DNA of 64,000 nucleotides from Bacteroidales bacterium (GTDB lineage Bacteria; Bacteroidota; Bacteroidia; Bacteroidales; UBA12170), in the NCBI GenBank assembly GCA_016744655.1, contig JADGDY010000004.1, positions 1 through 64,000 on the forward strand, in the 5' to 3' direction. How positions within the stretch are numbered: the first letter of the stretch is position 1; each line of letters starts with the position of its first letter. Of the stretch, positions 1 through 64,000 are shown piece after piece. Made by a program: the position numbers and the translations under genes. Under the pieces are notes generated by a model. That model had not been told where the DNA came from. It saw only the letters and a program-made list of their open reading frames with translations, and made no database searches.

Positions 1-55
1 GCTGTTTCAAATAATTAAGGTCTTCTTTTATATCTATTTCTATTCGTTTTGGCAT
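1..55 (-). CDS. 5' end of an unidentified gene, cut by window edge
   Basis: An ATG on the minus strand at 55 opens a frame that runs off the left edge after 18 codons. The visible residues begin MPKRIEIDIKEDLNYLK, a charged start without a signal peptide. It vaguely resembles the first residues of IS630-type transposases or other small DNA-binding proteins, but 18 residues cannot decide this. The rest of the gene lies outside the window. Confidence 0.4.
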   Translation of the reverse strand, partial: MPKRIEIDIKEDLNYLKQ

Positions 56-203
56 ACCGTAAAGATACAAATTATATCAATCAATTGGAAATATATTTGG
101 TATTACTATTGCTTAGAGAATATTTTTAAAAAGAAAGTCCTCTTGTAGCGCCAATACAATGATGCTGTTTTCTTAATTCTATCAAGCTCAAGTAGTATAT
201 GTT

Positions 204-235
204 AAAAAAGCCCCTCAAAAAAAAATTGAAGGGCT
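204..235 (-). terminator. Rho-independent terminator after the T9SS thioredoxin gene
   Basis: On the minus strand a 10-bp stem (arms 226-235 and 209-218, one G-U pair) closes over an A/T loop and is followed directly by six T residues (complement of 204-209). It lies 24 bp after the stop codon at 260. Confidence 0.75.
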
Positions 236-259
236 ACACTGATCAAAACTCACTTCACT

Positions 260-1726
260 CTATTCTATAATTAGCTTTCTAACAGATATTCCATTAGGTG
301 TATATATTTTAACTGAATAAACGCCTCTTTTATAAGCAGATGTATTGATATCTAAATATCTTTTATCTGCTATGTAGTTCTTTACTATTTTACCTAATTG
401 ATCATACATTTCAATTTTATTAATTGTGGTACCCACAACAATTGTCGTATGTGAACTGGCTGGGTTTGGGAATATTTGAACCTTTTCTTTTGAAAGGTTT
501 TTTATTCCTGTGGTAGGATCTAAAGCCGTAAAAACGGTTGAAACCTCACTCCCAAAATCTCCATTAATTTCCATAATTTCTTCACCACTTTCTGTGTCTA
601 ATAAGCGAATAGTCCCCTCTCCATATCCACAACAAATGCCATCGCCTGCTTGGTCATATATATTCCATGTAATACATGAGGATTCTTCAACAGAAATATC
701 AAAAGTTTGTAATTCAGATGTTGTTACAGAACCTATTGGAAGTTCAAAAAGTAAATTTCCATTTTGATCATACATATCGAAACCTGTTTCTGCAGGATAG
801 TCATCTGGTAATAATTCTACAGTAATACTGAGTTTAGATTCTATAGTTGATTGTGCAGCAGAAGCGGTTTGTTCATCATTCTCTGAGTTAGAATCACCAT
901 CTACCACAATTTGGAATTTAAGTTCAACTTCCGACGGAATATCTGTTAGAGAATTAAGGGAGATAAGTTCAGTCTCATAAATTTCTAGGTCACCTACATA
1001 TTCAAAGGTAGACACTATAGACCCATCCAAAATGGTATTAATGGTAGCAGAAGTCAGGTTTCCACTAAGTCCTAGGTTTTGAACACTAACTTGAATATTA
1101 TGAAGTCCATCTCCACAATAAACATCTGGGCATATCACATTCGTTATAGCAGCATCAATTTGTTCTGTAGCCTCTGGACAATCTCCCATGAATTCGTGCA
1201 ATTCTTCAGCAGTCATATAACCATCCTGATATTTATCTTCATAAGTAAGTCGCGATGGACAAATCACATAAATTGTTGGAATATAAGCAACATTATAAAG
1301 TCCTCCACAAACAGTTCCATTTGGAGGATTATCAGGATCTGGTGCATCATTGATGGTTGGGAATGGAACATTCTCAATCCAATTACCTTGAGATCCACTT
1401 CCTCCGGTTAGTTCATCCATACCAGTTGAATTGTCGGTCTCAATCTGAAATATCATAACTTCATTAGTACCATCGGGGCCATATAATTCCCACATTTCAT
1501 CTAATATACCATTGTTATGATATGTCCAACACGGACCACACCAAGTTGTAAAAAAATCGATAATGACTACTTTACCATCATCTAAATATTCATAAAGGTG
1601 ATGTTCGTTACCATCTAAATCGGTAGCCACGAAATCGGGGCCAATGGAACCATCTGGTAATTGAGCTTGTAAGTTTAAACTAATAGCGAATAGTAGGCTA
1701 AGCAATAATGTGTAGCATTTTTTCAT
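260..1726 (-). CDS. Secreted thioredoxin-fold protein with T9SS sorting domain
   Basis: 488 aa. An N-terminal signal peptide of about 21 residues (ending LNLQAQ) leads into a redoxin/TlpA-like domain with the active-site motif WCGPCW near residues 62-67, so both redox cysteines are present. A middle beta-rich part (about 190-400) carries several further cysteines. The last 75 or so residues start with IFPNPASS and end KLIIE, a type A sorting domain, so export to the cell surface by T9SS is expected. A role as an extracellular disulfide oxidoreductase is inferred from the motif. It lies downstream of the TPR-HTH regulator at 2036-3736, with a 309-bp gap holding direct repeats and no gene, and is followed by a clear terminator. 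The same regulator-then-secreted-thioredoxin order occurs again at 3.9-8.5 kb. Confidence 0.85.
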   Translation of the reverse strand: MKKCYTLLLSLLFAISLNLQAQLPDGSIGPDFVATDLDGNEHHLYEYLDDGKVVIIDFFTTWCGPCWTYHNNGILDEMWELYGPDGTNEVMIFQIETDNSTGMDELTGGSGSQGNWIENVPFPTINDAPDPDNPPNGTVCGGLYNVAYIPTIYVICPSRLTYEDKYQDGYMTAEELHEFMGDCPEATEQIDAAITNVICPDVYCGDGLHNIQVSVQNLGLSGNLTSATINTILDGSIVSTFEYVGDLEIYETELISLNSLTDIPSEVELKFQIVVDGDSNSENDEQTASAAQSTIESKLSITVELLPDDYPAETGFDMYDQNGNLLFELPIGSVTTSELQTFDISVEESSCITWNIYDQAGDGICCGYGEGTIRLLDTESGEEIMEINGDFGSEVSTVFTALDPTTGIKNLSKEKVQIFPNPASSHTTIVVGTTINKIEMYDQLGKIVKNYIADKRYLDINTSAYKRGVYSVKIYTPNGISVRKLIIE

Positions 1727-1782
1727 CTTGTTTAATTTTGATTATTAATATTGTTTTAGGTTAAAAACCAGTAACAATCCAT

Positions 1783-1799
1783 ATTGATTGTAAATCAAT
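1783..1799. promoter_or_regulatory. Small palindrome upstream of T9SS thioredoxin gene
   Basis: ATTGATT-gta-AATCAAT, a 7-bp perfect inverted repeat 57 bp before the start at 1726. It could be a regulator site or a leader hairpin. No good TAnnTTTG element was found for this gene, so its position relative to a promoter is unknown. Confidence 0.25.
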
Positions 1800-1964
1800 T
1801 CTATTTATCTCTCATATGAATATGTGATTGGTTTATGTCATTTTGATATTGTCATTAAAGATTTGCACTGTTTTTAAATAGAATGATTACTTCAACTATT
1901 TTGAAAGCATTACTATTCAATTTCTTTCGACAAAAATGACTTTAGAATGGAAAAAACCCAAAAT

Positions 1965-2017
1965 AATGGATAGGACAAATTTGGGAAGAGTGAATAAATG
2001 ACCCAGACAAAGATTGG
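1965..2017. repeat. Two direct repeats with 32-bp period
   Basis: AATG-N5-GACAAA followed by a G-ending segment occurs at 1965 and again at 1997, exactly 32 bp apart, between the regulator gene at 2036-3736 and the secreted protein gene at 260-1726. Three helical turns of spacing would place bound proteins on one face of the DNA. The repeats are imperfect, so this is suggestive only. Confidence 0.3.
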
Positions 2018-2035
2018 ACATAAAAGAACATTGTG

Positions 2036-3736
2036 CTATATATCTGATAGATAGCTGAATATTCCAATATCTCTCCCAGTGATGTTTAATTTCTTACGGA
2101 GGCGATATCTGGCTTTCTCAACTGACGATGGGTTTTGACCTGTAAGAGCAGAAATCTCTTTTGTGGTCATATTCATTTGTAGAAAAGCACATAACCTTTT
2201 CTCATTATTGCTAAGATTTGGGAAACGAGCAGATAGTTTTTGATAAAAATCGCTATTCACATTATTAAACCGAACCTCAAATTCTGCCCAAACTTGGGCA
2301 TCTTGATCGTACTCAAGGTTACGAATAACAGTTTCAATTACATCTTGGTTTTCCTTTTTGAGTCTAGATTTTTGCTCTTTTAAATAATCTATAATATCTA
2401 GTTTCTTTTTATTTAACCTTATCATATTTAGCAGAAAGGAGGTTAGTTCTCTTTCTTTGGTCTCTAATTCCCTTTGTAATACTATACCTTCGAGTTTGTT
2501 TTTTGCAATCTTATGTTTCTGTTTTAGGTAAAGCTGAAATAAAAATGCCAGAAAAACAACAAGGATTCCTAATGAGGCATATAATAGAATTTTTTGCTTT
2601 TGCTGTTTCCATTGCTTTGCCTGTTCAATCCTATTGTTTTTAAATACAAGTTCAAGTCGTGTTAGCTCACTAAAATTGCGTTTCTTTTCTAAACTATCTT
2701 TGTGGAGAACATAGTCATCTTGATATTTCATAGCATCAATATAATGGCCCAGACCTTTATGGCCTAAATACAATCCATAAAAGCCATACATTCGTATTTC
2801 TAACCAATGATACCTAGTTGACAATAGCATTACATTTTCAAAATAAGGAAGTGCTTTTTCATATTTCCCCATCTTATTATATAAATCGCCAATTAGCAAA
2901 AGGGAGTTGGCATACAATTCCACATCCTCAGTAGAATCCATGACTTGAAGCAAATCTACTTGCAGCTTTTCTGAAAGTACAAAGTCATTATTTATCTTCT
3001 CAATGTGAGCTAAGTTCATGAGATTTTTTATATAATAATCCCAGTTTCTTATCCTTTTATTGATGGTAGCCGCCTGCTGCAGAAGGTAGCGGGCACTGTC
3101 GTATTTTTGCTGTTCGATATAATAAACTCCAATATTATTAAATTCACGGGCAATACCCACGCTATCACCAATTCCTATGGAAATATCAATTGAATTTCTA
3201 AGATATTTTACGAATGTTTTTTCATCATTAACACGGAATAAAAGTCCAATTTTTGAGTTAATAGCTGATTCGTTAACCTGATCACCAGACTGCTGGTAAT
3301 ATTTCAAACTTCTAGTATAATAATTAAAAGCTTGATCAAAATTATTAAACTCTTGATATAGCTCTGCAATTTCCTTGAACAGTTTTGCTTGTGACGAAAG
3401 AACTTCAATATCTTCAAATTGCTCTATATGATTTGAAACAAAAGTTAAGGCTTCCTCATATTGATAATTATTTCGTAAGATATAGATATAATTGGCTGCT
3501 GCTTCTACAATTCCTTTCTCATAATTGAGGGCTTCAGATAATAAAAATAGACTATCTGTTTCTTTTAGCTGTGATTCTACTTTGAGGTTCTCTACGGGGA
3601 TACAAGCATTTAGACTGTCAATTAAATCTGTATTTATACTAATCTTCTTTAGATTTGAGGAATCGCGTGTGCAACCAAATCCCATAAAAAACAGAACGGT
3701 TGCTACAAAGACAAAATAAAACGATCTAGTACCCAT
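2036..3736 (-). CDS. Membrane-anchored TPR / helix-turn-helix regulator
   Basis: 566 aa. A hydrophobic N-terminus (about residues 5-21, followed by Cys22, a poor lipobox) suggests a signal sequence or anchor. Residues of about 60-360 are tetratricopeptide-like repeats rich in Tyr and Asn. A single membrane segment lies at about 383-404, then a charged coiled coil (about 405-475) and a C-terminal LuxR-like helix-turn-helix (about 505-552) with NEKRLCAFL, MTTKEISALTG and ARYRLRKKL. The layout places a TPR sensor outside the inner membrane and the DNA-binding domain in the cytoplasm, a known Bacteroidota arrangement; the signal and target are unknown. The paralogue at 6870-8519 has the same architecture, and both precede a secreted thioredoxin-fold gene, the probable target. 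A TAnnTTTG element lies 33-40 bp upstream of the ATG. Confidence 0.8.
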   Translation of the reverse strand: MGTRSFYFVFVATVLFFMGFGCTRDSSNLKKISINTDLIDSLNACIPVENLKVESQLKETDSLFLLSEALNYEKGIVEAAANYIYILRNNYQYEEALTFVSNHIEQFEDIEVLSSQAKLFKEIAELYQEFNNFDQAFNYYTRSLKYYQQSGDQVNESAINSKIGLLFRVNDEKTFVKYLRNSIDISIGIGDSVGIAREFNNIGVYYIEQQKYDSARYLLQQAATINKRIRNWDYYIKNLMNLAHIEKINNDFVLSEKLQVDLLQVMDSTEDVELYANSLLLIGDLYNKMGKYEKALPYFENVMLLSTRYHWLEIRMYGFYGLYLGHKGLGHYIDAMKYQDDYVLHKDSLEKKRNFSELTRLELVFKNNRIEQAKQWKQQKQKILLYASLGILVVFLAFLFQLYLKQKHKIAKNKLEGIVLQRELETKERELTSFLLNMIRLNKKKLDIIDYLKEQKSRLKKENQDVIETVIRNLEYDQDAQVWAEFEVRFNNVNSDFYQKLSARFPNLSNNEKRLCAFLQMNMTTKEISALTGQNPSSVEKARYRLRKKLNITGRDIGIFSYLSDI

Positions 3737-3768
3737 AAATATATTTTGAAGCCTTTTACTTCGATTGA

Positions 3769-3776
3769 CAAATATA
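3769..3776 (-). promoter_or_regulatory. Promoter -7 element for TPR-HTH regulator
   Basis: The minus strand reads TATATTTG, a perfect match to the Bacteroidota TAnnTTTG element, 33 bp upstream of the ATG at 3736. It lies between the previous gene's terminator region and this start. Confidence 0.5.
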
Positions 3777-3822
3777 TTTATTTTTTGTAGGGTTTGATCA
3801 TACTAACCTTTTCAGTTGGAAC

Positions 3823-3858
3823 AAAAAAAAGAGGCTATCCAAAAATGCGAATAGCCTC
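3823..3858 (-). terminator. Rho-independent terminator after the Omp28-like T9SS gene
   Basis: On the minus strand GAGGCTAT pairs with ATAGCCTC over a 12-nt loop (arms 3851-3858 and 3831-3838) and is followed by eight T residues (complement of 3823-3830). It sits 22 bp beyond the stop at 3880. Confidence 0.85.
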
Positions 3859-3879
3859 AACAAACTCTAACCTAAAACT

Positions 3880-6480
3880 CTATCTAATTATTATCTTTTT
3901 CACTATTATTTTATTTAATGTATAAACTTTAATAAAATAATATCCTGATTCATATTTGCTAATATTGATCTTGCTATCTAATCCACTTGTTTTTTGTTCT
4001 AGTACTAACTGACCTGTAGCATTAAATATTTGTAGGTGTTTCATTTCTTCTAAAGCGCAAATCCTTACAACATCTGTAGCAGGATTTGGATAAACACTAA
4101 GTTCGTGTGATGTTTGCAATTCTGTCATACCTATAATTAACTCTGTCTTACATGCATTTTCTACTTTCCCATTATTCATATTTATGACCATCCCCACAAC
4201 CTCAATGTGATTGATATCCCAATTTTCATCAATTGTAGTGGTATATTCATAGCTATGAGTTTCTCCTGCACTTATAGTTGCTGGTAAGCTTGAAGGAGTA
4301 CCTACAAAACCACCAAGAATATCTCTAGCTACATCTTGATAAACCATATCTTCAGCAGGTACAGGATCTGGCAAATTCTCATATCCTCCCATTTCTGTAG
4401 TACCTCCTGAATAACTGTTCGATTGATTCCAAGCAGAACCTGTTCCTGTTACTTCATCCTCTACTATTACCGCATTAAATCTGAAGTTTGAAACGCTGGC
4501 TACAAATTCAGCTACCAAGGTAAATGAGAGTTGGCGAGTGTTTTCATTATAGGTTTTATTCTGAATAGTTAATGCTACTGGAGCAATTACTTCTTTCTCA
4601 ATATGGTAAGCATCCTCCATATCTAATGGGTCGGCTATGATAGATCTCCCTACATAAGCATTAGGAAATCCTTGTAAAATAGGTGCAAGGCCTGAATCAT
4701 ATGCAGGAACTGTCATTGGATCGGAATTATGACTTGCAATTCCAATAAATGAATCTGGAAATTCTTCTGCCATATAATCCATATACACATGGCCACGAAC
4801 ACACCATCCACACCAAGTACCAGTTCCTTCTTCAATAAGGACAGTTTTTGTTGGAATATATTCTACCGTACTTATTGTAGTGCTTATATCATCATTATCG
4901 GGATTAGAATCTGGCCCTAAACCATTTCCATTACTGATATGTACACTAATTTCATAAGGCTCCGAAGAAGTGAGGTTAGCAGGCGTAGACAAGGTGAAAT
5001 CGTAGGTGGCAAGTGAAGCAATAGATAACCCTGATAAGGTTTCGGATACAGCACTTCCCCCATTTACTGTATACTCAATATCAATTGAGGTCAGTATTTC
5101 TCCTCCCATATTTTTAATTATTCCAGTAATGTCAACATCACCTACCAATGCATAGTTTGGTAAAGTTAATTCCTCAATAGATACATCGAAGTCAGGAGCT
5201 TGATAGGTTCCAAATATGGCTTCCATAGCATAAGTATTTGCATAATTTCCCCCTGTTTGATCATGCCAAGAATCGGAGTCTACGGAATAGCCCCAACATG
5301 AATGGTCAATATATGGAGTTGAGGTGGTGGCAAGTCCCAAAAACTGATTTCCATCTACTATGCCAATTAAATACTGACCAGGTTCTAAAGTAACCTGAGC
5401 AGGAAATACACCAGTGTATGTTGTATTAGAGGAGGTAATCTGAACATCATTTGTCTGTGCAATAAGATCACCAGGTTCTCCGTCAAACTCATATACTCTT
5501 GCGCATACGGTATTATCACCAGTTTGACAATTGCTCAAGTAAAATGAAACAGCAGTTAAAACATCTTCAGTTGTAACAGTAAATACATTGGCACTAACAC
5601 CGCCAGGTATTCCATTTCCAGTACCGCCAATGACATCACCATTATGTATTGATAAAACAGAGTCTGTAATCTCTATGCTTTTTACTATTGTTCCATTTTC
5701 GGGAAAGGCATCGTCGGCTGCGTTAGCAGTATATGTAAAATCTATTGTTCCAGTTTCTGTAATTGTCAATAAAGGAAAAGTAAAGTCCTCTATGACATCA
5801 GTTCCCATAGGAACTGAGATGGGTAAGTTTTCATCGTATGAAGTTCCCACTGTTAAATTAAAGTTTGTCGCTTCAGTTAGCTCTTCGCCTATGTTTTGAA
5901 CTTGACCTTCAGGTGAAAAGACAGCATGATTTAGGGGCATTTTATAGCATCGCTCAACAACACTTAATATATTGGGTACTAAATCTGGTGCTGATGGTAC
6001 TCCATTAACAACAACTGTTCCTTCAAAATTACCAGTATCAAATCCAGCAGCATCTATGAAAAAACCTATTTCGAAACTGTCTGTAATGCTAGCATCAATA
6101 TCTACTTCTATCCAAAATTCATAAAGCTCATCTGGGCGTATACCACCTTGATAACCTGGGGATTGCTCGAATATCCCTCCCCATGAAATGACTTGACCAT
6201 CTACACCATTTAATATTTCTTCGTTCCAATCTCCAACTTGACCTACTATTTCTGATCCAGTAATGGGCGTAACACCAACGGGAAAAGTCATGGCCAAGGA
6301 ATCACCACTTGTTCCACTGGCTAAAATTGTAAAATTTAGAGTATTATTAGCTCCAGATTGAAAGAAATTCAGGGAGGTGATTTCGCAAGAAATCTCTTTT
6401 GTACCTTTGGATTCAGTATTTTGACCAATTGAAAAATTGGTTAATACTAAGGCAATTAATAATGTAAAAAGCTGTCTCAT
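3880..6480 (-). CDS. Secreted Omp28-like thioredoxin-fold protein with T9SS sorting domain
   Basis: 866 aa. The signal peptide ends near residue 20 (FSIGQ). The first half is beta-rich, with an anchor/CARDB-like segment around 430-540 (DNDD-type turns). An Omp28-related thioredoxin-like domain begins near 545 with GTGTWCGWCVRG, so a CxxC pair is present at about residues 556-559, followed by IASHNSDPM and an AYVGR stretch typical of this family. The C-terminus (YPNPATD to IIIR) is a T9SS type A sorting domain. An extracellular redox or adhesin-like role is plausible, but the substrate is unknown. The gene lies downstream of the TPR-HTH regulator at 6870-8519 and a small ORF at 6524-6712, and ends in a strong terminator. 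Confidence 0.85.
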   Translation of the reverse strand: MRQLFTLLIALVLTNFSIGQNTESKGTKEISCEITSLNFFQSGANNTLNFTILASGTSGDSLAMTFPVGVTPITGSEIVGQVGDWNEEILNGVDGQVISWGGIFEQSPGYQGGIRPDELYEFWIEVDIDASITDSFEIGFFIDAAGFDTGNFEGTVVVNGVPSAPDLVPNILSVVERCYKMPLNHAVFSPEGQVQNIGEELTEATNFNLTVGTSYDENLPISVPMGTDVIEDFTFPLLTITETGTIDFTYTANAADDAFPENGTIVKSIEITDSVLSIHNGDVIGGTGNGIPGGVSANVFTVTTEDVLTAVSFYLSNCQTGDNTVCARVYEFDGEPGDLIAQTNDVQITSSNTTYTGVFPAQVTLEPGQYLIGIVDGNQFLGLATTSTPYIDHSCWGYSVDSDSWHDQTGGNYANTYAMEAIFGTYQAPDFDVSIEELTLPNYALVGDVDITGIIKNMGGEILTSIDIEYTVNGGSAVSETLSGLSIASLATYDFTLSTPANLTSSEPYEISVHISNGNGLGPDSNPDNDDISTTISTVEYIPTKTVLIEEGTGTWCGWCVRGHVYMDYMAEEFPDSFIGIASHNSDPMTVPAYDSGLAPILQGFPNAYVGRSIIADPLDMEDAYHIEKEVIAPVALTIQNKTYNENTRQLSFTLVAEFVASVSNFRFNAVIVEDEVTGTGSAWNQSNSYSGGTTEMGGYENLPDPVPAEDMVYQDVARDILGGFVGTPSSLPATISAGETHSYEYTTTIDENWDINHIEVVGMVINMNNGKVENACKTELIIGMTELQTSHELSVYPNPATDVVRICALEEMKHLQIFNATGQLVLEQKTSGLDSKINISKYESGYYFIKVYTLNKIIVKKIIIR

Positions 6481-6523
6481 TTTGTCTGTTTTTTTATAAA
6501 AGATTAATTGAAATTGTGTCTCA

Positions 6524-6712
6524 TTATTTAATGCTTGAAGAAGAAGGTTTCTTTATTTCAGGATTATTCTTTTTATTCAATTCATTGAGAATTTTCTTAA
6601 GAATCTTCACTTGAATATTCGATTTCTCAATCACATGATCAAATCGTTGCTTCAACTCCTTATCATTATTTTTATCTAGATCCATAGTTTTAATAATGCA
6701 TGAATTTTTCAT
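6524..6712 (-). CDS. Small charged hypothetical protein
   Basis: 62 aa (53 aa if Met10, at 6685, is the start). The composition is Lys/Asn/Glu-rich, with a probable helix IQVKILKKILNELNKK and a Ser-rich tail. There is no signal peptide or membrane segment, and no family was recognised. It ends 43 bp before the Omp28-like gene on the same strand and may be cotranscribed with it. It could be a small regulatory or leader ORF, or a chance frame in an AT-rich leader. Confidence 0.4.
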   Translation of the reverse strand: MKNSCIIKTMDLDKNNDKELKQRFDHVIEKSNIQVKILKKILNELNKKNNPEIKKPSSSSIK

Positions 6713-6763
6713 ATTTAAATCAGGTACAAAGAAACTGTGCTGATGAATATTAATCTAAATATG

Positions 6764-6842
6764 AGGGTGACAATAAGGTATCAGAAGGTGATTTTAGGGT
6801 GATAATAAGGCACCAAGGCTATGTTTAATGGTGACGACAAGT
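6764..6842. repeat. Three iterated repeats, 32-33 bp period (possible operator)
   Basis: AGGGTGACAATAAGG at 6764-6778 and AGGGTGATAATAAGG at 6796-6810 differ by one base and are 32 bp apart. A weaker third copy (TGGTGACGACAAG) starts at 6829. They fill the gap between the regulator gene (6870-8519) and its downstream genes. The spacing is about three helical turns, which fits cooperative binding of a regulator, plausibly the one encoded next to it. Confidence 0.45.
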
Positions 6843-6869
6843 CAAAAACATATGAATCAAAGGTGTTTT

Positions 6870-8519
6870 CTAATACGCAGTAAGAAAAGCAATAAGATTG
6901 TCCTCGCGTTCTAGATTGAGTTTTTTTCGTAATCGATATCGCGCACTTTTTAAACTAATGAGTGACTGAAAGGTGATTTCAGAAATTTCTTTTGAGGTCA
7001 TGTTTAATTTTAGAAAAGCACAAAGACGAAGTTCATTTGGAGTAAGTGTTGGAAAATCTTTACTCAATTTATTATAGAAATCAACATGCACTTCCTGGAA
7101 CCGAACCTCAAAATCCTCCCAGTTATCTTCCGAAATACTCTTGTCAAGATCTGTAGCTATGCGCTCAATACCATCTCTATTTTTCTCTGAAAGTTCAAAA
7201 CTCGATTTCTTTAATTTACTCGAAACCTCAGAAATAAACTTATTTTTCTTCAGAAGGTACATCACATTTGTAGTAAGCTCTTTGCTTTTATGCTCCAAGT
7301 CTTTCTTCAATTGTTCTTTTTCTAGGAGGATGGTTTTCTTTTCTAGATTTCTACGATGGGTTCTATTTCGTTGTGTGAAGTATAAAAACACCAGCGAAAT
7401 AATGATTAAACCAGAACCTAAAATGATATAGACATAAATAAGTTCTTTTTTATAATAATCAGCTTCAATACGAGCCGATTCGAGTTCTTGAGCTTTTTGA
7501 TGTTCAGCAAATTCAAATCTCAGCTCTAACAAATCGAGTTCTTTTAATCTGTTGTGATTGTTAATGGTATCTTTAACTGAGTTAATTTTCTCAGAATATT
7601 GATAAGCCATGTTTATATCAGATAATAAATAATGTATCCTTTTTAGAGTGACGAGGGCATCTAGTTCTTGAAGTCTATTGGAATATTTTCTAGAGAAACT
7701 AAGGGCTTTATCAGCATACTCTAGCGATTTCTGATAGTCCTTTTTCTTTTCATGATAGAAACTCATATTATTATAATAATAGGAGTATAGACGAGATAAA
7801 TGATTTTCTTCTATTATTGTTAAGCACTTTTGGGAATAGACAAATGCATCATTTAGTTTACCATAGCCTATTAGATTGTCCACCATATTGATATATACAA
7901 TGGCAAGACCTAAGAAGTTATTGGTTTGCTTGTTTATTTCAGCTGCCTTTAGATAGTATTTAATAGAACTGGTATCGACAGACATAATATCCTGTACCGC
8001 AGCTATATTACTATAAATATAGGCGGCTGAAGAATCCTGTTGATGTCGAATGAATATTCCTGCTGATTTCTGATAACATGAGAAGGCCTCTTCGCCTTGT
8101 CCAAGGTTGAAATTCAAATTTCCTAAAACATTATAAACCTTTGCAAGGAGAATAGAGTCCCTATTATCTTTTGCGTATTCTAGCGATTCAAAGATTAGGC
8201 TTTCTGATAAATCAAATTCATAATGCTGGAATAATTTGGCAAGACGATGTTTTGAATAGGCCAATCCTCGTTTATAATTTAGCTTTTGCGATATTTCTAA
8301 GGCTTCTTTGGCATAATACTCCGATGCATTTTTATCTGACCATTCTGATTGGTTAGATAATTTAATCAACAACTCTACTTTTGTAGAATCATTAGGCATT
8401 TTCGAGAGCTTTATCTGAGATTTGTTTAAAGCAGATTCTTCGTTACAAATAGCAGAATTAGCGAGGCCCAATAGCAAAAGAAGCCCAAAAACAGAAATAA
8501 TTGATTTACCTATATCCAT
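6870..8519 (-). CDS. Membrane-anchored TPR / helix-turn-helix regulator (paralogue)
   Basis: 549 aa from the ATG at 8519; an upstream in-frame TTG at 8522 is less likely. A signal-like hydrophobic stretch (about residues 4-24) is followed by TPR-like repeats (about 40-320), one membrane segment (about 360-380), a coiled coil, and a C-terminal HTH with NELRLCAFL, MTSKEISEIT and ARYRLRKKL. The HTH is very close to that of the 2036-3736 protein, but the recognition-helix region differs (FQSLISLKS against GQNPSSVEK), suggesting a different target. A TAnnTTTG element lies only 6-13 bp upstream of the ATG, implying an almost leaderless transcript. The likely target is the downstream secreted thioredoxin-fold gene; the ligand is unknown. 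Confidence 0.8.
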   Translation of the reverse strand: MDIGKSIISVFGLLLLLGLANSAICNEESALNKSQIKLSKMPNDSTKVELLIKLSNQSEWSDKNASEYYAKEALEISQKLNYKRGLAYSKHRLAKLFQHYEFDLSESLIFESLEYAKDNRDSILLAKVYNVLGNLNFNLGQGEEAFSCYQKSAGIFIRHQQDSSAAYIYSNIAAVQDIMSVDTSSIKYYLKAAEINKQTNNFLGLAIVYINMVDNLIGYGKLNDAFVYSQKCLTIIEENHLSRLYSYYYNNMSFYHEKKKDYQKSLEYADKALSFSRKYSNRLQELDALVTLKRIHYLLSDINMAYQYSEKINSVKDTINNHNRLKELDLLELRFEFAEHQKAQELESARIEADYYKKELIYVYIILGSGLIIISLVFLYFTQRNRTHRRNLEKKTILLEKEQLKKDLEHKSKELTTNVMYLLKKNKFISEVSSKLKKSSFELSEKNRDGIERIATDLDKSISEDNWEDFEVRFQEVHVDFYNKLSKDFPTLTPNELRLCAFLKLNMTSKEISEITFQSLISLKSARYRLRKKLNLEREDNLIAFLTAY

Positions 8520-8524
8520 CAAAG

Positions 8525-8532
8525 CAAATATA
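8525..8532 (-). promoter_or_regulatory. Promoter -7 element abutting a start codon
   Basis: The minus strand reads TATATTTG, a perfect TAnnTTTG match, ending 6 bp before the ATG at 8519. Transcription would start at or within a base or two of the start codon. Confidence 0.45.
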
Positions 8533-8595
8533 CGATATTGCTTGGTTTATGGGCTTTTTAGCGTTAAAACAGTGACAAATTGCAAATCACTATAC

Positions 8596-8766
8596 TAATT
8601 AGTGTCAGCAAGAAAACTGCTGATTTTTGGAGTGCTTAGTCAGAAGGCGTCAAGTTCGAGGCTTTTGCAGTTTTGAAAATCAGGCGTCCCGACAGTGAAC
8701 GTCGGGATAACTGCTTTCAAAACAAGAGTAACGAAGAAATTGGCGTTTTCTGGCAAGCACTAATTA
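8596..8766. repeat. Structured dispersed repeat, copy 1
   Basis: About 170 bp, bounded by a perfect 9-bp terminal inverted repeat (TAATTAGTG at 8596-8604, CACTAATTA at 8758-8766). Inside are a local hairpin TCAGCA/TGCTGA (8605-8623), a stem GTTTTGAAA/TTTCAAAAC (8670-8678 with 8715-8723) and a central stem CCCGAC/GTCGGG (8688-8693 with 8701-8706). A second copy lies at 18913-19068. It has no coding frame and looks like a small non-autonomous palindromic element. It occupies most of the 295-bp gap here. Confidence 0.75.
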
Positions 8767-8814
8767 AAAACCCACTCTGGTTTACGGAAAGAAAAAACTT
8801 CTAAACTCCAGTCT

Positions 8815-9108
8815 TTACTCATCCACAAACTCGTCCCACTTGTTATCGAATTCTTCAATTAAAACAGTCTCAAAATCTTTAGTGCTCTCAAACTGAATTT
8901 CTGGATTGCACCACATTCCGAAGTCCTCCTCTTTTGGTGCTGCAATTTGCACTTGATGGTCTTTGCTAAACCCTAACTCACGAGTAGGAGAATTGTTTTC
9001 ATCTAACTCTAACCACCAGTAGTCTAATGAAATGATAAGGCGGTCTTTGATGGTGGTGGGTTCTTCGTAATTAATGAGTTTGTTATCGTATTTGATGATG
9101 GTCTTCAT
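8815..9108 (-). CDS. Hypothetical acidic protein
   Basis: 97 aa, acidic (many Asp/Glu, ending WDEFVDE) and rich in Trp, with no signal peptide, membrane segment or recognised domain. A perfect TAnnTTTG element (minus strand, 9137-9144) lies 29 bp upstream of the ATG, which supports a real transcript. It looks like a small cytoplasmic single-domain protein. There is no evident operon with the phosphoesterase gene upstream (70-bp gap, own promoter). Function unknown. Confidence 0.6.
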   Translation of the reverse strand: MKTIIKYDNKLINYEEPTTIKDRLIISLDYWWLELDENNSPTRELGFSKDHQVQIAAPKEEDFGMWCNPEIQFESTKDFETVLIEEFDNKWDEFVDE

Positions 9109-9136
9109 GATGTTTAATTATTGCTTTTAATATGGT

Positions 9137-9144
9137 CAAAAATA
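9137..9144 (-). promoter_or_regulatory. Promoter -7 element for hypothetical gene
   Basis: The minus strand reads TATTTTTG, matching TAnnTTTG, 29 bp upstream of the ATG at 9108. Confidence 0.45.
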
Positions 9145-9178
9145 CACTTTTTCGAGCTTGAAAATTGATGATATTTTT

Positions 9179-10174
9179 CTATTGTGTTTTCTTTTCTGTC
9201 CTCAATCCAGCAATCTGATAATTCATAGAAGCAGGAATAATCTCATCCAAAAACTTCACCTTTAAAAAAGAGATATGAGCTGGGTTTTTCATTTTAAAAC
9301 GGAGGAGGCTATCTTTTGGGAGATGCTCTATTTGTTCTAAGATTTCAGCTTTTAAGGTTGTTGCGGTGTAGAGGTCTTTTTGAAGCGTCACATCTATCAT
9401 TGGCCGAGTTTCTAGCTTGATAAAGCGATAGGAAATTTCTTGGTTTTCATCAATGTTGATTTCATAGAATCCCTTGTCTTCATCTTTCTCGGCAAAGGCA
9501 GTTCTTTCTATAGAGCCAGGATAGATAATGGGAGTTTGACAAGCCGAATAGAGCATTTGAGAGCGGTGAATGTGGCCAGATAAAAACAAGTCATAATTGG
9601 AAGGAAGTGCCGAAATGGGAATCACATCTTTACCTCCTCTAAAAGTATAATCCGAAGGTCCACATTTAGACCCTTCTATGGATTGATGCATACACAGAAT
9701 CTTAATGCTTTCGGCTCTTAAGCTAGGCTGGATTTGCTCCACTATTTCAGGAAACTTGCCTTTAACGTCTTTTCTCACACAAGGGAATCCCGCAATATCA
9801 AAATCAACACCCTTAAAACTAAATTGAAAAACTAGTGGCTGGCTGTAATAATAGATATTAGGGTGCTGCATAAAAAGCGAAACGGGCAAACGAGAACTTT
9901 CATGATTTCCGGGGACTATCACTATGGGAATTCCAGTTTCTGCAAAATTGAAAATGCGCTCGTAAACCATATCAATTATGGCATTTGGCACTAAGGTTCT
10001 AAAAAACAGATCGCCTCCATGAATTACCAAATCGGCTCGTTCTTCTCGTGCATACTCTAACACTTTATCGAAGTTGTTAAAGAAATCAACACCCCTCCTC
10101 CGCTTTTCTTTTTTTGGTCGTAGTGGATAATCAAAACCCAAATGGGTATCGGAGAGGAAGATGATTTTGGGCAT
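9179..10174 (-). CDS. SbcD/Mre11-like metallophosphoesterase
   Basis: 331 aa. It carries the calcineurin-like phosphoesterase motifs in order: SDTHLG at residues 7-12, HGGDLFF (about 51-57), PGNHESS (about 92-98), a histidine in CMHQS (about 162), and SGHIHRSQ (about 199). These are the two-metal ligands of the Mre11/SbcD nuclease family. Its length is near that of short SbcD-like proteins, and the C-terminal part fits a capping domain. No SbcC/Rad50 ATPase gene is adjacent, so a stand-alone DNA nuclease or another phosphodiesterase activity is possible. A TAACTTTG promoter element lies just 5 bp before the ATG, implying a leaderless message. Confidence 0.8.
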   Translation of the reverse strand: MPKIIFLSDTHLGFDYPLRPKKEKRRRGVDFFNNFDKVLEYAREERADLVIHGGDLFFRTLVPNAIIDMVYERIFNFAETGIPIVIVPGNHESSRLPVSLFMQHPNIYYYSQPLVFQFSFKGVDFDIAGFPCVRKDVKGKFPEIVEQIQPSLRAESIKILCMHQSIEGSKCGPSDYTFRGGKDVIPISALPSNYDLFLSGHIHRSQMLYSACQTPIIYPGSIERTAFAEKDEDKGFYEINIDENQEISYRFIKLETRPMIDVTLQKDLYTATTLKAEILEQIEHLPKDSLLRFKMKNPAHISFLKVKFLDEIIPASMNYQIAGLRTEKKTQ

Positions 10175-10178
10175 GCTG

Positions 10179-10186
10179 CAAAGTTA
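10179..10186 (-). promoter_or_regulatory. Promoter -7 element abutting a start codon
   Basis: The minus strand reads TAACTTTG, a perfect TAnnTTTG match, 5 bp upstream of the ATG at 10174. It is the second case in this window of an element placed almost on the start codon. Confidence 0.4.
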
Positions 10187-10297
10187 ATTTTTAAATCTCA
10201 CACTATTCTATAATGTTTGGAACCCAAACAAAACCCTCCTCTAAATCGCCATAAAAGATGACATGATGCTGCTTGGCAAATAATGTTTAAAATTAAT

Positions 10298-11200
10298 TTA
10301 CTTTAGGAAATTTATGGCCATATTGAAAAAGAATTTTTCTTTTGAACTTGGTTCCATGTATAATTGGTCATCATCATTATAAACTTCATGCATATTCATC
10401 AACACAGTACCTAAACTTAGTTTAAGATAAATGTCTCTATATAACTTAGTCTGAAATTTAGGACCCAGTAAAATTCTAGAATAACTCACTTTATCTATTT
10501 GTTTGTTATGGGTTTGGGTATCTGTGTAATTATATAAATTACCAAATATTGATGCAGATAGTCCAATTTTAGAATTACCAAAATGGTAGTATCCAGATAA
10601 GAAACCTGGAAAGGCATTTATACTAGACCAATTTCTTTTTTTATAGTTGAAGACAAAAACAGGAACTAGTAATTCCCGACCAAACCGAGTATTAAATGAA
10701 AGTCCAAAACCATATTCCATATATTCATTATGCCTTTTGTTAATCATTAAAGTAGATTGTAAAACAAAATCTTCTGTACTCAGTTTGCTTTTTAAATCTG
10801 AGGCAAGTGTTGGTGTAATAAAACCGATTAATTGCCATCTGTTTTTTAAAACTTGTATGATTCCAATTTTATAAGCCAATGAATAAAGGCCTTTATCGAA
10901 GGACTGATGAGTTTGACTATCTAATGAAAACCGAAAAGTAGAGAAATCTACTCCGTTGAATAGGTAGGTTTTTTTCTCTTTTAATTTTACTACAAAATTT
11001 AGAAACAGTTGATATTCAGCCATGGAAATATCATTACTTACAGTAGTGTTTTTTAATTGAATTTTAGCGTATTGTACGGTACTCATCCCCATAACAGGGA
11101 ATTTTACCAGAGGCTTATAACTAATACTATCATTCTCACCAGTGGCAAAAAGAATAGAAGGGATTAATAAAATAAAAAGACTGATAATTAGAGATTTCAT
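10298..11200 (-). CDS. Predicted outer-membrane barrel-like protein of unknown function
   Basis: 300 aa. The signal peptide MKSLIISLFILLIPSILFA is followed by alternating hydrophobic/polar strands with many Tyr and Phe and a terminal strand ending FFFNMAINFLK, a pattern usual for beta-barrel outer-membrane proteins. No named family was recognised. It starts 25 bp after the LytTR regulator gene on the same strand and may be the last gene of the efflux operon. A decayed copy of its 3' end occurs at 39982-40059. Confidence 0.6.
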   Translation of the reverse strand: MKSLIISLFILLIPSILFATGENDSISYKPLVKFPVMGMSTVQYAKIQLKNTTVSNDISMAEYQLFLNFVVKLKEKKTYLFNGVDFSTFRFSLDSQTHQSFDKGLYSLAYKIGIIQVLKNRWQLIGFITPTLASDLKSKLSTEDFVLQSTLMINKRHNEYMEYGFGLSFNTRFGRELLVPVFVFNYKKRNWSSINAFPGFLSGYYHFGNSKIGLSASIFGNLYNYTDTQTHNKQIDKVSYSRILLGPKFQTKLYRDIYLKLSLGTVLMNMHEVYNDDDQLYMEPSSKEKFFFNMAINFLK

Positions 11201-11225
11201 ATCCTTTTGAGGAGGCTAATTAAAA

Positions 11226-11996
11226 TTACTCATCCATCCAGTTTTTAAAATCGGTAGCTTTTAAACGGCTAATGGTAATTTTAGTATCGAAATGTGGGTT
11301 GAGTGAGACCACAAGTTTACCACCAAAATAGGGTTCTATCTTATCAATGGCATCAATGTGAACAATATGGCTTCTTTTGGCCCTGAAAAAGTTTTTAGGA
11401 TTTAGTTGCTCCTCAATTTTTTCAATGGTATGATTGATGATATGTTCTTGTTTGTCAAAAGTAACTGCAAAGGTTACTCTGTTTTCTGAATAGAAATAGG
11501 CAATATCTTTCACATATAATTTGGTGTAAGAAACGGCTCCAGCTACCAAAAACCTATCGCGATATTCTTTGGTTTTACTTTGAATGGCATTGAGAATTTG
11601 ATGATAATCTGGTTTCTCTTCCTCCAAATAGGATACATACCTATCAAACTTTTCGATGGCAACTTCAAGCAGTGATTCTTTAATGGGTTTCAATAAATAA
11701 TCGACGCTATTTACCGAAAATGCTTGAATAGCATATTGGTCATAGGCCGTGGTGAATATGATACCACTCTCAATGGTTGTTTTTTCGAAAATGGAAAAAC
11801 TTACCCCGTCAGTCAATTGAATATCCATAAAAACCAATTCGGGCGAAGGATTAGACTCAAACCATTTAACGGATTCACTCACACTCTCTAATACAGCAAG
11901 GATATTCCACTTAGGGCGAAGTTTTTTTATCATCCCTACTAATAGTTTCGCATTGAACTCCTCATCCTCTATAATTACACAATTAATTACATCCAT
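11226..11996 (-). CDS. LytTR-family response regulator
   Basis: 256 aa. An N-terminal receiver domain has the acidic pair Glu10/Asp11, the phospho-acceptor Asp58 in VFMDIQ, and a Lys in LLKPIKE (about residue 108). A C-terminal LytTR DNA-binding domain (about 145-250) contains FYSENRVT, RAKRSHIVH and KITISRLKATDFKNW. It follows the sensor kinase gene by 19 bp and is almost certainly its partner. Since both are the distal genes of the RND efflux operon, autoregulation of the pump is likely but inferred. Confidence 0.9.
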   Translation of the reverse strand: MDVINCVIIEDEEFNAKLLVGMIKKLRPKWNILAVLESVSESVKWFESNPSPELVFMDIQLTDGVSFSIFEKTTIESGIIFTTAYDQYAIQAFSVNSVDYLLKPIKESLLEVAIEKFDRYVSYLEEEKPDYHQILNAIQSKTKEYRDRFLVAGAVSYTKLYVKDIAYFYSENRVTFAVTFDKQEHIINHTIEKIEEQLNPKNFFRAKRSHIVHIDAIDKIEPYFGGKLVVSLNPHFDTKITISRLKATDFKNWMDE

Positions 11997-12015
11997 AGTC
12001 TATTATTTTTTCTGA

Positions 12016-13107
12016 TTATAAAAGTGGGATATTTACTCTGAAAGTATCATTATCTTCAAAAATAATGATTTCTCTTTCAGTAAGCATTTTATAGCGTTTC
12101 TTTAAATTACTTAAGCCAGTATTTGTAGAGTAGGAAGTTTCTTTTTTCTGATTATTATTCTCAACCACCAAGTAATTGGCTTTGACAAAGACATTAATAT
12201 TCAAGGGTTTATCTTTGCTGGTAATATTGTGTTTAATGGCGTTTTCAATGAGCAATTGTAAGGTTAAAGGAGCTATTTCAAAATCATTAAACGAATTTCT
12301 AATTTCGATATTTGTGACCAATCCATTGCCTAAACGAACTTTATGCAGTTTGATATAAGCTTCAATAAACTCCAACTCTTCAGCAATTCTAATCACCATT
12401 TTATCTTTACTTTGTAGTACATATCGGTAAACATCTGTAAAGTTCTCAGTGAAATTTACTGCACGGTCTTGGTCGTAAATAATTAAAGATTTTAGGGCGC
12501 TCAAATTATTGAAAAGAAAGTGAGGGTTGAGCTGGTCTTGCAAGGAATTATAATCCATTTTTAGTTTATCTTGCTTTAATCTATCCATTTCTTTCTGACT
12601 GAATATCCATTTTTCGGTAAATCGCATGATTAATAGAGAACTAGAAAACATAGAAACAAAGACCAAACCTATGGCCAAACCTAAATAAAAATTCGGTTTA
12701 GGTATACCAGGTTCATATACCATATGGCTTTTCGCAAAAACAAACATCAATACTAAAAGACCAATACCAACAAGAATATGAACTAATAGCCTTAGCCTGA
12801 TTTTTTTAGGAATGGGAAAGAATTTCTCCAACAATAAATCAATAAGAATCTGGAGTTCACTTAACACAGCAAAGTAAGTGAATACTCTAAAATAATCATA
12901 AATGCGAACAGGTTTAATGGGGGTGAAATCATTTATTGCTATCATGAGTTGAATAAACAAAAATGAAATCAACATATGCACACCCATTCTAAGTAATATG
13001 GACATAGGGGTATAATTGGGTAAGCGAGTTTTGAAACCACAGTCTTTTTTATGCTTGCTTAGAATATCATTCATTTTTCCTGTATTAAACATCCTTTCCC
13101 TCCTCAT
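12016..13107 (-). CDS. LytS/YehU-type sensor histidine kinase
   Basis: 363 aa. Four predicted membrane segments (about 30-165) are followed by a coiled linker and a His_kinase domain with the LytS-type phospho-acceptor motif QLNPHFLFNNL, then an HATPase part with LLIENAIKHN and a degraded glycine-rich end (NTGLSNLKKRY). It has no periplasmic sensing domain, so it may sense membrane state. The ATG at 13107 abuts the TolC stop codon. An AGGAGG inside the first codons precedes a second ATG (Met6, at 13092), which could be the true start. It forms an operon with the cognate LytTR regulator. Confidence 0.88.
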   Translation of the reverse strand: MRRERMFNTGKMNDILSKHKKDCGFKTRLPNYTPMSILLRMGVHMLISFLFIQLMIAINDFTPIKPVRIYDYFRVFTYFAVLSELQILIDLLLEKFFPIPKKIRLRLLVHILVGIGLLVLMFVFAKSHMVYEPGIPKPNFYLGLAIGLVFVSMFSSSLLIMRFTEKWIFSQKEMDRLKQDKLKMDYNSLQDQLNPHFLFNNLSALKSLIIYDQDRAVNFTENFTDVYRYVLQSKDKMVIRIAEELEFIEAYIKLHKVRLGNGLVTNIEIRNSFNDFEIAPLTLQLLIENAIKHNITSKDKPLNINVFVKANYLVVENNNQKKETSYSTNTGLSNLKKRYKMLTEREIIIFEDNDTFRVNIPLL

Positions 13108-14484
13108 TTATTCAGGAATTATAGAACCTATAACTCTTTGCCAAGTAGTTTCCAATACTTTAAATTGAGCAAGGGCTTGAATATGTTGTGATTTAGCTTT
13201 CTGCCAATCTGCTTGCGAATTTAATAAATCTGTGGTTGTATTTAAACCCACTTCAAAACTTGCTCTGGTTTCTTCGAGGCTTTCTTCTGCTTCAGCAATA
13301 TTTTTTTCAGCAATGATAATTGCTTCGAAGGCTTCCTCCACTTTCACCTGAGCTTGTAAAACCTCTAATTTAATTAAATCAGTGGTATGGCTCAATTCTG
13401 TTTCCGCTTGATAAATTCTTATTTGCGCTGCCTTTTGCTTATGAAAACCTTGTCCCCACTGAAATAATGGAATACTCAATTGCGCTGCTATCATTGGGCT
13501 AAAACTCAAGTCTTCCTTAAAATCACTTACATAAGTTCCTGTATATTGCGCACTAACACCCAATTGCGGAAGATAATCTGATAAAGCAATCTTCTTGTTC
13601 AGCTCTGATAGCTCCACCTGCTCATTTAATACCTTTAACTCATTTCTGTTTTCAATAGCTTGGCCTATACCATTTGTAAGACTGAAAAGCTGAGTATCTA
13701 GTTTTCCATACTCAATTACAATATCCTCCCCTAAAGGTCGGCCAATGATCTGTTTCAGATACATTTTTGAAATCTTAAGACCATTTTTTGCGATTAACAA
13801 CTGTAGTTCGGCTTCGTTTTTCTGTACACTTACCTTCAACCTTTCGCTGGCAGGCTGTAAACCTACTTCATACATGTCGTTCATTTGCTCCTCAAGTTCA
13901 GTAAGCATTTCTATATAGTTTTCTGCAACTTCTATATTGGCTTCTACCATGGCTACATTCCAAAATGCTTGATCAGTAAGCTCTATCAATTCACTATACT
14001 TTAATTGATAAGCATAATCAGAGATATTAATAGCAGATTTGGCTTGATCATTAGTATATCTAATTTTCCCACCGGCATAAATGGGTTGCACCAAGGATAA
14101 TCCTCCATAAACAATGGAGGTATTATCTAGATTCATAGAAATCCCAGGTGAGTAAACATTACTTTCTCCAGTAAATATTCCATTAGCCGCATCAGTTGCA
14201 TTATCAGCAGTTGGAAGAAAACCACCAGGCATACTAATATCATCCATTTGCATCAAATGCATCAAATTAACATCTGCACTTAAAGCTGGTAAGAATGCTG
14301 TTTTTGCAATTTCTAGGTTTTCTCTTGCTTCGTCTTGTTGCAAAGCGGCTTTTTTAAGTTCTTTATTATAAACAAATGCATCTTGCCTACATTGCTCTAG
14401 ACTTAGGCTTTGTTGTGCCGATAGATTTTGCAAGGAAAAAACAAAGACCCCTAGGGCTATTATGTATTTTATCGTTGATCTCAT
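13108..14484 (-). CDS. TolC-family outer-membrane efflux channel
   Basis: 458 aa. A signal peptide (ending LSAQQ, about residue 24) is followed by the alpha-helical/beta-barrel OEP repeat structure: a SLEQCRQDAFVYNKELK start, long coiled helices, and the second-half repeat ending in the TTDLLNSQADWQKAKSQ motif typical of TolC-like proteins. It would form the outer-membrane exit duct for the RND pump encoded 5 bp upstream. The adjoining stop and start codons with the kinase gene indicate one transcript. Confidence 0.9.
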   Translation of the reverse strand: MRSTIKYIIALGVFVFSLQNLSAQQSLSLEQCRQDAFVYNKELKKAALQQDEARENLEIAKTAFLPALSADVNLMHLMQMDDISMPGGFLPTADNATDAANGIFTGESNVYSPGISMNLDNTSIVYGGLSLVQPIYAGGKIRYTNDQAKSAINISDYAYQLKYSELIELTDQAFWNVAMVEANIEVAENYIEMLTELEEQMNDMYEVGLQPASERLKVSVQKNEAELQLLIAKNGLKISKMYLKQIIGRPLGEDIVIEYGKLDTQLFSLTNGIGQAIENRNELKVLNEQVELSELNKKIALSDYLPQLGVSAQYTGTYVSDFKEDLSFSPMIAAQLSIPLFQWGQGFHKQKAAQIRIYQAETELSHTTDLIKLEVLQAQVKVEEAFEAIIIAEKNIAEAEESLEETRASFEVGLNTTTDLLNSQADWQKAKSQHIQALAQFKVLETTWQRVIGSIIPE

Positions 14485-14489
14485 TTTTA

Positions 14490-17400
14490 TTATTGTTTAA
14501 TCGTAATTTTGAAAAATAAAGCGTATAAAACGGGTACTACTAATAGTGTAACCACTGCTCCAACAAAAAGTCCAAACATAATAGTGATAGCCATTCCTTT
14601 AAACATAGGGTCTATTATTAGAGGTAGCATTCCTAAAATGGTGGTTAAAGAAGCCATCATTACAGGTCGTAGCCTTGAAACAGCAGCATCTTGAGTAGCT
14701 AAAAAATGTGTTTTACCATTTTTTATTCCGTAGTTAATTTCATCCAGTAAGACGATGGCATTTTTAATCATCATACCAATGAGTCCTAATGTTCCAATAA
14801 TAGCAGTGAAACTAAAATTTTCTGAGGTGATATTAAAGCCAAGGGAAACACCAATAAAGGCAAACGGAACCACCATAAAGATGATGACAGTTTGTCTAAT
14901 ACTATTAAACATGGCTACAATAATGATTAGAATCAATCCCAAAGCGAGTGGAAGATAAGTCATCAGTGCTGAATTTGCCTCTGATGAATTTGCTGTTTCA
15001 CCATCCCAACGCATACTATATCCTTTAGGAAGTATGATGGACTCCATTTGAGCTTGAACTTTGGCTTGTGCTTTTGCTGGAGTAACTCCTGTCACAGTAT
15101 TGGCTTGTGCTTTTATGGCTCTTTTTCCATTGAATCGATGAACTCGTTCATCTTCCCAAACCAAAGAGATGGTATCTACAATTTGTCCGAGAGGTACACT
15201 CATTTGACTTTGTTGTCCCCAAACAGGAATGGAAGAAATAGCATTTATATTTTGAGCCAAATTGGTGTTGGTTTTTAATACAATTGGTATTTGCGTATCT
15301 CCTTCAAAATAAGATCCAATAGGCATTCCATTGGTAGTTACCAAAATTGAATTCGCTAAATCGCTTCTATTCAAGCCTAGCTTTTGTGCTTTTTCTACAG
15401 AGTATTTTGGTCTTAATTTTTTAGTTGGATTTTTCCAATTATCAGTGACCAGATTAAAAGAGGGTTCTTGCTTGAAAATTTGTTTAGCTTGCTCCGAAAG
15501 TTGGCGCAGTATGAGAGGGTCAGGGCCACTAAATTCCACTTCAATATTATATTCGGAAAATGCAGGGCCAATATTAATAACTTTAATAAGTGCTTTGGGA
15601 TAGTTTTTTTCCAAATAACGTTCCAATTCAGGCACTAATTCTTTTACTCTTTTATTCGTTTTGGTTTCAACAATTACTTCTCCATAATTTTGTCCTCCTG
15701 TAGAAATAAAGCGCATTAAGGTGTATCGAGCTGGAGGCCTACCGATTGAAGCAACAGCAAAATCAACTCCTTCTTGTTTAGAAATATAGTCTTGAATCTC
15801 CAGAATATCATTTTCAACTGCTTCAATATCGGTTCCTTGAGGCATATTGTATTCAATAATAAATTGGTTATAATCCATTTTACTCATAAACACTACATCA
15901 ACATATTTAAATGAATAGAATGCAGACAATAGTATGACAAAACTTATGCTAATAAATTTCCATTTGTTCTTGATAGACCAAGTAAGGATATTTTTAAATC
16001 TATTATAAAATTTGGTGTCATAAATATCTTTATTTTCATCTTTTGGTCTTTCTTTTCGATAAAAATGCCTTGCCATAAATGGTGTTTGAATCATTGCAAA
16101 AACCCAACTAAGGACAAGAGAAATGATTAAAACAGTAAATAGAGAACTTAGAAACTCTCCAGCTTCATTAGGTGACATAGCTAAAGGCATAAAAGCTAAA
16201 ATAGCAACGAAAGTAGCGCCTAGTAAAGGCATAGCAGTTCGTTTAGCTGTAGCTATAAAAGCTTTCTTTCGATCCACTCCTTTCTTTAAATCTACCAGAA
16301 TTCCATCAGCAACTACAATGGCGTTATCTACCAGCATTCCCATTGCTAAAATAATTGCTCCTAAGCTAATTCTGTGAAGAGGAAGGTCAATAGCCAACAT
16401 CACTATTAAAGTTCCTAGAATAGTAAAAACCAATCCGCTGGAAATTAACAAACCAGAACGATAGCCCATACTAAAGAGTAATACTAGAATAACAATACCT
16501 ACGGACATCAATAAGTTGAGCATGAAATTATCTACTGCATCGGAAACTCTATCTGGCTGGTAATAAATTTCATTGATTTCTAATCCTGCAGGAAGCTCTC
16601 TTTTAAGAATATCCAATCTCTCAGTAATCTTTTCTCCAAGTTTCACCACATTAATTCCACTTTCGTTTGAGAGACCAAGGGCTACGGCTTGTTTCCCATT
16701 ATAATAAAGGGCTTCACGTTTGGGTTCTAAAACAGATGTCTTAATTTCAGCAATATCACTTAATTTAAAATTCCCTCCTCCTGGAACTTGAATTAAAAGA
16801 TCTTCAACTTCTTCAATGGAATTGATTTTGTTACCAACACCTATGCGAATAGATTCTACGCCAAAAGTGATGCTTCCAGGGTTCACAATCTGACTCTGGT
16901 TTTGCATGGCTGCAGCAATAAACATAGGATTGATATTGAGACTGGCTAATTTCTCAGGTGAAATAATGATATCGACAGCTTCTGTTTGGGTACCGAAAAC
17001 TTGGGAGCGTTTTACACCATTAATTTCAAGTAATTCCTTTTCAATATACTCCGTATACTCTGTAAGTTCAGAGATTGAGAATCCTTCGGCGGAAATGGCA
17101 TAAAGCATACCATATACATCGGCAAAATCATCATTAACTATAGGTTCCCAAGCACCATCTGGAAGGCTTGATTTTACATCACCTACTTTTCTTCTTAGAT
17201 GATCCCAAAGCTGTGGAAGGTCTGGAGTTTTAACAGTTGGTTTTATATGAATAGTGATCTTAGATAAACCAGGTTCAGAAACAGATTCGATTTCTTTTAC
17301 ATTTTCTAGCTTTTGTATGGCTTTTTCTAGTACATCCGTCACTTCTAGTTCTACCTCATGGGCTGTAGCTCCTGGATAAACAGTAATAACCATAGCCGAT

Positions 17401-17522
17401 TTTATTGGGATATCTGCATCCTCCAGTTTACCAATTTTTATATAGGAAAAGATTCCTCCTAAAATAACAGCAATTAAAAATACAGTGATGAGCGCTTTTT
17501 TGCTCAGCAGTTTTTCTAGCAT
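14490..17522 (-). CDS. RND-family efflux transporter permease
   Basis: 1010 aa, full length for the AcrB/MexB-like superfamily. It has a first membrane helix at about 10-28, large periplasmic loops, and two groups of membrane helices (about 330-490 and 845-1005). The helix-4 region reads GMLVDNAIVVADGI, which carries the Asp of the proton relay. The sequence resembles the HAE1/CzcA-like Bacteroidota branch (PGATAHEVE, GTDIEAVE) rather than heavy-metal pumps; the substrate is unknown. The ATG overlaps the adaptor stop codon (TAATG), so translation is coupled. It is the core of the tripartite pump with the adaptor and TolC proteins. Confidence 0.92.
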   Translation of the reverse strand: MLEKLLSKKALITVFLIAVILGGIFSYIKIGKLEDADIPIKSAMVITVYPGATAHEVELEVTDVLEKAIQKLENVKEIESVSEPGLSKITIHIKPTVKTPDLPQLWDHLRRKVGDVKSSLPDGAWEPIVNDDFADVYGMLYAISAEGFSISELTEYTEYIEKELLEINGVKRSQVFGTQTEAVDIIISPEKLASLNINPMFIAAAMQNQSQIVNPGSITFGVESIRIGVGNKINSIEEVEDLLIQVPGGGNFKLSDIAEIKTSVLEPKREALYYNGKQAVALGLSNESGINVVKLGEKITERLDILKRELPAGLEINEIYYQPDRVSDAVDNFMLNLLMSVGIVILVLLFSMGYRSGLLISSGLVFTILGTLIVMLAIDLPLHRISLGAIILAMGMLVDNAIVVADGILVDLKKGVDRKKAFIATAKRTAMPLLGATFVAILAFMPLAMSPNEAGEFLSSLFTVLIISLVLSWVFAMIQTPFMARHFYRKERPKDENKDIYDTKFYNRFKNILTWSIKNKWKFISISFVILLSAFYSFKYVDVVFMSKMDYNQFIIEYNMPQGTDIEAVENDILEIQDYISKQEGVDFAVASIGRPPARYTLMRFISTGGQNYGEVIVETKTNKRVKELVPELERYLEKNYPKALIKVINIGPAFSEYNIEVEFSGPDPLILRQLSEQAKQIFKQEPSFNLVTDNWKNPTKKLRPKYSVEKAQKLGLNRSDLANSILVTTNGMPIGSYFEGDTQIPIVLKTNTNLAQNINAISSIPVWGQQSQMSVPLGQIVDTISLVWEDERVHRFNGKRAIKAQANTVTGVTPAKAQAKVQAQMESIILPKGYSMRWDGETANSSEANSALMTYLPLALGLILIIIVAMFNSIRQTVIIFMVVPFAFIGVSLGFNITSENFSFTAIIGTLGLIGMMIKNAIVLLDEINYGIKNGKTHFLATQDAAVSRLRPVMMASLTTILGMLPLIIDPMFKGMAITIMFGLFVGAVVTLLVVPVLYALFFKITIKQ

Positions 17523-18595
17523 TATAATAATCCTCCAATATTTGTTTTAGTGCTTTTCTTGATGGATTCAACTTTTTCTCCATTACTTAAATAGCTCACT
17601 CCGGTGGTCACTATGGAATCTCCTTTTGTTAAACCATCGAGAACAATCATCAAGGTTTCAGAATAATATCCTTGTACCTTAATTTCTTTCTGTTTAATGG
17701 TTTGATTGGAATGATTATAAATCCATACGCAGGTTTTTCCATCTTTGTAAAACAAAGACGAGGAGGGTATGGTTAAGGCTTGTTGCTCATTCTGAAAATT
17801 AATGTTTACTTCGGCAGTCATGCCAGGAGATACGAGTATATCTTCGCTATTTTCAAAGATATATTTCACTTCATACATTCCATTTTTCTGTGTTTTTTCC
17901 CCTATACTAAACAACTGAATCGGCATCTTCACAATTCCTGCATTTGCCACATCGAGGAGGGCACTGTTACTGGTTCTAAGTCTTGAAATTTGATTCTCAG
18001 GGACAGATACCACCACTTCTAGTTCAGATAAATCGAGAAGGGAGATGATAGGTTGACCAGCACCTGTAGTTTGATGGTTCTCTATGAATTTTTCGAACAC
18101 ATATCCTGAATAAGGCGCAATTAACTTGGTATCCTTTAATTGATTTTTAGCATTGTTATAAGCTATTTCGGCCATTTGAAAACCCGACTTTATCTTTTCA
18201 TAAGAATTAGCAGGAATTTTATCATTATCAAATAGCTGTTGGTACCTAGCATATTCTCCTTTGATTTGCTCATACTGGGCTTCTGTAGATTTCAGCTGCA
18301 ATTTATAGTCCCTAGGGTCTATTTCAGCTATCACATTACCTTTTTGTACATAATCACCAGTTTCTACATTAAGCTTCACAATAGGTCCACCTACTCTAAA
18401 AGAAAGGCTAGTAATTTTTTTTTCTTTCACATAGCCATTAAAGTTAATCTTCTCGTGATCTGCAGAGCTATTTACTTCTGCTATTTTCACATACTTCACT
18501 TTTTCTTTAAGTTCCTGGTTTTCATTTTTGCATGAGGATACCATCAAAGTGATGCCCATGATAAATAGGATAAATAATGTGCCTTGTTTCTTCAT
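17522..18595 (-). CDS. RND efflux periplasmic adaptor lipoprotein
   Basis: 357 aa. The lipoprotein signal has a lipobox LMVSSC (Cys about 22). The membrane-fusion-protein layout is present: a barrel-sandwich half VKLNVETGDYVQKGNVIAEID, a coiled hairpin of about 40 residues on each side, the second lipoyl half LIAPYSGYVFEKFIENHQ, and a C-terminal beta domain. It is first in the efflux operon and links the RND pump to TolC. A TATTTTTG promoter element lies 37 bp upstream of the ATG. Confidence 0.9.
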   Translation of the reverse strand: MKKQGTLFILFIMGITLMVSSCKNENQELKEKVKYVKIAEVNSSADHEKINFNGYVKEKKITSLSFRVGGPIVKLNVETGDYVQKGNVIAEIDPRDYKLQLKSTEAQYEQIKGEYARYQQLFDNDKIPANSYEKIKSGFQMAEIAYNNAKNQLKDTKLIAPYSGYVFEKFIENHQTTGAGQPIISLLDLSELEVVVSVPENQISRLRTSNSALLDVANAGIVKMPIQLFSIGEKTQKNGMYEVKYIFENSEDILVSPGMTAEVNINFQNEQQALTIPSSSLFYKDGKTCVWIYNHSNQTIKQKEIKVQGYYSETLMIVLDGLTKGDSIVTTGVSYLSNGEKVESIKKSTKTNIGGLL

Positions 18596-18631
18596 TGGAT
18601 ATTTTTGCTAGGTTTAAAATCTATTTTGCTG

Positions 18632-18639
18632 CAAAAATA
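18632..18639 (-). promoter_or_regulatory. Promoter -7 element of the efflux operon
   Basis: The minus strand reads TATTTTTG, matching TAnnTTTG, 37 bp before the adaptor ATG. The rest of the 510-bp gap up to 19105 holds a purine-rich stretch (about 18720-18870, many GGAGAG/GGTGAG words) and the structured repeat at 18913-19068; no gene is seen. Confidence 0.45.
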
Positions 18640-18912
18640 TCTTCTATATAGGGTGGTTTTTTTTCTTAGTGCGCTAAGTGACGATATTTAGCACTGAACT
18701 GACATATATGGGAGGCTTAGGATTAAGGGTTAGAGGGTGAGCTAGGTAATGTGTTGTAAAATTCGCAATTAGAGGGTGAAATGGAGAGGTGGTGGATTGA
18801 CGAAGGGGAGAACTGGAGAGCTTGAGATGGAGAGAAATGATAAGGAGGCAAAGTATCCAACATGGGCTCTCGCAAATTATACCATTCCCTTGTAGGATTG
18901 TGGGTTGGTATA

Positions 18913-19068
18913 TAGTATCAGCAAGAAAACTGCTGATTTTTGGAGTGCTTAGTCTGAAGACGTCAAGTTCGAGGCTTTTGCAGTTTTGAATATCAGGTGT
19001 TTACTTTGGTAAATAACTATTTTCAAAACAAAAGTAACGAAGAAATTGGCGTTTTCTGACAAGCACTA
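18913..19068. repeat. Structured dispersed repeat, copy 2
   Basis: It is nearly identical along its length to the element at 8596-8766, including the TCAGCA/TGCTGA hairpin (18918-18936) and the GTTTTGAA stem (18983-18990 with 19022-19029). The central stem differs in sequence but still pairs: TTTAC (19000-19004) with GTAAA (19009-19013), against CCCGAC/GTCGGG in copy 1. The terminal repeat is shorter here. It is non-coding and lies between the efflux operon and the CotH cassette. Confidence 0.75.
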
Positions 19069-19105
19069 TTTAATATGATGAGACTTTAAAAACCGAATCG
19101 GATTT

Positions 19106-20329
19106 CTACCTCAACTTATAATGCTTACCAAAATTTCGGTGGCGGGTTTCGTATTGCTCCAGAAGTCTTTCTATTTCGTAATACCAAGCGATATTGTCTC
19201 GCGGAACACTATATTTTGACATATTGTATGGGATTTCATTTTCTATCCTACTGGCATTTTTATCAACAATAGATTCAAAAAGCTCAGGTGCTGCAGCATT
19301 GTAAATTTCTAATTGCCTAGTTATTAGAATATCAAGAAAACCTGCATCACTTTTGAGTACATCATACAATTGTTTCAGGAAGCCATTATATGAAGATTCA
19401 TTTACAAAATGCTTATCATTAGAAGCGGCAAAATCCAAATCATAAAGAAAGAATCGAAACTTCCCATTTGGGCCCACATTATACAATTCTACATTGTTAT
19501 ATGGCCAGTCACTATTCCCTATCAAATCTTCGAAAATAATATAATCGGCAAAGCAGTTTAAATCTATGTTTTCGAGTAAAAATTCAGAATTTCCTGACCT
19601 TACCGCTTCTATTAAACCATCAATAACTTGTTCATCTCCACTCCCAAATTCTAATATTTCTTGTTCATCTCCAGCATGGGATATTTTAAGAATATTTACA
19701 TCATCATTATCCACATTTAATAATTTTCCGAGACTATTGTCATCTTTTTCTGTACGTATATTGAGGAGTCCATAATAGGAGCTATTGAGAAATACATGAA
19801 CAGGCTGGTGATAACTCAATTCTAGATCGAGCCCCAGTTGAATGGCCATATCAGTAAACGAGATGTCTTTTATAAAAGTTCCATAAAAGTCGTTGCCAGA
19901 GTTTCTAAGGCTGATTTTCTTAAGCATATCTAAATTGTGAAAAGGAAGTATTTCATCAACTTGTAGAACAGGGCTTATCAGATTATTTAGCTTCTTCTTA
20001 AACTTAACTTTCAGGCTCTTTAATGGATAAAAAACTGTGGAGGTTCCTTTTATTTTTATTTCTATGCTCTTATTTTTAATTATATTTTTCTGCTGAGAAT
20101 AATATGAAAATTGAGCATCTATTTCAATTGTATCAGCAGGACGCCGCATCATAGAATCTAATAAGAATGAGTCGGCCTTTATATGTATAATATTAAGGTC
20201 GGTTTTAATATTTTCTATAGTTAAAGCCTTAGTGTCAATGTAATGGTAGTTATCGACGCTATATTTTGTACAGGAAACACCATACAAGAATATGAGAAAA
20301 ATGCTAAATAAAATTCCGTACTTAGTCAT
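19106..20329 (-). CDS. CotH-family (kinase-fold) lipoprotein, cassette copy 1
   Basis: 407 aa. The lipoprotein signal ends YGVSC (Cys about 20). CotH-type motifs appear in order: IEIKIKGTST followed by LKSLKVKF, LRNSGNDFYGTFIKD, YGLLNIRTEKDD, and the conserved late block IGNSDWPYNNVELYN then KFRFFLYDLDFA. In the CotH family the fold is protein-kinase-like, and the Asp residues of the late block are metal/ATP ligands; activity here is inferred. The start overlaps the end of the barrel gene by 8 bp. It is a paralogue of the 21120-22346 protein, with near-identical motif blocks. Confidence 0.8.
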   Translation of the reverse strand: MTKYGILFSIFLIFLYGVSCTKYSVDNYHYIDTKALTIENIKTDLNIIHIKADSFLLDSMMRRPADTIEIDAQFSYYSQQKNIIKNKSIEIKIKGTSTVFYPLKSLKVKFKKKLNNLISPVLQVDEILPFHNLDMLKKISLRNSGNDFYGTFIKDISFTDMAIQLGLDLELSYHQPVHVFLNSSYYGLLNIRTEKDDNSLGKLLNVDNDDVNILKISHAGDEQEILEFGSGDEQVIDGLIEAVRSGNSEFLLENIDLNCFADYIIFEDLIGNSDWPYNNVELYNVGPNGKFRFFLYDLDFAASNDKHFVNESSYNGFLKQLYDVLKSDAGFLDILITRQLEIYNAAAPELFESIVDKNASRIENEIPYNMSKYSVPRDNIAWYYEIERLLEQYETRHRNFGKHYKLR

Positions 20330-20906
20330 GATTTCTTTTTTTAAAAAACTGTGGATTAACCAGCACTCCCAAACTAATATGGTTGGTATAATTTCTAAAT
20401 AGGAATGAATCGACTTGTTCGCTAATAATTCGGGAATAGGATAATTCCATAGCCCACCTTTGATTAAAATGATGAATAAGACCTAGGTTTAGGTTTAAAC
20501 GTGCATTATAACTCTTGTTTAAAGCTACATCTTTAATGGCCCTATAATCTTGAATAGCAATCCCAGAATGAACACTCCATTTTGAAAGAAACCGATATTG
20601 AATTTCAAGAGGAATATCATAATTATAGCTATAGCCACTGACTTCGGTATCGTTGAGTTCAACTATATCATGATGCTGATGTATCCCTGGTGTAAAGCTC
20701 ACAGAAAATCTTTTTCCGAGGTATAATTCATAACCAAAACTAAAATACATGCCAATAGAATGTGTGCTATTTACCTTATACTTCCATAGTTGAAGCTCCT
20801 TGGTATTATAACCAAAGCTACTTCCTAAGCCTGTTATCCACTTCCCTTTTGCTGATGCTTGAAAAGTAAAGGCAATTAATATTCCTATGATGATGAATTT
20901 CCTCAA
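20322..20906 (-). CDS. Small outer-membrane barrel-like protein, cassette copy 1
   Basis: 194 aa starting at a TTG codon; no ATG fits, and the signal peptide (to about residue 19, QASAKGKW) aligns with that of the paralogue at 22336-22926. The mature part has eight or so amphipathic strands with Tyr/Trp/Phe, like an OmpX/porin-family beta barrel, and conserved blocks YNARLNLNLGL and FRNYTNHISLG. It probably sits in the outer membrane beside the CotH lipoprotein encoded by the overlapping gene. Function unknown. Confidence 0.7.
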   Translation of the reverse strand: MRKFIIIGILIAFTFQASAKGKWITGLGSSFGYNTKELQLWKYKVNSTHSIGMYFSFGYELYLGKRFSVSFTPGIHQHHDIVELNDTEVSGYSYNYDIPLEIQYRFLSKWSVHSGIAIQDYRAIKDVALNKSYNARLNLNLGLIHHFNQRWAMELSYSRIISEQVDSFLFRNYTNHISLGVLVNPQFFKKRNHD

Positions 20907-20950
20907 TACACTCCTCTATGTTCCCGATTTATTAATGAATTTTGGGGCGG

Positions 20951-20958
20951 CAAATGTA
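20951..20958 (-). promoter_or_regulatory. Promoter -7 element of cassette copy 1
   Basis: The minus strand reads TACATTTG, matching TAnnTTTG, 45 bp upstream of the barrel gene start. It lies in the 213-bp gap between the two cassettes, so copy 1 can be transcribed independently of copy 2. Confidence 0.45.
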
Positions 20959-21119
20959 ATTATTCGTGGCAAATATTCTACAATAAAATACACGAAATGA
21001 TGAATTCAGCGTATGAACTGATTTGATTGAGGAGTATTGTTTATTTATTTTTCGAACTAATTTATTAATCCTATATTTTTGAATCCTAAAACTTTCATTT
21101 AAACTTGAAAAAATATTTC

Positions 21120-22346
21120 TCAATCCAATTCATAATACCATTTAAACAACTTACGGCGGGTTTCAAACTTTTCTTCAAGCCTTTGTAGGTCGTAATACCA
21201 CATGATTTCATTTTTGGGTGTTTGGTATTTGGCTATATTATAAATGATATCTTTTTCAATTTTATGTGCGTTTTTATCCAGAATGCTTCGGAATAAACTT
21301 ACTGTAGCTTTCTCATAGATATAGGCTTGTCTTTCTTTCAGTAAATTGAAAAAGTGAGTATCTTCTTTGAGGGCCTCATATAGTAGTTTTAAAAACCCAT
21401 TATAGGAGGATTCAGCTACAAAATGTTTATCTTGATCTGCGGCAAAATCCAAATCGTATAAAAAGAATCTGAATTTTCCTTTTGGACCCACATTATAGAT
21501 TTGAACATTGTTATATGGCCAATCGTGATTCCCTATATAATCCTCGAAAATGATATAATCTGCAAAGCAATTAAGGTCTACGTTTTCCAAAAGAAAAGGT
21601 GTGTCTTTTCGACGAACTGCATCAATGAAATTTTGAATAACAAGGGAATCACCACTTCCGAAACTTATTATTTCTTGACCATCTCCTGCATGTGAGATTT
21701 TTAAAATGTTCACGTCATCATTGTCCACATCTAATAACTTTCCTAAGCTATTGTCATCTTTTTCTGTTCTAATATTGAGAAGGCCATAGTACTTCTGATT
21801 GATTAAAACTTGTACGGGTTTGTAGTAACTCAATTCCATATCAAGTCGTAATTGTATGGCCAATTCAGTATAACAAATGTCTTTTACAAAGGTTCCAAAA
21901 AAGTCATTACCAGAGTTCCTCAAACTAATTTTTTTCAAGACATTTAAGTAATGATTGGGGAGAGCATCCTCCACTTGAATAATGGGTATAATTTGGTTAT
22001 TATGTTTCTTAATAAACTTAACTTTAAGACTTTTTAAATCGTAAAATACAGTGGAGGTTCCTTTAATTTTTAATTTAATGTCTTTATTACTAATGATGGG
22101 TTCTCCTTTTGAATACATATTGAATGAAGCATCTATTTCGATTTCTTCGTGAGCAAATGTCATCATATTATGAAATAATGAAGAATCGGCTTCAATATGA
22201 ATGATATCTAATTGAGTATCTATATTGTTTAAGCTTACATCTGAAATATCAATTTGTTCTGAGGTTTCCACCCTATATTTTGAACATGAAGAGCTAAAAA
22301 ATAATAAGGCGAAAAAGAAGTATAAGAGCCATTTTTTAATCATCAT
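21120..22346 (-). CDS. CotH-family (kinase-fold) lipoprotein, cassette copy 2
   Basis: 408 aa (a second Met at residue 2 is equally possible). The lipoprotein signal ends FFSSSC. It has the same ordered blocks as the 19106-20329 protein: IKLKIKGTST, LKSLKVKF, LRNSGNDFFGTFVKD, GLLNIRTEKDDNSLGKLL, IGNHDWPYNNVQIYN and KFRFFLYDLDFA. The two proteins align end to end, so this is a tandem duplication. The start overlaps the barrel gene end by 11 bp, as in copy 1. A surface-located phosphotransferase or structural role is possible but unproven. Confidence 0.8.
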   Translation of the reverse strand: MMIKKWLLYFFFALLFFSSSCSKYRVETSEQIDISDVSLNNIDTQLDIIHIEADSSLFHNMMTFAHEEIEIDASFNMYSKGEPIISNKDIKLKIKGTSTVFYDLKSLKVKFIKKHNNQIIPIIQVEDALPNHYLNVLKKISLRNSGNDFFGTFVKDICYTELAIQLRLDMELSYYKPVQVLINQKYYGLLNIRTEKDDNSLGKLLDVDNDDVNILKISHAGDGQEIISFGSGDSLVIQNFIDAVRRKDTPFLLENVDLNCFADYIIFEDYIGNHDWPYNNVQIYNVGPKGKFRFFLYDLDFAADQDKHFVAESSYNGFLKLLYEALKEDTHFFNLLKERQAYIYEKATVSLFRSILDKNAHKIEKDIIYNIAKYQTPKNEIMWYYDLQRLEEKFETRRKLFKWYYELD

Positions 22347-22926
22347 TTTGCCCTTTCTTTAAATTGAAACGATAGCGCATACCAATAATGAGGTGGTTAG
22401 GATAGTTACGAAGAAGAAAAGCATCTCTTTGATCACTAAGAATAGTTGAAAAGCCTGCTTCCATAGACCAATGATAATTGAAGTGATACGATAAGCCTAG
22501 GTTTAGGTTTAATCTGGCATTATAGCTTCTTTCTAAAGCTACCTCTTCGATCACCCGATAATCTTGAATGGAAATCCCAGCATGAAAGCTCCAATTATCT
22601 AAAAAATAATAGTAGATTTCAATAGGTATATCAAAATTATAACTGAATATTTCAGCATCGATATCGTTAATTCCAACCTCATCGTAATGTTGTTGAAAGC
22701 CAGGAAATATTCCAATGGAAAACCTTTCAAACAAGGTCCATTCGTATCCAAGCTTAATATATATTCCGCTGGAGAAAGTCTTTTCTACAGAATAATCCCA
22801 AATATATAATTCGGTAGGATTGTATCCCCATGTACTTCCCAGGCCAACATTCCATTTTCCTTTTGCAGAAAGTTGCAAAGCCATAAATGTGAGAAATAGG
22901 AAGAGTATGATTTTTTTAAACTTCAT
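22336..22926 (-). CDS. Small outer-membrane barrel-like protein, cassette copy 2
   Basis: 196 aa. The signal peptide MKFKKIILFLFLTFMALQLS is followed by AKGKWNVGLGSTWGYN, matching AKGKWITGLGSSFGYN of copy 1. Repeated amphipathic strands and the block RSYNARLNLNLGLSYHFNYHW suggest an eight-stranded outer-membrane barrel. It is the first gene of the cassette, with a TATTTTTG promoter element 51 bp upstream. No family name could be assigned. Confidence 0.7.
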   Translation of the reverse strand: MKFKKIILFLFLTFMALQLSAKGKWNVGLGSTWGYNPTELYIWDYSVEKTFSSGIYIKLGYEWTLFERFSIGIFPGFQQHYDEVGINDIDAEIFSYNFDIPIEIYYYFLDNWSFHAGISIQDYRVIEEVALERSYNARLNLNLGLSYHFNYHWSMEAGFSTILSDQRDAFLLRNYPNHLIIGMRYRFNLKKGQNDD

Positions 22927-22976
22927 TTATTTCGTCGTTTCTTCAATGATAGTGTTATATTCATTAAAAAGGTAGA

Positions 22977-22984
22977 CAAAAATA
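22977..22984 (-). promoter_or_regulatory. Promoter -7 element of cassette copy 2
   Basis: The minus strand reads TATTTTTG (TAnnTTTG), 51 bp before the ATG at 22926. The remaining divergent gap up to 23282 (356 bp in all) contains no gene; it is A/T-rich with one hairpin next to the xdhB start. Confidence 0.45.
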
Positions 22985-23252
22985 ACTATTCTACTGAAAC
23001 ATAAAATAGAAATCTGACTAAATTTTCTGACACTTTTTGTAAATCTATTCTATAATTATTATCAATACTTACAACAGTAATTATTATATAAGTAACCAAT
23101 TTTTTACAATATTTCTTTAGGTTCTGAATGACTATTTACACCATCTTTTATGTTACAACTATTATATAACACTTCTCACAAAACAGTTAAAACCTCCTAA
23201 GAAAGAAAATTCATTTTCAAAACACCAGTGAATAAACCGAATTCAAAATTCT

Positions 23253-23273
23253 TTTTAACTTTACAAGTTAAAA
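23253..23273 (+). promoter_or_regulatory. Perfect hairpin just upstream of xdhB-like gene
   Basis: TTTTAACTT-tac-AAGTTAAAA, a 9-bp perfect inverted repeat, ends 9 bp before the ATG at 23283. Its left arm contains TAACTTTA, one base off TAnnTTTG, so it may be an operator over the promoter or a leader hairpin near the ribosome site. Confidence 0.4.
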
Positions 23274-23282
23274 TCCAATAGT

Positions 23283-25565
23283 ATGGCGTCGTCACTAGCA
23301 CACAACAGTATTTTGCATCACGTAACGGGAAATTCTGTATACGTAAATGATATTCCTCTACCAACAGGAAGTCTTCATGCTTATCCATTCTACTCATCTA
23401 TTCCTCATGGGAAAATTGTTAGTATTAATTGTCATGAAGCCAGAAAAATAAAAGGTGTTCAATGTATCATCAATCATACTGATATCCCAGGCGAAAATCA
23501 AATGGGACCGGTGGTTCATGATGAAGTTTGTTTGGCTATAGATCATGTGGAATTTGTTGGACAGGTGATCGCACTTATTGCAGCTGAGAGCAGAGAGATT
23601 GCTGTAAAAGCGGCCCAGCTAATCGATGTAGAGTTTGAAGAATTAGATTCGGTGGTATTGGTAAAAAGAGCCATAGAAAAAGGTGTAATGCTTAAGCCAG
23701 CACGAAAAATAGAAACTGGAAATATTGAGCAGGGTTTAAAAGAATCTGTATTCCAAATGGATGGAGAATTTTATAGCAATGGACAGGAACATTGGTATTT
23801 AGAAACCCAAACTGCACTTTGTATTCCTATGGAAGGTCAAGAAATGAAAGTATATTCCAGTACGCAACATCCTTCGGAAACACAAGCCATTGTTGCAGAA
23901 GTATTAGGTATTCCTAGGCATTTAATAGAGGTAGAAGTAAAAAGAATGGGAGGCGCTTTTGGTGGCAAAGAAACACAAGCCAATCACATTGCAGCTTGGA
24001 CCGCTCTCTTGACTCGTAAAACTGGAAAGCCAGTAAAAATGCACCTCGATAGAGATACTGACCAAATTATAACTGGTAAGCGACATGCCTTCTATTCTGA
24101 ATATAAAGTAGGATTTAATGAAGAAGGAATTTTGCAAGCCTTAGATGTGAAATTGCACTCTAATGGTGGTGCTGCCTTGGACTTAAGTATGGCTATTATG
24201 GAGCGTGCTTTATTCCATATGGACAATGCATATTATATCCCAAATTTAAAAGTCCTCGGTCATGCTTGGAAAACCAATCAACCACCCAACACGGCTTTTA
24301 GAGGATTCGGAGGACCACAATCCATTGCGTTAATAGAGAATATTATAGATAGAATTGCCAGACAATTAAATGTAGACTCCTCAGAAATTAGAAGAAGGAA
24401 TTTCTATAGTACTGGCACTAAAAACATCACACATTATGATCAAGAAATTGGTCCTAATCCTTTGGCAGATATTTATAATGAGCTCATGAAATCGGCAGAT
24501 TATAAGCAAAGAAGAAAAGCCATTATTGATTTCAACAAAAAGAATAAATGGAAAAAAAGAGGCATGAGTTTAGTGCCAGTGAAATTTGGCATCTCATTTA
24601 CTACTTCATTCTTAAATCAAGCAGGTGCATTGGTTCATATTTATCAAGATGGTTCTGTTATGGTAAATCATGGCGGAACAGAAATGGGACAGGGCTTGCA
24701 TACTAAGATGCGACAAGTGGCAGCTGATACTTTTGGAATCTCTGCTGAGAAGGTTTTAATCAGTGCCACCAATACTTCTAAGGTTCCAAACACATCAGCA
24801 ACCGCAGCCTCTTCTGGTACCGACCTTAATGGAAAAGCTGTTGAGAATGCCTGTTTGAGTTTAAAGAAAAGATTAGAGGATGCTTTCAGTGAGAAATTTG
24901 ATCTCCAACAATCAGAAGAAATTCTTTTCGAAAAAGGATTCGTTTCAGCAGGACAAGCTAGAATTAGCTTTAGCGGATTGGTGATGTCCTCTTATCTTCA
25001 GCAAATAAGCTTGAGCAGTACAGGTTTTTACAAAACTCCAGATATTAAGTTTGATAGAGAAAAAGGGAAAGGCACTCCTTTTTACTATTTCACCTTTGGT
25101 ATGTCAATATCCGAAGTGGAACTAGATGTATTTACGGGAAAACACGAACTCCTAAGAACAGATATTCTCCATGATGTGGGAGAATCTATCAACCCACTAA
25201 TTGACAAAGGCCAAATTGAAGGTGCCTTTGTTCAAGGTTTAGGATGGGTCACCACCGAGGAACTCCGTTATGATGAAAAAGGACATTTGCTCACCCATTC
25301 ACCGGATACATATAAGATTCCAACTATTGATGACATTCCAAAAGACTTTAGAGTTGCGTTCACAAAAGACACTGCCAACCCCAATAATATCAAGAGAAGC
25401 AAAGCCGTTGGAGAGCCTCCATTTGTTCATGGATTATCAGTTTGGTTAGCATTAAAAGATGCCATTTCTGCAGTTTATGAACATCAAAAAGAACCTCCTC
25501 TGGATATTCCTGCTACACACGAAGCCATTGTTCTTTGTTTAGAGCAAATGAAGAAATACGATTAA
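23283..25565 (+). CDS. xdhB: Xanthine dehydrogenase, molybdopterin-binding subunit
   Basis: 760 aa, matching XdhB of two-subunit bacterial xanthine dehydrogenases in length. The cofactor and substrate residues are present: GGAFGGKE (Glu about 230, equivalent to bovine Glu802), NTAFRGFGGPQ (Arg about 340, equivalent to Arg880) and AVGEPPFVHG (catalytic Glu about 710, equivalent to Glu1261); FGISFT and GTEMGQGLHTKM also match. The Glu/Arg pair points to xanthine or hypoxanthine rather than aldehydes. The partner carrying 2Fe-2S and FAD is not adjacent: the genes on both sides are unrelated, so it must be encoded elsewhere or be missing. A 9-bp hairpin precedes the start. Confidence 0.9.
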   Translation: MASSLAHNSILHHVTGNSVYVNDIPLPTGSLHAYPFYSSIPHGKIVSINCHEARKIKGVQCIINHTDIPGENQMGPVVHDEVCLAIDHVEFVGQVIALIAAESREIAVKAAQLIDVEFEELDSVVLVKRAIEKGVMLKPARKIETGNIEQGLKESVFQMDGEFYSNGQEHWYLETQTALCIPMEGQEMKVYSSTQHPSETQAIVAEVLGIPRHLIEVEVKRMGGAFGGKETQANHIAAWTALLTRKTGKPVKMHLDRDTDQIITGKRHAFYSEYKVGFNEEGILQALDVKLHSNGGAALDLSMAIMERALFHMDNAYYIPNLKVLGHAWKTNQPPNTAFRGFGGPQSIALIENIIDRIARQLNVDSSEIRRRNFYSTGTKNITHYDQEIGPNPLADIYNELMKSADYKQRRKAIIDFNKKNKWKKRGMSLVPVKFGISFTTSFLNQAGALVHIYQDGSVMVNHGGTEMGQGLHTKMRQVAADTFGISAEKVLISATNTSKVPNTSATAASSGTDLNGKAVENACLSLKKRLEDAFSEKFDLQQSEEILFEKGFVSAGQARISFSGLVMSSYLQQISLSSTGFYKTPDIKFDREKGKGTPFYYFTFGMSISEVELDVFTGKHELLRTDILHDVGESINPLIDKGQIEGAFVQGLGWVTTEELRYDEKGHLLTHSPDTYKIPTIDDIPKDFRVAFTKDTANPNNIKRSKAVGEPPFVHGLSVWLALKDAISAVYEHQKEPPLDIPATHEAIVLCLEQMKKYD

Positions 25566-25592
25566 GCTATATTATTATTAAAAACAGAAAAC

Positions 25593-26000
25593 ATGTTGAA
25601 GTTACATTCTAAGCAATTGATTTTAGCCACTGGCTTATTATGGGTAGTAGCTAGTTATATGCTACTTTCTAGAGCTTATATTTGGGCTAGAGAATTAGAG
25701 TCAATATATTTATGGCTGGGGGTGGTGATGGGCTTAGTTTTTGGGTTTATTAAATCCAAGTTCATCTTTATCAAACTTACTCAGAAAAACATTACCCGTA
25801 TAAATAGTTTTAATAGTAAAGTAAGTTTGTGGGAGTTTCATCTTAACAAAGATAAATTACTCATTGTTTTAATGATTGGAATTGGTGTAGTTTTGCGTCA
25901 CAGCTTTATCCCTAAGTGGGTATTAATGCCAATTTATTTAGGTATAGGACTGGCTATGTTTTATGTGGTAATACTCTATATAAAAGCCTATTTTAAATAG
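25593..26000 (+). CDS. Small four-helix membrane protein of unknown function
   Basis: 135 aa with four predicted membrane segments (about 8-27, 36-54, 88-106, 110-131) and a basic cytoplasmic loop between the second and third. No family was recognised with confidence. It begins 27 bp after xdhB on the same strand, so the two are probably cotranscribed; a direct link to purine oxidation is not shown. Confidence 0.65.
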   Translation: MLKLHSKQLILATGLLWVVASYMLLSRAYIWARELESIYLWLGVVMGLVFGFIKSKFIFIKLTQKNITRINSFNSKVSLWEFHLNKDKLLIVLMIGIGVVLRHSFIPKWVLMPIYLGIGLAMFYVVILYIKAYFK

Positions 26001-26002
26001 TA

Positions 26003-26129
26003 ATACCGATGACTAATTGAAATGCGCCTTAAAATCCTTTTAGGCATTAAGTCGCTTTGATTATGTATCGGCATTTACCATTGTAACAAGCAAAATCACT
26101 TAAGGTGCATTTTGATGTACAATTGGTAT
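26003..26129. repeat. Palindromic intergenic element with long imperfect terminal repeats
   Basis: The first 30 bp (ATACCGATGACTAATT, then GAAATGCGCCTTAA) read back, as reverse complement, from the last 30 bp (ATACCAATTGTACATC, then AAAATGCACCTTAA). The 127-bp whole has no frame and looks like a MITE-like or cruciform element directly after the small membrane protein gene. It may also serve as a terminator. Confidence 0.55.
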
Positions 26130-26288
26130 AAGAAGAGCTTATTTCAAAAGAGTAAAGGTAAGAATCAAGCGCTAATGCTTCAATACAAAAATTAGATGTT
26201 CAATTTGTCAATACCCGATTAATCAACGAATTAATAACCTAAGTTCGAAAAGGTAGAGTTGAACACGAAAGAGGTTTTTTTCTTTCAC

Positions 26289-26322
26289 AAAAAACAACCC
26301 TCTCCAAAAAATTGAAGAGGGT
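26289..26322 (-). terminator. Terminator-like hairpin on the strand without a gene
   Basis: On the minus strand an 11-bp stem (arms 26312-26322 and 26297-26307, one mismatch) is followed by a T-rich run (complement of 26289-26294). No minus-strand gene ends here, so it may end an unannotated small RNA, or be left from a lost gene. Apart from this and the palindromic element, the 487-bp gap to 26487 shows nothing. Confidence 0.4.
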
Positions 26323-26456
26323 ATCAAAACTATTTTCCCTAAATCACGTTATGAAAACTTTCGTATTCTTTACATGACAAAGATGCGGCTATTTGGACTA
26401 TAAGAGCCTGGTCATTTTCCTTATTTTTACGTTCTATTTACTTAAGTGTTTTTCCT

Positions 26457-26464
26457 TATATTTG
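26457..26464 (+). promoter_or_regulatory. Promoter -7 element for the secreted hydrolase
   Basis: TATATTTG, a perfect TAnnTTTG match, 24 bp before the ATG at 26488. It lies inside the longer frame that opens at a GTG at 26446, which rules that upstream start out. Confidence 0.55.
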
Positions 26465-26487
26465 AAGCTACTAAAAACACGTATGCT

Positions 26488-29319
26488 ATGTATAGGATTT
26501 ATTCTCTTTTCATTCTTATTATTCTTTCCACACAAATATCCGCCCAAGGTAACGGACAATTAGACGAGTTTTCTGATTTTTCAACTTCATATACTTATGA
26601 TTTCACCACTTCCGATGGTGTGAAATTAAGAACTGATCTATATTTACCCATCACCTCAGATAGTTTAATTGTAGATTTACCATTTGGGAACTTAAGTTAT
26701 CCTGTACAAATTATTCCTAAAGGTGTTCAATTAATAATTTACGATTCTGTAAATAATGAAGCAAATCCCAACCCCTATCAATTACCTATGGTTTTCACTA
26801 GAACTCCGTACAGCAAAAGCGAAGATGATGCTTTAGCTATTGTTATGAATATGCTGGGATATGCCTACACCTTACAGGATATGCGTGGAAGATATCAATC
26901 AGAAGGCGTTTATTTCCCCATGTATTCCGATTCTTGGAAAAAAGACACCTATCATCCCAATCATACTCATGCGGTGGATTTCACTGAATTATCCGACCCT
27001 CATAATTCAATCTATCATCAAGATGGATACGAAAGCATTAGGTTTTTGCAAGATAGTTTAATGTGGGATTACGATTTAGATGGTGATGGAAACCCAGACC
27101 TCACCGATAAAGCTTATAATGGCTACATGACCATGTTTGGTGCTTCGGCCATGGGAAATTCACAATATCAAGCGGCGGCGACTTATAAAAAACCTGAGGA
27201 GGGTAACGATTTAAAAGGCTTGGTTCCTATCGTTTCAACATTGGAATATTTTAATGGGGTGGTTCAGCATAATGGAGTGTTCAGACAAGCTTTAATAGTA
27301 AATTGGTTGGAAGGGCAAATGGAAGATGTTGCCGTGGTAAATCCTGCTGACGATGACATGCAAAATGACATCCATTCCACTTTCGACTTTGGAAACTTAA
27401 GCCCTGATGAAATCATCAACCTTTGCATAGATCAGTTTTCTACTATCCCAGATGAGAATGGCTATACAGCCATGTATCCTAATTATGCCCAACGCAGTGA
27501 TATGGACGGAAGTTATGCTCCAATTAATGATCTAGGGGAATCCGATGTAAATGGCAACATCAACCGCTATAAAAACATGGAAGTTCCGGCTTATCACCTT
27601 AGTGGTTGGTGGGATATTTTTGTAGATGGACAAATAGATACCTATCAACAAATTATGGAGGAAACTTCTTCAGAAACTCAAGAACTCCAGAAACTCGTTA
27701 TTGGCCCGTGGACTCACGGAACTATTGGAATGGATTCCGTAGGAGATTTACGATTCCCAGAGAGTGTTTTCGATATTAACATCCTCTATGGCGATATTTC
27801 TGACAATACAGATAATATTAGTGTAGATAAAATTGTGGAAAGTGAAGTTTTATCTTGGCTTCGACATTTAATGAACTACCAAGAAGAAAATTATTTAGGT
27901 GAACCTAAAATTGTAATTCCTGAGAGTGAAGACTGGCAAACATTTGGACCTTACCTTGTTCGTGTTCCTGCTGAGGATTACAAAATTCGATATCCTAGTT
28001 TTGTTAATTTTATCACAGGTCATGAAGGATTAGCAGCTATGCCAGTACAACTCGAAACACCAGATACCACCATTACTTTTGCTATAGATATTCCTGCTGA
28101 TTCAAGTATTCAGGTTCCTAACAGCAATCCTGTTGGTGATCCAGCTACTCCATTAGTAGATTTCCCATCGGTAAAGAATGTAAGGTTTTATGTTCCTGGA
28201 CCTGTAAATGATGGTATTGAATCCAATTCGGATATCGGAAATTATTGGTACGAAAGTGATGTATTTCCTTTGAATGTTGGTGTTGAAGAAATCTCCTATT
28301 ATTTCCATGATGCTGAACAAACTTTAGAAATAGAATACCCTGAGGAATCTGCTGGGCCTATTAATTATACTCATAACCCAGATAATCCTGTACAAACTAT
28401 TGGAGGAGGAAACCTAACATTAAGAACTCCGGTGGTGAACAAAACAAATGCAGGTCCGATTAATTTAGCATGGCCCGATTATGCTCCACTTACACTAAAC
28501 AGACCCGATGTTATTCATTTCTCAACTGCTCCAATTGTAGATAGTCTTTGTATTATCGGTTATCCGAAAATGAAATTATGGGTAAGCACATTGGTAGAAG
28601 GAGGAGGTTTAACAGATACTGATTTCTTTGTTAGAATAGTAGATGTTTATCCTGATGGAAGAGAGTTTTATGTTTCTGAAGGAGCCGTGAATGGTAGAGC
28701 TAGAGAATATGCTCGTTCTTTAGCAGAAGGAAATCCAAACGATCAAGCTGTTTATTCCAACCTGGAATCAGGGCAATTGTATGAGTTGGACTTTAAAATG
28801 ATGCCTATTGCTTATACTTTTGGTCATGATCATCAAATGAAAATCCTAATTAGTTCTTCAAATTATCCTCGTTACCAATCAAACCCTAATCTACCAATAG
28901 AGGAGGGGGAATTTTTCCGTCGTGATGTTTTAGAAAACAAGACTTATGAGTTTAATGGAGTAGCAATGAGCGCCCGTAACGCTGAACAATCCATCTTTTG
29001 TGGACCCTATACTCCAACTCAGATCATTCTTCCGGTATTTACAGGATATGGACTTGGTATTGCTGATTCTTTCGAGAAAGATTCAGATATTCAAATTTGG
29101 CCTAATCCAAGTCAGAGTCTAGTGAATGTTTTCAATGCTAAAAGTTCTCAATTTACTATCAATATCAGAAATGTTAATGGCCAGCTATTAAGAAGTTTGC
29201 AAAGCACTAAACAACAAACTATGGTTGATATGCAAAACTTAAGTCCTGGAATATATTTATTTGAAATTGTGAATGTTGATGGGAGTAAGGATGTTCGAAA
29301 AGTGGTTTTTCAGCCATGA
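26488..29319 (+). CDS. Secreted CocE/NonD (S15 X-Pro peptidase-like) hydrolase, T9SS
   Basis: 943 aa from the ATG at 26488; the frame opens earlier at a GTG, but the promoter lies between. A signal peptide (to about residue 20, QISAQ) is followed by an alpha/beta-hydrolase domain of the CocE/S15 family with YTLQDMRGRYQSEG and the nucleophile motif FGASAMGNSQ (GxSxxG), then GWWDIFVDGQ and GPWTHG, which carry the acid and histidine regions. The later half matches the jelly-roll C-terminal part (LWVSTLVEGG, DVYPDGREF, HQMKILISSSNYPR). A T9SS sorting domain (WPNPSQSL to RKVVFQP) ends the protein. Ester or Xaa-Pro peptide hydrolysis outside the cell is expected. Confidence 0.88.
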   Translation: MYRIYSLFILIILSTQISAQGNGQLDEFSDFSTSYTYDFTTSDGVKLRTDLYLPITSDSLIVDLPFGNLSYPVQIIPKGVQLIIYDSVNNEANPNPYQLPMVFTRTPYSKSEDDALAIVMNMLGYAYTLQDMRGRYQSEGVYFPMYSDSWKKDTYHPNHTHAVDFTELSDPHNSIYHQDGYESIRFLQDSLMWDYDLDGDGNPDLTDKAYNGYMTMFGASAMGNSQYQAAATYKKPEEGNDLKGLVPIVSTLEYFNGVVQHNGVFRQALIVNWLEGQMEDVAVVNPADDDMQNDIHSTFDFGNLSPDEIINLCIDQFSTIPDENGYTAMYPNYAQRSDMDGSYAPINDLGESDVNGNINRYKNMEVPAYHLSGWWDIFVDGQIDTYQQIMEETSSETQELQKLVIGPWTHGTIGMDSVGDLRFPESVFDINILYGDISDNTDNISVDKIVESEVLSWLRHLMNYQEENYLGEPKIVIPESEDWQTFGPYLVRVPAEDYKIRYPSFVNFITGHEGLAAMPVQLETPDTTITFAIDIPADSSIQVPNSNPVGDPATPLVDFPSVKNVRFYVPGPVNDGIESNSDIGNYWYESDVFPLNVGVEEISYYFHDAEQTLEIEYPEESAGPINYTHNPDNPVQTIGGGNLTLRTPVVNKTNAGPINLAWPDYAPLTLNRPDVIHFSTAPIVDSLCIIGYPKMKLWVSTLVEGGGLTDTDFFVRIVDVYPDGREFYVSEGAVNGRAREYARSLAEGNPNDQAVYSNLESGQLYELDFKMMPIAYTFGHDHQMKILISSSNYPRYQSNPNLPIEEGEFFRRDVLENKTYEFNGVAMSARNAEQSIFCGPYTPTQIILPVFTGYGLGIADSFEKDSDIQIWPNPSQSLVNVFNAKSSQFTINIRNVNGQLLRSLQSTKQQTMVDMQNLSPGIYLFEIVNVDGSKDVRKVVFQP

Positions 29320-29397
29320 TTACTTAACTTTTAAATTAACATTCTTTTCCTATTAGAGAAAGATTTTTCGATATTTGCAGCTTATAAAAACTCATAT

Positions 29398-30351
29398 ATG
29401 GACTATCTTTTACTAATACTTGGCATGGTGATTTTAATCTATGGAGCGCACCTTATGGTGCAAGGAGCTTCTTCGTTTGCTAAGATGCTGAAAATCCCTA
29501 ACCTCATTATTGGACTTACTGTTGTAGCCTTTGGTACTTCTTTTCCTGAGTTAATGATTAATGTATTTGCCAGTTATAATGGACAAAGCGATTTAGCTGT
29601 GGGTAATGTGGTAGGCAGTAATATTATTAATGTATTATTGGTAATAGGGTTGGCAGCAGTTGTGAAACCCATGCAGATTCAAAACTTCACCGTTCGTTAT
29701 GAGTTACCTTTTAGTCTTTTAGCCATGGCTTTGCTTTTTGTGGTTGCCAACGATGGCTTAATCAATGGTACCGATTTCTCCGTTTTACATCGTTCTGACG
29801 GATTGATATTTCTCGCCTTTTTCATCATTTTTATCTATTATACTTTTGTGGTCACCACTTCCTCTCACGATGAACATGAGGAGGGTCATGATGTGAAAGA
29901 GATGTCCAAAATAAAATCTGCTTTATTCATGATAGCAGGGATGGTAGGATTATATTTTGGTGGTGAGTTTATTGTAAATAGTGCCACCAGCTTAGCTACA
30001 GATTGGGGCTTAAGTCAAGTGGTTATAGGGATTTTGGTAGTGGCTTTAGGAACAAGCTTACCAGAATTAGCCACTTCTATTGTTGCTAGTTTTAAAGGAA
30101 ATGCTGATATGGCCATCGGAAATATTGTGGGCTCTAATATATTTAATGTGTTTTTGGTTTTGGGTGTAAGCGCCACCATAAGTCCAATAGAATTTAACCC
30201 AAGTATTAATCCAGATTTATTATTAGCCTTTGTTTCAACTTTGCTACTTTTTATCTTTGTTTTTACTGGCAAGGGCCGAAGGGTAGACCGAGTAGAAGGT
30301 AGTATATTTCTAGTACTGTATTTCTCTTATGTAGCTTGGTTATTGATCTAA
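29398..30351 (+). CDS. Calcium/sodium antiporter, CaCA family (YrbG-like)
   Basis: 317 aa with about ten membrane helices in two inverted halves. Each half carries the alpha repeat of cation/calcium exchangers: GTSFPELMIN then GNVVGSNIINV (about residues 41-79), and GTSLPELATSI then GNIVGSNIFNV (about 216-254). An acidic cytoplasmic loop (HDEHEEGHD) separates them. Length and motifs match YrbG. A near-consensus promoter element (GATATTTG, 29370-29377) precedes the ATG by 20 bp. It is a single gene. Confidence 0.92.
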   Translation: MDYLLLILGMVILIYGAHLMVQGASSFAKMLKIPNLIIGLTVVAFGTSFPELMINVFASYNGQSDLAVGNVVGSNIINVLLVIGLAAVVKPMQIQNFTVRYELPFSLLAMALLFVVANDGLINGTDFSVLHRSDGLIFLAFFIIFIYYTFVVTTSSHDEHEEGHDVKEMSKIKSALFMIAGMVGLYFGGEFIVNSATSLATDWGLSQVVIGILVVALGTSLPELATSIVASFKGNADMAIGNIVGSNIFNVFLVLGVSATISPIEFNPSINPDLLLAFVSTLLLFIFVFTGKGRRVDRVEGSIFLVLYFSYVAWLLI

Positions 30352-30387
30352 GAAGGTTTTAAGGCATTCAAACGATTGCCAAAACCA

Positions 30388-31452
30388 CTATTTCAAACTC
30401 TTTTTTAAACTCCAAAGCTCTACCAACTCCTGCCCTCTCCTATTCAAATTCCTCTTGGTTTTTTTTGAGGCTTGAGCTACCGGTTTTTTGAGGAGGCTAT
30501 CTTTATCAAACCTTCCTCCAGTTTTTAATTCTTCTTCTATAGGATGACGTTCGTTAGGGTGAGTGAGTAATACGAGGTTAGAAAAGAGTAAAACGAGTTT
30601 TCCATTCGGCTTAAGTCTATCAAAGGCTTGTTCAAAGAATCTATTAAACAAGTCCTGATTATAATAAATTGCGGTATCTAAATTCTCAATGTTTCCTTTT
30701 GAAGGTAACCACGGTGGATTAAATACAATCAGATCTTGTGTGTATTCATTTTCTGCAAACAGATCTCCTAGTATTAAATCAATATTCTGAATATTTAGCC
30801 TCCTCAACTCCTCTTTCATTCCAATAATAGCATTGGGATTCTGGTCGCTGGCTTGAATATTTTTGAAACCATGCTTCTGTAATTGAAAGCTCAATATCCC
30901 AGATCCTACTCCCACATCAAAAGCACTTTCTTTATCCGATTGGGTATTACTAAGGAATTCATCAAATAGTTCAATATGCTCAAATCTAGTTGGGAAATAT
31001 GTTCCATACCAAGGATATATCTTATGAGAAAAAGTTGGAATTTGAATTCCTTTTTTATACCACTGCCAAGAGCTATTCATTCCTTGTATTTCTGGAAAAC
31101 TCAAAGCAAACTCACTTTGGTCGGAGTATAATATCCCTAACCAACCTATCTTGGGTGCTTTTTTTACTCGTAAACGCTGATGTGCTACCTCTAAAATAAT
31201 ACGGTGCGAAATTTCTCTGAAGTTTCTTCTCTTAGCACGCTCCTCCTGAAATTTCTGTTTTTGTTCCCATTTCAAATAGGCTTTTAGTTCATTTAATAAA
31301 AACAATCCTGTACTATAGAAATCCAAAATGAGCACATAATGCCCATTTAAAAGAACCTCTAGTGCTTCTTCCAAATCATCGTTTTGTTTAAAAGGAAGTA
31401 CTTCTATTTCTCCCTGAATAATTTCTGGCCTTTGTGCAATTATTTTATCCAT
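30388..31452 (-). CDS. SAM-dependent methyltransferase with NPPW motif
   Basis: 354 aa. The C-terminal half is a class I methyltransferase: motif I AFDVGVGSGILSFQL (about residues 178-192), an acidic loop ASDQNPNAI, DLILGDLF, and the catalytic motif VFNPPW (about 239-244) shared by N-methylating enzymes such as PrmC/HemK, RlmF/RlmG and DNA-N6 enzymes. The N-terminal 150 residues are unusual and may bind the substrate. Exact substrate unknown. It is third in an operon with a membrane protein and an SRPBCC protein (11-bp gap). Confidence 0.75.
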   Translation of the reverse strand: MDKIIAQRPEIIQGEIEVLPFKQNDDLEEALEVLLNGHYVLILDFYSTGLFLLNELKAYLKWEQKQKFQEERAKRRNFREISHRIILEVAHQRLRVKKAPKIGWLGILYSDQSEFALSFPEIQGMNSSWQWYKKGIQIPTFSHKIYPWYGTYFPTRFEHIELFDEFLSNTQSDKESAFDVGVGSGILSFQLQKHGFKNIQASDQNPNAIIGMKEELRRLNIQNIDLILGDLFAENEYTQDLIVFNPPWLPSKGNIENLDTAIYYNQDLFNRFFEQAFDRLKPNGKLVLLFSNLVLLTHPNERHPIEEELKTGGRFDKDSLLKKPVAQASKKTKRNLNRRGQELVELWSLKKSLK

Positions 31453-31463
31453 TGGAGTTTACC

Positions 31464-32150
31464 TTATAAGCTTTTACCATGTTTATCTTGCTTTATAATT
31501 CTGTAACCCACATAGATAAGCAACAAGCCTAACAATTCAGTTACAAAAAGAACGTTCACATATCCAGCTCTGGTAAACGCACCACCGAAACCTGGTAATA
31601 AACCGCCTAAGGCAATATAGATGTTTCCTTTATATCTGGCTTCTTTATTAATTTGCTTTTTGTATTTCAAAGCAGAGTAAATAGCTCCGCCCACTAAAAA
31701 TACCAGAGCATATAAATTGATTAAAGGAGAAAATAACCTGACCCATTTCCATTCCAAAACAGAACCTGTTAGTTTACCATCAAAGCCTTCGGGAAATGCA
31801 ATAGGACTCATAATAACACAAACAGCTCCAACCAGAATCAAAGCCACAAATAGAATAGAAGTAATATTGGCGAACTTCCTATTCATTAAAAGATAAACGG
31901 TTCCTTGAGCCAAAGGAAAGCCTCCTAATAATGCTCCTACGATATACCAATATTTCAAATTGATCTCGTTCCATCCAAATAATGCATGGTAACTTTCTGC
32001 GAAGGTTCCTAAACCAAAGGTAAGTACTCCTATGGTCCACCAAAGTAGATAGGATGTTTTTCGTTTTTGATAGTGTTGAAATATCTCTATCACAAAAAAG
32101 ATAGAGAATAGTGTGGTGATAATTGGAATATGTTCTATAATTTCATTCAT
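31464..32150 (-). CDS. Seven-helix membrane protein of unknown function
   Basis: 228 aa from the ATG at 32150 (a TTG one codon earlier is less likely). About seven membrane helices are spread over the whole length (near 12-25, 34-52, 67-87, 97-117, 140-160, 174-192, 197-215), with a basic C-terminal tail. No family was recognised. It is cotranscribed with the SRPBCC gene 6 bp upstream and the methyltransferase gene downstream. Confidence 0.65.
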   Translation of the reverse strand: MNEIIEHIPIITTLFSIFFVIEIFQHYQKRKTSYLLWWTIGVLTFGLGTFAESYHALFGWNEINLKYWYIVGALLGGFPLAQGTVYLLMNRKFANITSILFVALILVGAVCVIMSPIAFPEGFDGKLTGSVLEWKWVRLFSPLINLYALVFLVGGAIYSALKYKKQINKEARYKGNIYIALGGLLPGFGGAFTRAGYVNVLFVTELLGLLLIYVGYRIIKQDKHGKSL

Positions 32151-32156
32151 CAATAA

Positions 32157-32600
32157 TTAGGCTTTAGACTTTGATTCCACAAAGGTCTTAAAATCCTCCA
32201 TATATTTAAACGATTGTTTTTTAAAAGCACGGGGCATAAAGAAAGAAATAATCTTCATGAACCCTGAAAACTGGAAGTCATTTAATGTAATCCATTTGGT
32301 TTGCCCATTTTCTTTGTCATAGAAGAAATTGTTGATCTCATTCCAAACACCTTTAGCTTCATAGGTTCCAGAAAATTCATGAGGTAAATTTCTTTTTATA
32401 ATCGTTTCTATCATTACAACTTCGCGCATCCCCATTTTGTATTTTAACTTTGATTTGGCTCCCTTCTCTCCTGGTGTACCGCTTAAATGCTCCATACTCA
32501 CAAACCCCTCTTGCCAATGTTTCATATTTTTAGGATTATCAAAAAGCTCGACCACCTGATCTCTGGGCAGATCCAGCATTATTTCTAGTTGATATTTCAT
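32157..32600 (-). CDS. SRPBCC-superfamily (START-like) protein
   Basis: 147 aa. A single helix-grip domain: an N-terminal strand MKYQLEIMLDLPRDQVVELFDN, the NMKHWQEG helix turn, a long beta sheet, and a C-terminal helix (FKYMEDFKTFVE). Such proteins bind hydrophobic ligands or act as cyclases; the ligand is unknown. It is first gene of a three-gene operon. A weak TACATTTT element lies upstream. Confidence 0.75.
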   Translation of the reverse strand: MKYQLEIMLDLPRDQVVELFDNPKNMKHWQEGFVSMEHLSGTPGEKGAKSKLKYKMGMREVVMIETIIKRNLPHEFSGTYEAKGVWNEINNFFYDKENGQTKWITLNDFQFSGFMKIISFFMPRAFKKQSFKYMEDFKTFVESKSKA

Positions 32601-32837
32601 AGATTAGGTTTTAAAAATGTAAAATTAAGATATTCAAATCTTTATAACTAGAGATATACTTTTAATGAGCTGTTAAAGTCACCTTGTTTGTTTCAAAATA
32701 ATTACTGATTAAATCCCTTTGTACTTTTACCTTAAAAAATATTTTAACAAAAAATTTACCCCTATCAAATTATGCTAATATCTTATAAATAAATAGTGTT
32801 TTTCAATACAAAACTGGATATTTAGCTGGTTTTCAAT

Positions 32838-32845
32838 TACCTTTG
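32838..32845 (+). promoter_or_regulatory. Promoter -7 element for the Cys-rich PAS gene
   Basis: TACCTTTG matches TAnnTTTG and lies 39 bp before the ATG at 32884. The divergent 283-bp gap contains nothing else I can name. Confidence 0.5.
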
Positions 32846-32883
32846 AAGCTACTCATATAAGTATACATAATTCATGATACTTT

Positions 32884-33405
32884 ATGAAAAACAAGTTTTA
32901 CCCAAAAATAATTAACATGAAATCAGATATCGCATCCACCAATGAAACCTTCGAATTTTTAAGTAAATCGAGTGACTTTTTAAATGTTGTATTGAACAAC
33001 ATCAACTCATGTGTCTTACTCCTCAATGATAAAATGGAACTCCAAGCGTTTAATAATTCCATTAAAACTATTTTTTCTAGAAATAAGAATGAAGATTTGC
33101 AGTTTAGAAGGTGTGGTGAAGCCATTGGTTGTGCCTATCATATTGAAGAAGCAAAAGATTGTGGAGATACCAGTCATTGCTGTAATTGTGAACTGAGAGT
33201 AGCGGCACTACAGTCCTATGTAAACGATGAAGTAATCTATCACGATCGCATTATAAAACCGTTCCTAACTTTTGATAATAAAAGAGTGGATAAGCAACTT
33301 CAATTCTCTACTCGCCTGTTTATTTTTAGAGATGAAAAATACATCATTATGCTTATAGATGATATTACCCATTTTGTGAATCTGGAAAACAAAATCGCCA
33401 GCTAA
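32884..33405 (+). CDS. Cysteine-rich stand-alone PAS-domain protein
   Basis: 173 aa (161 aa if Met12 is used). The fold is PAS-like: a helix, then NINSCVLLLNDKMELQAFNNS, and a final sheet FIFRDEKYIIMLIDDIT. A cysteine cluster is inserted in the middle: Cys77, Cys83, Cys93, Cys99, Cys100 and Cys102 (RRCGEAIGC, then DCGDTSHCCNCELR). The G-C ... CG-x4-C-xx-C spacing recurs in PAS proteins of anaerobes and suits a metal or Fe-S centre, though this is inference. No kinase or output domain follows, so it must signal through a partner. It lies upstream of the NDH-2 gene (172-bp gap) on the same strand. Confidence 0.7.
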   Translation: MKNKFYPKIINMKSDIASTNETFEFLSKSSDFLNVVLNNINSCVLLLNDKMELQAFNNSIKTIFSRNKNEDLQFRRCGEAIGCAYHIEEAKDCGDTSHCCNCELRVAALQSYVNDEVIYHDRIIKPFLTFDNKRVDKQLQFSTRLFIFRDEKYIIMLIDDITHFVNLENKIAS

Positions 33406-33469
33406 ATAAACATTTTTCCTCATTTCATTTTAAAAAGAGTCAAACTTAGAATAGTTTATTTTATCACAA

Positions 33470-33485
33470 TGTTAATCATTTAACA
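33470..33485. promoter_or_regulatory. Crp/Fnr-type palindrome upstream of NDH-2
   Basis: TGTTA-ATCATT-TAACA, a perfect palindrome with the N6 spacing of Crp/Fnr-family sites. Its centre (33477.5) is 61.5 bp upstream of the TAnnTTTG element at 33539, the same distance as at citD. Confidence 0.55.
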
Positions 33486-33538
33486 GCTGTTTAAGAATTA
33501 ACAGTAGCTCCTCTGTTTCACAAGGATTCATTTAGCTC

Positions 33539-33546
33539 TAATTTTG
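33539..33546 (+). promoter_or_regulatory. Promoter -7 element for NDH-2
   Basis: TAATTTTG, a perfect TAnnTTTG match, 32 bp before the ATG at 33578. The citD promoter uses the identical octamer. Confidence 0.55.
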
Positions 33547-33577
33547 CCGAATATTAATAACATCAGCATAGAGATAT

Positions 33578-34849
33578 ATGAATATTCCAGACATAGATTT
33601 ACCAAGAATTGTAGTGATAGGTTGTGGATTTGCAGGACTTAAGTTTTCAAAAAAAATAGACAGCAAAAAATATCAAGTTGTTTTATTAGATAAGAACAAT
33701 TACCACACTTTTCAGCCCCTTCTATATCAGGTAGCTAGCAGCGGTTTAGAACCAGATTCCATTGTGTATCCTATTCGTAAAATCTTTAAGGGAAAACAGA
33801 ATTTCTATTTTCGGTTGGCAGAAACCAAATCCATTAATGCGAAAGATAAGATTGTAGACACCAATATTGGTCCTTTGCCCTACGATTATTTAGTCATCGC
33901 TACAGGTGCTACTTCTAATTTCTTTGGTATGGATAATATTGAAAAGCATTCCATGTCGATGAAAAACCTAATAGATGCTTTAGATTTGAGGAGTCTAATC
34001 ATACAAAATTTTGAGAATGCATTAAATACTTCTGATTTAGAAGAACGTGAGCGTTTAATGAATTTCGTAATTGTGGGTGCCGGTCCAACGGGAATCGAAC
34101 TAGCTGGGGCCTTGGCAGAGTTAAAAGCACATGTACTTCCCAATGATTATCCAGATTTGGATATCCGTAGAATGCAAATACATATTGTGGAAGCCAATGA
34201 TAGAGTTTTAGGGGCTATGAGTCCGCATGCCTCAGAGAAATCAGAGAAGTATTTAAAAAGCCGTGACATTCATATTTGGCTCAACACTTTTGTGAAAGAC
34301 TATGATGGAAAAACTGTACTCACAAGTAAAAAGAACTTCCAATCTAACACGCTTATTTGGGCGGCAGGAATTAAAGGACAATCTCCTCATGGAATTGAAG
34401 TAGAGAAAACCAGAGACCACAGAATCATAGTAGATGAATTTAATGCTGTAAAAGGATTTGAGGAAGTTTATTCTATTGGTGATGTGGCATCGGTACAATC
34501 GGAATCTAGCCCAAAAGGACATGCTATGCTGGCTTCTGTAGCTGAGCAACAGGGGAATCAGCTGGCTATTAATTTCAACAGAAAGGCCAATAAAAAAGAG
34601 ATGAAACCTTTTAATTACCAAGACAAAGGAACCATGGCAACGATTGGAAGAAACAAAGCAGTGGTGGATTTAAGTTATATCAAATTTGGTGGTTTTGCTG
34701 GATGGTTTGTTTGGATGTTTGTTCACCTCATGCTATTGGTAGATTTCCGTAGCCGATTGGTCGTTTTCACTAATTGGGTTTGGAGCTATATTAATTATGA
34801 TAAAGGTACCCGCTTGATTGTGAGAAAGTATTTAGGTACAGGAGAGTAA
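33578..34849 (+). CDS. ndh: Type II NADH dehydrogenase (NDH-2)
   Basis: 423 aa. An N-terminal FAD Rossmann motif VVIGCGFAGLKFSK (residues 11-24), FQPLLYQVASSGLEP typical of NDH-2, a second dinucleotide fold VIVGAGPTGIELAGALAE for NADH (about 165-182), and the FAD-contacting VYSIGDVA (about 299). A C-terminal amphipathic/hydrophobic part (GWFVWMFVHLMLL) fits membrane association. It oxidises NADH and reduces quinone without proton pumping. A Crp/Fnr-type site sits upstream of a perfect -7 element, suggesting control by respiratory state. Confidence 0.9.
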   Translation: MNIPDIDLPRIVVIGCGFAGLKFSKKIDSKKYQVVLLDKNNYHTFQPLLYQVASSGLEPDSIVYPIRKIFKGKQNFYFRLAETKSINAKDKIVDTNIGPLPYDYLVIATGATSNFFGMDNIEKHSMSMKNLIDALDLRSLIIQNFENALNTSDLEERERLMNFVIVGAGPTGIELAGALAELKAHVLPNDYPDLDIRRMQIHIVEANDRVLGAMSPHASEKSEKYLKSRDIHIWLNTFVKDYDGKTVLTSKKNFQSNTLIWAAGIKGQSPHGIEVEKTRDHRIIVDEFNAVKGFEEVYSIGDVASVQSESSPKGHAMLASVAEQQGNQLAINFNRKANKKEMKPFNYQDKGTMATIGRNKAVVDLSYIKFGGFAGWFVWMFVHLMLLVDFRSRLVVFTNWVWSYINYDKGTRLIVRKYLGTGE

Positions 34850-34892
34850 GAGTTTAAATCTTCATTTCTGTAGATTGAAATAATAATTCAAA

Positions 34893-36062
34893 CTATCTAA
34901 CAGTTCGGTAAGTTTCATGGGCAGGAGGATATACTCTTTCCCAAACTTCATCAACACTTCCTTCTCCATTTACATGATAAGTCTTTACCGATTTTTTATA
35001 GTAATTGAGAACAGGTAATGTTTTTTTCTCATGCATTTCTAAACGTTTGACTATGGTTTGAGTACTCACATCATAAGGTTGTCTGTGGTCTGTTTTCCCT
35101 CTTTCATCGAGTCTTTTTACCAATTCTAATGTAGGAACTTCTATATCGATAACGCTACTTACTTTGCTGCCCATTTTTCGTAGAAGTCCGTCGAGAATAT
35201 AGGCTTGTACTAAAGTACGTGGAAATCCTTTAAAAATAAATCCTTTTGCATTTGGGTTGGCCTTAATCTTTTGCTCAATGAGGCGCACAATAATTTCATC
35301 AGGCACTAGAGTTCCTTCTTTAATATGTGGTTCAATCACTTTTTGTAAGTCACTTTTTGTTTTAAGTTCAGCAGTGAGCATATCACCTGTGGCAATATAT
35401 ACCAAGCCAAATTCTTGAGCCAATTTTCGTGCTTGTGTGGCTCGTCCAGCTCCTGGATAACCAAACAAAACTATATTCATTTGTGATTTAGATAGTGCCA
35501 GCTCGATCTTAGACTCAATTCTCGAGAAAACCTTCTCTATACTTCCCATCCCGTTTACTGGAGCATGTGTACCTTGCTCTTCGTAAAAATTAAGAACCGG
35601 TAATGTCTTTTGCTGATATTCAATTAATCGCTGTTTAATCACCTCCTCTGTATCATCAGAGCGACCAGATGTTTTTCCTCTCTCTAACAAGCGCTGAGTA
35701 ACTTCTTCATTGTCTACATCTAAACTAATAAGACTGGTTAAGGAAGTATGCATCTTAGAAAGCAATCCATCTAGAATATAAGCTTGAATATAAGTTCTTG
35801 GAAAACCATCAAATAGAAATCCTTCGTAGGAATCTTCTGATTTTAGTTTTTGTTCCAGGATTTGAATGATCACTTCATCAGGTACTAATTGACCACTCAC
35901 TATAATACTCTGAGCCTCCAAACCCAAAGAACTTTTCTTAGCAATCTCGGCTCGTAAAATATCGCCTGTGGCAATATAACAGAGGTTATACTTTTTCATG
36001 ACGATGGCCGACTGAGTTCCTTTTCCAGCTCCTGGAGGACCAAATAGTGCAATGTTTAGCAT
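34893..36062 (-). CDS. Tandem adenylate kinase with degenerate second domain
   Basis: 389 aa, twice the usual length: two adenylate kinase domains, residues 1-184 and 185-389. Domain 1 is intact: P-loop GPPGAGKGT (8-16), ATGDILR, DGFPRT (85-90), and a short AK1-type lid with SGRSDD. Domain 2 keeps the fold but has P-loop GYPGAGRAT (Lys to Arg at 197), KGFPRT (Asp to Lys at 268) and DHRQPYD in place of the SGRxDD lid. Domain 1 should convert ATP + AMP to 2 ADP; domain 2 is probably weak or inactive and may be regulatory or structural. An 18-bp palindrome lies between the promoter elements, 28 bp upstream of the start. Confidence 0.88.
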   Translation of the reverse strand: MLNIALFGPPGAGKGTQSAIVMKKYNLCYIATGDILRAEIAKKSSLGLEAQSIIVSGQLVPDEVIIQILEQKLKSEDSYEGFLFDGFPRTYIQAYILDGLLSKMHTSLTSLISLDVDNEEVTQRLLERGKTSGRSDDTEEVIKQRLIEYQQKTLPVLNFYEEQGTHAPVNGMGSIEKVFSRIESKIELALSKSQMNIVLFGYPGAGRATQARKLAQEFGLVYIATGDMLTAELKTKSDLQKVIEPHIKEGTLVPDEIIVRLIEQKIKANPNAKGFIFKGFPRTLVQAYILDGLLRKMGSKVSSVIDIEVPTLELVKRLDERGKTDHRQPYDVSTQTIVKRLEMHEKKTLPVLNYYKKSVKTYHVNGEGSVDEVWERVYPPAHETYRTVR

Positions 36063-36089
36063 AGTGGTGGTTTTTTTGTAAAGATAACG

Positions 36090-36107
36090 ATTAATTGATC
36101 AATTAAT
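36090..36107. promoter_or_regulatory. Perfect 18-bp palindrome upstream of adenylate kinase gene
   Basis: ATTAATTGATCAATTAAT reads the same on both strands. It lies 28-45 bp before the ATG and directly upstream of TATCTTTA (minus strand, 36079-36086), one base off TAnnTTTG. It therefore sits in the promoter spacer, the usual place for a repressor operator. Confidence 0.45.
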
Positions 36108-36924
36108 AAGATCCAAAAAGTAACAGAATTATTCAGAACCCGAGTTTAGGCTACACCCTATTTTGATGCATTAGGTGAGTTGAGCTTAAATTCTAGTACG
36201 AGAATAACAATAATACTTTATCTAATTATTATGTGTTAATTAGCTCGATGTGGTTTCTCTTATTGATGTTTACTATCCCATTTACCCGACACACTCTATT
36301 TTACTGATGTACAACTCTTTTATACTAAACAATCCCATCATCCTTTTTGTACAGAAAAGAATACAACAAGTCATTACAATCAATTGCCCTCGTATCTCTT
36401 TTAGAATATTGCCACCACCCGTTTGGGGAAAGTCGGCCCTTTATCTTCGAAAAAGAATTACTACAATAGGTTGAACTCTTGTTTTTAATGGAGTTTATAT
36501 TATTATGAACTAGAAGAGGGTAAGGATTCTGAATTAAATCCCGCAATCTATAAGGACTTCCAAAAGAAGTCTAATTCCGCCTTATCAGGAAGTCGTTAAG
36601 CGGAGCAAATGGATTGAAGGATACAAAAACAATGCTGTTCGACGCTCGTTAGTAATCATTTGTCGAATGTTACTAAAAGAAGAAGTTTATTGTTTGAAGG
36701 GTTATCATCAGGCAATTTTTCTTGTTCATCAAAAAGCTCAAGATAAAAATTTATTTTTCCTACAAATTCAGGTTCAAATTCAACAGTTTTCAGTTCTATT
36801 GCAATTAGACACTTCAATCTACTTTATACTATCTTACGCCCATGGAAATGGAAATGAAATTAAGAGAAAATATTAACAATGTGCCTTAATAAAAATAGTC
36901 TTTAAACTACTAGGTATTCCAAAG
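36108..36924. other. 817-bp intergenic region without a supported gene
   Basis: Only short overlapping frames of 60-75 codons occur on either strand, with no family resemblance. The stretch around 36390-36450 (reading GRLSPNGWWQYSKRD on the minus strand) is less A/T-rich than its surroundings and may be a remnant of a lost gene or a dispersed repeat. Nothing else could be identified. Confidence 0.4.
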
Positions 36925-37503
36925 CTAGCGAGTTACCCCATTAATAAGAATATCTGCCACCTTTTCGATTGGTGGATTCGTTTTTCTAGGATTGTCTTTT
37001 AAGAAATAGGTGAGTTCCATTCCTTTTAATAACATGATGATGGTTTCGAGAGCTACATCAAAGTCAGATGGTGTTTTAAATACGCCTTCATTAATTCCTT
37101 GCTCAAGGATAATTCTGAGTTGATTTTTTTCCCAATTATCGATATTTTCTCTAAGGTCATCAATAAAGTCGTAGTGTTCAAAGAAATCTGCTCTTACGGT
37201 TTCATTATAATTTACGGCATTGGCAATGGTATCCATTCTCACAATGATATATTGTTTGAGTTTTTCACCAGCCAGCATTTCTTTGTTTTGACTTATTTTG
37301 TTTAGTTGGGTTTGAAGGTTAGTCAGTTCTCTCTTAACTACTTCAGTAAAAAGAATTTCTTTACTGTGGAAATGATAGTATAATGAGCCTTTAGCCTTAC
37401 GAGCGATTTTAGCAATTTCATCCATTGATGTTTTATTAAAGCCATAACGGCCAAATAGCTTGGTGGCTACTGTTAAAATCTTATCTCTTGTCTTGTCGCT
37501 CAT
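36925..37503 (-). CDS. TetR/AcrR-family transcriptional regulator
   Basis: 192 aa. An N-terminal TetR helix-turn-helix: RDKILTVATKLFGRYGFNK, TSMDEIAKIARKAKGSLYYHF and KEILFTEVV (residues 5-52), close to the family consensus. The C-terminal ligand domain is helical (about 60-190) and of no recognised subclass. It usually represses a neighbouring transporter or enzyme, but no obvious target adjoins: a membrane cyclase gene lies upstream on the same strand (236-bp gap) and an empty region lies downstream. Confidence 0.88.
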   Translation of the reverse strand: MSDKTRDKILTVATKLFGRYGFNKTSMDEIAKIARKAKGSLYYHFHSKEILFTEVVKRELTNLQTQLNKISQNKEMLAGEKLKQYIIVRMDTIANAVNYNETVRADFFEHYDFIDDLRENIDNWEKNQLRIILEQGINEGVFKTPSDFDVALETIIMLLKGMELTYFLKDNPRKTNPPIEKVADILINGVTR

Positions 37504-37739
37504 TCGTATTTCCTGACTGTTTTAGTTTTTCGGTACAAATTAACGTATTTTATTTTTATCTCACAAGTAAATTAGTTACTATTCTAGGGCAAACCAATAC
37601 TATTATTTTGTCCACTGATTATCACAAACTAACACGGATTTCTACAAAATAGAGAGCGTTTATGTCATCTGTGGATAATCGTTCTTTTGTTGATTCTGTT
37701 GAATTTTTAATTAAAATCGAAAGCATAGATTTACTCTGC

Positions 37740-38855
37740 TTAGTATTTCACTATCCTACTATAGGCTAATATTTTAGAATCTTTGCCTCTCAATTCTACC
37801 TCGCCTTCAAAATGGTATTGATTGATTAAATCGTGGTCAGAAACATCCTTAATAACCTCCTCTGAGACTATATGATCAGTGGAATATCGGATACAAAGCT
37901 CCATCATTCTAGAACAACTATTTAATACATCTCCGTGGTAGGCAATCTCTGACTTAATATGGCCACCCACCTCTGCTACCATAACAGAACCCTTATGAGT
38001 AGAAGCTTTGAATTCTGGTTTCACACCGTAGGTTTCTTGATAATAATCTCCTCTTTCAAGTATTTTATTCTTAAAGTCTAAGAAAAGGGCAATACTATAA
38101 GTATTATTTATGAAATGCTTAGATTTCCAACTTATCACAGCTTCATCACCTACAAACTGATAAATAGAACCATTGTGTTTGATAATTAAATCAGATAAAT
38201 CTTTAAAACAATCTTGTATTAATCTGCTATATTTTAAATGGCCAAGAGTTTCGGCCATATGTGTTGAGGATTTTAAATCGATAAAAGTGAATATTCTATT
38301 TTCCTCCTTAGGTTGGTGGTATCTGCCCATAATAATTGGGAAAAACACCCTATGGCCAATATTATTCTTAATAATAAGTATGAAATTAAGTCCAAGAGAA
38401 AGTAACATTCCCGTCAAAAACAACTGATAAAAACCTTGTGATTCAAATATAGCAATGGTATTCTCTATTGCTGTGGGAAAATCCATCTCTTTATAAAACC
38501 ATTGGTAGAAGTATATAGTCCAGGTACTAATAGTTAGAATAGAGATTAAATAAACCAACATTTTGAGTAAAAAAACATGTAGAAATGATCTGTTTTTAAA
38601 ATACCTTTGAAAGACAAATAGCTCTAAAAGCCCAGTAATCAAGCCAATTGATAAGCTAGCTCCAACTCCAAGAATTAAGCTTTCTCTTAGAAAAGAAATG
38701 GCTTTGGGCTCTTGTATCAAATTTAAGTTTTTGGTTTCATTCCCAAAATAATTGATGATAAAAACAAAGCGAAGCATAATGACCCAATAAACTATGATAA
38801 ACAATAGTTCTGAAAATTTATATCTGAATTCGGGTCTTATTTTTTTGAATTTCAT
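37740..38855 (-). CDS. Membrane-bound class III nucleotidyl cyclase
   Basis: 371 aa from the ATG at 38855; a longer frame starts at a TTG at 38876, but that codon overlaps the promoter. Residue numbers here count from that TTG. Four membrane helices (about 24-44, 66-88, 99-124, 148-172) precede a class III cyclase domain with metal-binding Asp200 in FTFIDLKSST and Asp244 in YQFVGDEAVISW, and the LNSCSR motif giving the transition-state Asn/Arg. The position of the usual adenine-contacting Lys is Gln240. It would make cAMP or another cyclic nucleotide if active. It is a paralogue of the 46892-48022 protein. Confidence 0.8.
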   Translation of the reverse strand: MKFKKIRPEFRYKFSELLFIIVYWVIMLRFVFIINYFGNETKNLNLIQEPKAISFLRESLILGVGASLSIGLITGLLELFVFQRYFKNRSFLHVFLLKMLVYLISILTISTWTIYFYQWFYKEMDFPTAIENTIAIFESQGFYQLFLTGMLLSLGLNFILIIKNNIGHRVFFPIIMGRYHQPKEENRIFTFIDLKSSTHMAETLGHLKYSRLIQDCFKDLSDLIIKHNGSIYQFVGDEAVISWKSKHFINNTYSIALFLDFKNKILERGDYYQETYGVKPEFKASTHKGSVMVAEVGGHIKSEIAYHGDVLNSCSRMMELCIRYSTDHIVSEEVIKDVSDHDLINQYHFEGEVELRGKDSKILAYSRIVKY

Positions 38856-38873
38856 GGTATGAATTCTGGGCTT

Positions 38874-38881
38874 CAAAATTA
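38874..38881 (-). promoter_or_regulatory. Promoter -7 element for membrane cyclase
   Basis: The minus strand reads TAATTTTG (TAnnTTTG), 19 bp before the ATG at 38855 and overlapping the upstream TTG, which argues against that longer start. Confidence 0.45.
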
Positions 38882-38930
38882 ATCAAATTGTTAACAGATC
38901 GTAATAAACTGGCAGTTATATACTATTTTA

Positions 38931-38938
38931 TAACTTTG
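38931..38938 (+). promoter_or_regulatory. Promoter -7 element for PAP2 gene
   Basis: TAACTTTG, a perfect TAnnTTTG match, 36 bp before the ATG at 38974. Confidence 0.5.
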
Positions 38939-38973
38939 TCAATTCATCAAAGAAATAAAATGAATCGCTATTA

Positions 38974-39864
38974 ATGAATAAGAGCAATATAAACCATAAA
39001 ACCATCCAGCTTTCAAGCCAACTATTTACTCTAAAATCACTGATAATGATTCTTTTAACAATAGGGATCATTAATACAAATCATGCTCAGTTTTTAAAAT
39101 CGGATACTAACTCAGTGTACCGAGTGCATAAAGCTATAGAAATACCAGCGACTATAGGATTATTTGCTTCACATTATCTATGGGGTTTTGATTGGGTACA
39201 GAATAAACCTAGTTATAATGTTTGGGAAATTGAACAGTTGGATGCCAATGATATTTGGGCCTTTGACAGAGTTGCCATTAAACAAGATGCTTCTTATAGA
39301 AATACCGCTGATAAAATCTCTGATTATGGGCTGAATATTATGTTAGCTGCTCCTGCCTTATTAGCCCTTGATAGTAGAATTAGAAAGGATTGGGCTGATT
39401 TATTGGTTCTTTATGGTGAAACTCATGCCATAAATACCAGTTTGTATGTAATGTCCACTGGTTTGGTAGACAGAACTCGGCCTTTAATGTATAATGATGG
39501 AGTTCCTTTAGACGAAAAGTTAGGTTCTAATGTTCAAAACTCATTCTTCAGCGGACATGTATCATCCACAGCCTCCTCAAGTTTTTTTATGGCTAAGGTT
39601 TATACTGATTATCATCCGGAATTAGGGAATAAAAAATATTGGTTTTATGCCGCTGCTCTTTTACCTCCTGCATTTGTAGGCTTCTATAGAGTGAAAGCTC
39701 TTAAGCATTTCCCTACTGATGTGATTACCGGTACTCTTGTGGGTGCAGCCACCGGTATTCTCGTTCCACATTTGCACAAAAGAAAGAAAAAGTCGTATGG
39801 TTTTACCTTTGCTCCTTTTGTGGGAGAGGTGAATGGGATTTATATTAAATATGCTTTTAAATAG
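38974..39864 (+). CDS. PAP2-superfamily membrane phosphatase
   Basis: 296 aa. An N-terminal hydrophobic signal/anchor (about 20-38). The three PAP2 motifs are present: an RTRPL segment after VDRT (about residues 168-173, motif 1), NSFFSGHVSSTASS (about 190-203, motif 2 with catalytic His) and GFYRVKALKHFPTDVITG (about 230-247, motif 3 with Arg, His and Asp). Hydrophobic helices flank them. It removes phosphate from lipid phosphates such as undecaprenyl-PP, phosphatidic acid or lipid A; which one is not clear. It is divergent from the membrane cyclase gene. Confidence 0.85.
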   Translation: MNKSNINHKTIQLSSQLFTLKSLIMILLTIGIINTNHAQFLKSDTNSVYRVHKAIEIPATIGLFASHYLWGFDWVQNKPSYNVWEIEQLDANDIWAFDRVAIKQDASYRNTADKISDYGLNIMLAAPALLALDSRIRKDWADLLVLYGETHAINTSLYVMSTGLVDRTRPLMYNDGVPLDEKLGSNVQNSFFSGHVSSTASSSFFMAKVYTDYHPELGNKKYWFYAAALLPPAFVGFYRVKALKHFPTDVITGTLVGAATGILVPHLHKRKKKSYGFTFAPFVGEVNGIYIKYAFK

Positions 39865-39981
39865 TCCACTGATTATCGCAATTAATACTCATTACAAAAG
39901 TGTTCTGCAAAAGGGAACATTTGTTGTGAATTAATTAGCCAGAAATATTGTACTCAATTCGACGTTTTAAATCACATCACT

Positions 39982-40059
39982 TTAGGAAGTAAATGACATG
40001 TTAAAAATGAATATTTCTTTTGAACTTAGTTCCATGAATAATTGGTCTTCATTATTGTT
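39982..40059 (-). pseudogene. Decayed 3' fragment homologous to the 10298-11200 gene
   Basis: The minus strand reads NNEDQLFMELSSKEIFIFNM then SFTS and a stop, closely matching the end of the 10298-11200 protein (YNDDDQLYMEPSSKEKFFFN). DNA similarity extends past the stop (CACTTTAGGAAG against TACTTTAGGAAA). Only about 26 codons are recognisable; further upstream the frame is lost. It is the remnant of a second copy of that barrel-like gene. The rest of the 447-bp gap to 40311 holds no gene. Confidence 0.6.
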
Positions 40060-40311
40060 TTATAGTGAGTTAATACAAGAAATTATTATAAAAAATAGAC
40101 GAGTAAAATTAATAGGTTCTCAAAGAAGAAAACTCATGTTCCACAGGAAAGTTATTTATTATATTGCAGAATATTAACAGGTTGTAATAGTCAAACATCT
40201 ATATGTGTTAGCTGAGGATAAAATTGACGCTTCAGTAAAATGTATTCATTTCAGAAAGTTAATTCGGATATTTTTGTCAAAATATAGGTTTAATTATCCA
40301 ATAGAAATATC

Positions 40312-41421
40312 ATGTCAAAACTAATACCCTGGTTCATACTCATAGGCTTTTTCAGCTTACTCATTCTATCAGTAATATTTATCTCTAGAAAGGTATCTTT
40401 TAGCCTAGGATTAGCAAGCAATATCCCTATGTATTTGCTCTTTTCCGGAATTGTAATCTTTTTCTTGACAGCCGGTTTAGGTCTTATTAATTCCACTTCA
40501 AACTCTGGGCACCTCATCTATCAAATTGCTACAATCAGCATGGGTGTTTATTTGTTTTTGCTGATGTCGGTATTGTTAACAACACTTATCCACAGCTTCT
40601 ATCCTTTAAAACCCGCGTATTTTGGTCTATCTTTATTGTTGTTTACCTTGGGTATAAGTCTTTATGGATGGTGGAATGCCTTCGATATTAAAACCACAAA
40701 ACTGGAAGTTCCAATGAAAGGCTTGCAACAGGAAATAAAAGCAGTTCATTTAACCGATGTTCATATTGGTCATTTTAGAACTGGTTCCTACTTGGATAAC
40801 TTAGTTGACCAAAGCAACCAATTAAACCCCGATGTGGTATTTATTACCAGAGACTATTTGGATAGTAAATATGCTCTAGATTATCAATATTTCGCTCCTC
40901 TAAAAAACCTTAAAGCACCTGTTTATTTTGTGGATGGCAATCATGACCATGCTACCCAAACAAGAATAATTAAGGAAATGATGAGAAAAGCTGGAGTGAG
41001 AGTCTTAGATAATCAGGTAGACGAGTTTATGGGTTTACAAGTAATTGGCTTAACGCATATGCTGGCGGATAGAGAATCCATTAATATGCATGCTAGTGCA
41101 AATAATCCAACCATAAGCGAAACCCTTCCAAGATTGAGTATCGATAAAAGTAAACCATCGGTATTATTACATCACTCTCCTGATGGTATCAAATATGCCA
41201 GTAAATCAGGAGTGAATTTATACCTAGCAGGACATACACATGCTGGACAAATTTTCCCATTCAACTATATTGCTGCCCTCCTTTTCGATTATAATAAGGG
41301 GTTGCACCAATACGAAAACACTAAAATATTTGTATCCCAAGGAACAGGAACCTTTGGCCCTCCTTTTAGGTTAGGCACACGAAGTGAGGTGATTGATATT
41401 AAGTTGATTCCTAGTGAATAG
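40312..41421 (+). CDS. Membrane-anchored metallophosphoesterase (YkuE-like)
   Basis: 369 aa. Four N-terminal membrane helices (about residues 6-26, 37-57, 68-92, 102-122) precede a calcineurin-like phosphoesterase domain: HLTDVHIGHF (about 145), VVFITRDYLDS (about 179), VDGNHDHAT (about 205), LLHHSPD (about 284) and LAGHTHAGQ (about 305). All metal ligands are kept, but the usual TGD of motif II is TRD, an unusual substitution. Relatives act on lipid A precursors (LpxG-like) or cell-envelope phosphodiesters; the substrate here is unknown. A terminator follows 10 bp after the stop. Confidence 0.82.
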   Translation: MSKLIPWFILIGFFSLLILSVIFISRKVSFSLGLASNIPMYLLFSGIVIFFLTAGLGLINSTSNSGHLIYQIATISMGVYLFLLMSVLLTTLIHSFYPLKPAYFGLSLLLFTLGISLYGWWNAFDIKTTKLEVPMKGLQQEIKAVHLTDVHIGHFRTGSYLDNLVDQSNQLNPDVVFITRDYLDSKYALDYQYFAPLKNLKAPVYFVDGNHDHATQTRIIKEMMRKAGVRVLDNQVDEFMGLQVIGLTHMLADRESINMHASANNPTISETLPRLSIDKSKPSVLLHHSPDGIKYASKSGVNLYLAGHTHAGQIFPFNYIAALLFDYNKGLHQYENTKIFVSQGTGTFGPPFRLGTRSEVIDIKLIPSE

Positions 41422-41430
41422 TTAGTTTTT

Positions 41431-41459
41431 AAAGATTTGCTTTTCGTAAAATCTTTTTT
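41431..41459 (+). terminator. Rho-independent terminator after metallophosphoesterase
   Basis: AAAGATTT (41431-41438) pairs with AAATCTTT (41449-41456) over a 10-nt loop and runs into a T tract up to 41459. Confidence 0.65.
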
Positions 41460-41598
41460 CTAGCATGACGCTGATTTATAAGCTCAACATAATGAGACCA
41501 GCTCAAATTGTGCATTATCCAATTGGGATAAGCTTGAACTAGCAATAATAAAACCTCGAGAGCAAATGCTACTTATTTTTTGTGGCACTTTGTGCAAT

Positions 41599-41646
41599 CC
41601 TCTGTGTTCCTTTGTGGTACAGCTATTCCACGAAGTTTCACAAAGG
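41599..41646. repeat. Dispersed hairpin repeat, family B copy 1
   Basis: CTTTGTGG (41610-41617) pairs with CCACGAAG (41628-41635) around the loop TACAGCTATT; outer arms CCTCTGTG and CACAAAGG extend the stem to 41599-41646. Almost the same sequence occurs at 49043-49085. The rest of the 405-bp gap 41422-41826 contains a terminator and a promoter but no gene. Confidence 0.65.
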
Positions 41647-41792
41647 AGGCTCAAAGTTTCTCAAAGAAGAAAATTTATGTTTTGATATGAGTATTCAATT
41701 TCTATTTTTCTAAAACTCACATTTGTTTGAATATTTAATTATTTTGATGTGTTTAGCCTAATAAAACCTACTCTTTAGAACCTTTAATTAAC

Positions 41793-41800
41793 TAAGTTTG
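41793..41800 (+). promoter_or_regulatory. Promoter -7 element for MFS exporter
   Basis: TAAGTTTG, a perfect TAnnTTTG match, 27 bp before the ATG at 41827. Confidence 0.5.
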
Positions 41801-41826
41801 CAAGCTCAAATAATGGGCCTGATAAA

Positions 41827-43035
41827 ATGAATACTCAATATATTTCGGAGACTACTGAAAAGAAGAAAACCTCCTCTATTTTTCTTTTGATCACCTTGGC
41901 ATTATTATCTGCTTTTGGACCATTTGTAACCGATTTATATTTGCCTGCACTTCCTTCACTCACTGACTATTTCCAGACTTCAACCTCCACTGTACAGCTG
42001 AGCTTGTCATTAAGTATGCTTGGTTTGGCTTTGGGACAATTGCTTATTGGTCCTTTGAGCGATAAATACGGAAGAAAGACTCCTCTTTTAGTTTGCATGT
42101 GGATATTCATCCTTTCCACTATTGCTTGCTTATTTTCATGGGATGTCTACTCTTTTGTGTTTTTCAGGTTGATACAAGGAATGGCCGGAGCTGGTGGTGT
42201 GGTTTTGTCCAAATCTATACCCACAGATTTGTTCACCGGAAAAGAGTTGGCAAAATATATCGCTATTATCAGTGCCATCAATGGTGTTGCTCCCATTGTT
42301 TCCCCAGTTTTAGGAGGAATCCTATTGCAATTTGCCGATTGGAAGAGCGCTTTCTGGGTATTGTTGGGTTTGGGAGCTCTTATCTTGTTTTTATCATACC
42401 GACTTAAAGAATCATTGCCAATTGATAAAAGAAGCAATAAAAGTACCTTGTCAAATTTCAAAACTCTAGGAAAAGTTTTCAGAAATCCTACCTATACATT
42501 CAACACTTTTACTTTGGTGATGTCGGCAGTGGTTTTATTCTCCTATATAGCCTCCTCACCATTTATCATTCAAGAATATTATGGTTTCTCAGCATTGATG
42601 TTTAGTCTGTTCTTTGGTCTAAATTCTTTGAGTATTGTTTTAGGTTCTGCACTTTCTATGCGTTTCAAACAGCCTAAGAATAGCATTATTGTGGGAAGTA
42701 TAGGCGTTCTAGTTTTTTCCGTGAGTACAAGTCTAAGTTTGTTTTATGAGCTCCCTTTTATTTATTTTGAATCCAGTCTTATTTTTGTCTTATTCTTTTT
42801 CGGTTTATTATTGCCCTCTTCTACAGCACTGGCACTAGATAGCGAACGAGAAAATGCAGGTTCTGCTTCTGCAGCCATTGGCTCTATTACTTTTTTGGCG
42901 GGAAGTATTTGTACACCACTTGTTGGAATGGGCAACCTATTACACTCCACAGCAATTTGTGTTTTGATTGGCGGAATGTTTACTGCTTTGTTTTGTTATT
43001 TGGCAAGAAGAAATGAGAATATGATGGAAAGTTAA
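41827..43035 (+). CDS. Bcr/CflA-family MFS drug exporter
   Basis: 402 aa with twelve membrane helices. The N-terminus carries the DHA1 signature FGPFVTDLYLPALPSL typical of Bcr/CflA multidrug exporters, then the loop 2-3 motif GQLLIGPLSDKYGRKTPLL (motif A) and the helix-5 motif GVAPIVSPVLGG (motif C of antiporters). It exports drugs or small metabolites by proton antiport; substrate unknown. It is a single gene with its own promoter, next to a convergent Crp/Fnr regulator gene. Confidence 0.9.
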   Translation: MNTQYISETTEKKKTSSIFLLITLALLSAFGPFVTDLYLPALPSLTDYFQTSTSTVQLSLSLSMLGLALGQLLIGPLSDKYGRKTPLLVCMWIFILSTIACLFSWDVYSFVFFRLIQGMAGAGGVVLSKSIPTDLFTGKELAKYIAIISAINGVAPIVSPVLGGILLQFADWKSAFWVLLGLGALILFLSYRLKESLPIDKRSNKSTLSNFKTLGKVFRNPTYTFNTFTLVMSAVVLFSYIASSPFIIQEYYGFSALMFSLFFGLNSLSIVLGSALSMRFKQPKNSIIVGSIGVLVFSVSTSLSLFYELPFIYFESSLIFVLFFFGLLLPSSTALALDSERENAGSASAAIGSITFLAGSICTPLVGMGNLLHSTAICVLIGGMFTALFCYLARRNENMMES

Positions 43036-43129
43036 ATAAATTGTTCAAATGGTCATTTATATGGAATTGAATTATTTTTGTTTGCCCCGACACTAAAGGG
43101 TGCAAAAAATCAAGCAAAATCACTTAACT

Positions 43130-43798
43130 CTACCCAATCCTACTCAATTCCTCAAGTTTGTTTCTATTGGCAATAACAATCTTTTTATTATCAAGGTTTA
43201 TGATTTCTTCTCTTTCAAATTCTTTGATAAACTTAATGGTACTCTCCAAAGTAATAGATGCAAAATCAGCTATTTCCTGACGGGTGAGATATTCAAAAGC
43301 ATCCATGCTATCATTGTTATCTGAAGAAAGATAAAGTAAGGTAGTGGCCAATTTCCCTCGCATTTGTTTAAAGGATAAGCTGTTGATGATATCGAGGTAT
43401 CTATGTTCTCTATTGTAATTTCGAGAAGTCATTTCCAATAAAAACTTAGGATTATGGCGCATCACTTCACTCAAAGCTGCCTTATCAATCATACAAACCG
43501 TAGTTTCTTTTAAAGCAAGCACGGTAAATGGATAAATATTTTTATCAAAAATTGAAAATAGCGCAACAAACTCACCACTTTTCACCAACCTTAAATTAAT
43601 CCGTTTTTGACCTGAAGATTGTAAGCTGGTCTTTACCAATCCATTATTAATAAATAAAACATGGGTTGAAAGGGCTCCTTGTTTAATAATGGTCTCACCT
43701 TTTTCATAGGTTACCTGAGTTTTTCGATTGATAAACAGCTCCAATTCCGTTTCTGTTAAATCGGCAAGACAAGTATGTAAATGGATATCCTTATGCAT
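43130..43798 (-). CDS. Crp/Fnr-family transcriptional regulator
   Basis: 222 aa. An N-terminal cyclic-nucleotide-type beta-roll (YEKGETIIKQG, FINNGLVKTSL, LVKSGEFVALFSIF; about residues 30-115), a long dimer helix, and a C-terminal winged helix with LTRQEIADFASITLESTIKF (recognition helix at about 182-195). It lacks the four N-terminal cysteines of Fe-S Fnr, so it belongs to the effector-binding or apo Crp-like group common in Bacteroidota. It is divergent from the porin/membrane protein operon, its likely target. It is also the only candidate in this window for the TGTTA-N6-TAACA sites near ndh and citD. Confidence 0.88.
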   Translation of the reverse strand: MHKDIHLHTCLADLTETELELFINRKTQVTYEKGETIIKQGALSTHVLFINNGLVKTSLQSSGQKRINLRLVKSGEFVALFSIFDKNIYPFTVLALKETTVCMIDKAALSEVMRHNPKFLLEMTSRNYNREHRYLDIINSLSFKQMRGKLATTLLYLSSDNNDSMDAFEYLTRQEIADFASITLESTIKFIKEFEREEIINLDNKKIVIANRNKLEELSRIG

Positions 43799-43831
43799 GA
43801 ATTAATTTTTTGCCAAAAGTAACATATATAA

Positions 43832-43841
43832 TTGTACAATA
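43832..43841. promoter_or_regulatory. 10-bp palindrome in the crp-like/porin intergenic region
   Basis: ATTGTACAAT, perfect, 34 bp upstream of the regulator start (minus) and about 104 bp upstream of the porin start. It could be an autoregulatory site. Confidence 0.3.
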
Positions 43842-43861
43842 AAAAAGTTATAATATTTCAT

Positions 43862-43890
43862 ATAGCTGTCTGATTTATCCAAACAGCTAT
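43862..43890. promoter_or_regulatory. 8-bp inverted repeat upstream of porin operon
   Basis: ATAGCTGT and ACAGCTAT, separated by 13 bp, centred 41 bp upstream of the porin -7 element. This is a reasonable activator position for the divergently encoded Crp/Fnr protein, although the spacer is longer than the classic N6. Confidence 0.4.
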
Positions 43891-43916
43891 TGTTTACAGC
43901 ATATTCAGAGCATCTA

Positions 43917-43924
43917 TACTTTTG
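43917..43924 (+). promoter_or_regulatory. Promoter -7 element of porin operon
   Basis: TACTTTTG matches TAnnTTTG, 21 bp before the ATG at 43945. Confidence 0.5.
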
Positions 43925-43944
43925 CAATCAAAATAAAAAGACAG

Positions 43945-45378
43945 ATGAACTGGAAAAAATATTTACTAATTACTGCAATATTGGTATTGGCATCATTAGC
44001 TGCAAAAGCCCAATTTATTATTGATGGAGAATTGAGGTCACGAGGGATTGTGGACCATGGTTATTTTGACCCTGTACTAAATATTACAGACGCATCCTTT
44101 TACTTCGACCAACGAACTCGCCTGAATTTCAAGTATAAAACCGAAAAATATACCGCATATATTTCATTTCAAGATGCTCGAATGTGGGGAGGTGATGACC
44201 AATCAAGTCCAGCAGGAAATTGGGGAAACTCAGCTTCATTAGGTTTGCATCAAGCATGGGTTAATTTGTTGTTTAGCCCAAATTCAAACCTTAAGGTAGG
44301 TCGTCAGATTTGGAATTATGATAATATGAGATTGTTGAGCCACCGCAACTGGCTAACATCTGGATTGAGCTACGATGGTGTCCTCTATCAATACAAAAGG
44401 AACTCTTGGAGCGTTGACCTGGGATTATCCTATAATAATAATGGAACGCCGCAAGGACTTCTAGATAATTCGGAATGGCAACCAGAGAAATTAAAATCAG
44501 TGAATTTTCTAAGAATCAATAAAAAAATATCAAAAGCCAGCAGCTTGAGTTATATTTCTATGTTAACTCTGAGAACCGATACCTCGAACAATGCCAATCT
44601 TGCTACAGCCACCCATGGATTGGTTTTCAATTACAATAAAGGCAAAGCAGCAAAAGGAGGATTTTTAGGAACATTCGAAGCTTATTATCAGCACGGAACC
44701 GATACTAAATCGGGAACTAATGGAATTTATAAAGGCATTTCATCTTGGATGATGATAGCCGAAGCAGGTTATAGAACATCCGATAAAAAATTACAAGTCC
44801 TTGTTGGAGCTGAACTAATATCGGGACACGACTATAAAAATACAGATGCTGACTATCAAAACACTCGTCATTCATTTGACTTGATGTATTCTGGTCGATT
44901 TATGTATTATGGTGGTAATATGAACCATTTTATTGTACAGGATAGCTATTTGCGCGGTACAAAAGGAGGAGGTTATTTCGACCCATATGTGAAGCTTAAA
45001 TATGCCTTTAACAAAAAGAATATTTTCGAAGTTAGTGCCTATTTCCCACAATTGGTAACCGATGTGAGAGCACATACTAGCATTGACCCTGTAACAAACA
45101 AACCCAAAGGTGCCGAAGTAGATGAAGCAGGAAATCCTGTTTATTGGAATGGTAGTTTAGGTCAGTATGTAGACGTGGTGTATACTTATAAATATAGCAA
45201 AGAAATTATTTTTAAAACAGGTGTGAGTTATGGGAATATATCCGATATCAAAAACCAAATGGTTTATGGATACGCCGATGCATCTACAAAACAATTATAT
45301 GACGCTGGCGATAATTACTTTGGCTGGGTATTGTTAATTGTGAAACCCAACTTTTATTCATCGAAAAAAAATAAATAA
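43945..45378 (+). CDS. Alginate-export-type outer-membrane porin
   Basis: 477 aa. A signal peptide (to about residue 22, AAKAQ) is followed by a beta barrel of many amphipathic strands throughout, with the alginate-export family features FDQRTRLNFKYKTEKY, QDARMWGG, LHQAWVNLLF, KVGRQIWNYDNMRLL and the closing strand GDNYFGWVLLIVKPNFY. Family members are 16-18-strand porins for polysaccharides or small solutes; the solute here is unknown. The downstream membrane protein gene starts 6 bp after it, so the two form an operon, divergent from a Crp/Fnr regulator. Confidence 0.82.
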   Translation: MNWKKYLLITAILVLASLAAKAQFIIDGELRSRGIVDHGYFDPVLNITDASFYFDQRTRLNFKYKTEKYTAYISFQDARMWGGDDQSSPAGNWGNSASLGLHQAWVNLLFSPNSNLKVGRQIWNYDNMRLLSHRNWLTSGLSYDGVLYQYKRNSWSVDLGLSYNNNGTPQGLLDNSEWQPEKLKSVNFLRINKKISKASSLSYISMLTLRTDTSNNANLATATHGLVFNYNKGKAAKGGFLGTFEAYYQHGTDTKSGTNGIYKGISSWMMIAEAGYRTSDKKLQVLVGAELISGHDYKNTDADYQNTRHSFDLMYSGRFMYYGGNMNHFIVQDSYLRGTKGGGYFDPYVKLKYAFNKKNIFEVSAYFPQLVTDVRAHTSIDPVTNKPKGAEVDEAGNPVYWNGSLGQYVDVVYTYKYSKEIIFKTGVSYGNISDIKNQMVYGYADASTKQLYDAGDNYFGWVLLIVKPNFYSSKKNK

Positions 45379-45383
45379 TATAT

Positions 45384-46514
45384 ATGAAAAATTTTAACCC
45401 TTTATCGTTTTTAGCTTCGGTGGGAGCCGGAGGAATTGCCGTTGGGCCATTCGTTTTCTTCCAATACCTCATTCCTCATGGAAAAGGTTTAATAAGTATG
45501 CCGCAAGTGTTAGACCATGGTGCCGAAACAGGAAATACAGCCTTTTACTTCTTGATGATGGCAGTGATGGTCATATTTGGAGCATTACATTTTGCTTTAA
45601 CATTTAGTCTTTTGTATAAACTGTTTTCTTACAGCAAGACTCCAGATTATAAATCCTATATCTCAGACCCTCAAAGAAACACCAGTATTTTAGCTGTTTT
45701 CACAAGTATTGGAATGACCTTTAATGTTTTTATTGCCGTTGTAAGATTTTTTGTTCCTAGCATGCAACAAAACTTTCAAGATTTAATGCTCCCCGCTTTA
45801 ATTGGTTGGGCTATTTTATGGGTGCTTTTGATGAGCGTAGAAATAAAAGTGCTGAGAAGTGCATTTGAAAAAAGCTTTGACTTAAACAAATTGAGCTTTG
45901 GATGGTTAATGCATCCATTTGCTTTGGGAATGGTAACAGTTGCAGGAACAGGGATTGCTGCAATGGCAAAAGACCCAAACATTGCTCATACAGCAGCATT
46001 TATGACAGCTACTTCTGGTTCAATGGGATTCTTTCTACTTTTTGTAAAACTATTCTCTATTTTCCAGAGTCATTTTTCTTCCAATGGAATGCCCGAGCGT
46101 CAGTTTCTACCTAGTTTCTTAATCGTGATTCCTATTACCACGCTTTATGCCATTTCATTTTTCAGATTAGGTCATTATTTGGAGCATCAATTTGGATATC
46201 ATTTCGATGCTTATTTCAAACTAATTACCTTAATTCCATTTGCATTTCAGACTTGGTATTTTGCTTTTGGTATCAGTATGTTGAGAAACTATTTTAGGAA
46301 AGATTTCTTCAGAAAAGAATACTATGTAACACTTTGGGCTTTTATTTGTCCGTTTGTAGCTTATGCTGTATTGGGAAGTTTTGTATACAATCTATTCCTA
46401 CAAACTCCGGTTCTTAAAGGTGTGATATTATTGTCGTTATTTGTGGGAATCATCTTCTATGCCATAGTAGCAATAAGATATTTTAAATACGGAAAACCTC
46501 AAGTTACTAAATAG
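45384..46514 (+). CDS. Ten-helix integral membrane protein (TsoY-like)
   Basis: 376 aa with about ten membrane helices. The N-terminus (NPLSFLASVGAGGIAVGPF, then IPHGKG) and the helix HPFALGMVTVAGTGIAAMAK recall the TsoY-type membrane protein family, whose function is not established; the general layout also recalls the SLAC1/TDT transporters. I am moderately sure of the first resemblance only. It is cotranscribed with the alginate-export-type porin, suggesting a solute passes the porin and then this protein. A strong terminator follows. Confidence 0.6.
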   Translation: MKNFNPLSFLASVGAGGIAVGPFVFFQYLIPHGKGLISMPQVLDHGAETGNTAFYFLMMAVMVIFGALHFALTFSLLYKLFSYSKTPDYKSYISDPQRNTSILAVFTSIGMTFNVFIAVVRFFVPSMQQNFQDLMLPALIGWAILWVLLMSVEIKVLRSAFEKSFDLNKLSFGWLMHPFALGMVTVAGTGIAAMAKDPNIAHTAAFMTATSGSMGFFLLFVKLFSIFQSHFSSNGMPERQFLPSFLIVIPITTLYAISFFRLGHYLEHQFGYHFDAYFKLITLIPFAFQTWYFAFGISMLRNYFRKDFFRKEYYVTLWAFICPFVAYAVLGSFVYNLFLQTPVLKGVILLSLFVGIIFYAIVAIRYFKYGKPQVTK

Positions 46515-46541
46515 TCTAAATCCACTAAAAAGACGTATCAA

Positions 46542-46589
46542 TTCCAGTTGTTCAGAGATTTAATTCTGTGAGTAGCTGGAGTTTTTTTT
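46542..46589 (+). terminator. Rho-independent terminator of the porin operon
   Basis: ATTCCAG (46541-46547) pairs with CTGGAGT near 46576-46582 as the base of a long imperfect stem, followed by eight T residues (46582-46589). The rest of the 377-bp gap to 46891 shows no gene. Confidence 0.75.
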
Positions 46590-46891
46590 GTCTCCAATTT
46601 AATGGAAGTTGAAAGCTCCATCTTTCAATATTCACTTATAATTGGGATTTTAAAGACGGATTACGACTGAAATTAGATTTTTAATACGTAATTTTACTAG
46701 AAGTCTTCATTTAAAATACCAAACCATAATCGTTTCGTATCTGCAATTTCCTAGAATCATCAGTTTCTCATCAACTCGATAATTGAAAGAATCATTTGAG
46801 GTATGAGATTTGTCACTTCGTAAGCTTTAGGCTATTAGACTACTAAGCAGCTGAAAGGAAATTTATATATTCGTGGCATCAAAATAATACT

Positions 46892-48022
46892 ATGTCTAAT
46901 CATCTAGGATATACATCAAGAGCCCGAAGAATAGCATATAATTTCCCTAAGTTTAGCTATCTAAGTATTCAGATAAATTTCTGGATACTCGCCTATTTTT
47001 TGTTTACATCCATCACTTATCTGAATATCCTTTATCTAAATGAGTTCATCGAAATTGATATTCCACTTACTTATCCAATGGTCATCATTGATACCATATT
47101 TCTGGGTTTATTTGTAGGTTTAACAACAGGGATTCTTGATATTTATATGGATAAAATAGGAGTCAGAAAATTATCCTTTGGTTTAATTATGCTGATAAGA
47201 ATAGTTGAATATCCGATTATCTTGCTTTTTATTATAGGTATGATAAAACTTTCCTTGGCTACTGTTGGTGATACTTTTTTTAATGGTATTTATTCTGAGT
47301 TAATGGATAGCTCTTTGGTTTGGCGATATTTGTATGGCTCCATGTTAATATTCACGGCATTTATGGCTGCCATTCTAGCTTTAATAAACGAAATGAATAA
47401 TAAATTTGGCCCTGGAATTCTTATTCCTATGATGATGGGGAAATATAAAAGACCGAAAGAACAAAAACGATTTTTTATGTTTGTTGACCTAAAGTCATCT
47501 TCAGAACATGCTGAAAACTTAGGACATGTTAATTATAGTTCAATGATTCAGGATTGCTTTTTAGACCTCAATAAAGTCTTAGGGAAAAACAATGCCGAAA
47601 TCTATCAATATGTGGGCGATGAAGCTGTGGTTACTTGGCCAGCCGAAGAAGGAATTAAAAAAATGTACTGTATTTCATTATACTACGGCTTCAAAGCACG
47701 TTTGGAAACTAGAAGAGAATATTATACAAAGAAATATGGTTTTGTTCCTCATTTTAAAGCTGGTTTGCATTTAGGCATTGTGACTGCAGTTGAAGTAGGA
47801 GATATAAAAAGAGAAATAGCCTACCATGGAGATACCATTAATACTGCAGCAAGAATACAAGGGGTATGCAATCAATATGATAAAGAATTACTTATCTCTA
47901 GGTCTGTTTCTGATGTCCTTCCCGATAATCTTGAATCATATCAGTTAGAACCACTGGGTCATGTTTCCTTAAAAGGAAAGCATAAAACGGTTGAGCTTTT
48001 TAGTGTGGAAAAAACACATTAA
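46892..48022 (+). CDS. Membrane-bound class III nucleotidyl cyclase (paralogue)
   Basis: 376 aa. Four membrane helices (about 27-48, 60-83, 97-121, 146-167) precede a class III cyclase domain with metal-binding Asp199 in FMFVDLKSSS and Asp243 in YQYVGDEAVVTW, AYHGDTINTAARI giving the Asn/Arg pair, and SLKGKHKTVELF at the end. The residue three before the GD is Gln239 rather than the usual Lys, as in the 37740-38855 paralogue. It probably makes a cyclic nucleotide at the inner membrane, and a Crp-type effector is encoded 3 kb away. Confidence 0.82.
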   Translation: MSNHLGYTSRARRIAYNFPKFSYLSIQINFWILAYFLFTSITYLNILYLNEFIEIDIPLTYPMVIIDTIFLGLFVGLTTGILDIYMDKIGVRKLSFGLIMLIRIVEYPIILLFIIGMIKLSLATVGDTFFNGIYSELMDSSLVWRYLYGSMLIFTAFMAAILALINEMNNKFGPGILIPMMMGKYKRPKEQKRFFMFVDLKSSSEHAENLGHVNYSSMIQDCFLDLNKVLGKNNAEIYQYVGDEAVVTWPAEEGIKKMYCISLYYGFKARLETRREYYTKKYGFVPHFKAGLHLGIVTAVEVGDIKREIAYHGDTINTAARIQGVCNQYDKELLISRSVSDVLPDNLESYQLEPLGHVSLKGKHKTVELFSVEKTH

Positions 48023-48074
48023 TCGCCTACTTACAATAGGTTAGCTGTTTGTAAAAAAGAGTTTCTTTTTAACC

Positions 48075-48164
48075 ATGATATCAAGCTTTGGAATTGCTCA
48101 AAACAAGTATAGTACAGAGGTGGTAGATAAGGAATTAACCATGGATATTCTATTTGAAGAATAA
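48075..48164 (+). pseudogene. Fragment resembling the C-terminal tail of an AAA-type ATPase
   Basis: A 29-codon frame reads MISSFGIAQNKYSTEVVD then KELTMDILFEE and a stop. This resembles the end of Bacteroidota AAA-family ATP-binding proteins of the DUF4143-like group (TFGL-x-N-x-YS ... T-x-DDLFE). Nothing upstream extends it, so it is taken as a remnant. I recognise the tail only by its pattern. Confidence 0.3.
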
Positions 48165-48245
48165 GTTATATATAGCCAAAGCTATCATATTTTTACACCT
48201 TTGGCTACTTATAGAAAATACATGGACAAATAATAGAGCAAATTA

Positions 48246-48968
48246 ATGAGATACGCAGGAATAGATTTAGCTTGGAAAGGAGAAACCAATCCATCGGCCA
48301 TTGCTGTGGGGAGTTTAGAACACAAAACATTGATATTAGAGGAGGTAGCGCCTTCTATCATTGGCTTAAATCCTATCATAGAGTTTCTTCGAGGGCAAAA
48401 AGACTTACAAGGTATTTCAGTTGATGCATCCTTAATTATTCCAAACGAAACCGGGTTTAGACAGAGTGAAACAGAATTAAACAAAGTCTATCGCAGCAAA
48501 TGGGCTGGCTGTTATCCTACCAATCAAAACTTATATCCTGATGCATTTAGCGTTAAGCTTTCCAAAAGATTAGAAGAGGAGGGTTTTAAGTTTGGAACAG
48601 AGCCTAAATGGCAAATGGAGTGTTATCCTCATGCATCTCTCATCGAAATTTTTGGTTTAACGAGAAGGTTGGCCTACAAGAAAGGAAAAGTAAACGAGAA
48701 AATCGAGGGCCAGAAAGAATTAGCAAGATTGCTATTGAGCCTTGAAACTAAAGCACAATTAAAACTCGAAATACCCGAGAAACTCTACCACTTTTTTAAG
48801 CCTAAATACATAGAACAATTAAGAGGCCAAGCATTAAAATCCAACGAAGACATCCTCGATTCAGTCGTCTGTTTATATACAACAGCTCTATTTGCCAAGC
48901 ATCATCCAGGAAGTTTTTATGGCGATTTAGAGGAGGGTTTTGTTTGGGTTCCTGAGTTTGGGAAATGA
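48246..48968 (+). CDS. DUF429-family protein (predicted RNase H-like fold)
   Basis: 240 aa. It begins MRYAGIDLAWKGETNPSAIA, the DUF429 N-terminal strand with an invariant Asp, then GISVDASLIIPNETGFRQSE and ECYPHASLIEIFGL, both family hallmarks, and a late SNEDILDSVVCLYTT with acidic residues. The family is thought to be a nuclease or ATPase of RNase H-like fold; its role is not established. It is a single gene. Confidence 0.82.
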   Translation: MRYAGIDLAWKGETNPSAIAVGSLEHKTLILEEVAPSIIGLNPIIEFLRGQKDLQGISVDASLIIPNETGFRQSETELNKVYRSKWAGCYPTNQNLYPDAFSVKLSKRLEEEGFKFGTEPKWQMECYPHASLIEIFGLTRRLAYKKGKVNEKIEGQKELARLLLSLETKAQLKLEIPEKLYHFFKPKYIEQLRGQALKSNEDILDSVVCLYTTALFAKHHPGSFYGDLEEGFVWVPEFGK

Positions 48969-49042
48969 CAAGCGGAATATTAAATGAAAGACCAATAAAT
49001 TTGATGAAATCAATCCAAAGGCAGGGCAAACACATCTTAATT

Positions 49043-49116
49043 CTATGTGTTCCTTCGTGGTACAGCTATTCCACGAAGCTTCATAACTTTTCACGTAATT
49101 GTCGGGATAAGTTATG
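49043..49116. repeat. Dispersed hairpin repeat, family B copy 2
   Basis: CTTCGTGG (49053-49060) pairs with CCACGAAG (49071-49078) around the same TACAGCTATT loop as at 41618-41627, with outer pairing TGTG/CATA. Immediately after, CATAACTT (49082-49089) pairs with AAGTTATG (49109-49116). It lies in the 308-bp gap between two convergent genes and may act as a bidirectional terminator; no gene is present. Confidence 0.6.
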
Positions 49117-49276
49117 AAAATCATTTCTTTTGAAGAGTAAGAGAAGCGAATTATATCAATCAATATGGTTTTTAAATAGTATTATTCCTAACAATATCTA
49201 TTTCTTTTTCTCCGAATTCAGATCTTGCCTTAGCTCAAAGGGTTGTGTTATAGGCTTATATATGCACCTTTAAACC

Positions 49277-51058
49277 CTAGTGCCAACCCAATTTAAACAA
49301 TTCTTCTTGGTCTACAATTTTCCCCACTGGATAAACATCTTTTTTAGGATCCATATAGGGCGTTTTGGCGTAGAACCACATGCATTGCATCCAATGATTT
49401 TTGGATAGTTCTGGATTTTCTTCTTTCCATGCCTTAAATTCGTCTAATAGAGGAGGGTTTTTAGCAATCATTTCCCTTGCCATTTTTTCCATCACATAGG
49501 TTTCTACATATTCTTTTCTTTCCATAGAGGAATTAAAGAAGCCCCAAGAAACCAATGAATTATCGGCCTTGGGTTCCAGTAGATGAACGAGTACTTTGAG
49601 CGCTCTTTGTCTAACCGGAACAATCATAGCTCCGGCTTCAAAATGTTGTGTGGCTGTAACATCATCCATATCGAAAGAGCGGAGGTTTTGGTGGCTCTCA
49701 AATGAAGAATTTCCCCATTTCTGATTACTAAACTTATAGGTTTCTATTTCCACGTCCATGGCTTCTTTACTGAGAGTGTATTCTATGCTATGGCTTTTAA
49801 TAATTTCTTGTACCTCTTCATACTCCACCGGAATAATATAAGCCAAGGGTAGCTCCACCTTCTCTTTTGACTTTGGCTTCTCGAATAACATCAAATTAAA
49901 TACAACAGGGTCCTGTGAATATTGAAACCAATCGCCTCCCGTTAAATCACTCTTCACCACATCGTATTCCATTCCCAAAAAATCAACATAAGCCGTATCG
50001 CTATAATCCACATCATATTTTACGGTCAACTCTTTAATTCCCTTTTTATGGGATTTCATCATGACATCGGCATTTAGGTTTAAGGTCTTCAGTTTTTTAT
50101 GATGCTGGTTCATGGTTTCTAAAGTCGAAATAATCATTTCTTTGGTGGCATAAACTCTAGGTTTATAGGGTTTGAGCATATGGGTTTCAATGAGCAGCCC
50201 AATTCTGTTTTGCAAAGCAGTATATCCTTGAGAAATCATAGGCGTACCCACACTTCTCACCAAGCCACTTCGGGGATCGTGCCAGTTCATAAAGGTGACA
50301 TAAGGAAAAATAGGGGAATCTTTTTGTTTCATAGATTCCACTAAATAGGGATTATAAACCTCGTTGGTAAATTCAGTTAAGCCCGCGTCCATATTGCCAA
50401 AGGTTTCCAAAGCGTAGGTGGCCACATATTGATAATCGGCGCCGTCAGTCGTGTGACAATCGATAAACAAGTCAGGAAGGTATTCATTAAAAACCATCAG
50501 CCAAGCTTTCATCTCTGGGCTATCCGCCTTCATATAATCGCGATTTAGGTTTAAGTTCAAGCTATTGGCTCTCCAGCCCATTTCTGTTGGTCCATTCTGA
50601 TTGATTCTGTTATAAGGGCTCATTCTCTCCAAGCCATCCACATTAAAAGTGGGAATAAAAAGAATACTTACCTTGTCTAATAAATCCAGGTATTTGCCAT
50701 GAATAATCATATCTCTAAGCAATAGAAAGGTGGCATCGGTTCCATCAGGTTCACCAGCATGAATCCCTGCTTGAATAAAGAGAATCAATCGCCCGGCATC
50801 CTTAATATCCGAAGCGCTTGTTAAGCCTTCTTTGTCGATAATTAATAGTGGAATGGCTCGGTTTTGCGGACTATTTCCCATTTCCTGATAGTGTATCATT
50901 TCGCTTTCATTGGCCAAGGCTTTTGAGAAAGTAATGCACTCTTCATAGGTCACCGTTTCTAAATAATCTGATTTCTCAAATTTAGTCTGCCAATCAGCAT
51001 TTTGAGCATATAAGGGAAGCTGAAATATAACAATAGAGATAAAGATTAATATTCTCAT
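49277..51058 (-). CDS. Secreted M14-family zinc carboxypeptidase
   Basis: 593 aa from the ATG at 51058; an upstream ATG at 51109 precedes the promoter element and is rejected. A signal peptide (to LPLYAQ, about residue 19) is followed by an M14 peptidase domain: QAGIHAGEPDG (zinc His and Glu), NVDGLERMSP, NLNLNRDYMKADSPE, FIDCHTTDG (third zinc ligand His) and GLLIETHML with the catalytic Glu. The C-terminal 300 residues are less conserved. It cleaves C-terminal residues of peptides or peptide-like substrates in the periplasm or outside. There is no T9SS domain. Confidence 0.88.
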   Translation of the reverse strand: MRILIFISIVIFQLPLYAQNADWQTKFEKSDYLETVTYEECITFSKALANESEMIHYQEMGNSPQNRAIPLLIIDKEGLTSASDIKDAGRLILFIQAGIHAGEPDGTDATFLLLRDMIIHGKYLDLLDKVSILFIPTFNVDGLERMSPYNRINQNGPTEMGWRANSLNLNLNRDYMKADSPEMKAWLMVFNEYLPDLFIDCHTTDGADYQYVATYALETFGNMDAGLTEFTNEVYNPYLVESMKQKDSPIFPYVTFMNWHDPRSGLVRSVGTPMISQGYTALQNRIGLLIETHMLKPYKPRVYATKEMIISTLETMNQHHKKLKTLNLNADVMMKSHKKGIKELTVKYDVDYSDTAYVDFLGMEYDVVKSDLTGGDWFQYSQDPVVFNLMLFEKPKSKEKVELPLAYIIPVEYEEVQEIIKSHSIEYTLSKEAMDVEIETYKFSNQKWGNSSFESHQNLRSFDMDDVTATQHFEAGAMIVPVRQRALKVLVHLLEPKADNSLVSWGFFNSSMERKEYVETYVMEKMAREMIAKNPPLLDEFKAWKEENPELSKNHWMQCMWFYAKTPYMDPKKDVYPVGKIVDQEELFKLGWH

Positions 51059-51070
51059 GGTTTTTATTTT

Positions 51071-51078
51071 CAAAGGTA
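51071..51078 (-). promoter_or_regulatory. Promoter -7 element for M14 carboxypeptidase
   Basis: The minus strand reads TACCTTTG (TAnnTTTG), 13 bp upstream of the ATG at 51058. It decides the start of this gene. Confidence 0.5.
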
Positions 51079-51097
51079 TAAAGTTTTTAGAATTTCG

Positions 51098-51105
51098 TAG
51101 TTTTG
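51098..51105 (+). promoter_or_regulatory. Promoter -7 element for the secreted EEP protein
   Basis: TAGTTTTG (TAnnTTTG), 48 bp before the ATG at 51153, back to back with the minus-strand promoter at 51071-51078. Confidence 0.45.
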
Positions 51106-51152
51106 CCATGCAATTTAGAATAGCAGAATATTCTACACATTAAACCTATTAC

Positions 51153-52433
51153 ATGAGAATAATTTACACCCTAAGCTTTTTACTTTTATTTGGAAGTTTA
51201 TCGGCTCAAGATACACTACAGGTGATGCAGTATAATTTAATGCATTATGGGAACTTTTTTGGCGATTGCACCAGCAGCACCAATAATGTGAACACCAAGA
51301 ATGGCCACTTAAGCACCATTATCGATTATGTGAAACCCGATATTTTCACCGTAAACGAGCTTTCTGAAAACACCTCTTATCATCAAATGATTTTAGATCA
51401 GGCTCTAAATGTTGATGGAGTAACTCATTACCGCAAAGCTGTTTCTTTTAATGCTGCAGATAGCTATATTGTGAATATGCTGTATTTCAATAAAAATAAG
51501 CTGGCTTTATATTCGCAAGATGTGGTTTATTCCGCCATTCGTGATATTGATGTGTATACGCTTTATTATAAAGCTGCTGATTTAAGTGTGAATCATGATA
51601 CTGCTTTTATCACCTGTTTTGTGGCCCATTTAAAGGCTGGAAACTCCAATAGCGACGCCACTAAAAGAGCTGGAATGGTAGCCACAGCTATGACCTATAT
51701 CAGAACCCATGATTTGCCAGGAAATATGCTTTTTATGGGCGATCTAAATCTTTATACCAGTAGCGAGCAAGCCTATACCAACCTTACTTATACTTATAGT
51801 GGCATTAGATATTTCTACGATCCTATTGATCGAGAAGGCGATTGGAATAATAATTACAGCTTTAAAGATATTCATACCCAAAGTACACATGCCAATAATA
51901 CCGCCTGTTTTAGCTATGGGGGTATGGATGATCGTTTCGATATCATTATGTCTACAGAAGCCTTACTAAATGGAACTGAGAAAATGAAATTACTAGTTGA
52001 TTCCTATGATGCTCTTGGTAATGATGGAGAACATTTTAATAAAAGCATTAACGATTCTCCTACCAATACTTCTGCTCCTAGTAATGTGATAAATGCACTT
52101 TATGGTATGTCGGACCATTTGCCAGTTTTAGTAAAAATAGAAGTGGATGCTACTGTTGGTTTATCAGAGCAAAGTTCTACAGTGAATTCCATTAAACTTT
52201 ATCACAGCAATAACCAAGATTTACAATATACTATTGGTTTAGAAAGGGCTCAAAAACTGAATATCCATATTTACGATATCTTCGGAAGACTAAAAATGAC
52301 TACAACAAACTCCTCTCAAGAATCTTTACTATCTGGAACTATTGATATTGGTGCGTTAAGCCAAGGTTTTTATCTATTTGTGGTGATAGATGACAATGGA
52401 AGAAAAACCACCACCAAGTTCCTGAAAAAATAA
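51153..52433 (+). CDS. Secreted endonuclease/exonuclease/phosphatase-fold protein, T9SS
   Basis: 426 aa. A signal peptide (to about residue 18, GSLSAQ) is followed by an EEP domain (DNase I-like): QVMQYNLMHYG, DIFTVNELSE with the metal-binding Glu, LFMGDLNLYTS (Asp/Asn pair) and GMSDHLPVLVKIEV (Asp/His at the end). The C-terminal 85 residues end in DIFGRLK ... GFYLFVVIDDNG ... KFLKK, a T9SS sorting domain without a clear PNP start. An extracellular DNase or phosphodiesterase role is likely. It is followed 29 bp later by sixA. Confidence 0.85.
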   Translation: MRIIYTLSFLLLFGSLSAQDTLQVMQYNLMHYGNFFGDCTSSTNNVNTKNGHLSTIIDYVKPDIFTVNELSENTSYHQMILDQALNVDGVTHYRKAVSFNAADSYIVNMLYFNKNKLALYSQDVVYSAIRDIDVYTLYYKAADLSVNHDTAFITCFVAHLKAGNSNSDATKRAGMVATAMTYIRTHDLPGNMLFMGDLNLYTSSEQAYTNLTYTYSGIRYFYDPIDREGDWNNNYSFKDIHTQSTHANNTACFSYGGMDDRFDIIMSTEALLNGTEKMKLLVDSYDALGNDGEHFNKSINDSPTNTSAPSNVINALYGMSDHLPVLVKIEVDATVGLSEQSSTVNSIKLYHSNNQDLQYTIGLERAQKLNIHIYDIFGRLKMTTTNSSQESLLSGTIDIGALSQGFYLFVVIDDNGRKTTTKFLKK

Positions 52434-52462
52434 GTATATTTATACCTTATAAGAAAAAGCTG

Positions 52463-52951
52463 ATGAAGAAGATATATTTCATGCGCCATGGTAAGGCTGA
52501 AGATGGATATGGAAAGTCCGACTTCGAAAGAGAATTAATAGAAAAGGGAAGAAAGAAAACGGGTAAAATTGCTCGATTCTTACAATCCAAATCAATTAAG
52601 CCTCAACGCTTATTGGTGAGTATGTCCCAAAGGACAGTTGAAACAGCTGCACTAGTATGCAAGCAGCTTGATATCGACAGTTCTATGGTGACTGAAGAAA
52701 AGAGCTTGTATTTGGCCTCCACAAATTCCATTCTCGATGTTATTTATTGTGTGAATGACAATATTGATGAGATCATGATTATTGGTCATAATCCGGGTTT
52801 GAGTAGCATTGCCACTTATTTGTGTAAAGACGAAATAGATTGGATGCCCACATCTGCTGTGGTAGGAGTTGAATTCAAAATAGACAGGTGGAATGAAATA
52901 AATGCAAAACCTGGCAAGCTTTTATTCTATACCAAACCATCGGAATTATAA
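52463..52951 (+). CDS. SixA-like phosphohistidine phosphatase
   Basis: 162 aa, histidine phosphatase superfamily. RHG motif FMRHGKAEDG (catalytic His8), then VSMSQRTVETA (Arg) and IMIIGHNPGLSSIA with the second His (about 110). The size matches SixA, which dephosphorylates phosphohistidine on signalling or PTS proteins. It is probably cotranscribed with the M20 gene 11 bp downstream. Confidence 0.85.
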   Translation: MKKIYFMRHGKAEDGYGKSDFERELIEKGRKKTGKIARFLQSKSIKPQRLLVSMSQRTVETAALVCKQLDIDSSMVTEEKSLYLASTNSILDVIYCVNDNIDEIMIIGHNPGLSSIATYLCKDEIDWMPTSAVVGVEFKIDRWNEINAKPGKLLFYTKPSEL

Positions 52952-52962
52952 ATTCTTGATTT

Positions 52963-54120
52963 ATGATGTCCTTAAGTTTAAAAGAGATAAGGCAACACCT
53001 CCATCAACATCCTGAACTTTCTAGTCAGGAATTTGAAACCATTGGATATATTGAAAACCTCATTGAGCCATTAAATCCGAATCATTGTATTCGTATTGGA
53101 GCATTCTCGAGGGTTTATGTTTTTGATTCCGGTAAACCAGGACCTTGTTTGGTTTTTAGAGCCGATATTGATGCACTTCCCATTCAAGAGGAAAATAATA
53201 TCTCTTACAAATCGAAAGAGAAAGGTGTTGCTCACCTTTGTGGTCACGATGGGCACAGTACCATATTGATTGGTTTGGCACAGAGGATGGCCAAAAACAG
53301 ACCCAGCCATGGAAAAGTAGCATTGCTGTTCCAATCGGCAGAAGAAACGGGAGAAGGAGCAAAAAAGGTAATGGAGAACGACGAGTTTTTAGCATTAGAA
53401 GCTGATTTTATCTTTGGACTGCATAATATTCCGGGCTATCCATTGAATGAAGTTTTATTGAAAACTGGGAGCTTTACGGCGGCCAGCAGAGGAATGAAAT
53501 TAAAGCTACAAGGAAAAACTTGTCATGCAGCAGAACCAGAAAATGGAATAAACCCAGCTTTGGCTATGGCTGAAATTACTCGTGAGCTCCATGAGCTCAG
53601 CCAACAAAAAAGCACTTTTAAGAATCTCACCCTCCTCACTTTTATTTATTCACGATTGGGAGAAATGGCCTTTGGAACCTCCCCAGGAAATGCTGAAATG
53701 GGTTTTACGCTGCGCGCTTTTGAGAATGAAGACATGAAGCTGCTTTGCAATAATACCGAGAAAATCATTCATGATACTTGCCTTAAACATAATTTGCAAT
53801 TTGACTTTGAATACCTAGAAGAGTTTCCAGCAACTGTTAATGATGTAGAAGCCATTCAACATATTGAGGAAGCCGCTCTTCAGCAACAATTGAAAATTAA
53901 TCATCTTCATCAGTCTATGCGATGGTCTGAGGATTTCGGCTACTATAATCAAAAAATAAGAGGAGGTTTCTTTGGTTTAGGAGCAGGTGAAGACCACCCA
54001 GATCTCCATCATTTTAATTATGATTTCCCAGATGAGTTAATTGAGACGGGAATTGGTTTATTTGAGGAGATTTATCACATGGTATTAAATAAAAAGGTTT
54101 CGAATCTTACTGATGAATAA
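52963..54120 (+). CDS. M20-family amidohydrolase (N-acyl amino acid hydrolase type)
   Basis: 385 aa. An M20D metallopeptidase/amidohydrolase: LHQHPELSSQEFET at the start, FRADIDALPI with a metal-binding Asp, HLCGHDGHSTIL with metal His residues, FQSAEETGEGAKK with the catalytic Glu pair, FGLHNIPGYP, and a C-terminal metal His in GAGEDHPDLHHFN. It hydrolyses an N-acyl or N-acetyl amino acid or a similar amide; substrate unknown. The overlapping Met1/Met2 start is ambiguous by one codon. The citrate lyase operon begins 331 bp downstream with its own promoter. Confidence 0.88.
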   Translation: MMSLSLKEIRQHLHQHPELSSQEFETIGYIENLIEPLNPNHCIRIGAFSRVYVFDSGKPGPCLVFRADIDALPIQEENNISYKSKEKGVAHLCGHDGHSTILIGLAQRMAKNRPSHGKVALLFQSAEETGEGAKKVMENDEFLALEADFIFGLHNIPGYPLNEVLLKTGSFTAASRGMKLKLQGKTCHAAEPENGINPALAMAEITRELHELSQQKSTFKNLTLLTFIYSRLGEMAFGTSPGNAEMGFTLRAFENEDMKLLCNNTEKIIHDTCLKHNLQFDFEYLEEFPATVNDVEAIQHIEEAALQQQLKINHLHQSMRWSEDFGYYNQKIRGGFFGLGAGEDHPDLHHFNYDFPDELIETGIGLFEEIYHMVLNKKVSNLTDE

Positions 54121-54235
54121 ATAATATCATCTAATAATCATATTGATTGTTATATATCGGTTTTAATTTTCTACTCCTCATTACAGTGATGGAAAGATAT
54201 TGATATACAGAGATTTGTTTTTCAATTTAACTTTT

Positions 54236-54259
54236 TACCATTTGGATGTTAAAATGGTA
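54236..54259. promoter_or_regulatory. Inverted repeat upstream of citD
   Basis: TACCATTT (54236-54243) and AAATGGTA (54252-54259) form a perfect 8-bp inverted repeat with 8-bp spacing, 43 bp upstream of the Crp/Fnr-type site. It could be a second regulator site or the terminator stem of the M20 gene, although no T run follows directly. Confidence 0.35.
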
Positions 54260-54301
54260 TAACTAGATTACTATTGTCAAATTTTTTTTTACAAGAAATG
54301 C

Positions 54302-54323
54302 TATTGTTATATTTTTAACAATA
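54302..54323. promoter_or_regulatory. Crp/Fnr-type palindrome upstream of the citrate lyase operon
   Basis: TATTGTTA-tatttt-TAACAATA, 8 bp perfect on each side with the N6 spacing typical of Crp/Fnr sites. Its centre (54312.5) is 61.5 bp upstream of the -7 element at 54374, exactly as at ndh. Confidence 0.6.
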
Positions 54324-54373
54324 TCTTTTGTTAATTGCGCTTTTTACTTACTAACCAGCCAAGCAAATTCAGC

Positions 54374-54381
54374 TAATTTTG
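54374..54381 (+). promoter_or_regulatory. Promoter -7 element of the citrate lyase operon
   Basis: TAATTTTG, a perfect TAnnTTTG match, 71 bp before citD. The same octamer serves ndh. Confidence 0.55.
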
Positions 54382-54451
54382 TTGTCTCTTTTTAAAAGAA
54401 ATACAAACTCAAAGAAAAGAAATATTATACTAGATTTTAATATTTAAATCA

Positions 54452-54742
54452 ATGAAACTAATCAAGAAAGCACAAGCGGGTTCTTTTGAATCCAGTGATA
54501 TTCTCATACTTGCATCTCCTGTTGAGGAAGGTGAAGGACGAGATATCCAAATTGAATCAGGAGTATTTATGCAATATGGTGAAACCATCGAGAAATTGAT
54601 TCATCAGGTATTAGATCAGTTCGAAGTGAATGATGTTCAACTGCAAATTCACGACAAAGGCGCCATAGAGCCAGTAATTCTAGCAAGAATGGAAACGGTG
54701 ATGCAAAGAGCACTCGAAATGCAAAAAGGAACCATGTATTAA
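54452..54742 (+). CDS. citD: Citrate lyase acyl carrier protein (gamma subunit)
   Basis: 96 aa, the usual CitD length. It starts KKAQAGSFESSDILI; Ser14 corresponds to the residue that carries the phosphoribosyl-dephospho-CoA arm. The distal block GAIEPVILARMETVMQRA matches the family's GALDCVIRARLETA-type region. It holds the acetyl group during cleavage of citrate to acetate and oxaloacetate. It is first gene of citDEF-citXG-citC; citE starts 17 bp after it. Confidence 0.93.
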   Translation: MKLIKKAQAGSFESSDILILASPVEEGEGRDIQIESGVFMQYGETIEKLIHQVLDQFEVNDVQLQIHDKGAIEPVILARMETVMQRALEMQKGTMY

Positions 54743-54759
54743 TCCTCGAAATTGAAAAG

Positions 54760-55638
54760 ATGAAAAGAAAAAGAAGAACCATGTTATACATTCCGGGCAA
54801 CAATCCAGCAATGTTGCTTCACGGAAGTGTTTACGGTGCCGATAGTTTACTTCTCGATTTGGAAGATGCTGTGGCCCTTAACCAAAAAGATGCCGCCAGA
54901 AATTTGATTAAGCAAATGATCAAGCATGTGGATTACGGTAAAACGGAAGTTTGCGTAAGAGTAAACCATTTGGATACTCCATTTGGGATGGAAGATTTAA
55001 AAGCCATCGTTCCTTTACAGCCAGACGCCATCCGTTATCCCAAAACAGAATCGGTTGAAGAGCTTCAAAGACTCATCACTCTTGTTGAGCAAATTGAAGA
55101 TGAGCACGGTTTACCACATGATAAAATGACCATTCATATCATGATTGAAACCGCTTTAGGTGTGCAAAATGTATTCGATATTGCTAAATATTCTAAGCGT
55201 GTAGATGCTATCACCATTGGTGGTCAGGATTTAACTGCCGATATGAATATCAAGAGTTCTAAGAACAGCTCTGGAATAGACTTGGCTAGAAAAATGATAG
55301 TAATGGCTGCTAAAGCCAACAGAATTGATGCTATCGACACCGTTTATGTTGATATTGACGATGAAGAAGGATTGAAACAGGAAACAGAATTCATTCGTCA
55401 GATTGGTTTCTCGGGAAAAGCAGTGATTAATCCTCGCCAAATAGACCCTATTCATGAAATTTATACGCCATCTGACGATGAGATTCGTAAGGCTTATAGA
55501 GTGGTGAAAGAGTTTAACAAGAACAAAGCAAAAGGCATTGGCGTTTTTGCTATTGATGGAAAAATGGTAGATGCACCAGTGGTTACCAGAGCCAGATACG
55601 TTTTGGAATTGTCGGGTGTAGATCATGAGAACATTTAA
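54760..55638 (+). CDS. citE: Citrate lyase beta subunit (citryl-ACP lyase)
   Basis: 292 aa, a TIM-barrel HpcH/HpaI-type lyase. YIPGNNPAML at the start, LLLDLEDAVALNQKDAAR with the metal-binding acidic residues, VRVNHLDTPFG, IMIETALGVQN with Glu, and IGGQDLTADM are standard CitE features. It splits citryl-ACP to acetyl-ACP and oxaloacetate. Its stop overlaps an upstream possible citF start, showing tight coupling. Confidence 0.93.
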   Translation: MKRKRRTMLYIPGNNPAMLLHGSVYGADSLLLDLEDAVALNQKDAARNLIKQMIKHVDYGKTEVCVRVNHLDTPFGMEDLKAIVPLQPDAIRYPKTESVEELQRLITLVEQIEDEHGLPHDKMTIHIMIETALGVQNVFDIAKYSKRVDAITIGGQDLTADMNIKSSKNSSGIDLARKMIVMAAKANRIDAIDTVYVDIDDEEGLKQETEFIRQIGFSGKAVINPRQIDPIHEIYTPSDDEIRKAYRVVKEFNKNKAKGIGVFAIDGKMVDAPVVTRARYVLELSGVDHENI

Positions 55639-55648
55639 TTTTTTAGCG

Positions 55649-57208
55649 ATGAATAAGAATAAAATAGGAAGAGAAATTCCAAAAAACATAGAAGGCATTG
55701 GCGAATTAGAACCATATAGCGGTGCTTGGAAAAAATTAAAAAAAGGTTGGATGGATGAGTTAACAAGTCCTCCACCAAATAAGGCTAAAATGCCCCATGC
55801 CGATAAGGTTTGTGATACATTGGAAGAGGCCATCGAGAAGTCGAATCCTAAAGATGGAATGACGGTTTCTTTCCATCACCACATGAGAAATGGGGAGAAT
55901 ATTTTGGTAAGGTCTATCGATATTCTAGCCAAAATGGGCATCAAGAATATTACCTTGGCTTCCTCTTCATTAAACGAGAGCCATAATCCGATTATTAAGT
56001 ATTTAGAGGATGGTACCATTACTCGCATCTGGACTTCCGGAATTAGAGGTAAACTAGGACAGGCTATATCTTCTGGTGTGATGGATTTGCCTATCACTAT
56101 TCACTCTCATGGTGGAAGAGTAAGGGCCATTCACACGGGTAAAATCTCCATCGATTTGGCCATTATTGCAGCTTCTGCTGCCGATGAGGAAGGAAATGCA
56201 ACAGGCTCAACCGGGAAATCTGCTTTTGGTTCTTTGGGTTATGCACACATCGATTCGCAATATGCAAAACAGGTGATGGTGGTTACTGACGACTTGGTTG
56301 ACTATCCTTGCTATCCGCTCTCTATTAAGCAGATTTATGTTGATTTTGTAGTGAAAGTAGATTCTATTGGGGACTCCTCAAAAATTGCTTCTGGTACTAC
56401 TCGTATCACTAAATCACCTATGGATTTAAGAATTGCCAAGTTGGGTGCCGATGTGATTGAAAATTCAGGTTTCTTCAACGAAGGTTTTTCTTTCCAAGTG
56501 GGTGCTGGTGGAGCTTCTTTGGCGGTGGCTAAGTTTATCCGCGAAAAGATGAAACGCAAAAATATTAAAGGAAGCTTCCTTTTAGGTGGTGTGACTTCCT
56601 ATGGTGTAGACATGTTAAATGAAGGCTTGTTCAAGACCATTTTCGATGTACAATCTTTCGATGCGGCGGTGAGTACTTCACTTTATAATAATAAGAATCA
56701 TATTGAAATTTCAGCTGGCCACTACGCCAGTCCTTTCAACTGTGGATGTGTGACCAATAAATTAGACATTGTGGTTTTAGGAGCTTTAGAGATTGATTTA
56801 GATTTCAATGTAAATGTTATCACTGGTGCCAATGGCGAAGTGAGAGGTGCTTCTGGTGGACATAGCGATACGGCTTCTGGAGCTCAGTTAACCGTGGTGG
56901 TTTGTCCTTCTTTTAGAGGAAGAATTTCTACCATTAACAAAAGAGTTCAAACAGTGGTTACTCCTGGTGAAACTGTAGATGTTTTGGTAACTGAACGCGG
57001 AATCTGTGTGAATCCTATGAAACCAGAATTGGAAGAAAGCCTAAAGAAAGCTGGACTGAATATCAAGAAAATTGAAGACCTACAGCAAGAGGTGGAAAAG
57101 ATAGTTGGAAAAGCCAAAGAGGTGAAATATTCAGATAAAATTGTGGGTTTGGTGGAATATCGAGACGGAACTATTGTTGATGTAATTCGTCAAGTAATCG
57201 AAGAGTAG
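55649..57208 (+). CDS. citF: Citrate lyase alpha subunit (citrate-ACP transferase)
   Basis: 519 aa from the ATG at 55649; an ATG at 55625 inside the citE end would add 8 residues. Known CitF proteins are about 510 aa. Features: VSFHHHMRNGENILVRS, IHSHGGRVRAI, AASAADEEGNATG, and the CoA-transferase part GANGEVRGASGGHSDTA. It exchanges acetyl for citryl on CitD. The 175-bp gap after it holds a hairpin element, unlike the tight spacing elsewhere in the operon. Confidence 0.93.
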   Translation: MNKNKIGREIPKNIEGIGELEPYSGAWKKLKKGWMDELTSPPPNKAKMPHADKVCDTLEEAIEKSNPKDGMTVSFHHHMRNGENILVRSIDILAKMGIKNITLASSSLNESHNPIIKYLEDGTITRIWTSGIRGKLGQAISSGVMDLPITIHSHGGRVRAIHTGKISIDLAIIAASAADEEGNATGSTGKSAFGSLGYAHIDSQYAKQVMVVTDDLVDYPCYPLSIKQIYVDFVVKVDSIGDSSKIASGTTRITKSPMDLRIAKLGADVIENSGFFNEGFSFQVGAGGASLAVAKFIREKMKRKNIKGSFLLGGVTSYGVDMLNEGLFKTIFDVQSFDAAVSTSLYNNKNHIEISAGHYASPFNCGCVTNKLDIVVLGALEIDLDFNVNVITGANGEVRGASGGHSDTASGAQLTVVVCPSFRGRISTINKRVQTVVTPGETVDVLVTERGICVNPMKPELEESLKKAGLNIKKIEDLQQEVEKIVGKAKEVKYSDKIVGLVEYRDGTIVDVIRQVIEE

Positions 57209-57231
57209 TTAGTTGTCTGGCTATAAAATCC

Positions 57232-57313
57232 GCTAATTTCGTTACGCTCACCCTCAAAATGGTCATTTACTCCAGTAAACTCACATTTTTCGGGCATCGC
57301 AAGCCTCATTAGC
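57232..57313 (+). repeat. Nested hairpin element between citF and citXG
   Basis: Nested inverted repeats: GCTAAT/ATTAGC (57232-57237 with 57308-57313), AAAATG/CATTTT (57256-57261 with 57284-57289) and TTTAC/GTAAA (57266-57270 with 57275-57279) around TCCA. There is no T run, so it is unlikely to be a full terminator. Its design resembles the structured repeats at 8.6 and 18.9 kb, and it may set lower expression of the downstream genes. Confidence 0.55.
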
Positions 57314-57383
57314 GAACTTTCTAGGACAGACACCCGACTTTATGGACAAGCTCTAATTAGAGCCAACGGTCAAAAGCCAAAAC

Positions 57384-58742
57384 ATGAGTAAAGAACTCCA
57401 TAAAATACTTCAAGCTCGGGAAGAAAGAGCCCAAAAGCGTAGTGAAATTGCTGCTGCTTCTAAAGCTTCTGTGAGCCTGAGCTTGAATATTCCTTCCTAT
57501 CCGAAACACAATCAGCTTTGCCGCGATGTCTTTCCTTGGATAGTGGAAGAATTGAAGATTCACCTTTTGGCCCATCGAGTAGAATTGGGAGCGGAAGACC
57601 TGATTACCGATGAAGCTGGATTACTCTATTTGGCAGTTTTAGAGGAGTCTGATGATTTAAAATCTGTCAAAGAAATAACTGAGGACTTTGAGAGCAAGCA
57701 TGCCGTATCGAGGATTTTAGATGTGGATGTGTACGACGAGTCGGCCAGGCCGGTGAGTTCGGGTAAGAAAAAGCCTTGCATCATTTGCCAAGATAAAGCT
57801 GCTGTGGAATGCATGCGTGAACGGAAACACGATTATCAGGAGCTCAGAGCTAATATATTTGAAATATTGCAAGACTATAAAGACCAGTATTTGGCCATGG
57901 AGGTTTCCGAAAAGCTAAGTGAGATTTGTAGCCGCGCCCTTTTATATGAAGTGAGCTTGTCGCCAAAACCTGGACTCGTAGACTTTTACGACTCGGGAGC
58001 GCATACAGACATGAACTATTATAGCTTCTTGAAATCTACCGCTGCTTTGGCTCCTCTATGGAAAGACTTTGCTTTGGCTGCTTGGAAAGAAGATGCTGAA
58101 TTATCGCGTGCTTTAAGTGAAATTAGAGTGTTGGGCTTAAAAGCGGAGCAAAGAATGTTTGCCGCTACCCGAAATGTAAATACTCAAAAAGGCTTGATAT
58201 TTTTATTGGGCATCAGTGTTTATACAGTTTCTCATTTACTCAAGAACCATCAAGAACTCAATGTGCAAAACATTCGCAATTGCATTAGAGCGATTTGTAA
58301 AGATTTGGTGAATGCTGAGTTAGTGGCCTCCTCAAAAAAGCAATCCTCTCATGGTGAAAAAACCTTCCAGAAATATGGAGTAAAAGGAGCTGGTGCCAGA
58401 TATGAAGCCCAAGAAGGATTTCCAGTGGTTTTCGAAACCGCTCTTCCTTTTCTAGAGAAGCAGGAGAAATTAGATTTTCAGGATAAAGAAGTCATGGAAA
58501 ACATCTTATCTCAAACGCTTTTAAATATCATAGCTAATACCAACGATTCCAATGTGTTATATCGAAAAGGCACCGAAATAGCAGAAGAATTGAAGAAATT
58601 GGCTTCCGAAGCCCTCCTCAACAAGGATAATTATAATAAATTAGCTCTCTTTTGTGGTGAACAGCAAATATCGCCTGGCGGTAGCGCCGATATGTTGGCT
58701 GTCACGCTGTTTTTCTATGATGTGAAACAAGAAATAGATTGA
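57384..58742 (+). CDS. citXG: CitX-CitG fusion: prosthetic-group synthase/transferase of citrate lyase
   Basis: 452 aa with two parts. Residues of about 1-165 are CitX (apo-citrate lyase phosphoribosyl-dephospho-CoA transferase): LQAREERAQKRSEIAA at the start, HRVELGAEDLITDEAGLLY, and RPVSSGKKKPCIICQDKAAVECMR. Residues of about 170-450 are CitG (triphosphoribosyl-dephospho-CoA synthase): ALLYEVSLSPKPGLVDFYDSGAHTDMNYY, VNTQKGLIFLLG, YGVKGAGARYEAQEG and QISPGGSADMLA. Such CitXG fusions are known in some Proteobacteria. It makes and attaches the CitD arm. citC starts 3 bp after its stop. Confidence 0.92.
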   Translation: MSKELHKILQAREERAQKRSEIAAASKASVSLSLNIPSYPKHNQLCRDVFPWIVEELKIHLLAHRVELGAEDLITDEAGLLYLAVLEESDDLKSVKEITEDFESKHAVSRILDVDVYDESARPVSSGKKKPCIICQDKAAVECMRERKHDYQELRANIFEILQDYKDQYLAMEVSEKLSEICSRALLYEVSLSPKPGLVDFYDSGAHTDMNYYSFLKSTAALAPLWKDFALAAWKEDAELSRALSEIRVLGLKAEQRMFAATRNVNTQKGLIFLLGISVYTVSHLLKNHQELNVQNIRNCIRAICKDLVNAELVASSKKQSSHGEKTFQKYGVKGAGARYEAQEGFPVVFETALPFLEKQEKLDFQDKEVMENILSQTLLNIIANTNDSNVLYRKGTEIAEELKKLASEALLNKDNYNKLALFCGEQQISPGGSADMLAVTLFFYDVKQEID

Positions 58743-58745
58743 AAA

Positions 58746-59825
58746 ATGAATTTTGAAGATACTGATTTTAGATACGAATATTTAGATGTCGAAAACCCTT
58801 ACGATGTGAAGTTGGTTTCCAATTTCTTAAAGGAAAATGGCTACGATTATCTTTCGGAAGCCATAGATTCTACAGTGATTCTTTATAATTTAAATGATGA
58901 ATTGATAGGTACAGGTTCTTATAAAAACCAAACCTTAAAATATGTGGTGGTGGCCGATAAATTTCGTGAAACCACAGCATTTCCATTGATTGTATCTTAT
59001 CTTTCAGATAAAATTTTAGCAGACAATAAGCGCTGTTTTGTATTTACCAAGCCCGAGACTTCAGTATTATTCGAAGGTTTAGGATTTAAGGAAATCACCA
59101 GAGCAGAACCTCTATTTTCTGTTTTAGAATTCGGTTATGAATCCATTAAAACCTATCAGAAAAACCTCTTAAAGCGCAAAGTAGAAACCAAGACCGATGA
59201 TGTGGCCACCATTGTGGTGAACTGTAATCCTTTTACCTTGGGCCATCAATATCTCATTGAAAAAGCAGCTGCCGAAAATGAGATTGTCTATCTGTTTGTG
59301 GTAGAAGAAGACCTCTCTGCCTTCCCTTTTGAAGTGCGATTGAAGATGATTAAAGAAGGTATCGCCCATTTAGATAATGTGGTTATTATTGGAACTGGAC
59401 CGTATATTGTTTCTGGCGCCATCTTTCCAAATTACTTTTTGAAATTAGAATCTTGGAACCTGATTTCTGAGAAACAAGCAGAAGTAGATGTGAAAATATT
59501 TGCCCAATATATTGTTCCCACTTTAGGTATTAAAAAACGCTATGTGGGCACAGAGCATTATTGCCGCACCACCAGAGCCTATAACGAAGCCATGAAGAAA
59601 ATTTTACCTGCTGTGGGTTGCGAAGTTTATGAGGTGGATAGAAAAACCATTGGCATGGTCACCGAGGGAGAAAATAAAAACTGCATAAGTGCCTCTAAGG
59701 TTCGTTTGGCCATGAAAGAAGGCCGCTTTAACGATATCCAAGACTTTATTCCAGAAGTCACTAAGAAATTCTTGTTGTCAGAGGAGTCCGCAGATATTTG
59801 GGAGAGGTTGAAGTTTGTGGATTAA
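58746..59825 (+). CDS. citC: Citrate lyase ligase (acetate:SH-citrate lyase ligase)
   Basis: 359 aa. An N-terminal GNAT-like domain (about 1-130) precedes a cytidylyltransferase-fold domain with NCNPFTLGHQYLIEKAA (HxGH-like ATP site, about 158-174), YVGTEHYCRTTRAYNE and ISASKVRLAMKEGRF (a KxR-like motif). It acetylates the CitD thiol with ATP and acetate to activate the lyase. It is the last gene of the operon; no transporter or oxaloacetate decarboxylase follows. Confidence 0.93.
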   Translation: MNFEDTDFRYEYLDVENPYDVKLVSNFLKENGYDYLSEAIDSTVILYNLNDELIGTGSYKNQTLKYVVVADKFRETTAFPLIVSYLSDKILADNKRCFVFTKPETSVLFEGLGFKEITRAEPLFSVLEFGYESIKTYQKNLLKRKVETKTDDVATIVVNCNPFTLGHQYLIEKAAAENEIVYLFVVEEDLSAFPFEVRLKMIKEGIAHLDNVVIIGTGPYIVSGAIFPNYFLKLESWNLISEKQAEVDVKIFAQYIVPTLGIKKRYVGTEHYCRTTRAYNEAMKKILPAVGCEVYEVDRKTIGMVTEGENKNCISASKVRLAMKEGRFNDIQDFIPEVTKKFLLSEESADIWERLKFVD

Positions 59826-59990
59826 GCTTAATCGCTTGCACTTATTCCAATGGTATTATTCTATTTTGTTTGGCGAGTAAACATGGCAGGGTATAGTGTC
59901 TATCATTTATTACTTTTGATAAAACGATTAAAGCAGTAATTTTTCTATGAATTATTCTTATGTATTTTATTACAGTAGCTTAAAAGGCCT

Positions 59991-59998
59991 TATATTTG
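59991..59998 (+). promoter_or_regulatory. Promoter -7 element
   Basis: TATATTTG, a perfect TAnnTTTG match, 67 bp before the ATG at 60065. Confidence 0.5.
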
Positions 59999-60064
59999 GT
60001 CAAAATATCGGTTTTTCATTGAGTTTTAGACGAACTGACGATGACAATCATAAAAAATAATATT

Positions 60065-61615
60065 ATGAGAAAACACTATAATTCACTCGTAACCATATTG
60101 CTTTTGATGCTTTTTATAAGCACATTGAATGGACAAACAGAAAACAAAGAAGTCAAAGATAAACCTGATCCTCTCGTGGAAGAAACCCAAAATGATGATA
60201 AGGAGTTCAGAGGTATTTTACTCGATTCTGAAAATAAAACACCCTTGCTATATACTACTATTTACATTTTAAATACTAATAGAGGAACAATAAGCAATGA
60301 GTTAGGCCATTTTACAATTAATATTTCCGGTTTAAATAAAACGGATTCATTGGCGTTTCAATTTGTTGGCTATAAAACAAGAACCATTAGTTTAGGCGAA
60401 CTGGAAGCTGATTCTGTGATTTACCTGAAAGAAGAGTTTGTTAACTTGAGTGAGTTCTTAGTTTTTGCTACTGAACCTGATGCCGAAGCCATTGTAAAAA
60501 ATGTGGTGAAGAATAAAAAATCGAATTATCGAAAAACGACCAGTAAAAAACAGACCTTCATTCGTCTACGAGATAATATGATTATGGATGATTTTAGCTT
60601 TGACTATAAAAAAAGTTCACTTGCTGATTTGGACAGAGAAACGTTTGACCGAGCTGGAGAAAAAATTCCAAAGAACACCACATCGTATACTGATTTCCTG
60701 GTTAATCTCTATTTTAACAAAGATAAAGCTAATGACATTAAATTTGATCCCATCAAAATGGTATCACTAAAAGAGAATGATATTAACGAACCTAGTCAGT
60801 TATCACTAGTACTAGAAGATGCATTGGCCAATACAAAGGAAGACGAGTATTGGAAAGTAAAATCAGGAATATTTAGTAAAAAAATTGATGACGATGAAAT
60901 AAAAGGTAAGTCATCTGACTCATTGGGTGAAGATACCGAACGATTAGCTTTCTATACTTCATCCGTTAAAGAGCAGCTTCAATATAGTCTAATGGAAGAT
61001 AAGGATCAATGGGAATTCCTTTATAGCACTAGTAAATACAATTACACAATTGACGGAGGAACCCGTGTAAACGGGGAGGATGTTTACATCATTGATTTTA
61101 CACCAAAAAAGAATGGTTTATTCATGGGAAGAATATTTATCGCTGTCAGTACATATGCATTGATCAGGGCTGACTATGAATATGCCCCAGATAAAACAGG
61201 TGCAGATGTTAATCTTCTGGGGATTGGATATACTGAGAAGTATTTTAAAGGTTCAATTTATTTTGAGAAAAAAGAGGACAATTATGTATTAAAATATTTT
61301 TCACGGAAAATTGGAACTTATTTGACTATGGATCGAAATCTTGCCTTACAGAAGAAAAAAAACAGGACCTTGTTTGATAAGAAAGTGGAGGAAATAAAAG
61401 TAGGTCTTATCATAAAGTCTGATGTGGAAGAATCTTTGGAACTATTGGTAATTGAAGACGATAATATTTCTGAACAGAAATACTCTGATTTCAATCAACC
61501 TGAGAACATTAAGCCTATTTTTGTTAAACAGTTCAATGATGAATTATGGAAAGATTATAATATTATCGAACCTACGAAGCAAATGAAGGATTATAAAAAG
61601 CATGAAAAGAATTAG
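60065..61615 (+). CDS. Carboxypeptidase-regulatory-like domain protein, exported
   Basis: 516 aa from the ATG at 60065, which gives a good signal peptide (to about residue 24, STLNGQ); an ATG at 60041 would add 8 residues. Residues of about 50-130 form a CarboxypepD_reg-like beta sandwich (FRGILLDSENKTPLLYTTI, SNELGHFTINI, LAFQFVGYKTRTI). The rest (AEAIVKNVVKNKKSNYRK onwards) is a long Bacteroidota-specific region resembling part of DUF5686-type proteins but without a final barrel. Periplasmic or outer-membrane-attached; function unknown. Confidence 0.7.
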   Translation: MRKHYNSLVTILLLMLFISTLNGQTENKEVKDKPDPLVEETQNDDKEFRGILLDSENKTPLLYTTIYILNTNRGTISNELGHFTINISGLNKTDSLAFQFVGYKTRTISLGELEADSVIYLKEEFVNLSEFLVFATEPDAEAIVKNVVKNKKSNYRKTTSKKQTFIRLRDNMIMDDFSFDYKKSSLADLDRETFDRAGEKIPKNTTSYTDFLVNLYFNKDKANDIKFDPIKMVSLKENDINEPSQLSLVLEDALANTKEDEYWKVKSGIFSKKIDDDEIKGKSSDSLGEDTERLAFYTSSVKEQLQYSLMEDKDQWEFLYSTSKYNYTIDGGTRVNGEDVYIIDFTPKKNGLFMGRIFIAVSTYALIRADYEYAPDKTGADVNLLGIGYTEKYFKGSIYFEKKEDNYVLKYFSRKIGTYLTMDRNLALQKKKNRTLFDKKVEEIKVGLIIKSDVEESLELLVIEDDNISEQKYSDFNQPENIKPIFVKQFNDELWKDYNIIEPTKQMKDYKKHEKN

Positions 61616-61691
61616 CTTCATTGGTTTAACCCAAACTTGATATTATGGCCCGAACCTTGTAAGTCACGAAAGAATCAAAGTAGAAATAACA

Positions 61692-61757
61692 ATGAGAAAA
61701 ATTATTTAGTATATCGCATTGGTTTTATCTGGATTAGGAATTCCATTGCTAGCATGA
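61692..61757 (+). pseudogene. Possible decayed signal-peptide start
   Basis: In frame from the ATG at 61692 the sequence reads MRKII, stop, YIALVLSGLGIPLLA, stop. The composition is that of a signal peptide interrupted by TAG and then ended by TGA. It may be the leftover start of a lost exported-protein gene between two intact genes, or chance. Confidence 0.25.
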
Positions 61758-61773
61758 TTTCTAATAGAAACCA

Positions 61774-62427
61774 TCAAATATTAACCTTAAAAAAGACACC
61801 TACATTTATTTCTGTTCTAAAATTTTGTCCAAAATGCTTTACATTTAGTGCTGGGCCAAAATGATAAATTTGATACTTTACTCCTAATCTCCAAAAGTGA
61901 TAACTAAATTGATGAGACTCTCTAAATGAGGTTAAAGCTTGGAGTCTGAAATAAGGATGTAGACTTCTATTGTTTAAAGGGTGCCATTCGAAAAATGAAA
62001 AGATTTCTCCATTTCCTTGTTTATGCAACTCATAGCTTGGCTGAATGGATAGTCGTATGCTTTTACTCGCATGAAAAAATGAAAGGGTAATTATAGGATT
62101 AAAGCCTCCATTTGCGGTGAGTGTTGCTCCAATTCCGATTTCGAATTTCTTAATTAACTCATATAACACTACTGATTGAATCATATAACTAGCGGGATTA
62201 TTTGGCTGATAATCCACTTCGTAGTTTATAATATTGGTAAATGCAAATGCGCTTGCCGAAGGGATTTTTTTGTAAAAACTCATTTGGTACATACTTGAAT
62301 TATTTCCAATGATTAGCTCTATAGGTACTGGATTAATTTCGACTTTATTTTGAGGTGTTTGTTCTTGCCACATGAGTGAACTAACATTAATCAGCAGTAT
62401 GGTAATTAGGACTCTATATAGTCTCAT
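61774..62427 (-). CDS. Outer-membrane-like protein of unknown function
   Basis: 217 aa. A signal peptide at about residues 1-18 is followed by amphipathic strands rich in Tyr, Phe and His and a final strand EINVGVFFKVNI ending in a hydrophobic residue, as usual in small outer-membrane barrels. No family was recognised. It is a single gene upstream of which (62428-62559) nothing clear was found. Confidence 0.6.
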   Translation of the reverse strand: MRLYRVLITILLINVSSLMWQEQTPQNKVEINPVPIELIIGNNSSMYQMSFYKKIPSASAFAFTNIINYEVDYQPNNPASYMIQSVVLYELIKKFEIGIGATLTANGGFNPIITLSFFHASKSIRLSIQPSYELHKQGNGEIFSFFEWHPLNNRSLHPYFRLQALTSFRESHQFSYHFWRLGVKYQIYHFGPALNVKHFGQNFRTEINVGVFFKVNI

Positions 62428-62559
62428 ATTAAAAAAGTTTTATAAAAAAATGGTATGGATTGAAAGAATGGAACTCTAATTGTAAAAACGCAAAAACTCT
62501 TGCTGTTTTATGCGGAAATGAATTCTAACAATATTATTCTTTGAACAAGAAATGGAATT

Positions 62560-63909
62560 TTAAACTGGTATAATAATCCTATTCATTTTCTTTTCTCGCG
62601 TAAGGTAGAATACCATAAACGCAATTAATAGCTCTACTATGGGCATAATCAGCCACACTCCATTAATTCCCATCATCTGAGGTAATAAATAGGCCATAAA
62701 TGCAAATACAACAAATGTTTTAGAAAAGGAGATAATGGCAGATATTTTACCATTAGATAGGGCTGTGAACATGGCAGAACCAAACATATTATAACCTACC
62801 AATAGAAAACCAAATGAAAAAATTGACAATCCTTGTATAGCTAATTCATAAGCCGGATTATCAGGACTGAAAAAGATGGACACCAAAAATGACTTCCCCA
62901 CTATAATGGCTACAACTATCACAGGGCTTATAATGAGTAAACTATTAATAGTGTATTTTCTCACTTTAGCGAGCATGGCAAAATCCTTCTTTCCATAATA
63001 ATAACTAATGAGGGGAGCTGTACCAATGGCAAAACCAAAGAAAGAATTACCCACCAATAAATTAATGTATAGAATTACTGAAATGGCTGCTAAACCATCG
63101 TTACCAGCGTATTTCAGGCTGAGTAAATTAAAAATCAAAGCTGTAAAACCAATAGATAATTCACTTACCATTTCTGAAGAGCCATTAAATACTACCGACT
63201 TCATGAATTTTATATCAATAGTATGAAAGCCAAAATTAAAAGTGGATTTATCAGAATTAAAATAAATCCCGGCATAAATTAATGCAATAGCAATTCCCAG
63301 AAGTGTGGCTAATCCAGCTCCCTTTACTCCCATATCTAAAACAACAATAAACACATAATCCAAAATAATATTGGCAAGACCACCAATTACTGACATGATT
63401 AATGATGTTTTGGGATTACCCTCCGCCCTTAAGAATCCTGCAAAAATCATTTTTGCTATAAGTAACGGAAAGGTGAGAAAAACATAAAAGCTATAAGATT
63501 CGGCATAAACCAATAAAGCGTCATTAACACCTAAAAACTGTAAAATGTTATCCTGGAATATAAAAGACACAATAGTCATAAAGACTCCAAAATTTATGGC
63601 AACAACTAGAAGGTTGGAAAAATACTTAGAAGCTAATTTAACATTCTTCTCACCCAATTTTATGGAGGCTAAAGCACCACCACCTGATGCCAGCATTAAA
63701 CCAAACGAAAATATCAAACTATTCACTGGAATAGTTAGGTTTACTGCAGCCAGGGCTGTTGAACCCACATAAGTAGATATAAAGTATCCATCAACTATAG
63801 CATAAATAGCCATAAATGCCATCACTAATATTGAAGGCATCAAGAAGTTAAGAAACTCCTTACTATTCATTTCATTTTTAAATCTCATCATCTTTTCATT
63901 TTTTATCAT
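62560..63909 (-). CDS. MATE-family efflux transporter
   Basis: 449 aa from the ATG at 63909; the open frame reaches a GTG at 63957, but a promoter element at 63922-63929 makes that unlikely. ATGs at 63891 and 63888 are also possible. Twelve membrane helices; MPSILVMAFMAIYAIVDGYFIS and GLMLASGGGALASI match the first MATE helices, and the paired repeat occurs near SSEMVSELSIGFTALIFN. It exports cationic drugs or metabolites by Na+ or H+ exchange; the substrate is unknown. Confidence 0.88.
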   Translation of the reverse strand: MIKNEKMMRFKNEMNSKEFLNFLMPSILVMAFMAIYAIVDGYFISTYVGSTALAAVNLTIPVNSLIFSFGLMLASGGGALASIKLGEKNVKLASKYFSNLLVVAINFGVFMTIVSFIFQDNILQFLGVNDALLVYAESYSFYVFLTFPLLIAKMIFAGFLRAEGNPKTSLIMSVIGGLANIILDYVFIVVLDMGVKGAGLATLLGIAIALIYAGIYFNSDKSTFNFGFHTIDIKFMKSVVFNGSSEMVSELSIGFTALIFNLLSLKYAGNDGLAAISVILYINLLVGNSFFGFAIGTAPLISYYYGKKDFAMLAKVRKYTINSLLIISPVIVVAIIVGKSFLVSIFFSPDNPAYELAIQGLSIFSFGFLLVGYNMFGSAMFTALSNGKISAIISFSKTFVVFAFMAYLLPQMMGINGVWLIMPIVELLIAFMVFYLTREKKMNRIIIPV

Positions 63910-63921
63910 TAAACTCGAATG

Positions 63922-63929
63922 CAAAAGTA
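63922..63929 (-). promoter_or_regulatory. Promoter -7 element for MATE transporter
   Basis: The minus strand reads TACTTTTG (TAnnTTTG), 13 bp upstream of the ATG at 63909 and downstream of the GTG at 63957. Confidence 0.45.
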
Positions 63930-64000
63930 TGTTGAGGAGAAATTTAATTTGTTGCACATTTAACGGCTATTGGTGGACAATTATCCTTAAATGAATTTAT

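Follow-up and report, generated by a model that had tools for sequence, protein, structure and literature searches.

A duplicated barrel–CotH gene pair of Bacteroidota that may phosphorylate envelope targets

A gene pair encoding a small outer-membrane-like beta-barrel and, directly after it, a CotH-fold lipoprotein lies twice in tandem in the genome of a Bacteroidales bacterium, within a stretch of 64,000 nucleotides that was analysed as a whole (hereafter the window). Judged from sequence comparison, the pair is a conserved, co-inherited and rare unit that has been duplicated whole. Taken together with structural models, this points to a real, uncharacterised module of Bacteroidota that may phosphorylate a target in the cell envelope. 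Extracytoplasmic phosphorylation in bacteria is poorly understood, including the origin of the phosphate donor. A small conserved two-gene unit, found also in Algibacter lectus DSM 15365, a named type strain, makes both envelope phosphorylation by CotH proteins and the role of the barrel testable.

Layout and duplication of the cassettes

The original prediction placed two barrel-then-CotH pairs side by side at positions 19106-22926, with overlaps of 11 and 8 bp between the genes of each pair. All four open reading frames (ORFs) are present as claimed, and their coordinates agree with both overlaps (Table 1). The longer overlap makes translational coupling of barB and cotB likely. Cassettes B and A are co-directional and separated by 213 bp, with efflux-pump genes (ACR_tran, HlyD-type) on their 3' flank and a divergent molybdopterin-binding oxidase gene on their 5' flank.

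Table 1. Positions of the tandem cassettes and their candidate promoters in the window, and of PycTM-type genes in four related loci
Feature	Position	Strand	Description
Candidate -7 box, cassette B	22977-22984	minus	TATTTTTG; weak, without TTG at -33 spacing
barB	22336-22926	minus	196 aa, ATG start, signal peptide, small outer-membrane beta-barrel (predicted); first gene of cassette B
barB/cotB overlap	22336-22346	minus	11 bp, from coordinates
cotB	21120-22346	minus	408 aa CotH-fold lipoprotein; lipobox Cys21, putative catalytic Asp275 and metal Asp298
Candidate promoter, cassette A	20951-20983	minus	TTG-N22-TACATTTG; TTG at expected spacing
barA	20322-20906	minus	194 aa, TTG start, small outer-membrane beta-barrel (predicted); first gene of cassette A; barB paralogue
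barA/cotA overlap	20322-20329	minus	8 bp, from coordinates
cotA	19106-20329	minus	407 aa CotH-fold lipoprotein; lipobox Cys20, putative catalytic Asp274 and metal Asp297; cotB paralogue
PycTM-type gene, L086	5922-7163		~410-420 aa, C-terminal PycTM (Pycsar effector); between CotH and DUF2490
PycTM-type gene, L093	3517-4749		as above
PycTM-type gene, L032	9227-10492		as above
PycTM-type gene, L033	9215-10480		as above

CotA and CotB share 64% identity over 387 aa in a gap-free alignment (504 bits), BarA and BarB share 52% over 194 aa (E 1e-72), and DNA identity is ~71% across the aligned stretches, so the duplication is not recent. In both the CotH and the barrel tree the two window copies (winA and winB) are sisters with full support, which indicates that the whole unit was duplicated in this lineage to give the tandem, as had been proposed.

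Each cassette had also been credited with its own TAnnTTTG promoter. A matching motif does precede both barrel genes, 58 bp before barB (TATTTTTG) and 52 bp before barA (TACATTTG), but only cassette A has the accompanying TTG, and the motif is no more frequent on the minus strand of the window than chance would give (47 observed vs 45 expected). Separate promoters for the two cassettes are thus plausible but weak.

Two other identities were considered and rejected for the locus. A phage or plasmid origin was set aside because no relative of the CotH proteins was found in viral contigs or in plasmids, and a defence system because PADLOC had no match for the window proteins CotA and BarB. With 5.2 Mb at a completeness of 87%, the window's own assembly (G000) exceeds three congeners, which measure 2.9-3.1 Mb at 94-98%; this is either an unusually large genome or a bin that includes foreign contigs.

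Families and folds of the encoded proteins

Both lipoproteins match the Pfam CotH family (PF08757) over profile positions 1-320 of 322, CotA with 91.1 bits and CotB with 67.4 bits against a curated cut-off of 23.8 bits. A structural model of CotB (pLDDT 84.3) superposes on Bacillus cereus CotH (5JD9/5JDA) with a Z-score of 30.4 and an rmsd of 2.6 over 322 residues; the next fold families are PI4K, HipA and Fam20, at Z about 10-12. Profile alignment to 5JD9 pairs the Asp of a DWPYNN motif and that of a YDLD motif with two CotH aspartates 23 residues apart. These residues, Asp275/Asp298 in CotB and Asp274/Asp297 in CotA, have the same spacing as D228 and D251 of Bacillus subtilis CotH, to which they were matched by motif and spacing, and in the B. 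subtilis enzyme the substitutions D228Q and D251A abolish catalytic activity (PMC7821199). Gly96, Lys105, Arg143, Asn144, Asp148, Asp275, Asn280, Asp298 and Asp300 are invariant among nine diverged members, and in wider alignments Asp275 and Asp298 remain invariant or nearly so. The fold match and the presence of both catalytic aspartates in the alignment bear out the kinase fold of the original prediction, against which a lack of ATP/metal residues would have spoken.

The N-termini of CotA and CotB are hydrophobic and close at a lipobox-type Cys (Cys20 and Cys21, respectively), with lipobox and signal peptide judged by eye, and the lipobox Cys is shared by all nine members that were aligned. 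In Bacteroidota, an acidic stretch after the lipid Cys serves as a surface-export signal. Several relatives have such a stretch and the window copies have no clear one; their outward exposure is therefore tentative, which counts against our best explanation.

The barrels are assigned less specifically. BarB passes the Pfam OMP_b-brl cut-off of 28.7 bits with 36.6 bits, and BarA falls just below it with 27.0 bits. The AlphaFold2 model of BarB (pLDDT 79.6) has eight main strands, and the features that define outer-membrane beta-barrels (a signal peptide and a closed antiparallel barrel of at least eight strands) are all found in this prediction. In size, predicted strand number and Pfam match the window barrels resemble OmpA/OmpX/OmpW-type proteins; they differ in belonging to no specific family of these, with TM-scores of about 0.4-0.6 at 10-16% identity. 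They do form one family with seven other barrels (hhalign 99.1%, E 5e-19, 185 columns). Membership of DUF2490 was rejected (hhalign probability 5%, and Pfam returned no DUF2490 match), as was a relation to FadL, suggested by a 68-residue phmmer match and an NCBIfam match and taken as generic barrel likeness.

Conservation and co-inheritance of the pair

A scan of genome contigs with the two CotH proteins as queries found four full-length relatives at 34-36% identity, in a Cryomorphaceae MAG (L032), an Owenweeksia MAG (L033), a Flavobacteriales MAG (L034) and A. lectus (L035), each with a barrel of 185-204 aa directly upstream of CotH. Genome searches contributed G550, G349 and G684, and a search of the phylum contributed G776 and G875; G683 and L034, with contigs of equal length and identical profile scores, were counted once. 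This gives 11 cassettes in 10 genomes, all in the order barrel then CotH, with gaps from -11 to +3 bp. The co-occurrence search suggested with the original prediction thus upholds the linkage, since the same barrel family lies directly upstream in all nine other genomes (overlap or gap -4 to +3 bp). The five later genomes were found by CotH profiles that excluded their sequences, as did barrel profile A4, which their upstream ORFs match at E-values of 6e-49 (G550), 4e-25 (G349), 1e-49 (G684), 2e-18 (G776) and 1e-16 (G875). The counts are not fully independent because G550, G683 and G684, three of the ten, are members of a single genus. Although the genes around it vary, the pair is conserved in several families and two classes.

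The unit is also rare among the genomes sampled, which were draws from larger groups. At E 1e-50 it turned up in 3 of the 395 genomes drawn from the class and again in 3 of 395 drawn from the phylum, the window's own genome being included each time, and in the order draw (295 genomes) close relatives of either gene occurred in that genome only. No further members came to light in the order of G483 or in the family and order of G349. When the barrel was searched for across the class, strong matches were confined to the three genomes in which the CotH subfamily also occurs; as these three were all part of the profile, the result is informative only in its lack of matches in other genomes. Around roughly fifty other CotH ORFs, no barrel of the window family lay within flanks of 1.5 kb, a short reach beyond the longest genes.

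A barrel-only search of the order returned the window's genome and one match at 6e-7, an orphan barrel. At the orphan locus (L107, G141:C19, 11319-11897) the protein belongs to the window family (1e-23) and has no CotH gene downstream, and the contig ends 365 bp upstream of it. The link between barrel and CotH is therefore not absolute.

Supporting joint inheritance, pairwise identities or distances of CotH proteins and barrels are strongly correlated (r = 0.92, Mantel p 5e-5), also when winA is left out. The main groups of the two trees agree, with L087 placed differently. Between distant members the barrels have diverged to 13-25% identity and still adjoin CotH.

In some lineages the pair is part of a longer operon. 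The order is barrel-CotH-PycTM-DUF2490 in L086 and L093, with a metallophosphatase gene added in L032 and L033, and barrel-CotH-DUF2490 in L034 and L087; in L035, L112 and L113 the pair has no adjoining DUF2490 match. These labels come from Pfam for part of the proteins and from a DUF2490 profile or sequence likeness for the others. The L086 copy of the PycTM-type protein, the one analysed with both Pfam and PADLOC, has in addition a very weak HD match. Among the relatives, the Pycsar effector models of PADLOC were matched only by this PycTM-like neighbour.

Possible functions and related systems

Our preferred reading, to which we give about as much credence as doubt, is that of a duplicated two-gene outer-membrane module whose CotH lipoprotein kinase acts on an envelope target. 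In the mechanism that we infer, the barrel would be inserted in the outer membrane, as its signal peptide and predicted eight-stranded fold suggest. Judging from its lipobox, the CotH protein would be exported and receive a lipid at the N-terminal Cys, which would anchor it in a membrane, probably the outer membrane. Given the short overlaps and inheritance as a unit, the two products most likely act together, perhaps in direct contact, and the kinase fold and catalytic residues in model and alignment suggest that CotH most likely transfers phosphate. Its target would lie outside the cytoplasm and may be a protein of the envelope or a glycan of the surface, by comparison with Bacillus CotH, which acts on spore-coat proteins. 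Speculatively, the two paralogous pairs may have different targets. A more detailed version is rather doubtful. In it, a dedicated eight-stranded barrel would hold or gate the CotH lipoprotein kinase, surface proteins or glycans would be phosphorylated, and in some lineages a PycTM-type inner-membrane protein, a second barrel (DUF2490) and a metallophosphatase would extend the system.

Known kinases of this fold resemble the window proteins in part. Bacillus CotH shares the fold and the two equally spaced catalytic/metal aspartates, but the window CotH is only 13% identical to it, is a predicted exported lipoprotein of a Gram-negative phylum and is paired with a barrel; no gene for a coat-protein substrate was recognised near the window unit. 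Fam20 kinases of the secretory pathway are extracytoplasmic and have the same broad fold as the CotB model (Z about 10), but they are eukaryotic, about 11-13% identical and without a barrel partner.

The main rival to an envelope kinase module is a surface-polysaccharide module, because other CotH genes occupy polysaccharide-related loci; CotH would phosphorylate a sugar or control polymer export, and barrels of the window family and DUF2490 would be export or anchoring pores. Fam20 kinases include a sugar kinase, which lends this reading some support, as does a VTC-CotH-Wzy_C gene order in Bacteroidota. Pel clusters include CotH, polyphosphate polymerase and DUF4956 (PMC7112168), and loss of a CotH-like pel-cluster gene in Streptococcus intermedius lowers Pel and aggregation (PMC12345266). 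VTC/DUF4956/CotH loci, which include the Pel-linked CotH genes of Gram-positives (PMC7112168) and C55 of the window's own genome, resemble the window unit in that a secreted CotH is encoded in an operon related to the envelope. The window unit differs from them in its barrel family, which is not DUF2490, and in having no recognisable VTC or DUF4956 gene next to it or its nine relatives in the ORFs read around these ten cassettes. Nor was a glycosyltransferase gene recognised in these ORFs, which speaks against a polysaccharide module. Barrels of eight strands, as predicted here, are moreover usually too narrow to export polymers. We regard a polysaccharide role as possible but tentative.

It is unlikely that CotH here is a non-catalytic binding or structural lipoprotein, with the barrel as its anchor and the fold and residues kept for other reasons. 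Kinase activity in this subfamily is a prediction, and fungal CotH proteins are described as host-receptor-binding invasins; yet nine residues, Lys105 and both aspartates among them, have stayed invariant across nine diverged members, and the aspartates are invariant or nearly so in wider alignments. Less probable still is that the genes are neighbours without joint function, sharing an operon through accident of descent and duplication. The orphan barrel fits this explanation, and the proposed contact between the proteins is itself inferential. Against it stand the overlapping frames, the correlated divergence and the persistence of the pair between differing flanks in several families and two classes, even where the barrels have drifted furthest apart.

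The original prediction knew of no described system built on this pair. None was found in the open-access literature searched, and to that extent this part stands; more broadly, the window pair is not the only setting in which CotH adjoins an outer-membrane barrel, since the same genome also has a DUF2490-CotH-DUF4956 locus. There (L096, G000:C55:1-12000, positions 1669-4552), a DUF2490 barrel, a CotH protein of 457 aa and DUF4956 are encoded in a row. On another contig of this genome (L097, G000:C97, 7145-8634), a VTC polyphosphate-polymerase-like gene is followed by a DUF2490 barrel. In G349, a distant CotH lipoprotein-like gene (L088, G349:C140, 4194-5994) has an overlapping small barrel-like gene downstream, not upstream, and its product falls outside the window family (hhalign 1% against the window barrel profile). 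The VTC-CotH-Wzy_C (O-antigen ligase) order was seen at L064 (162-3952) in a Bacteroidota genus, where Pfam was applied to L064 only, and L061, L065, L066 and L069 have a similar gene order.
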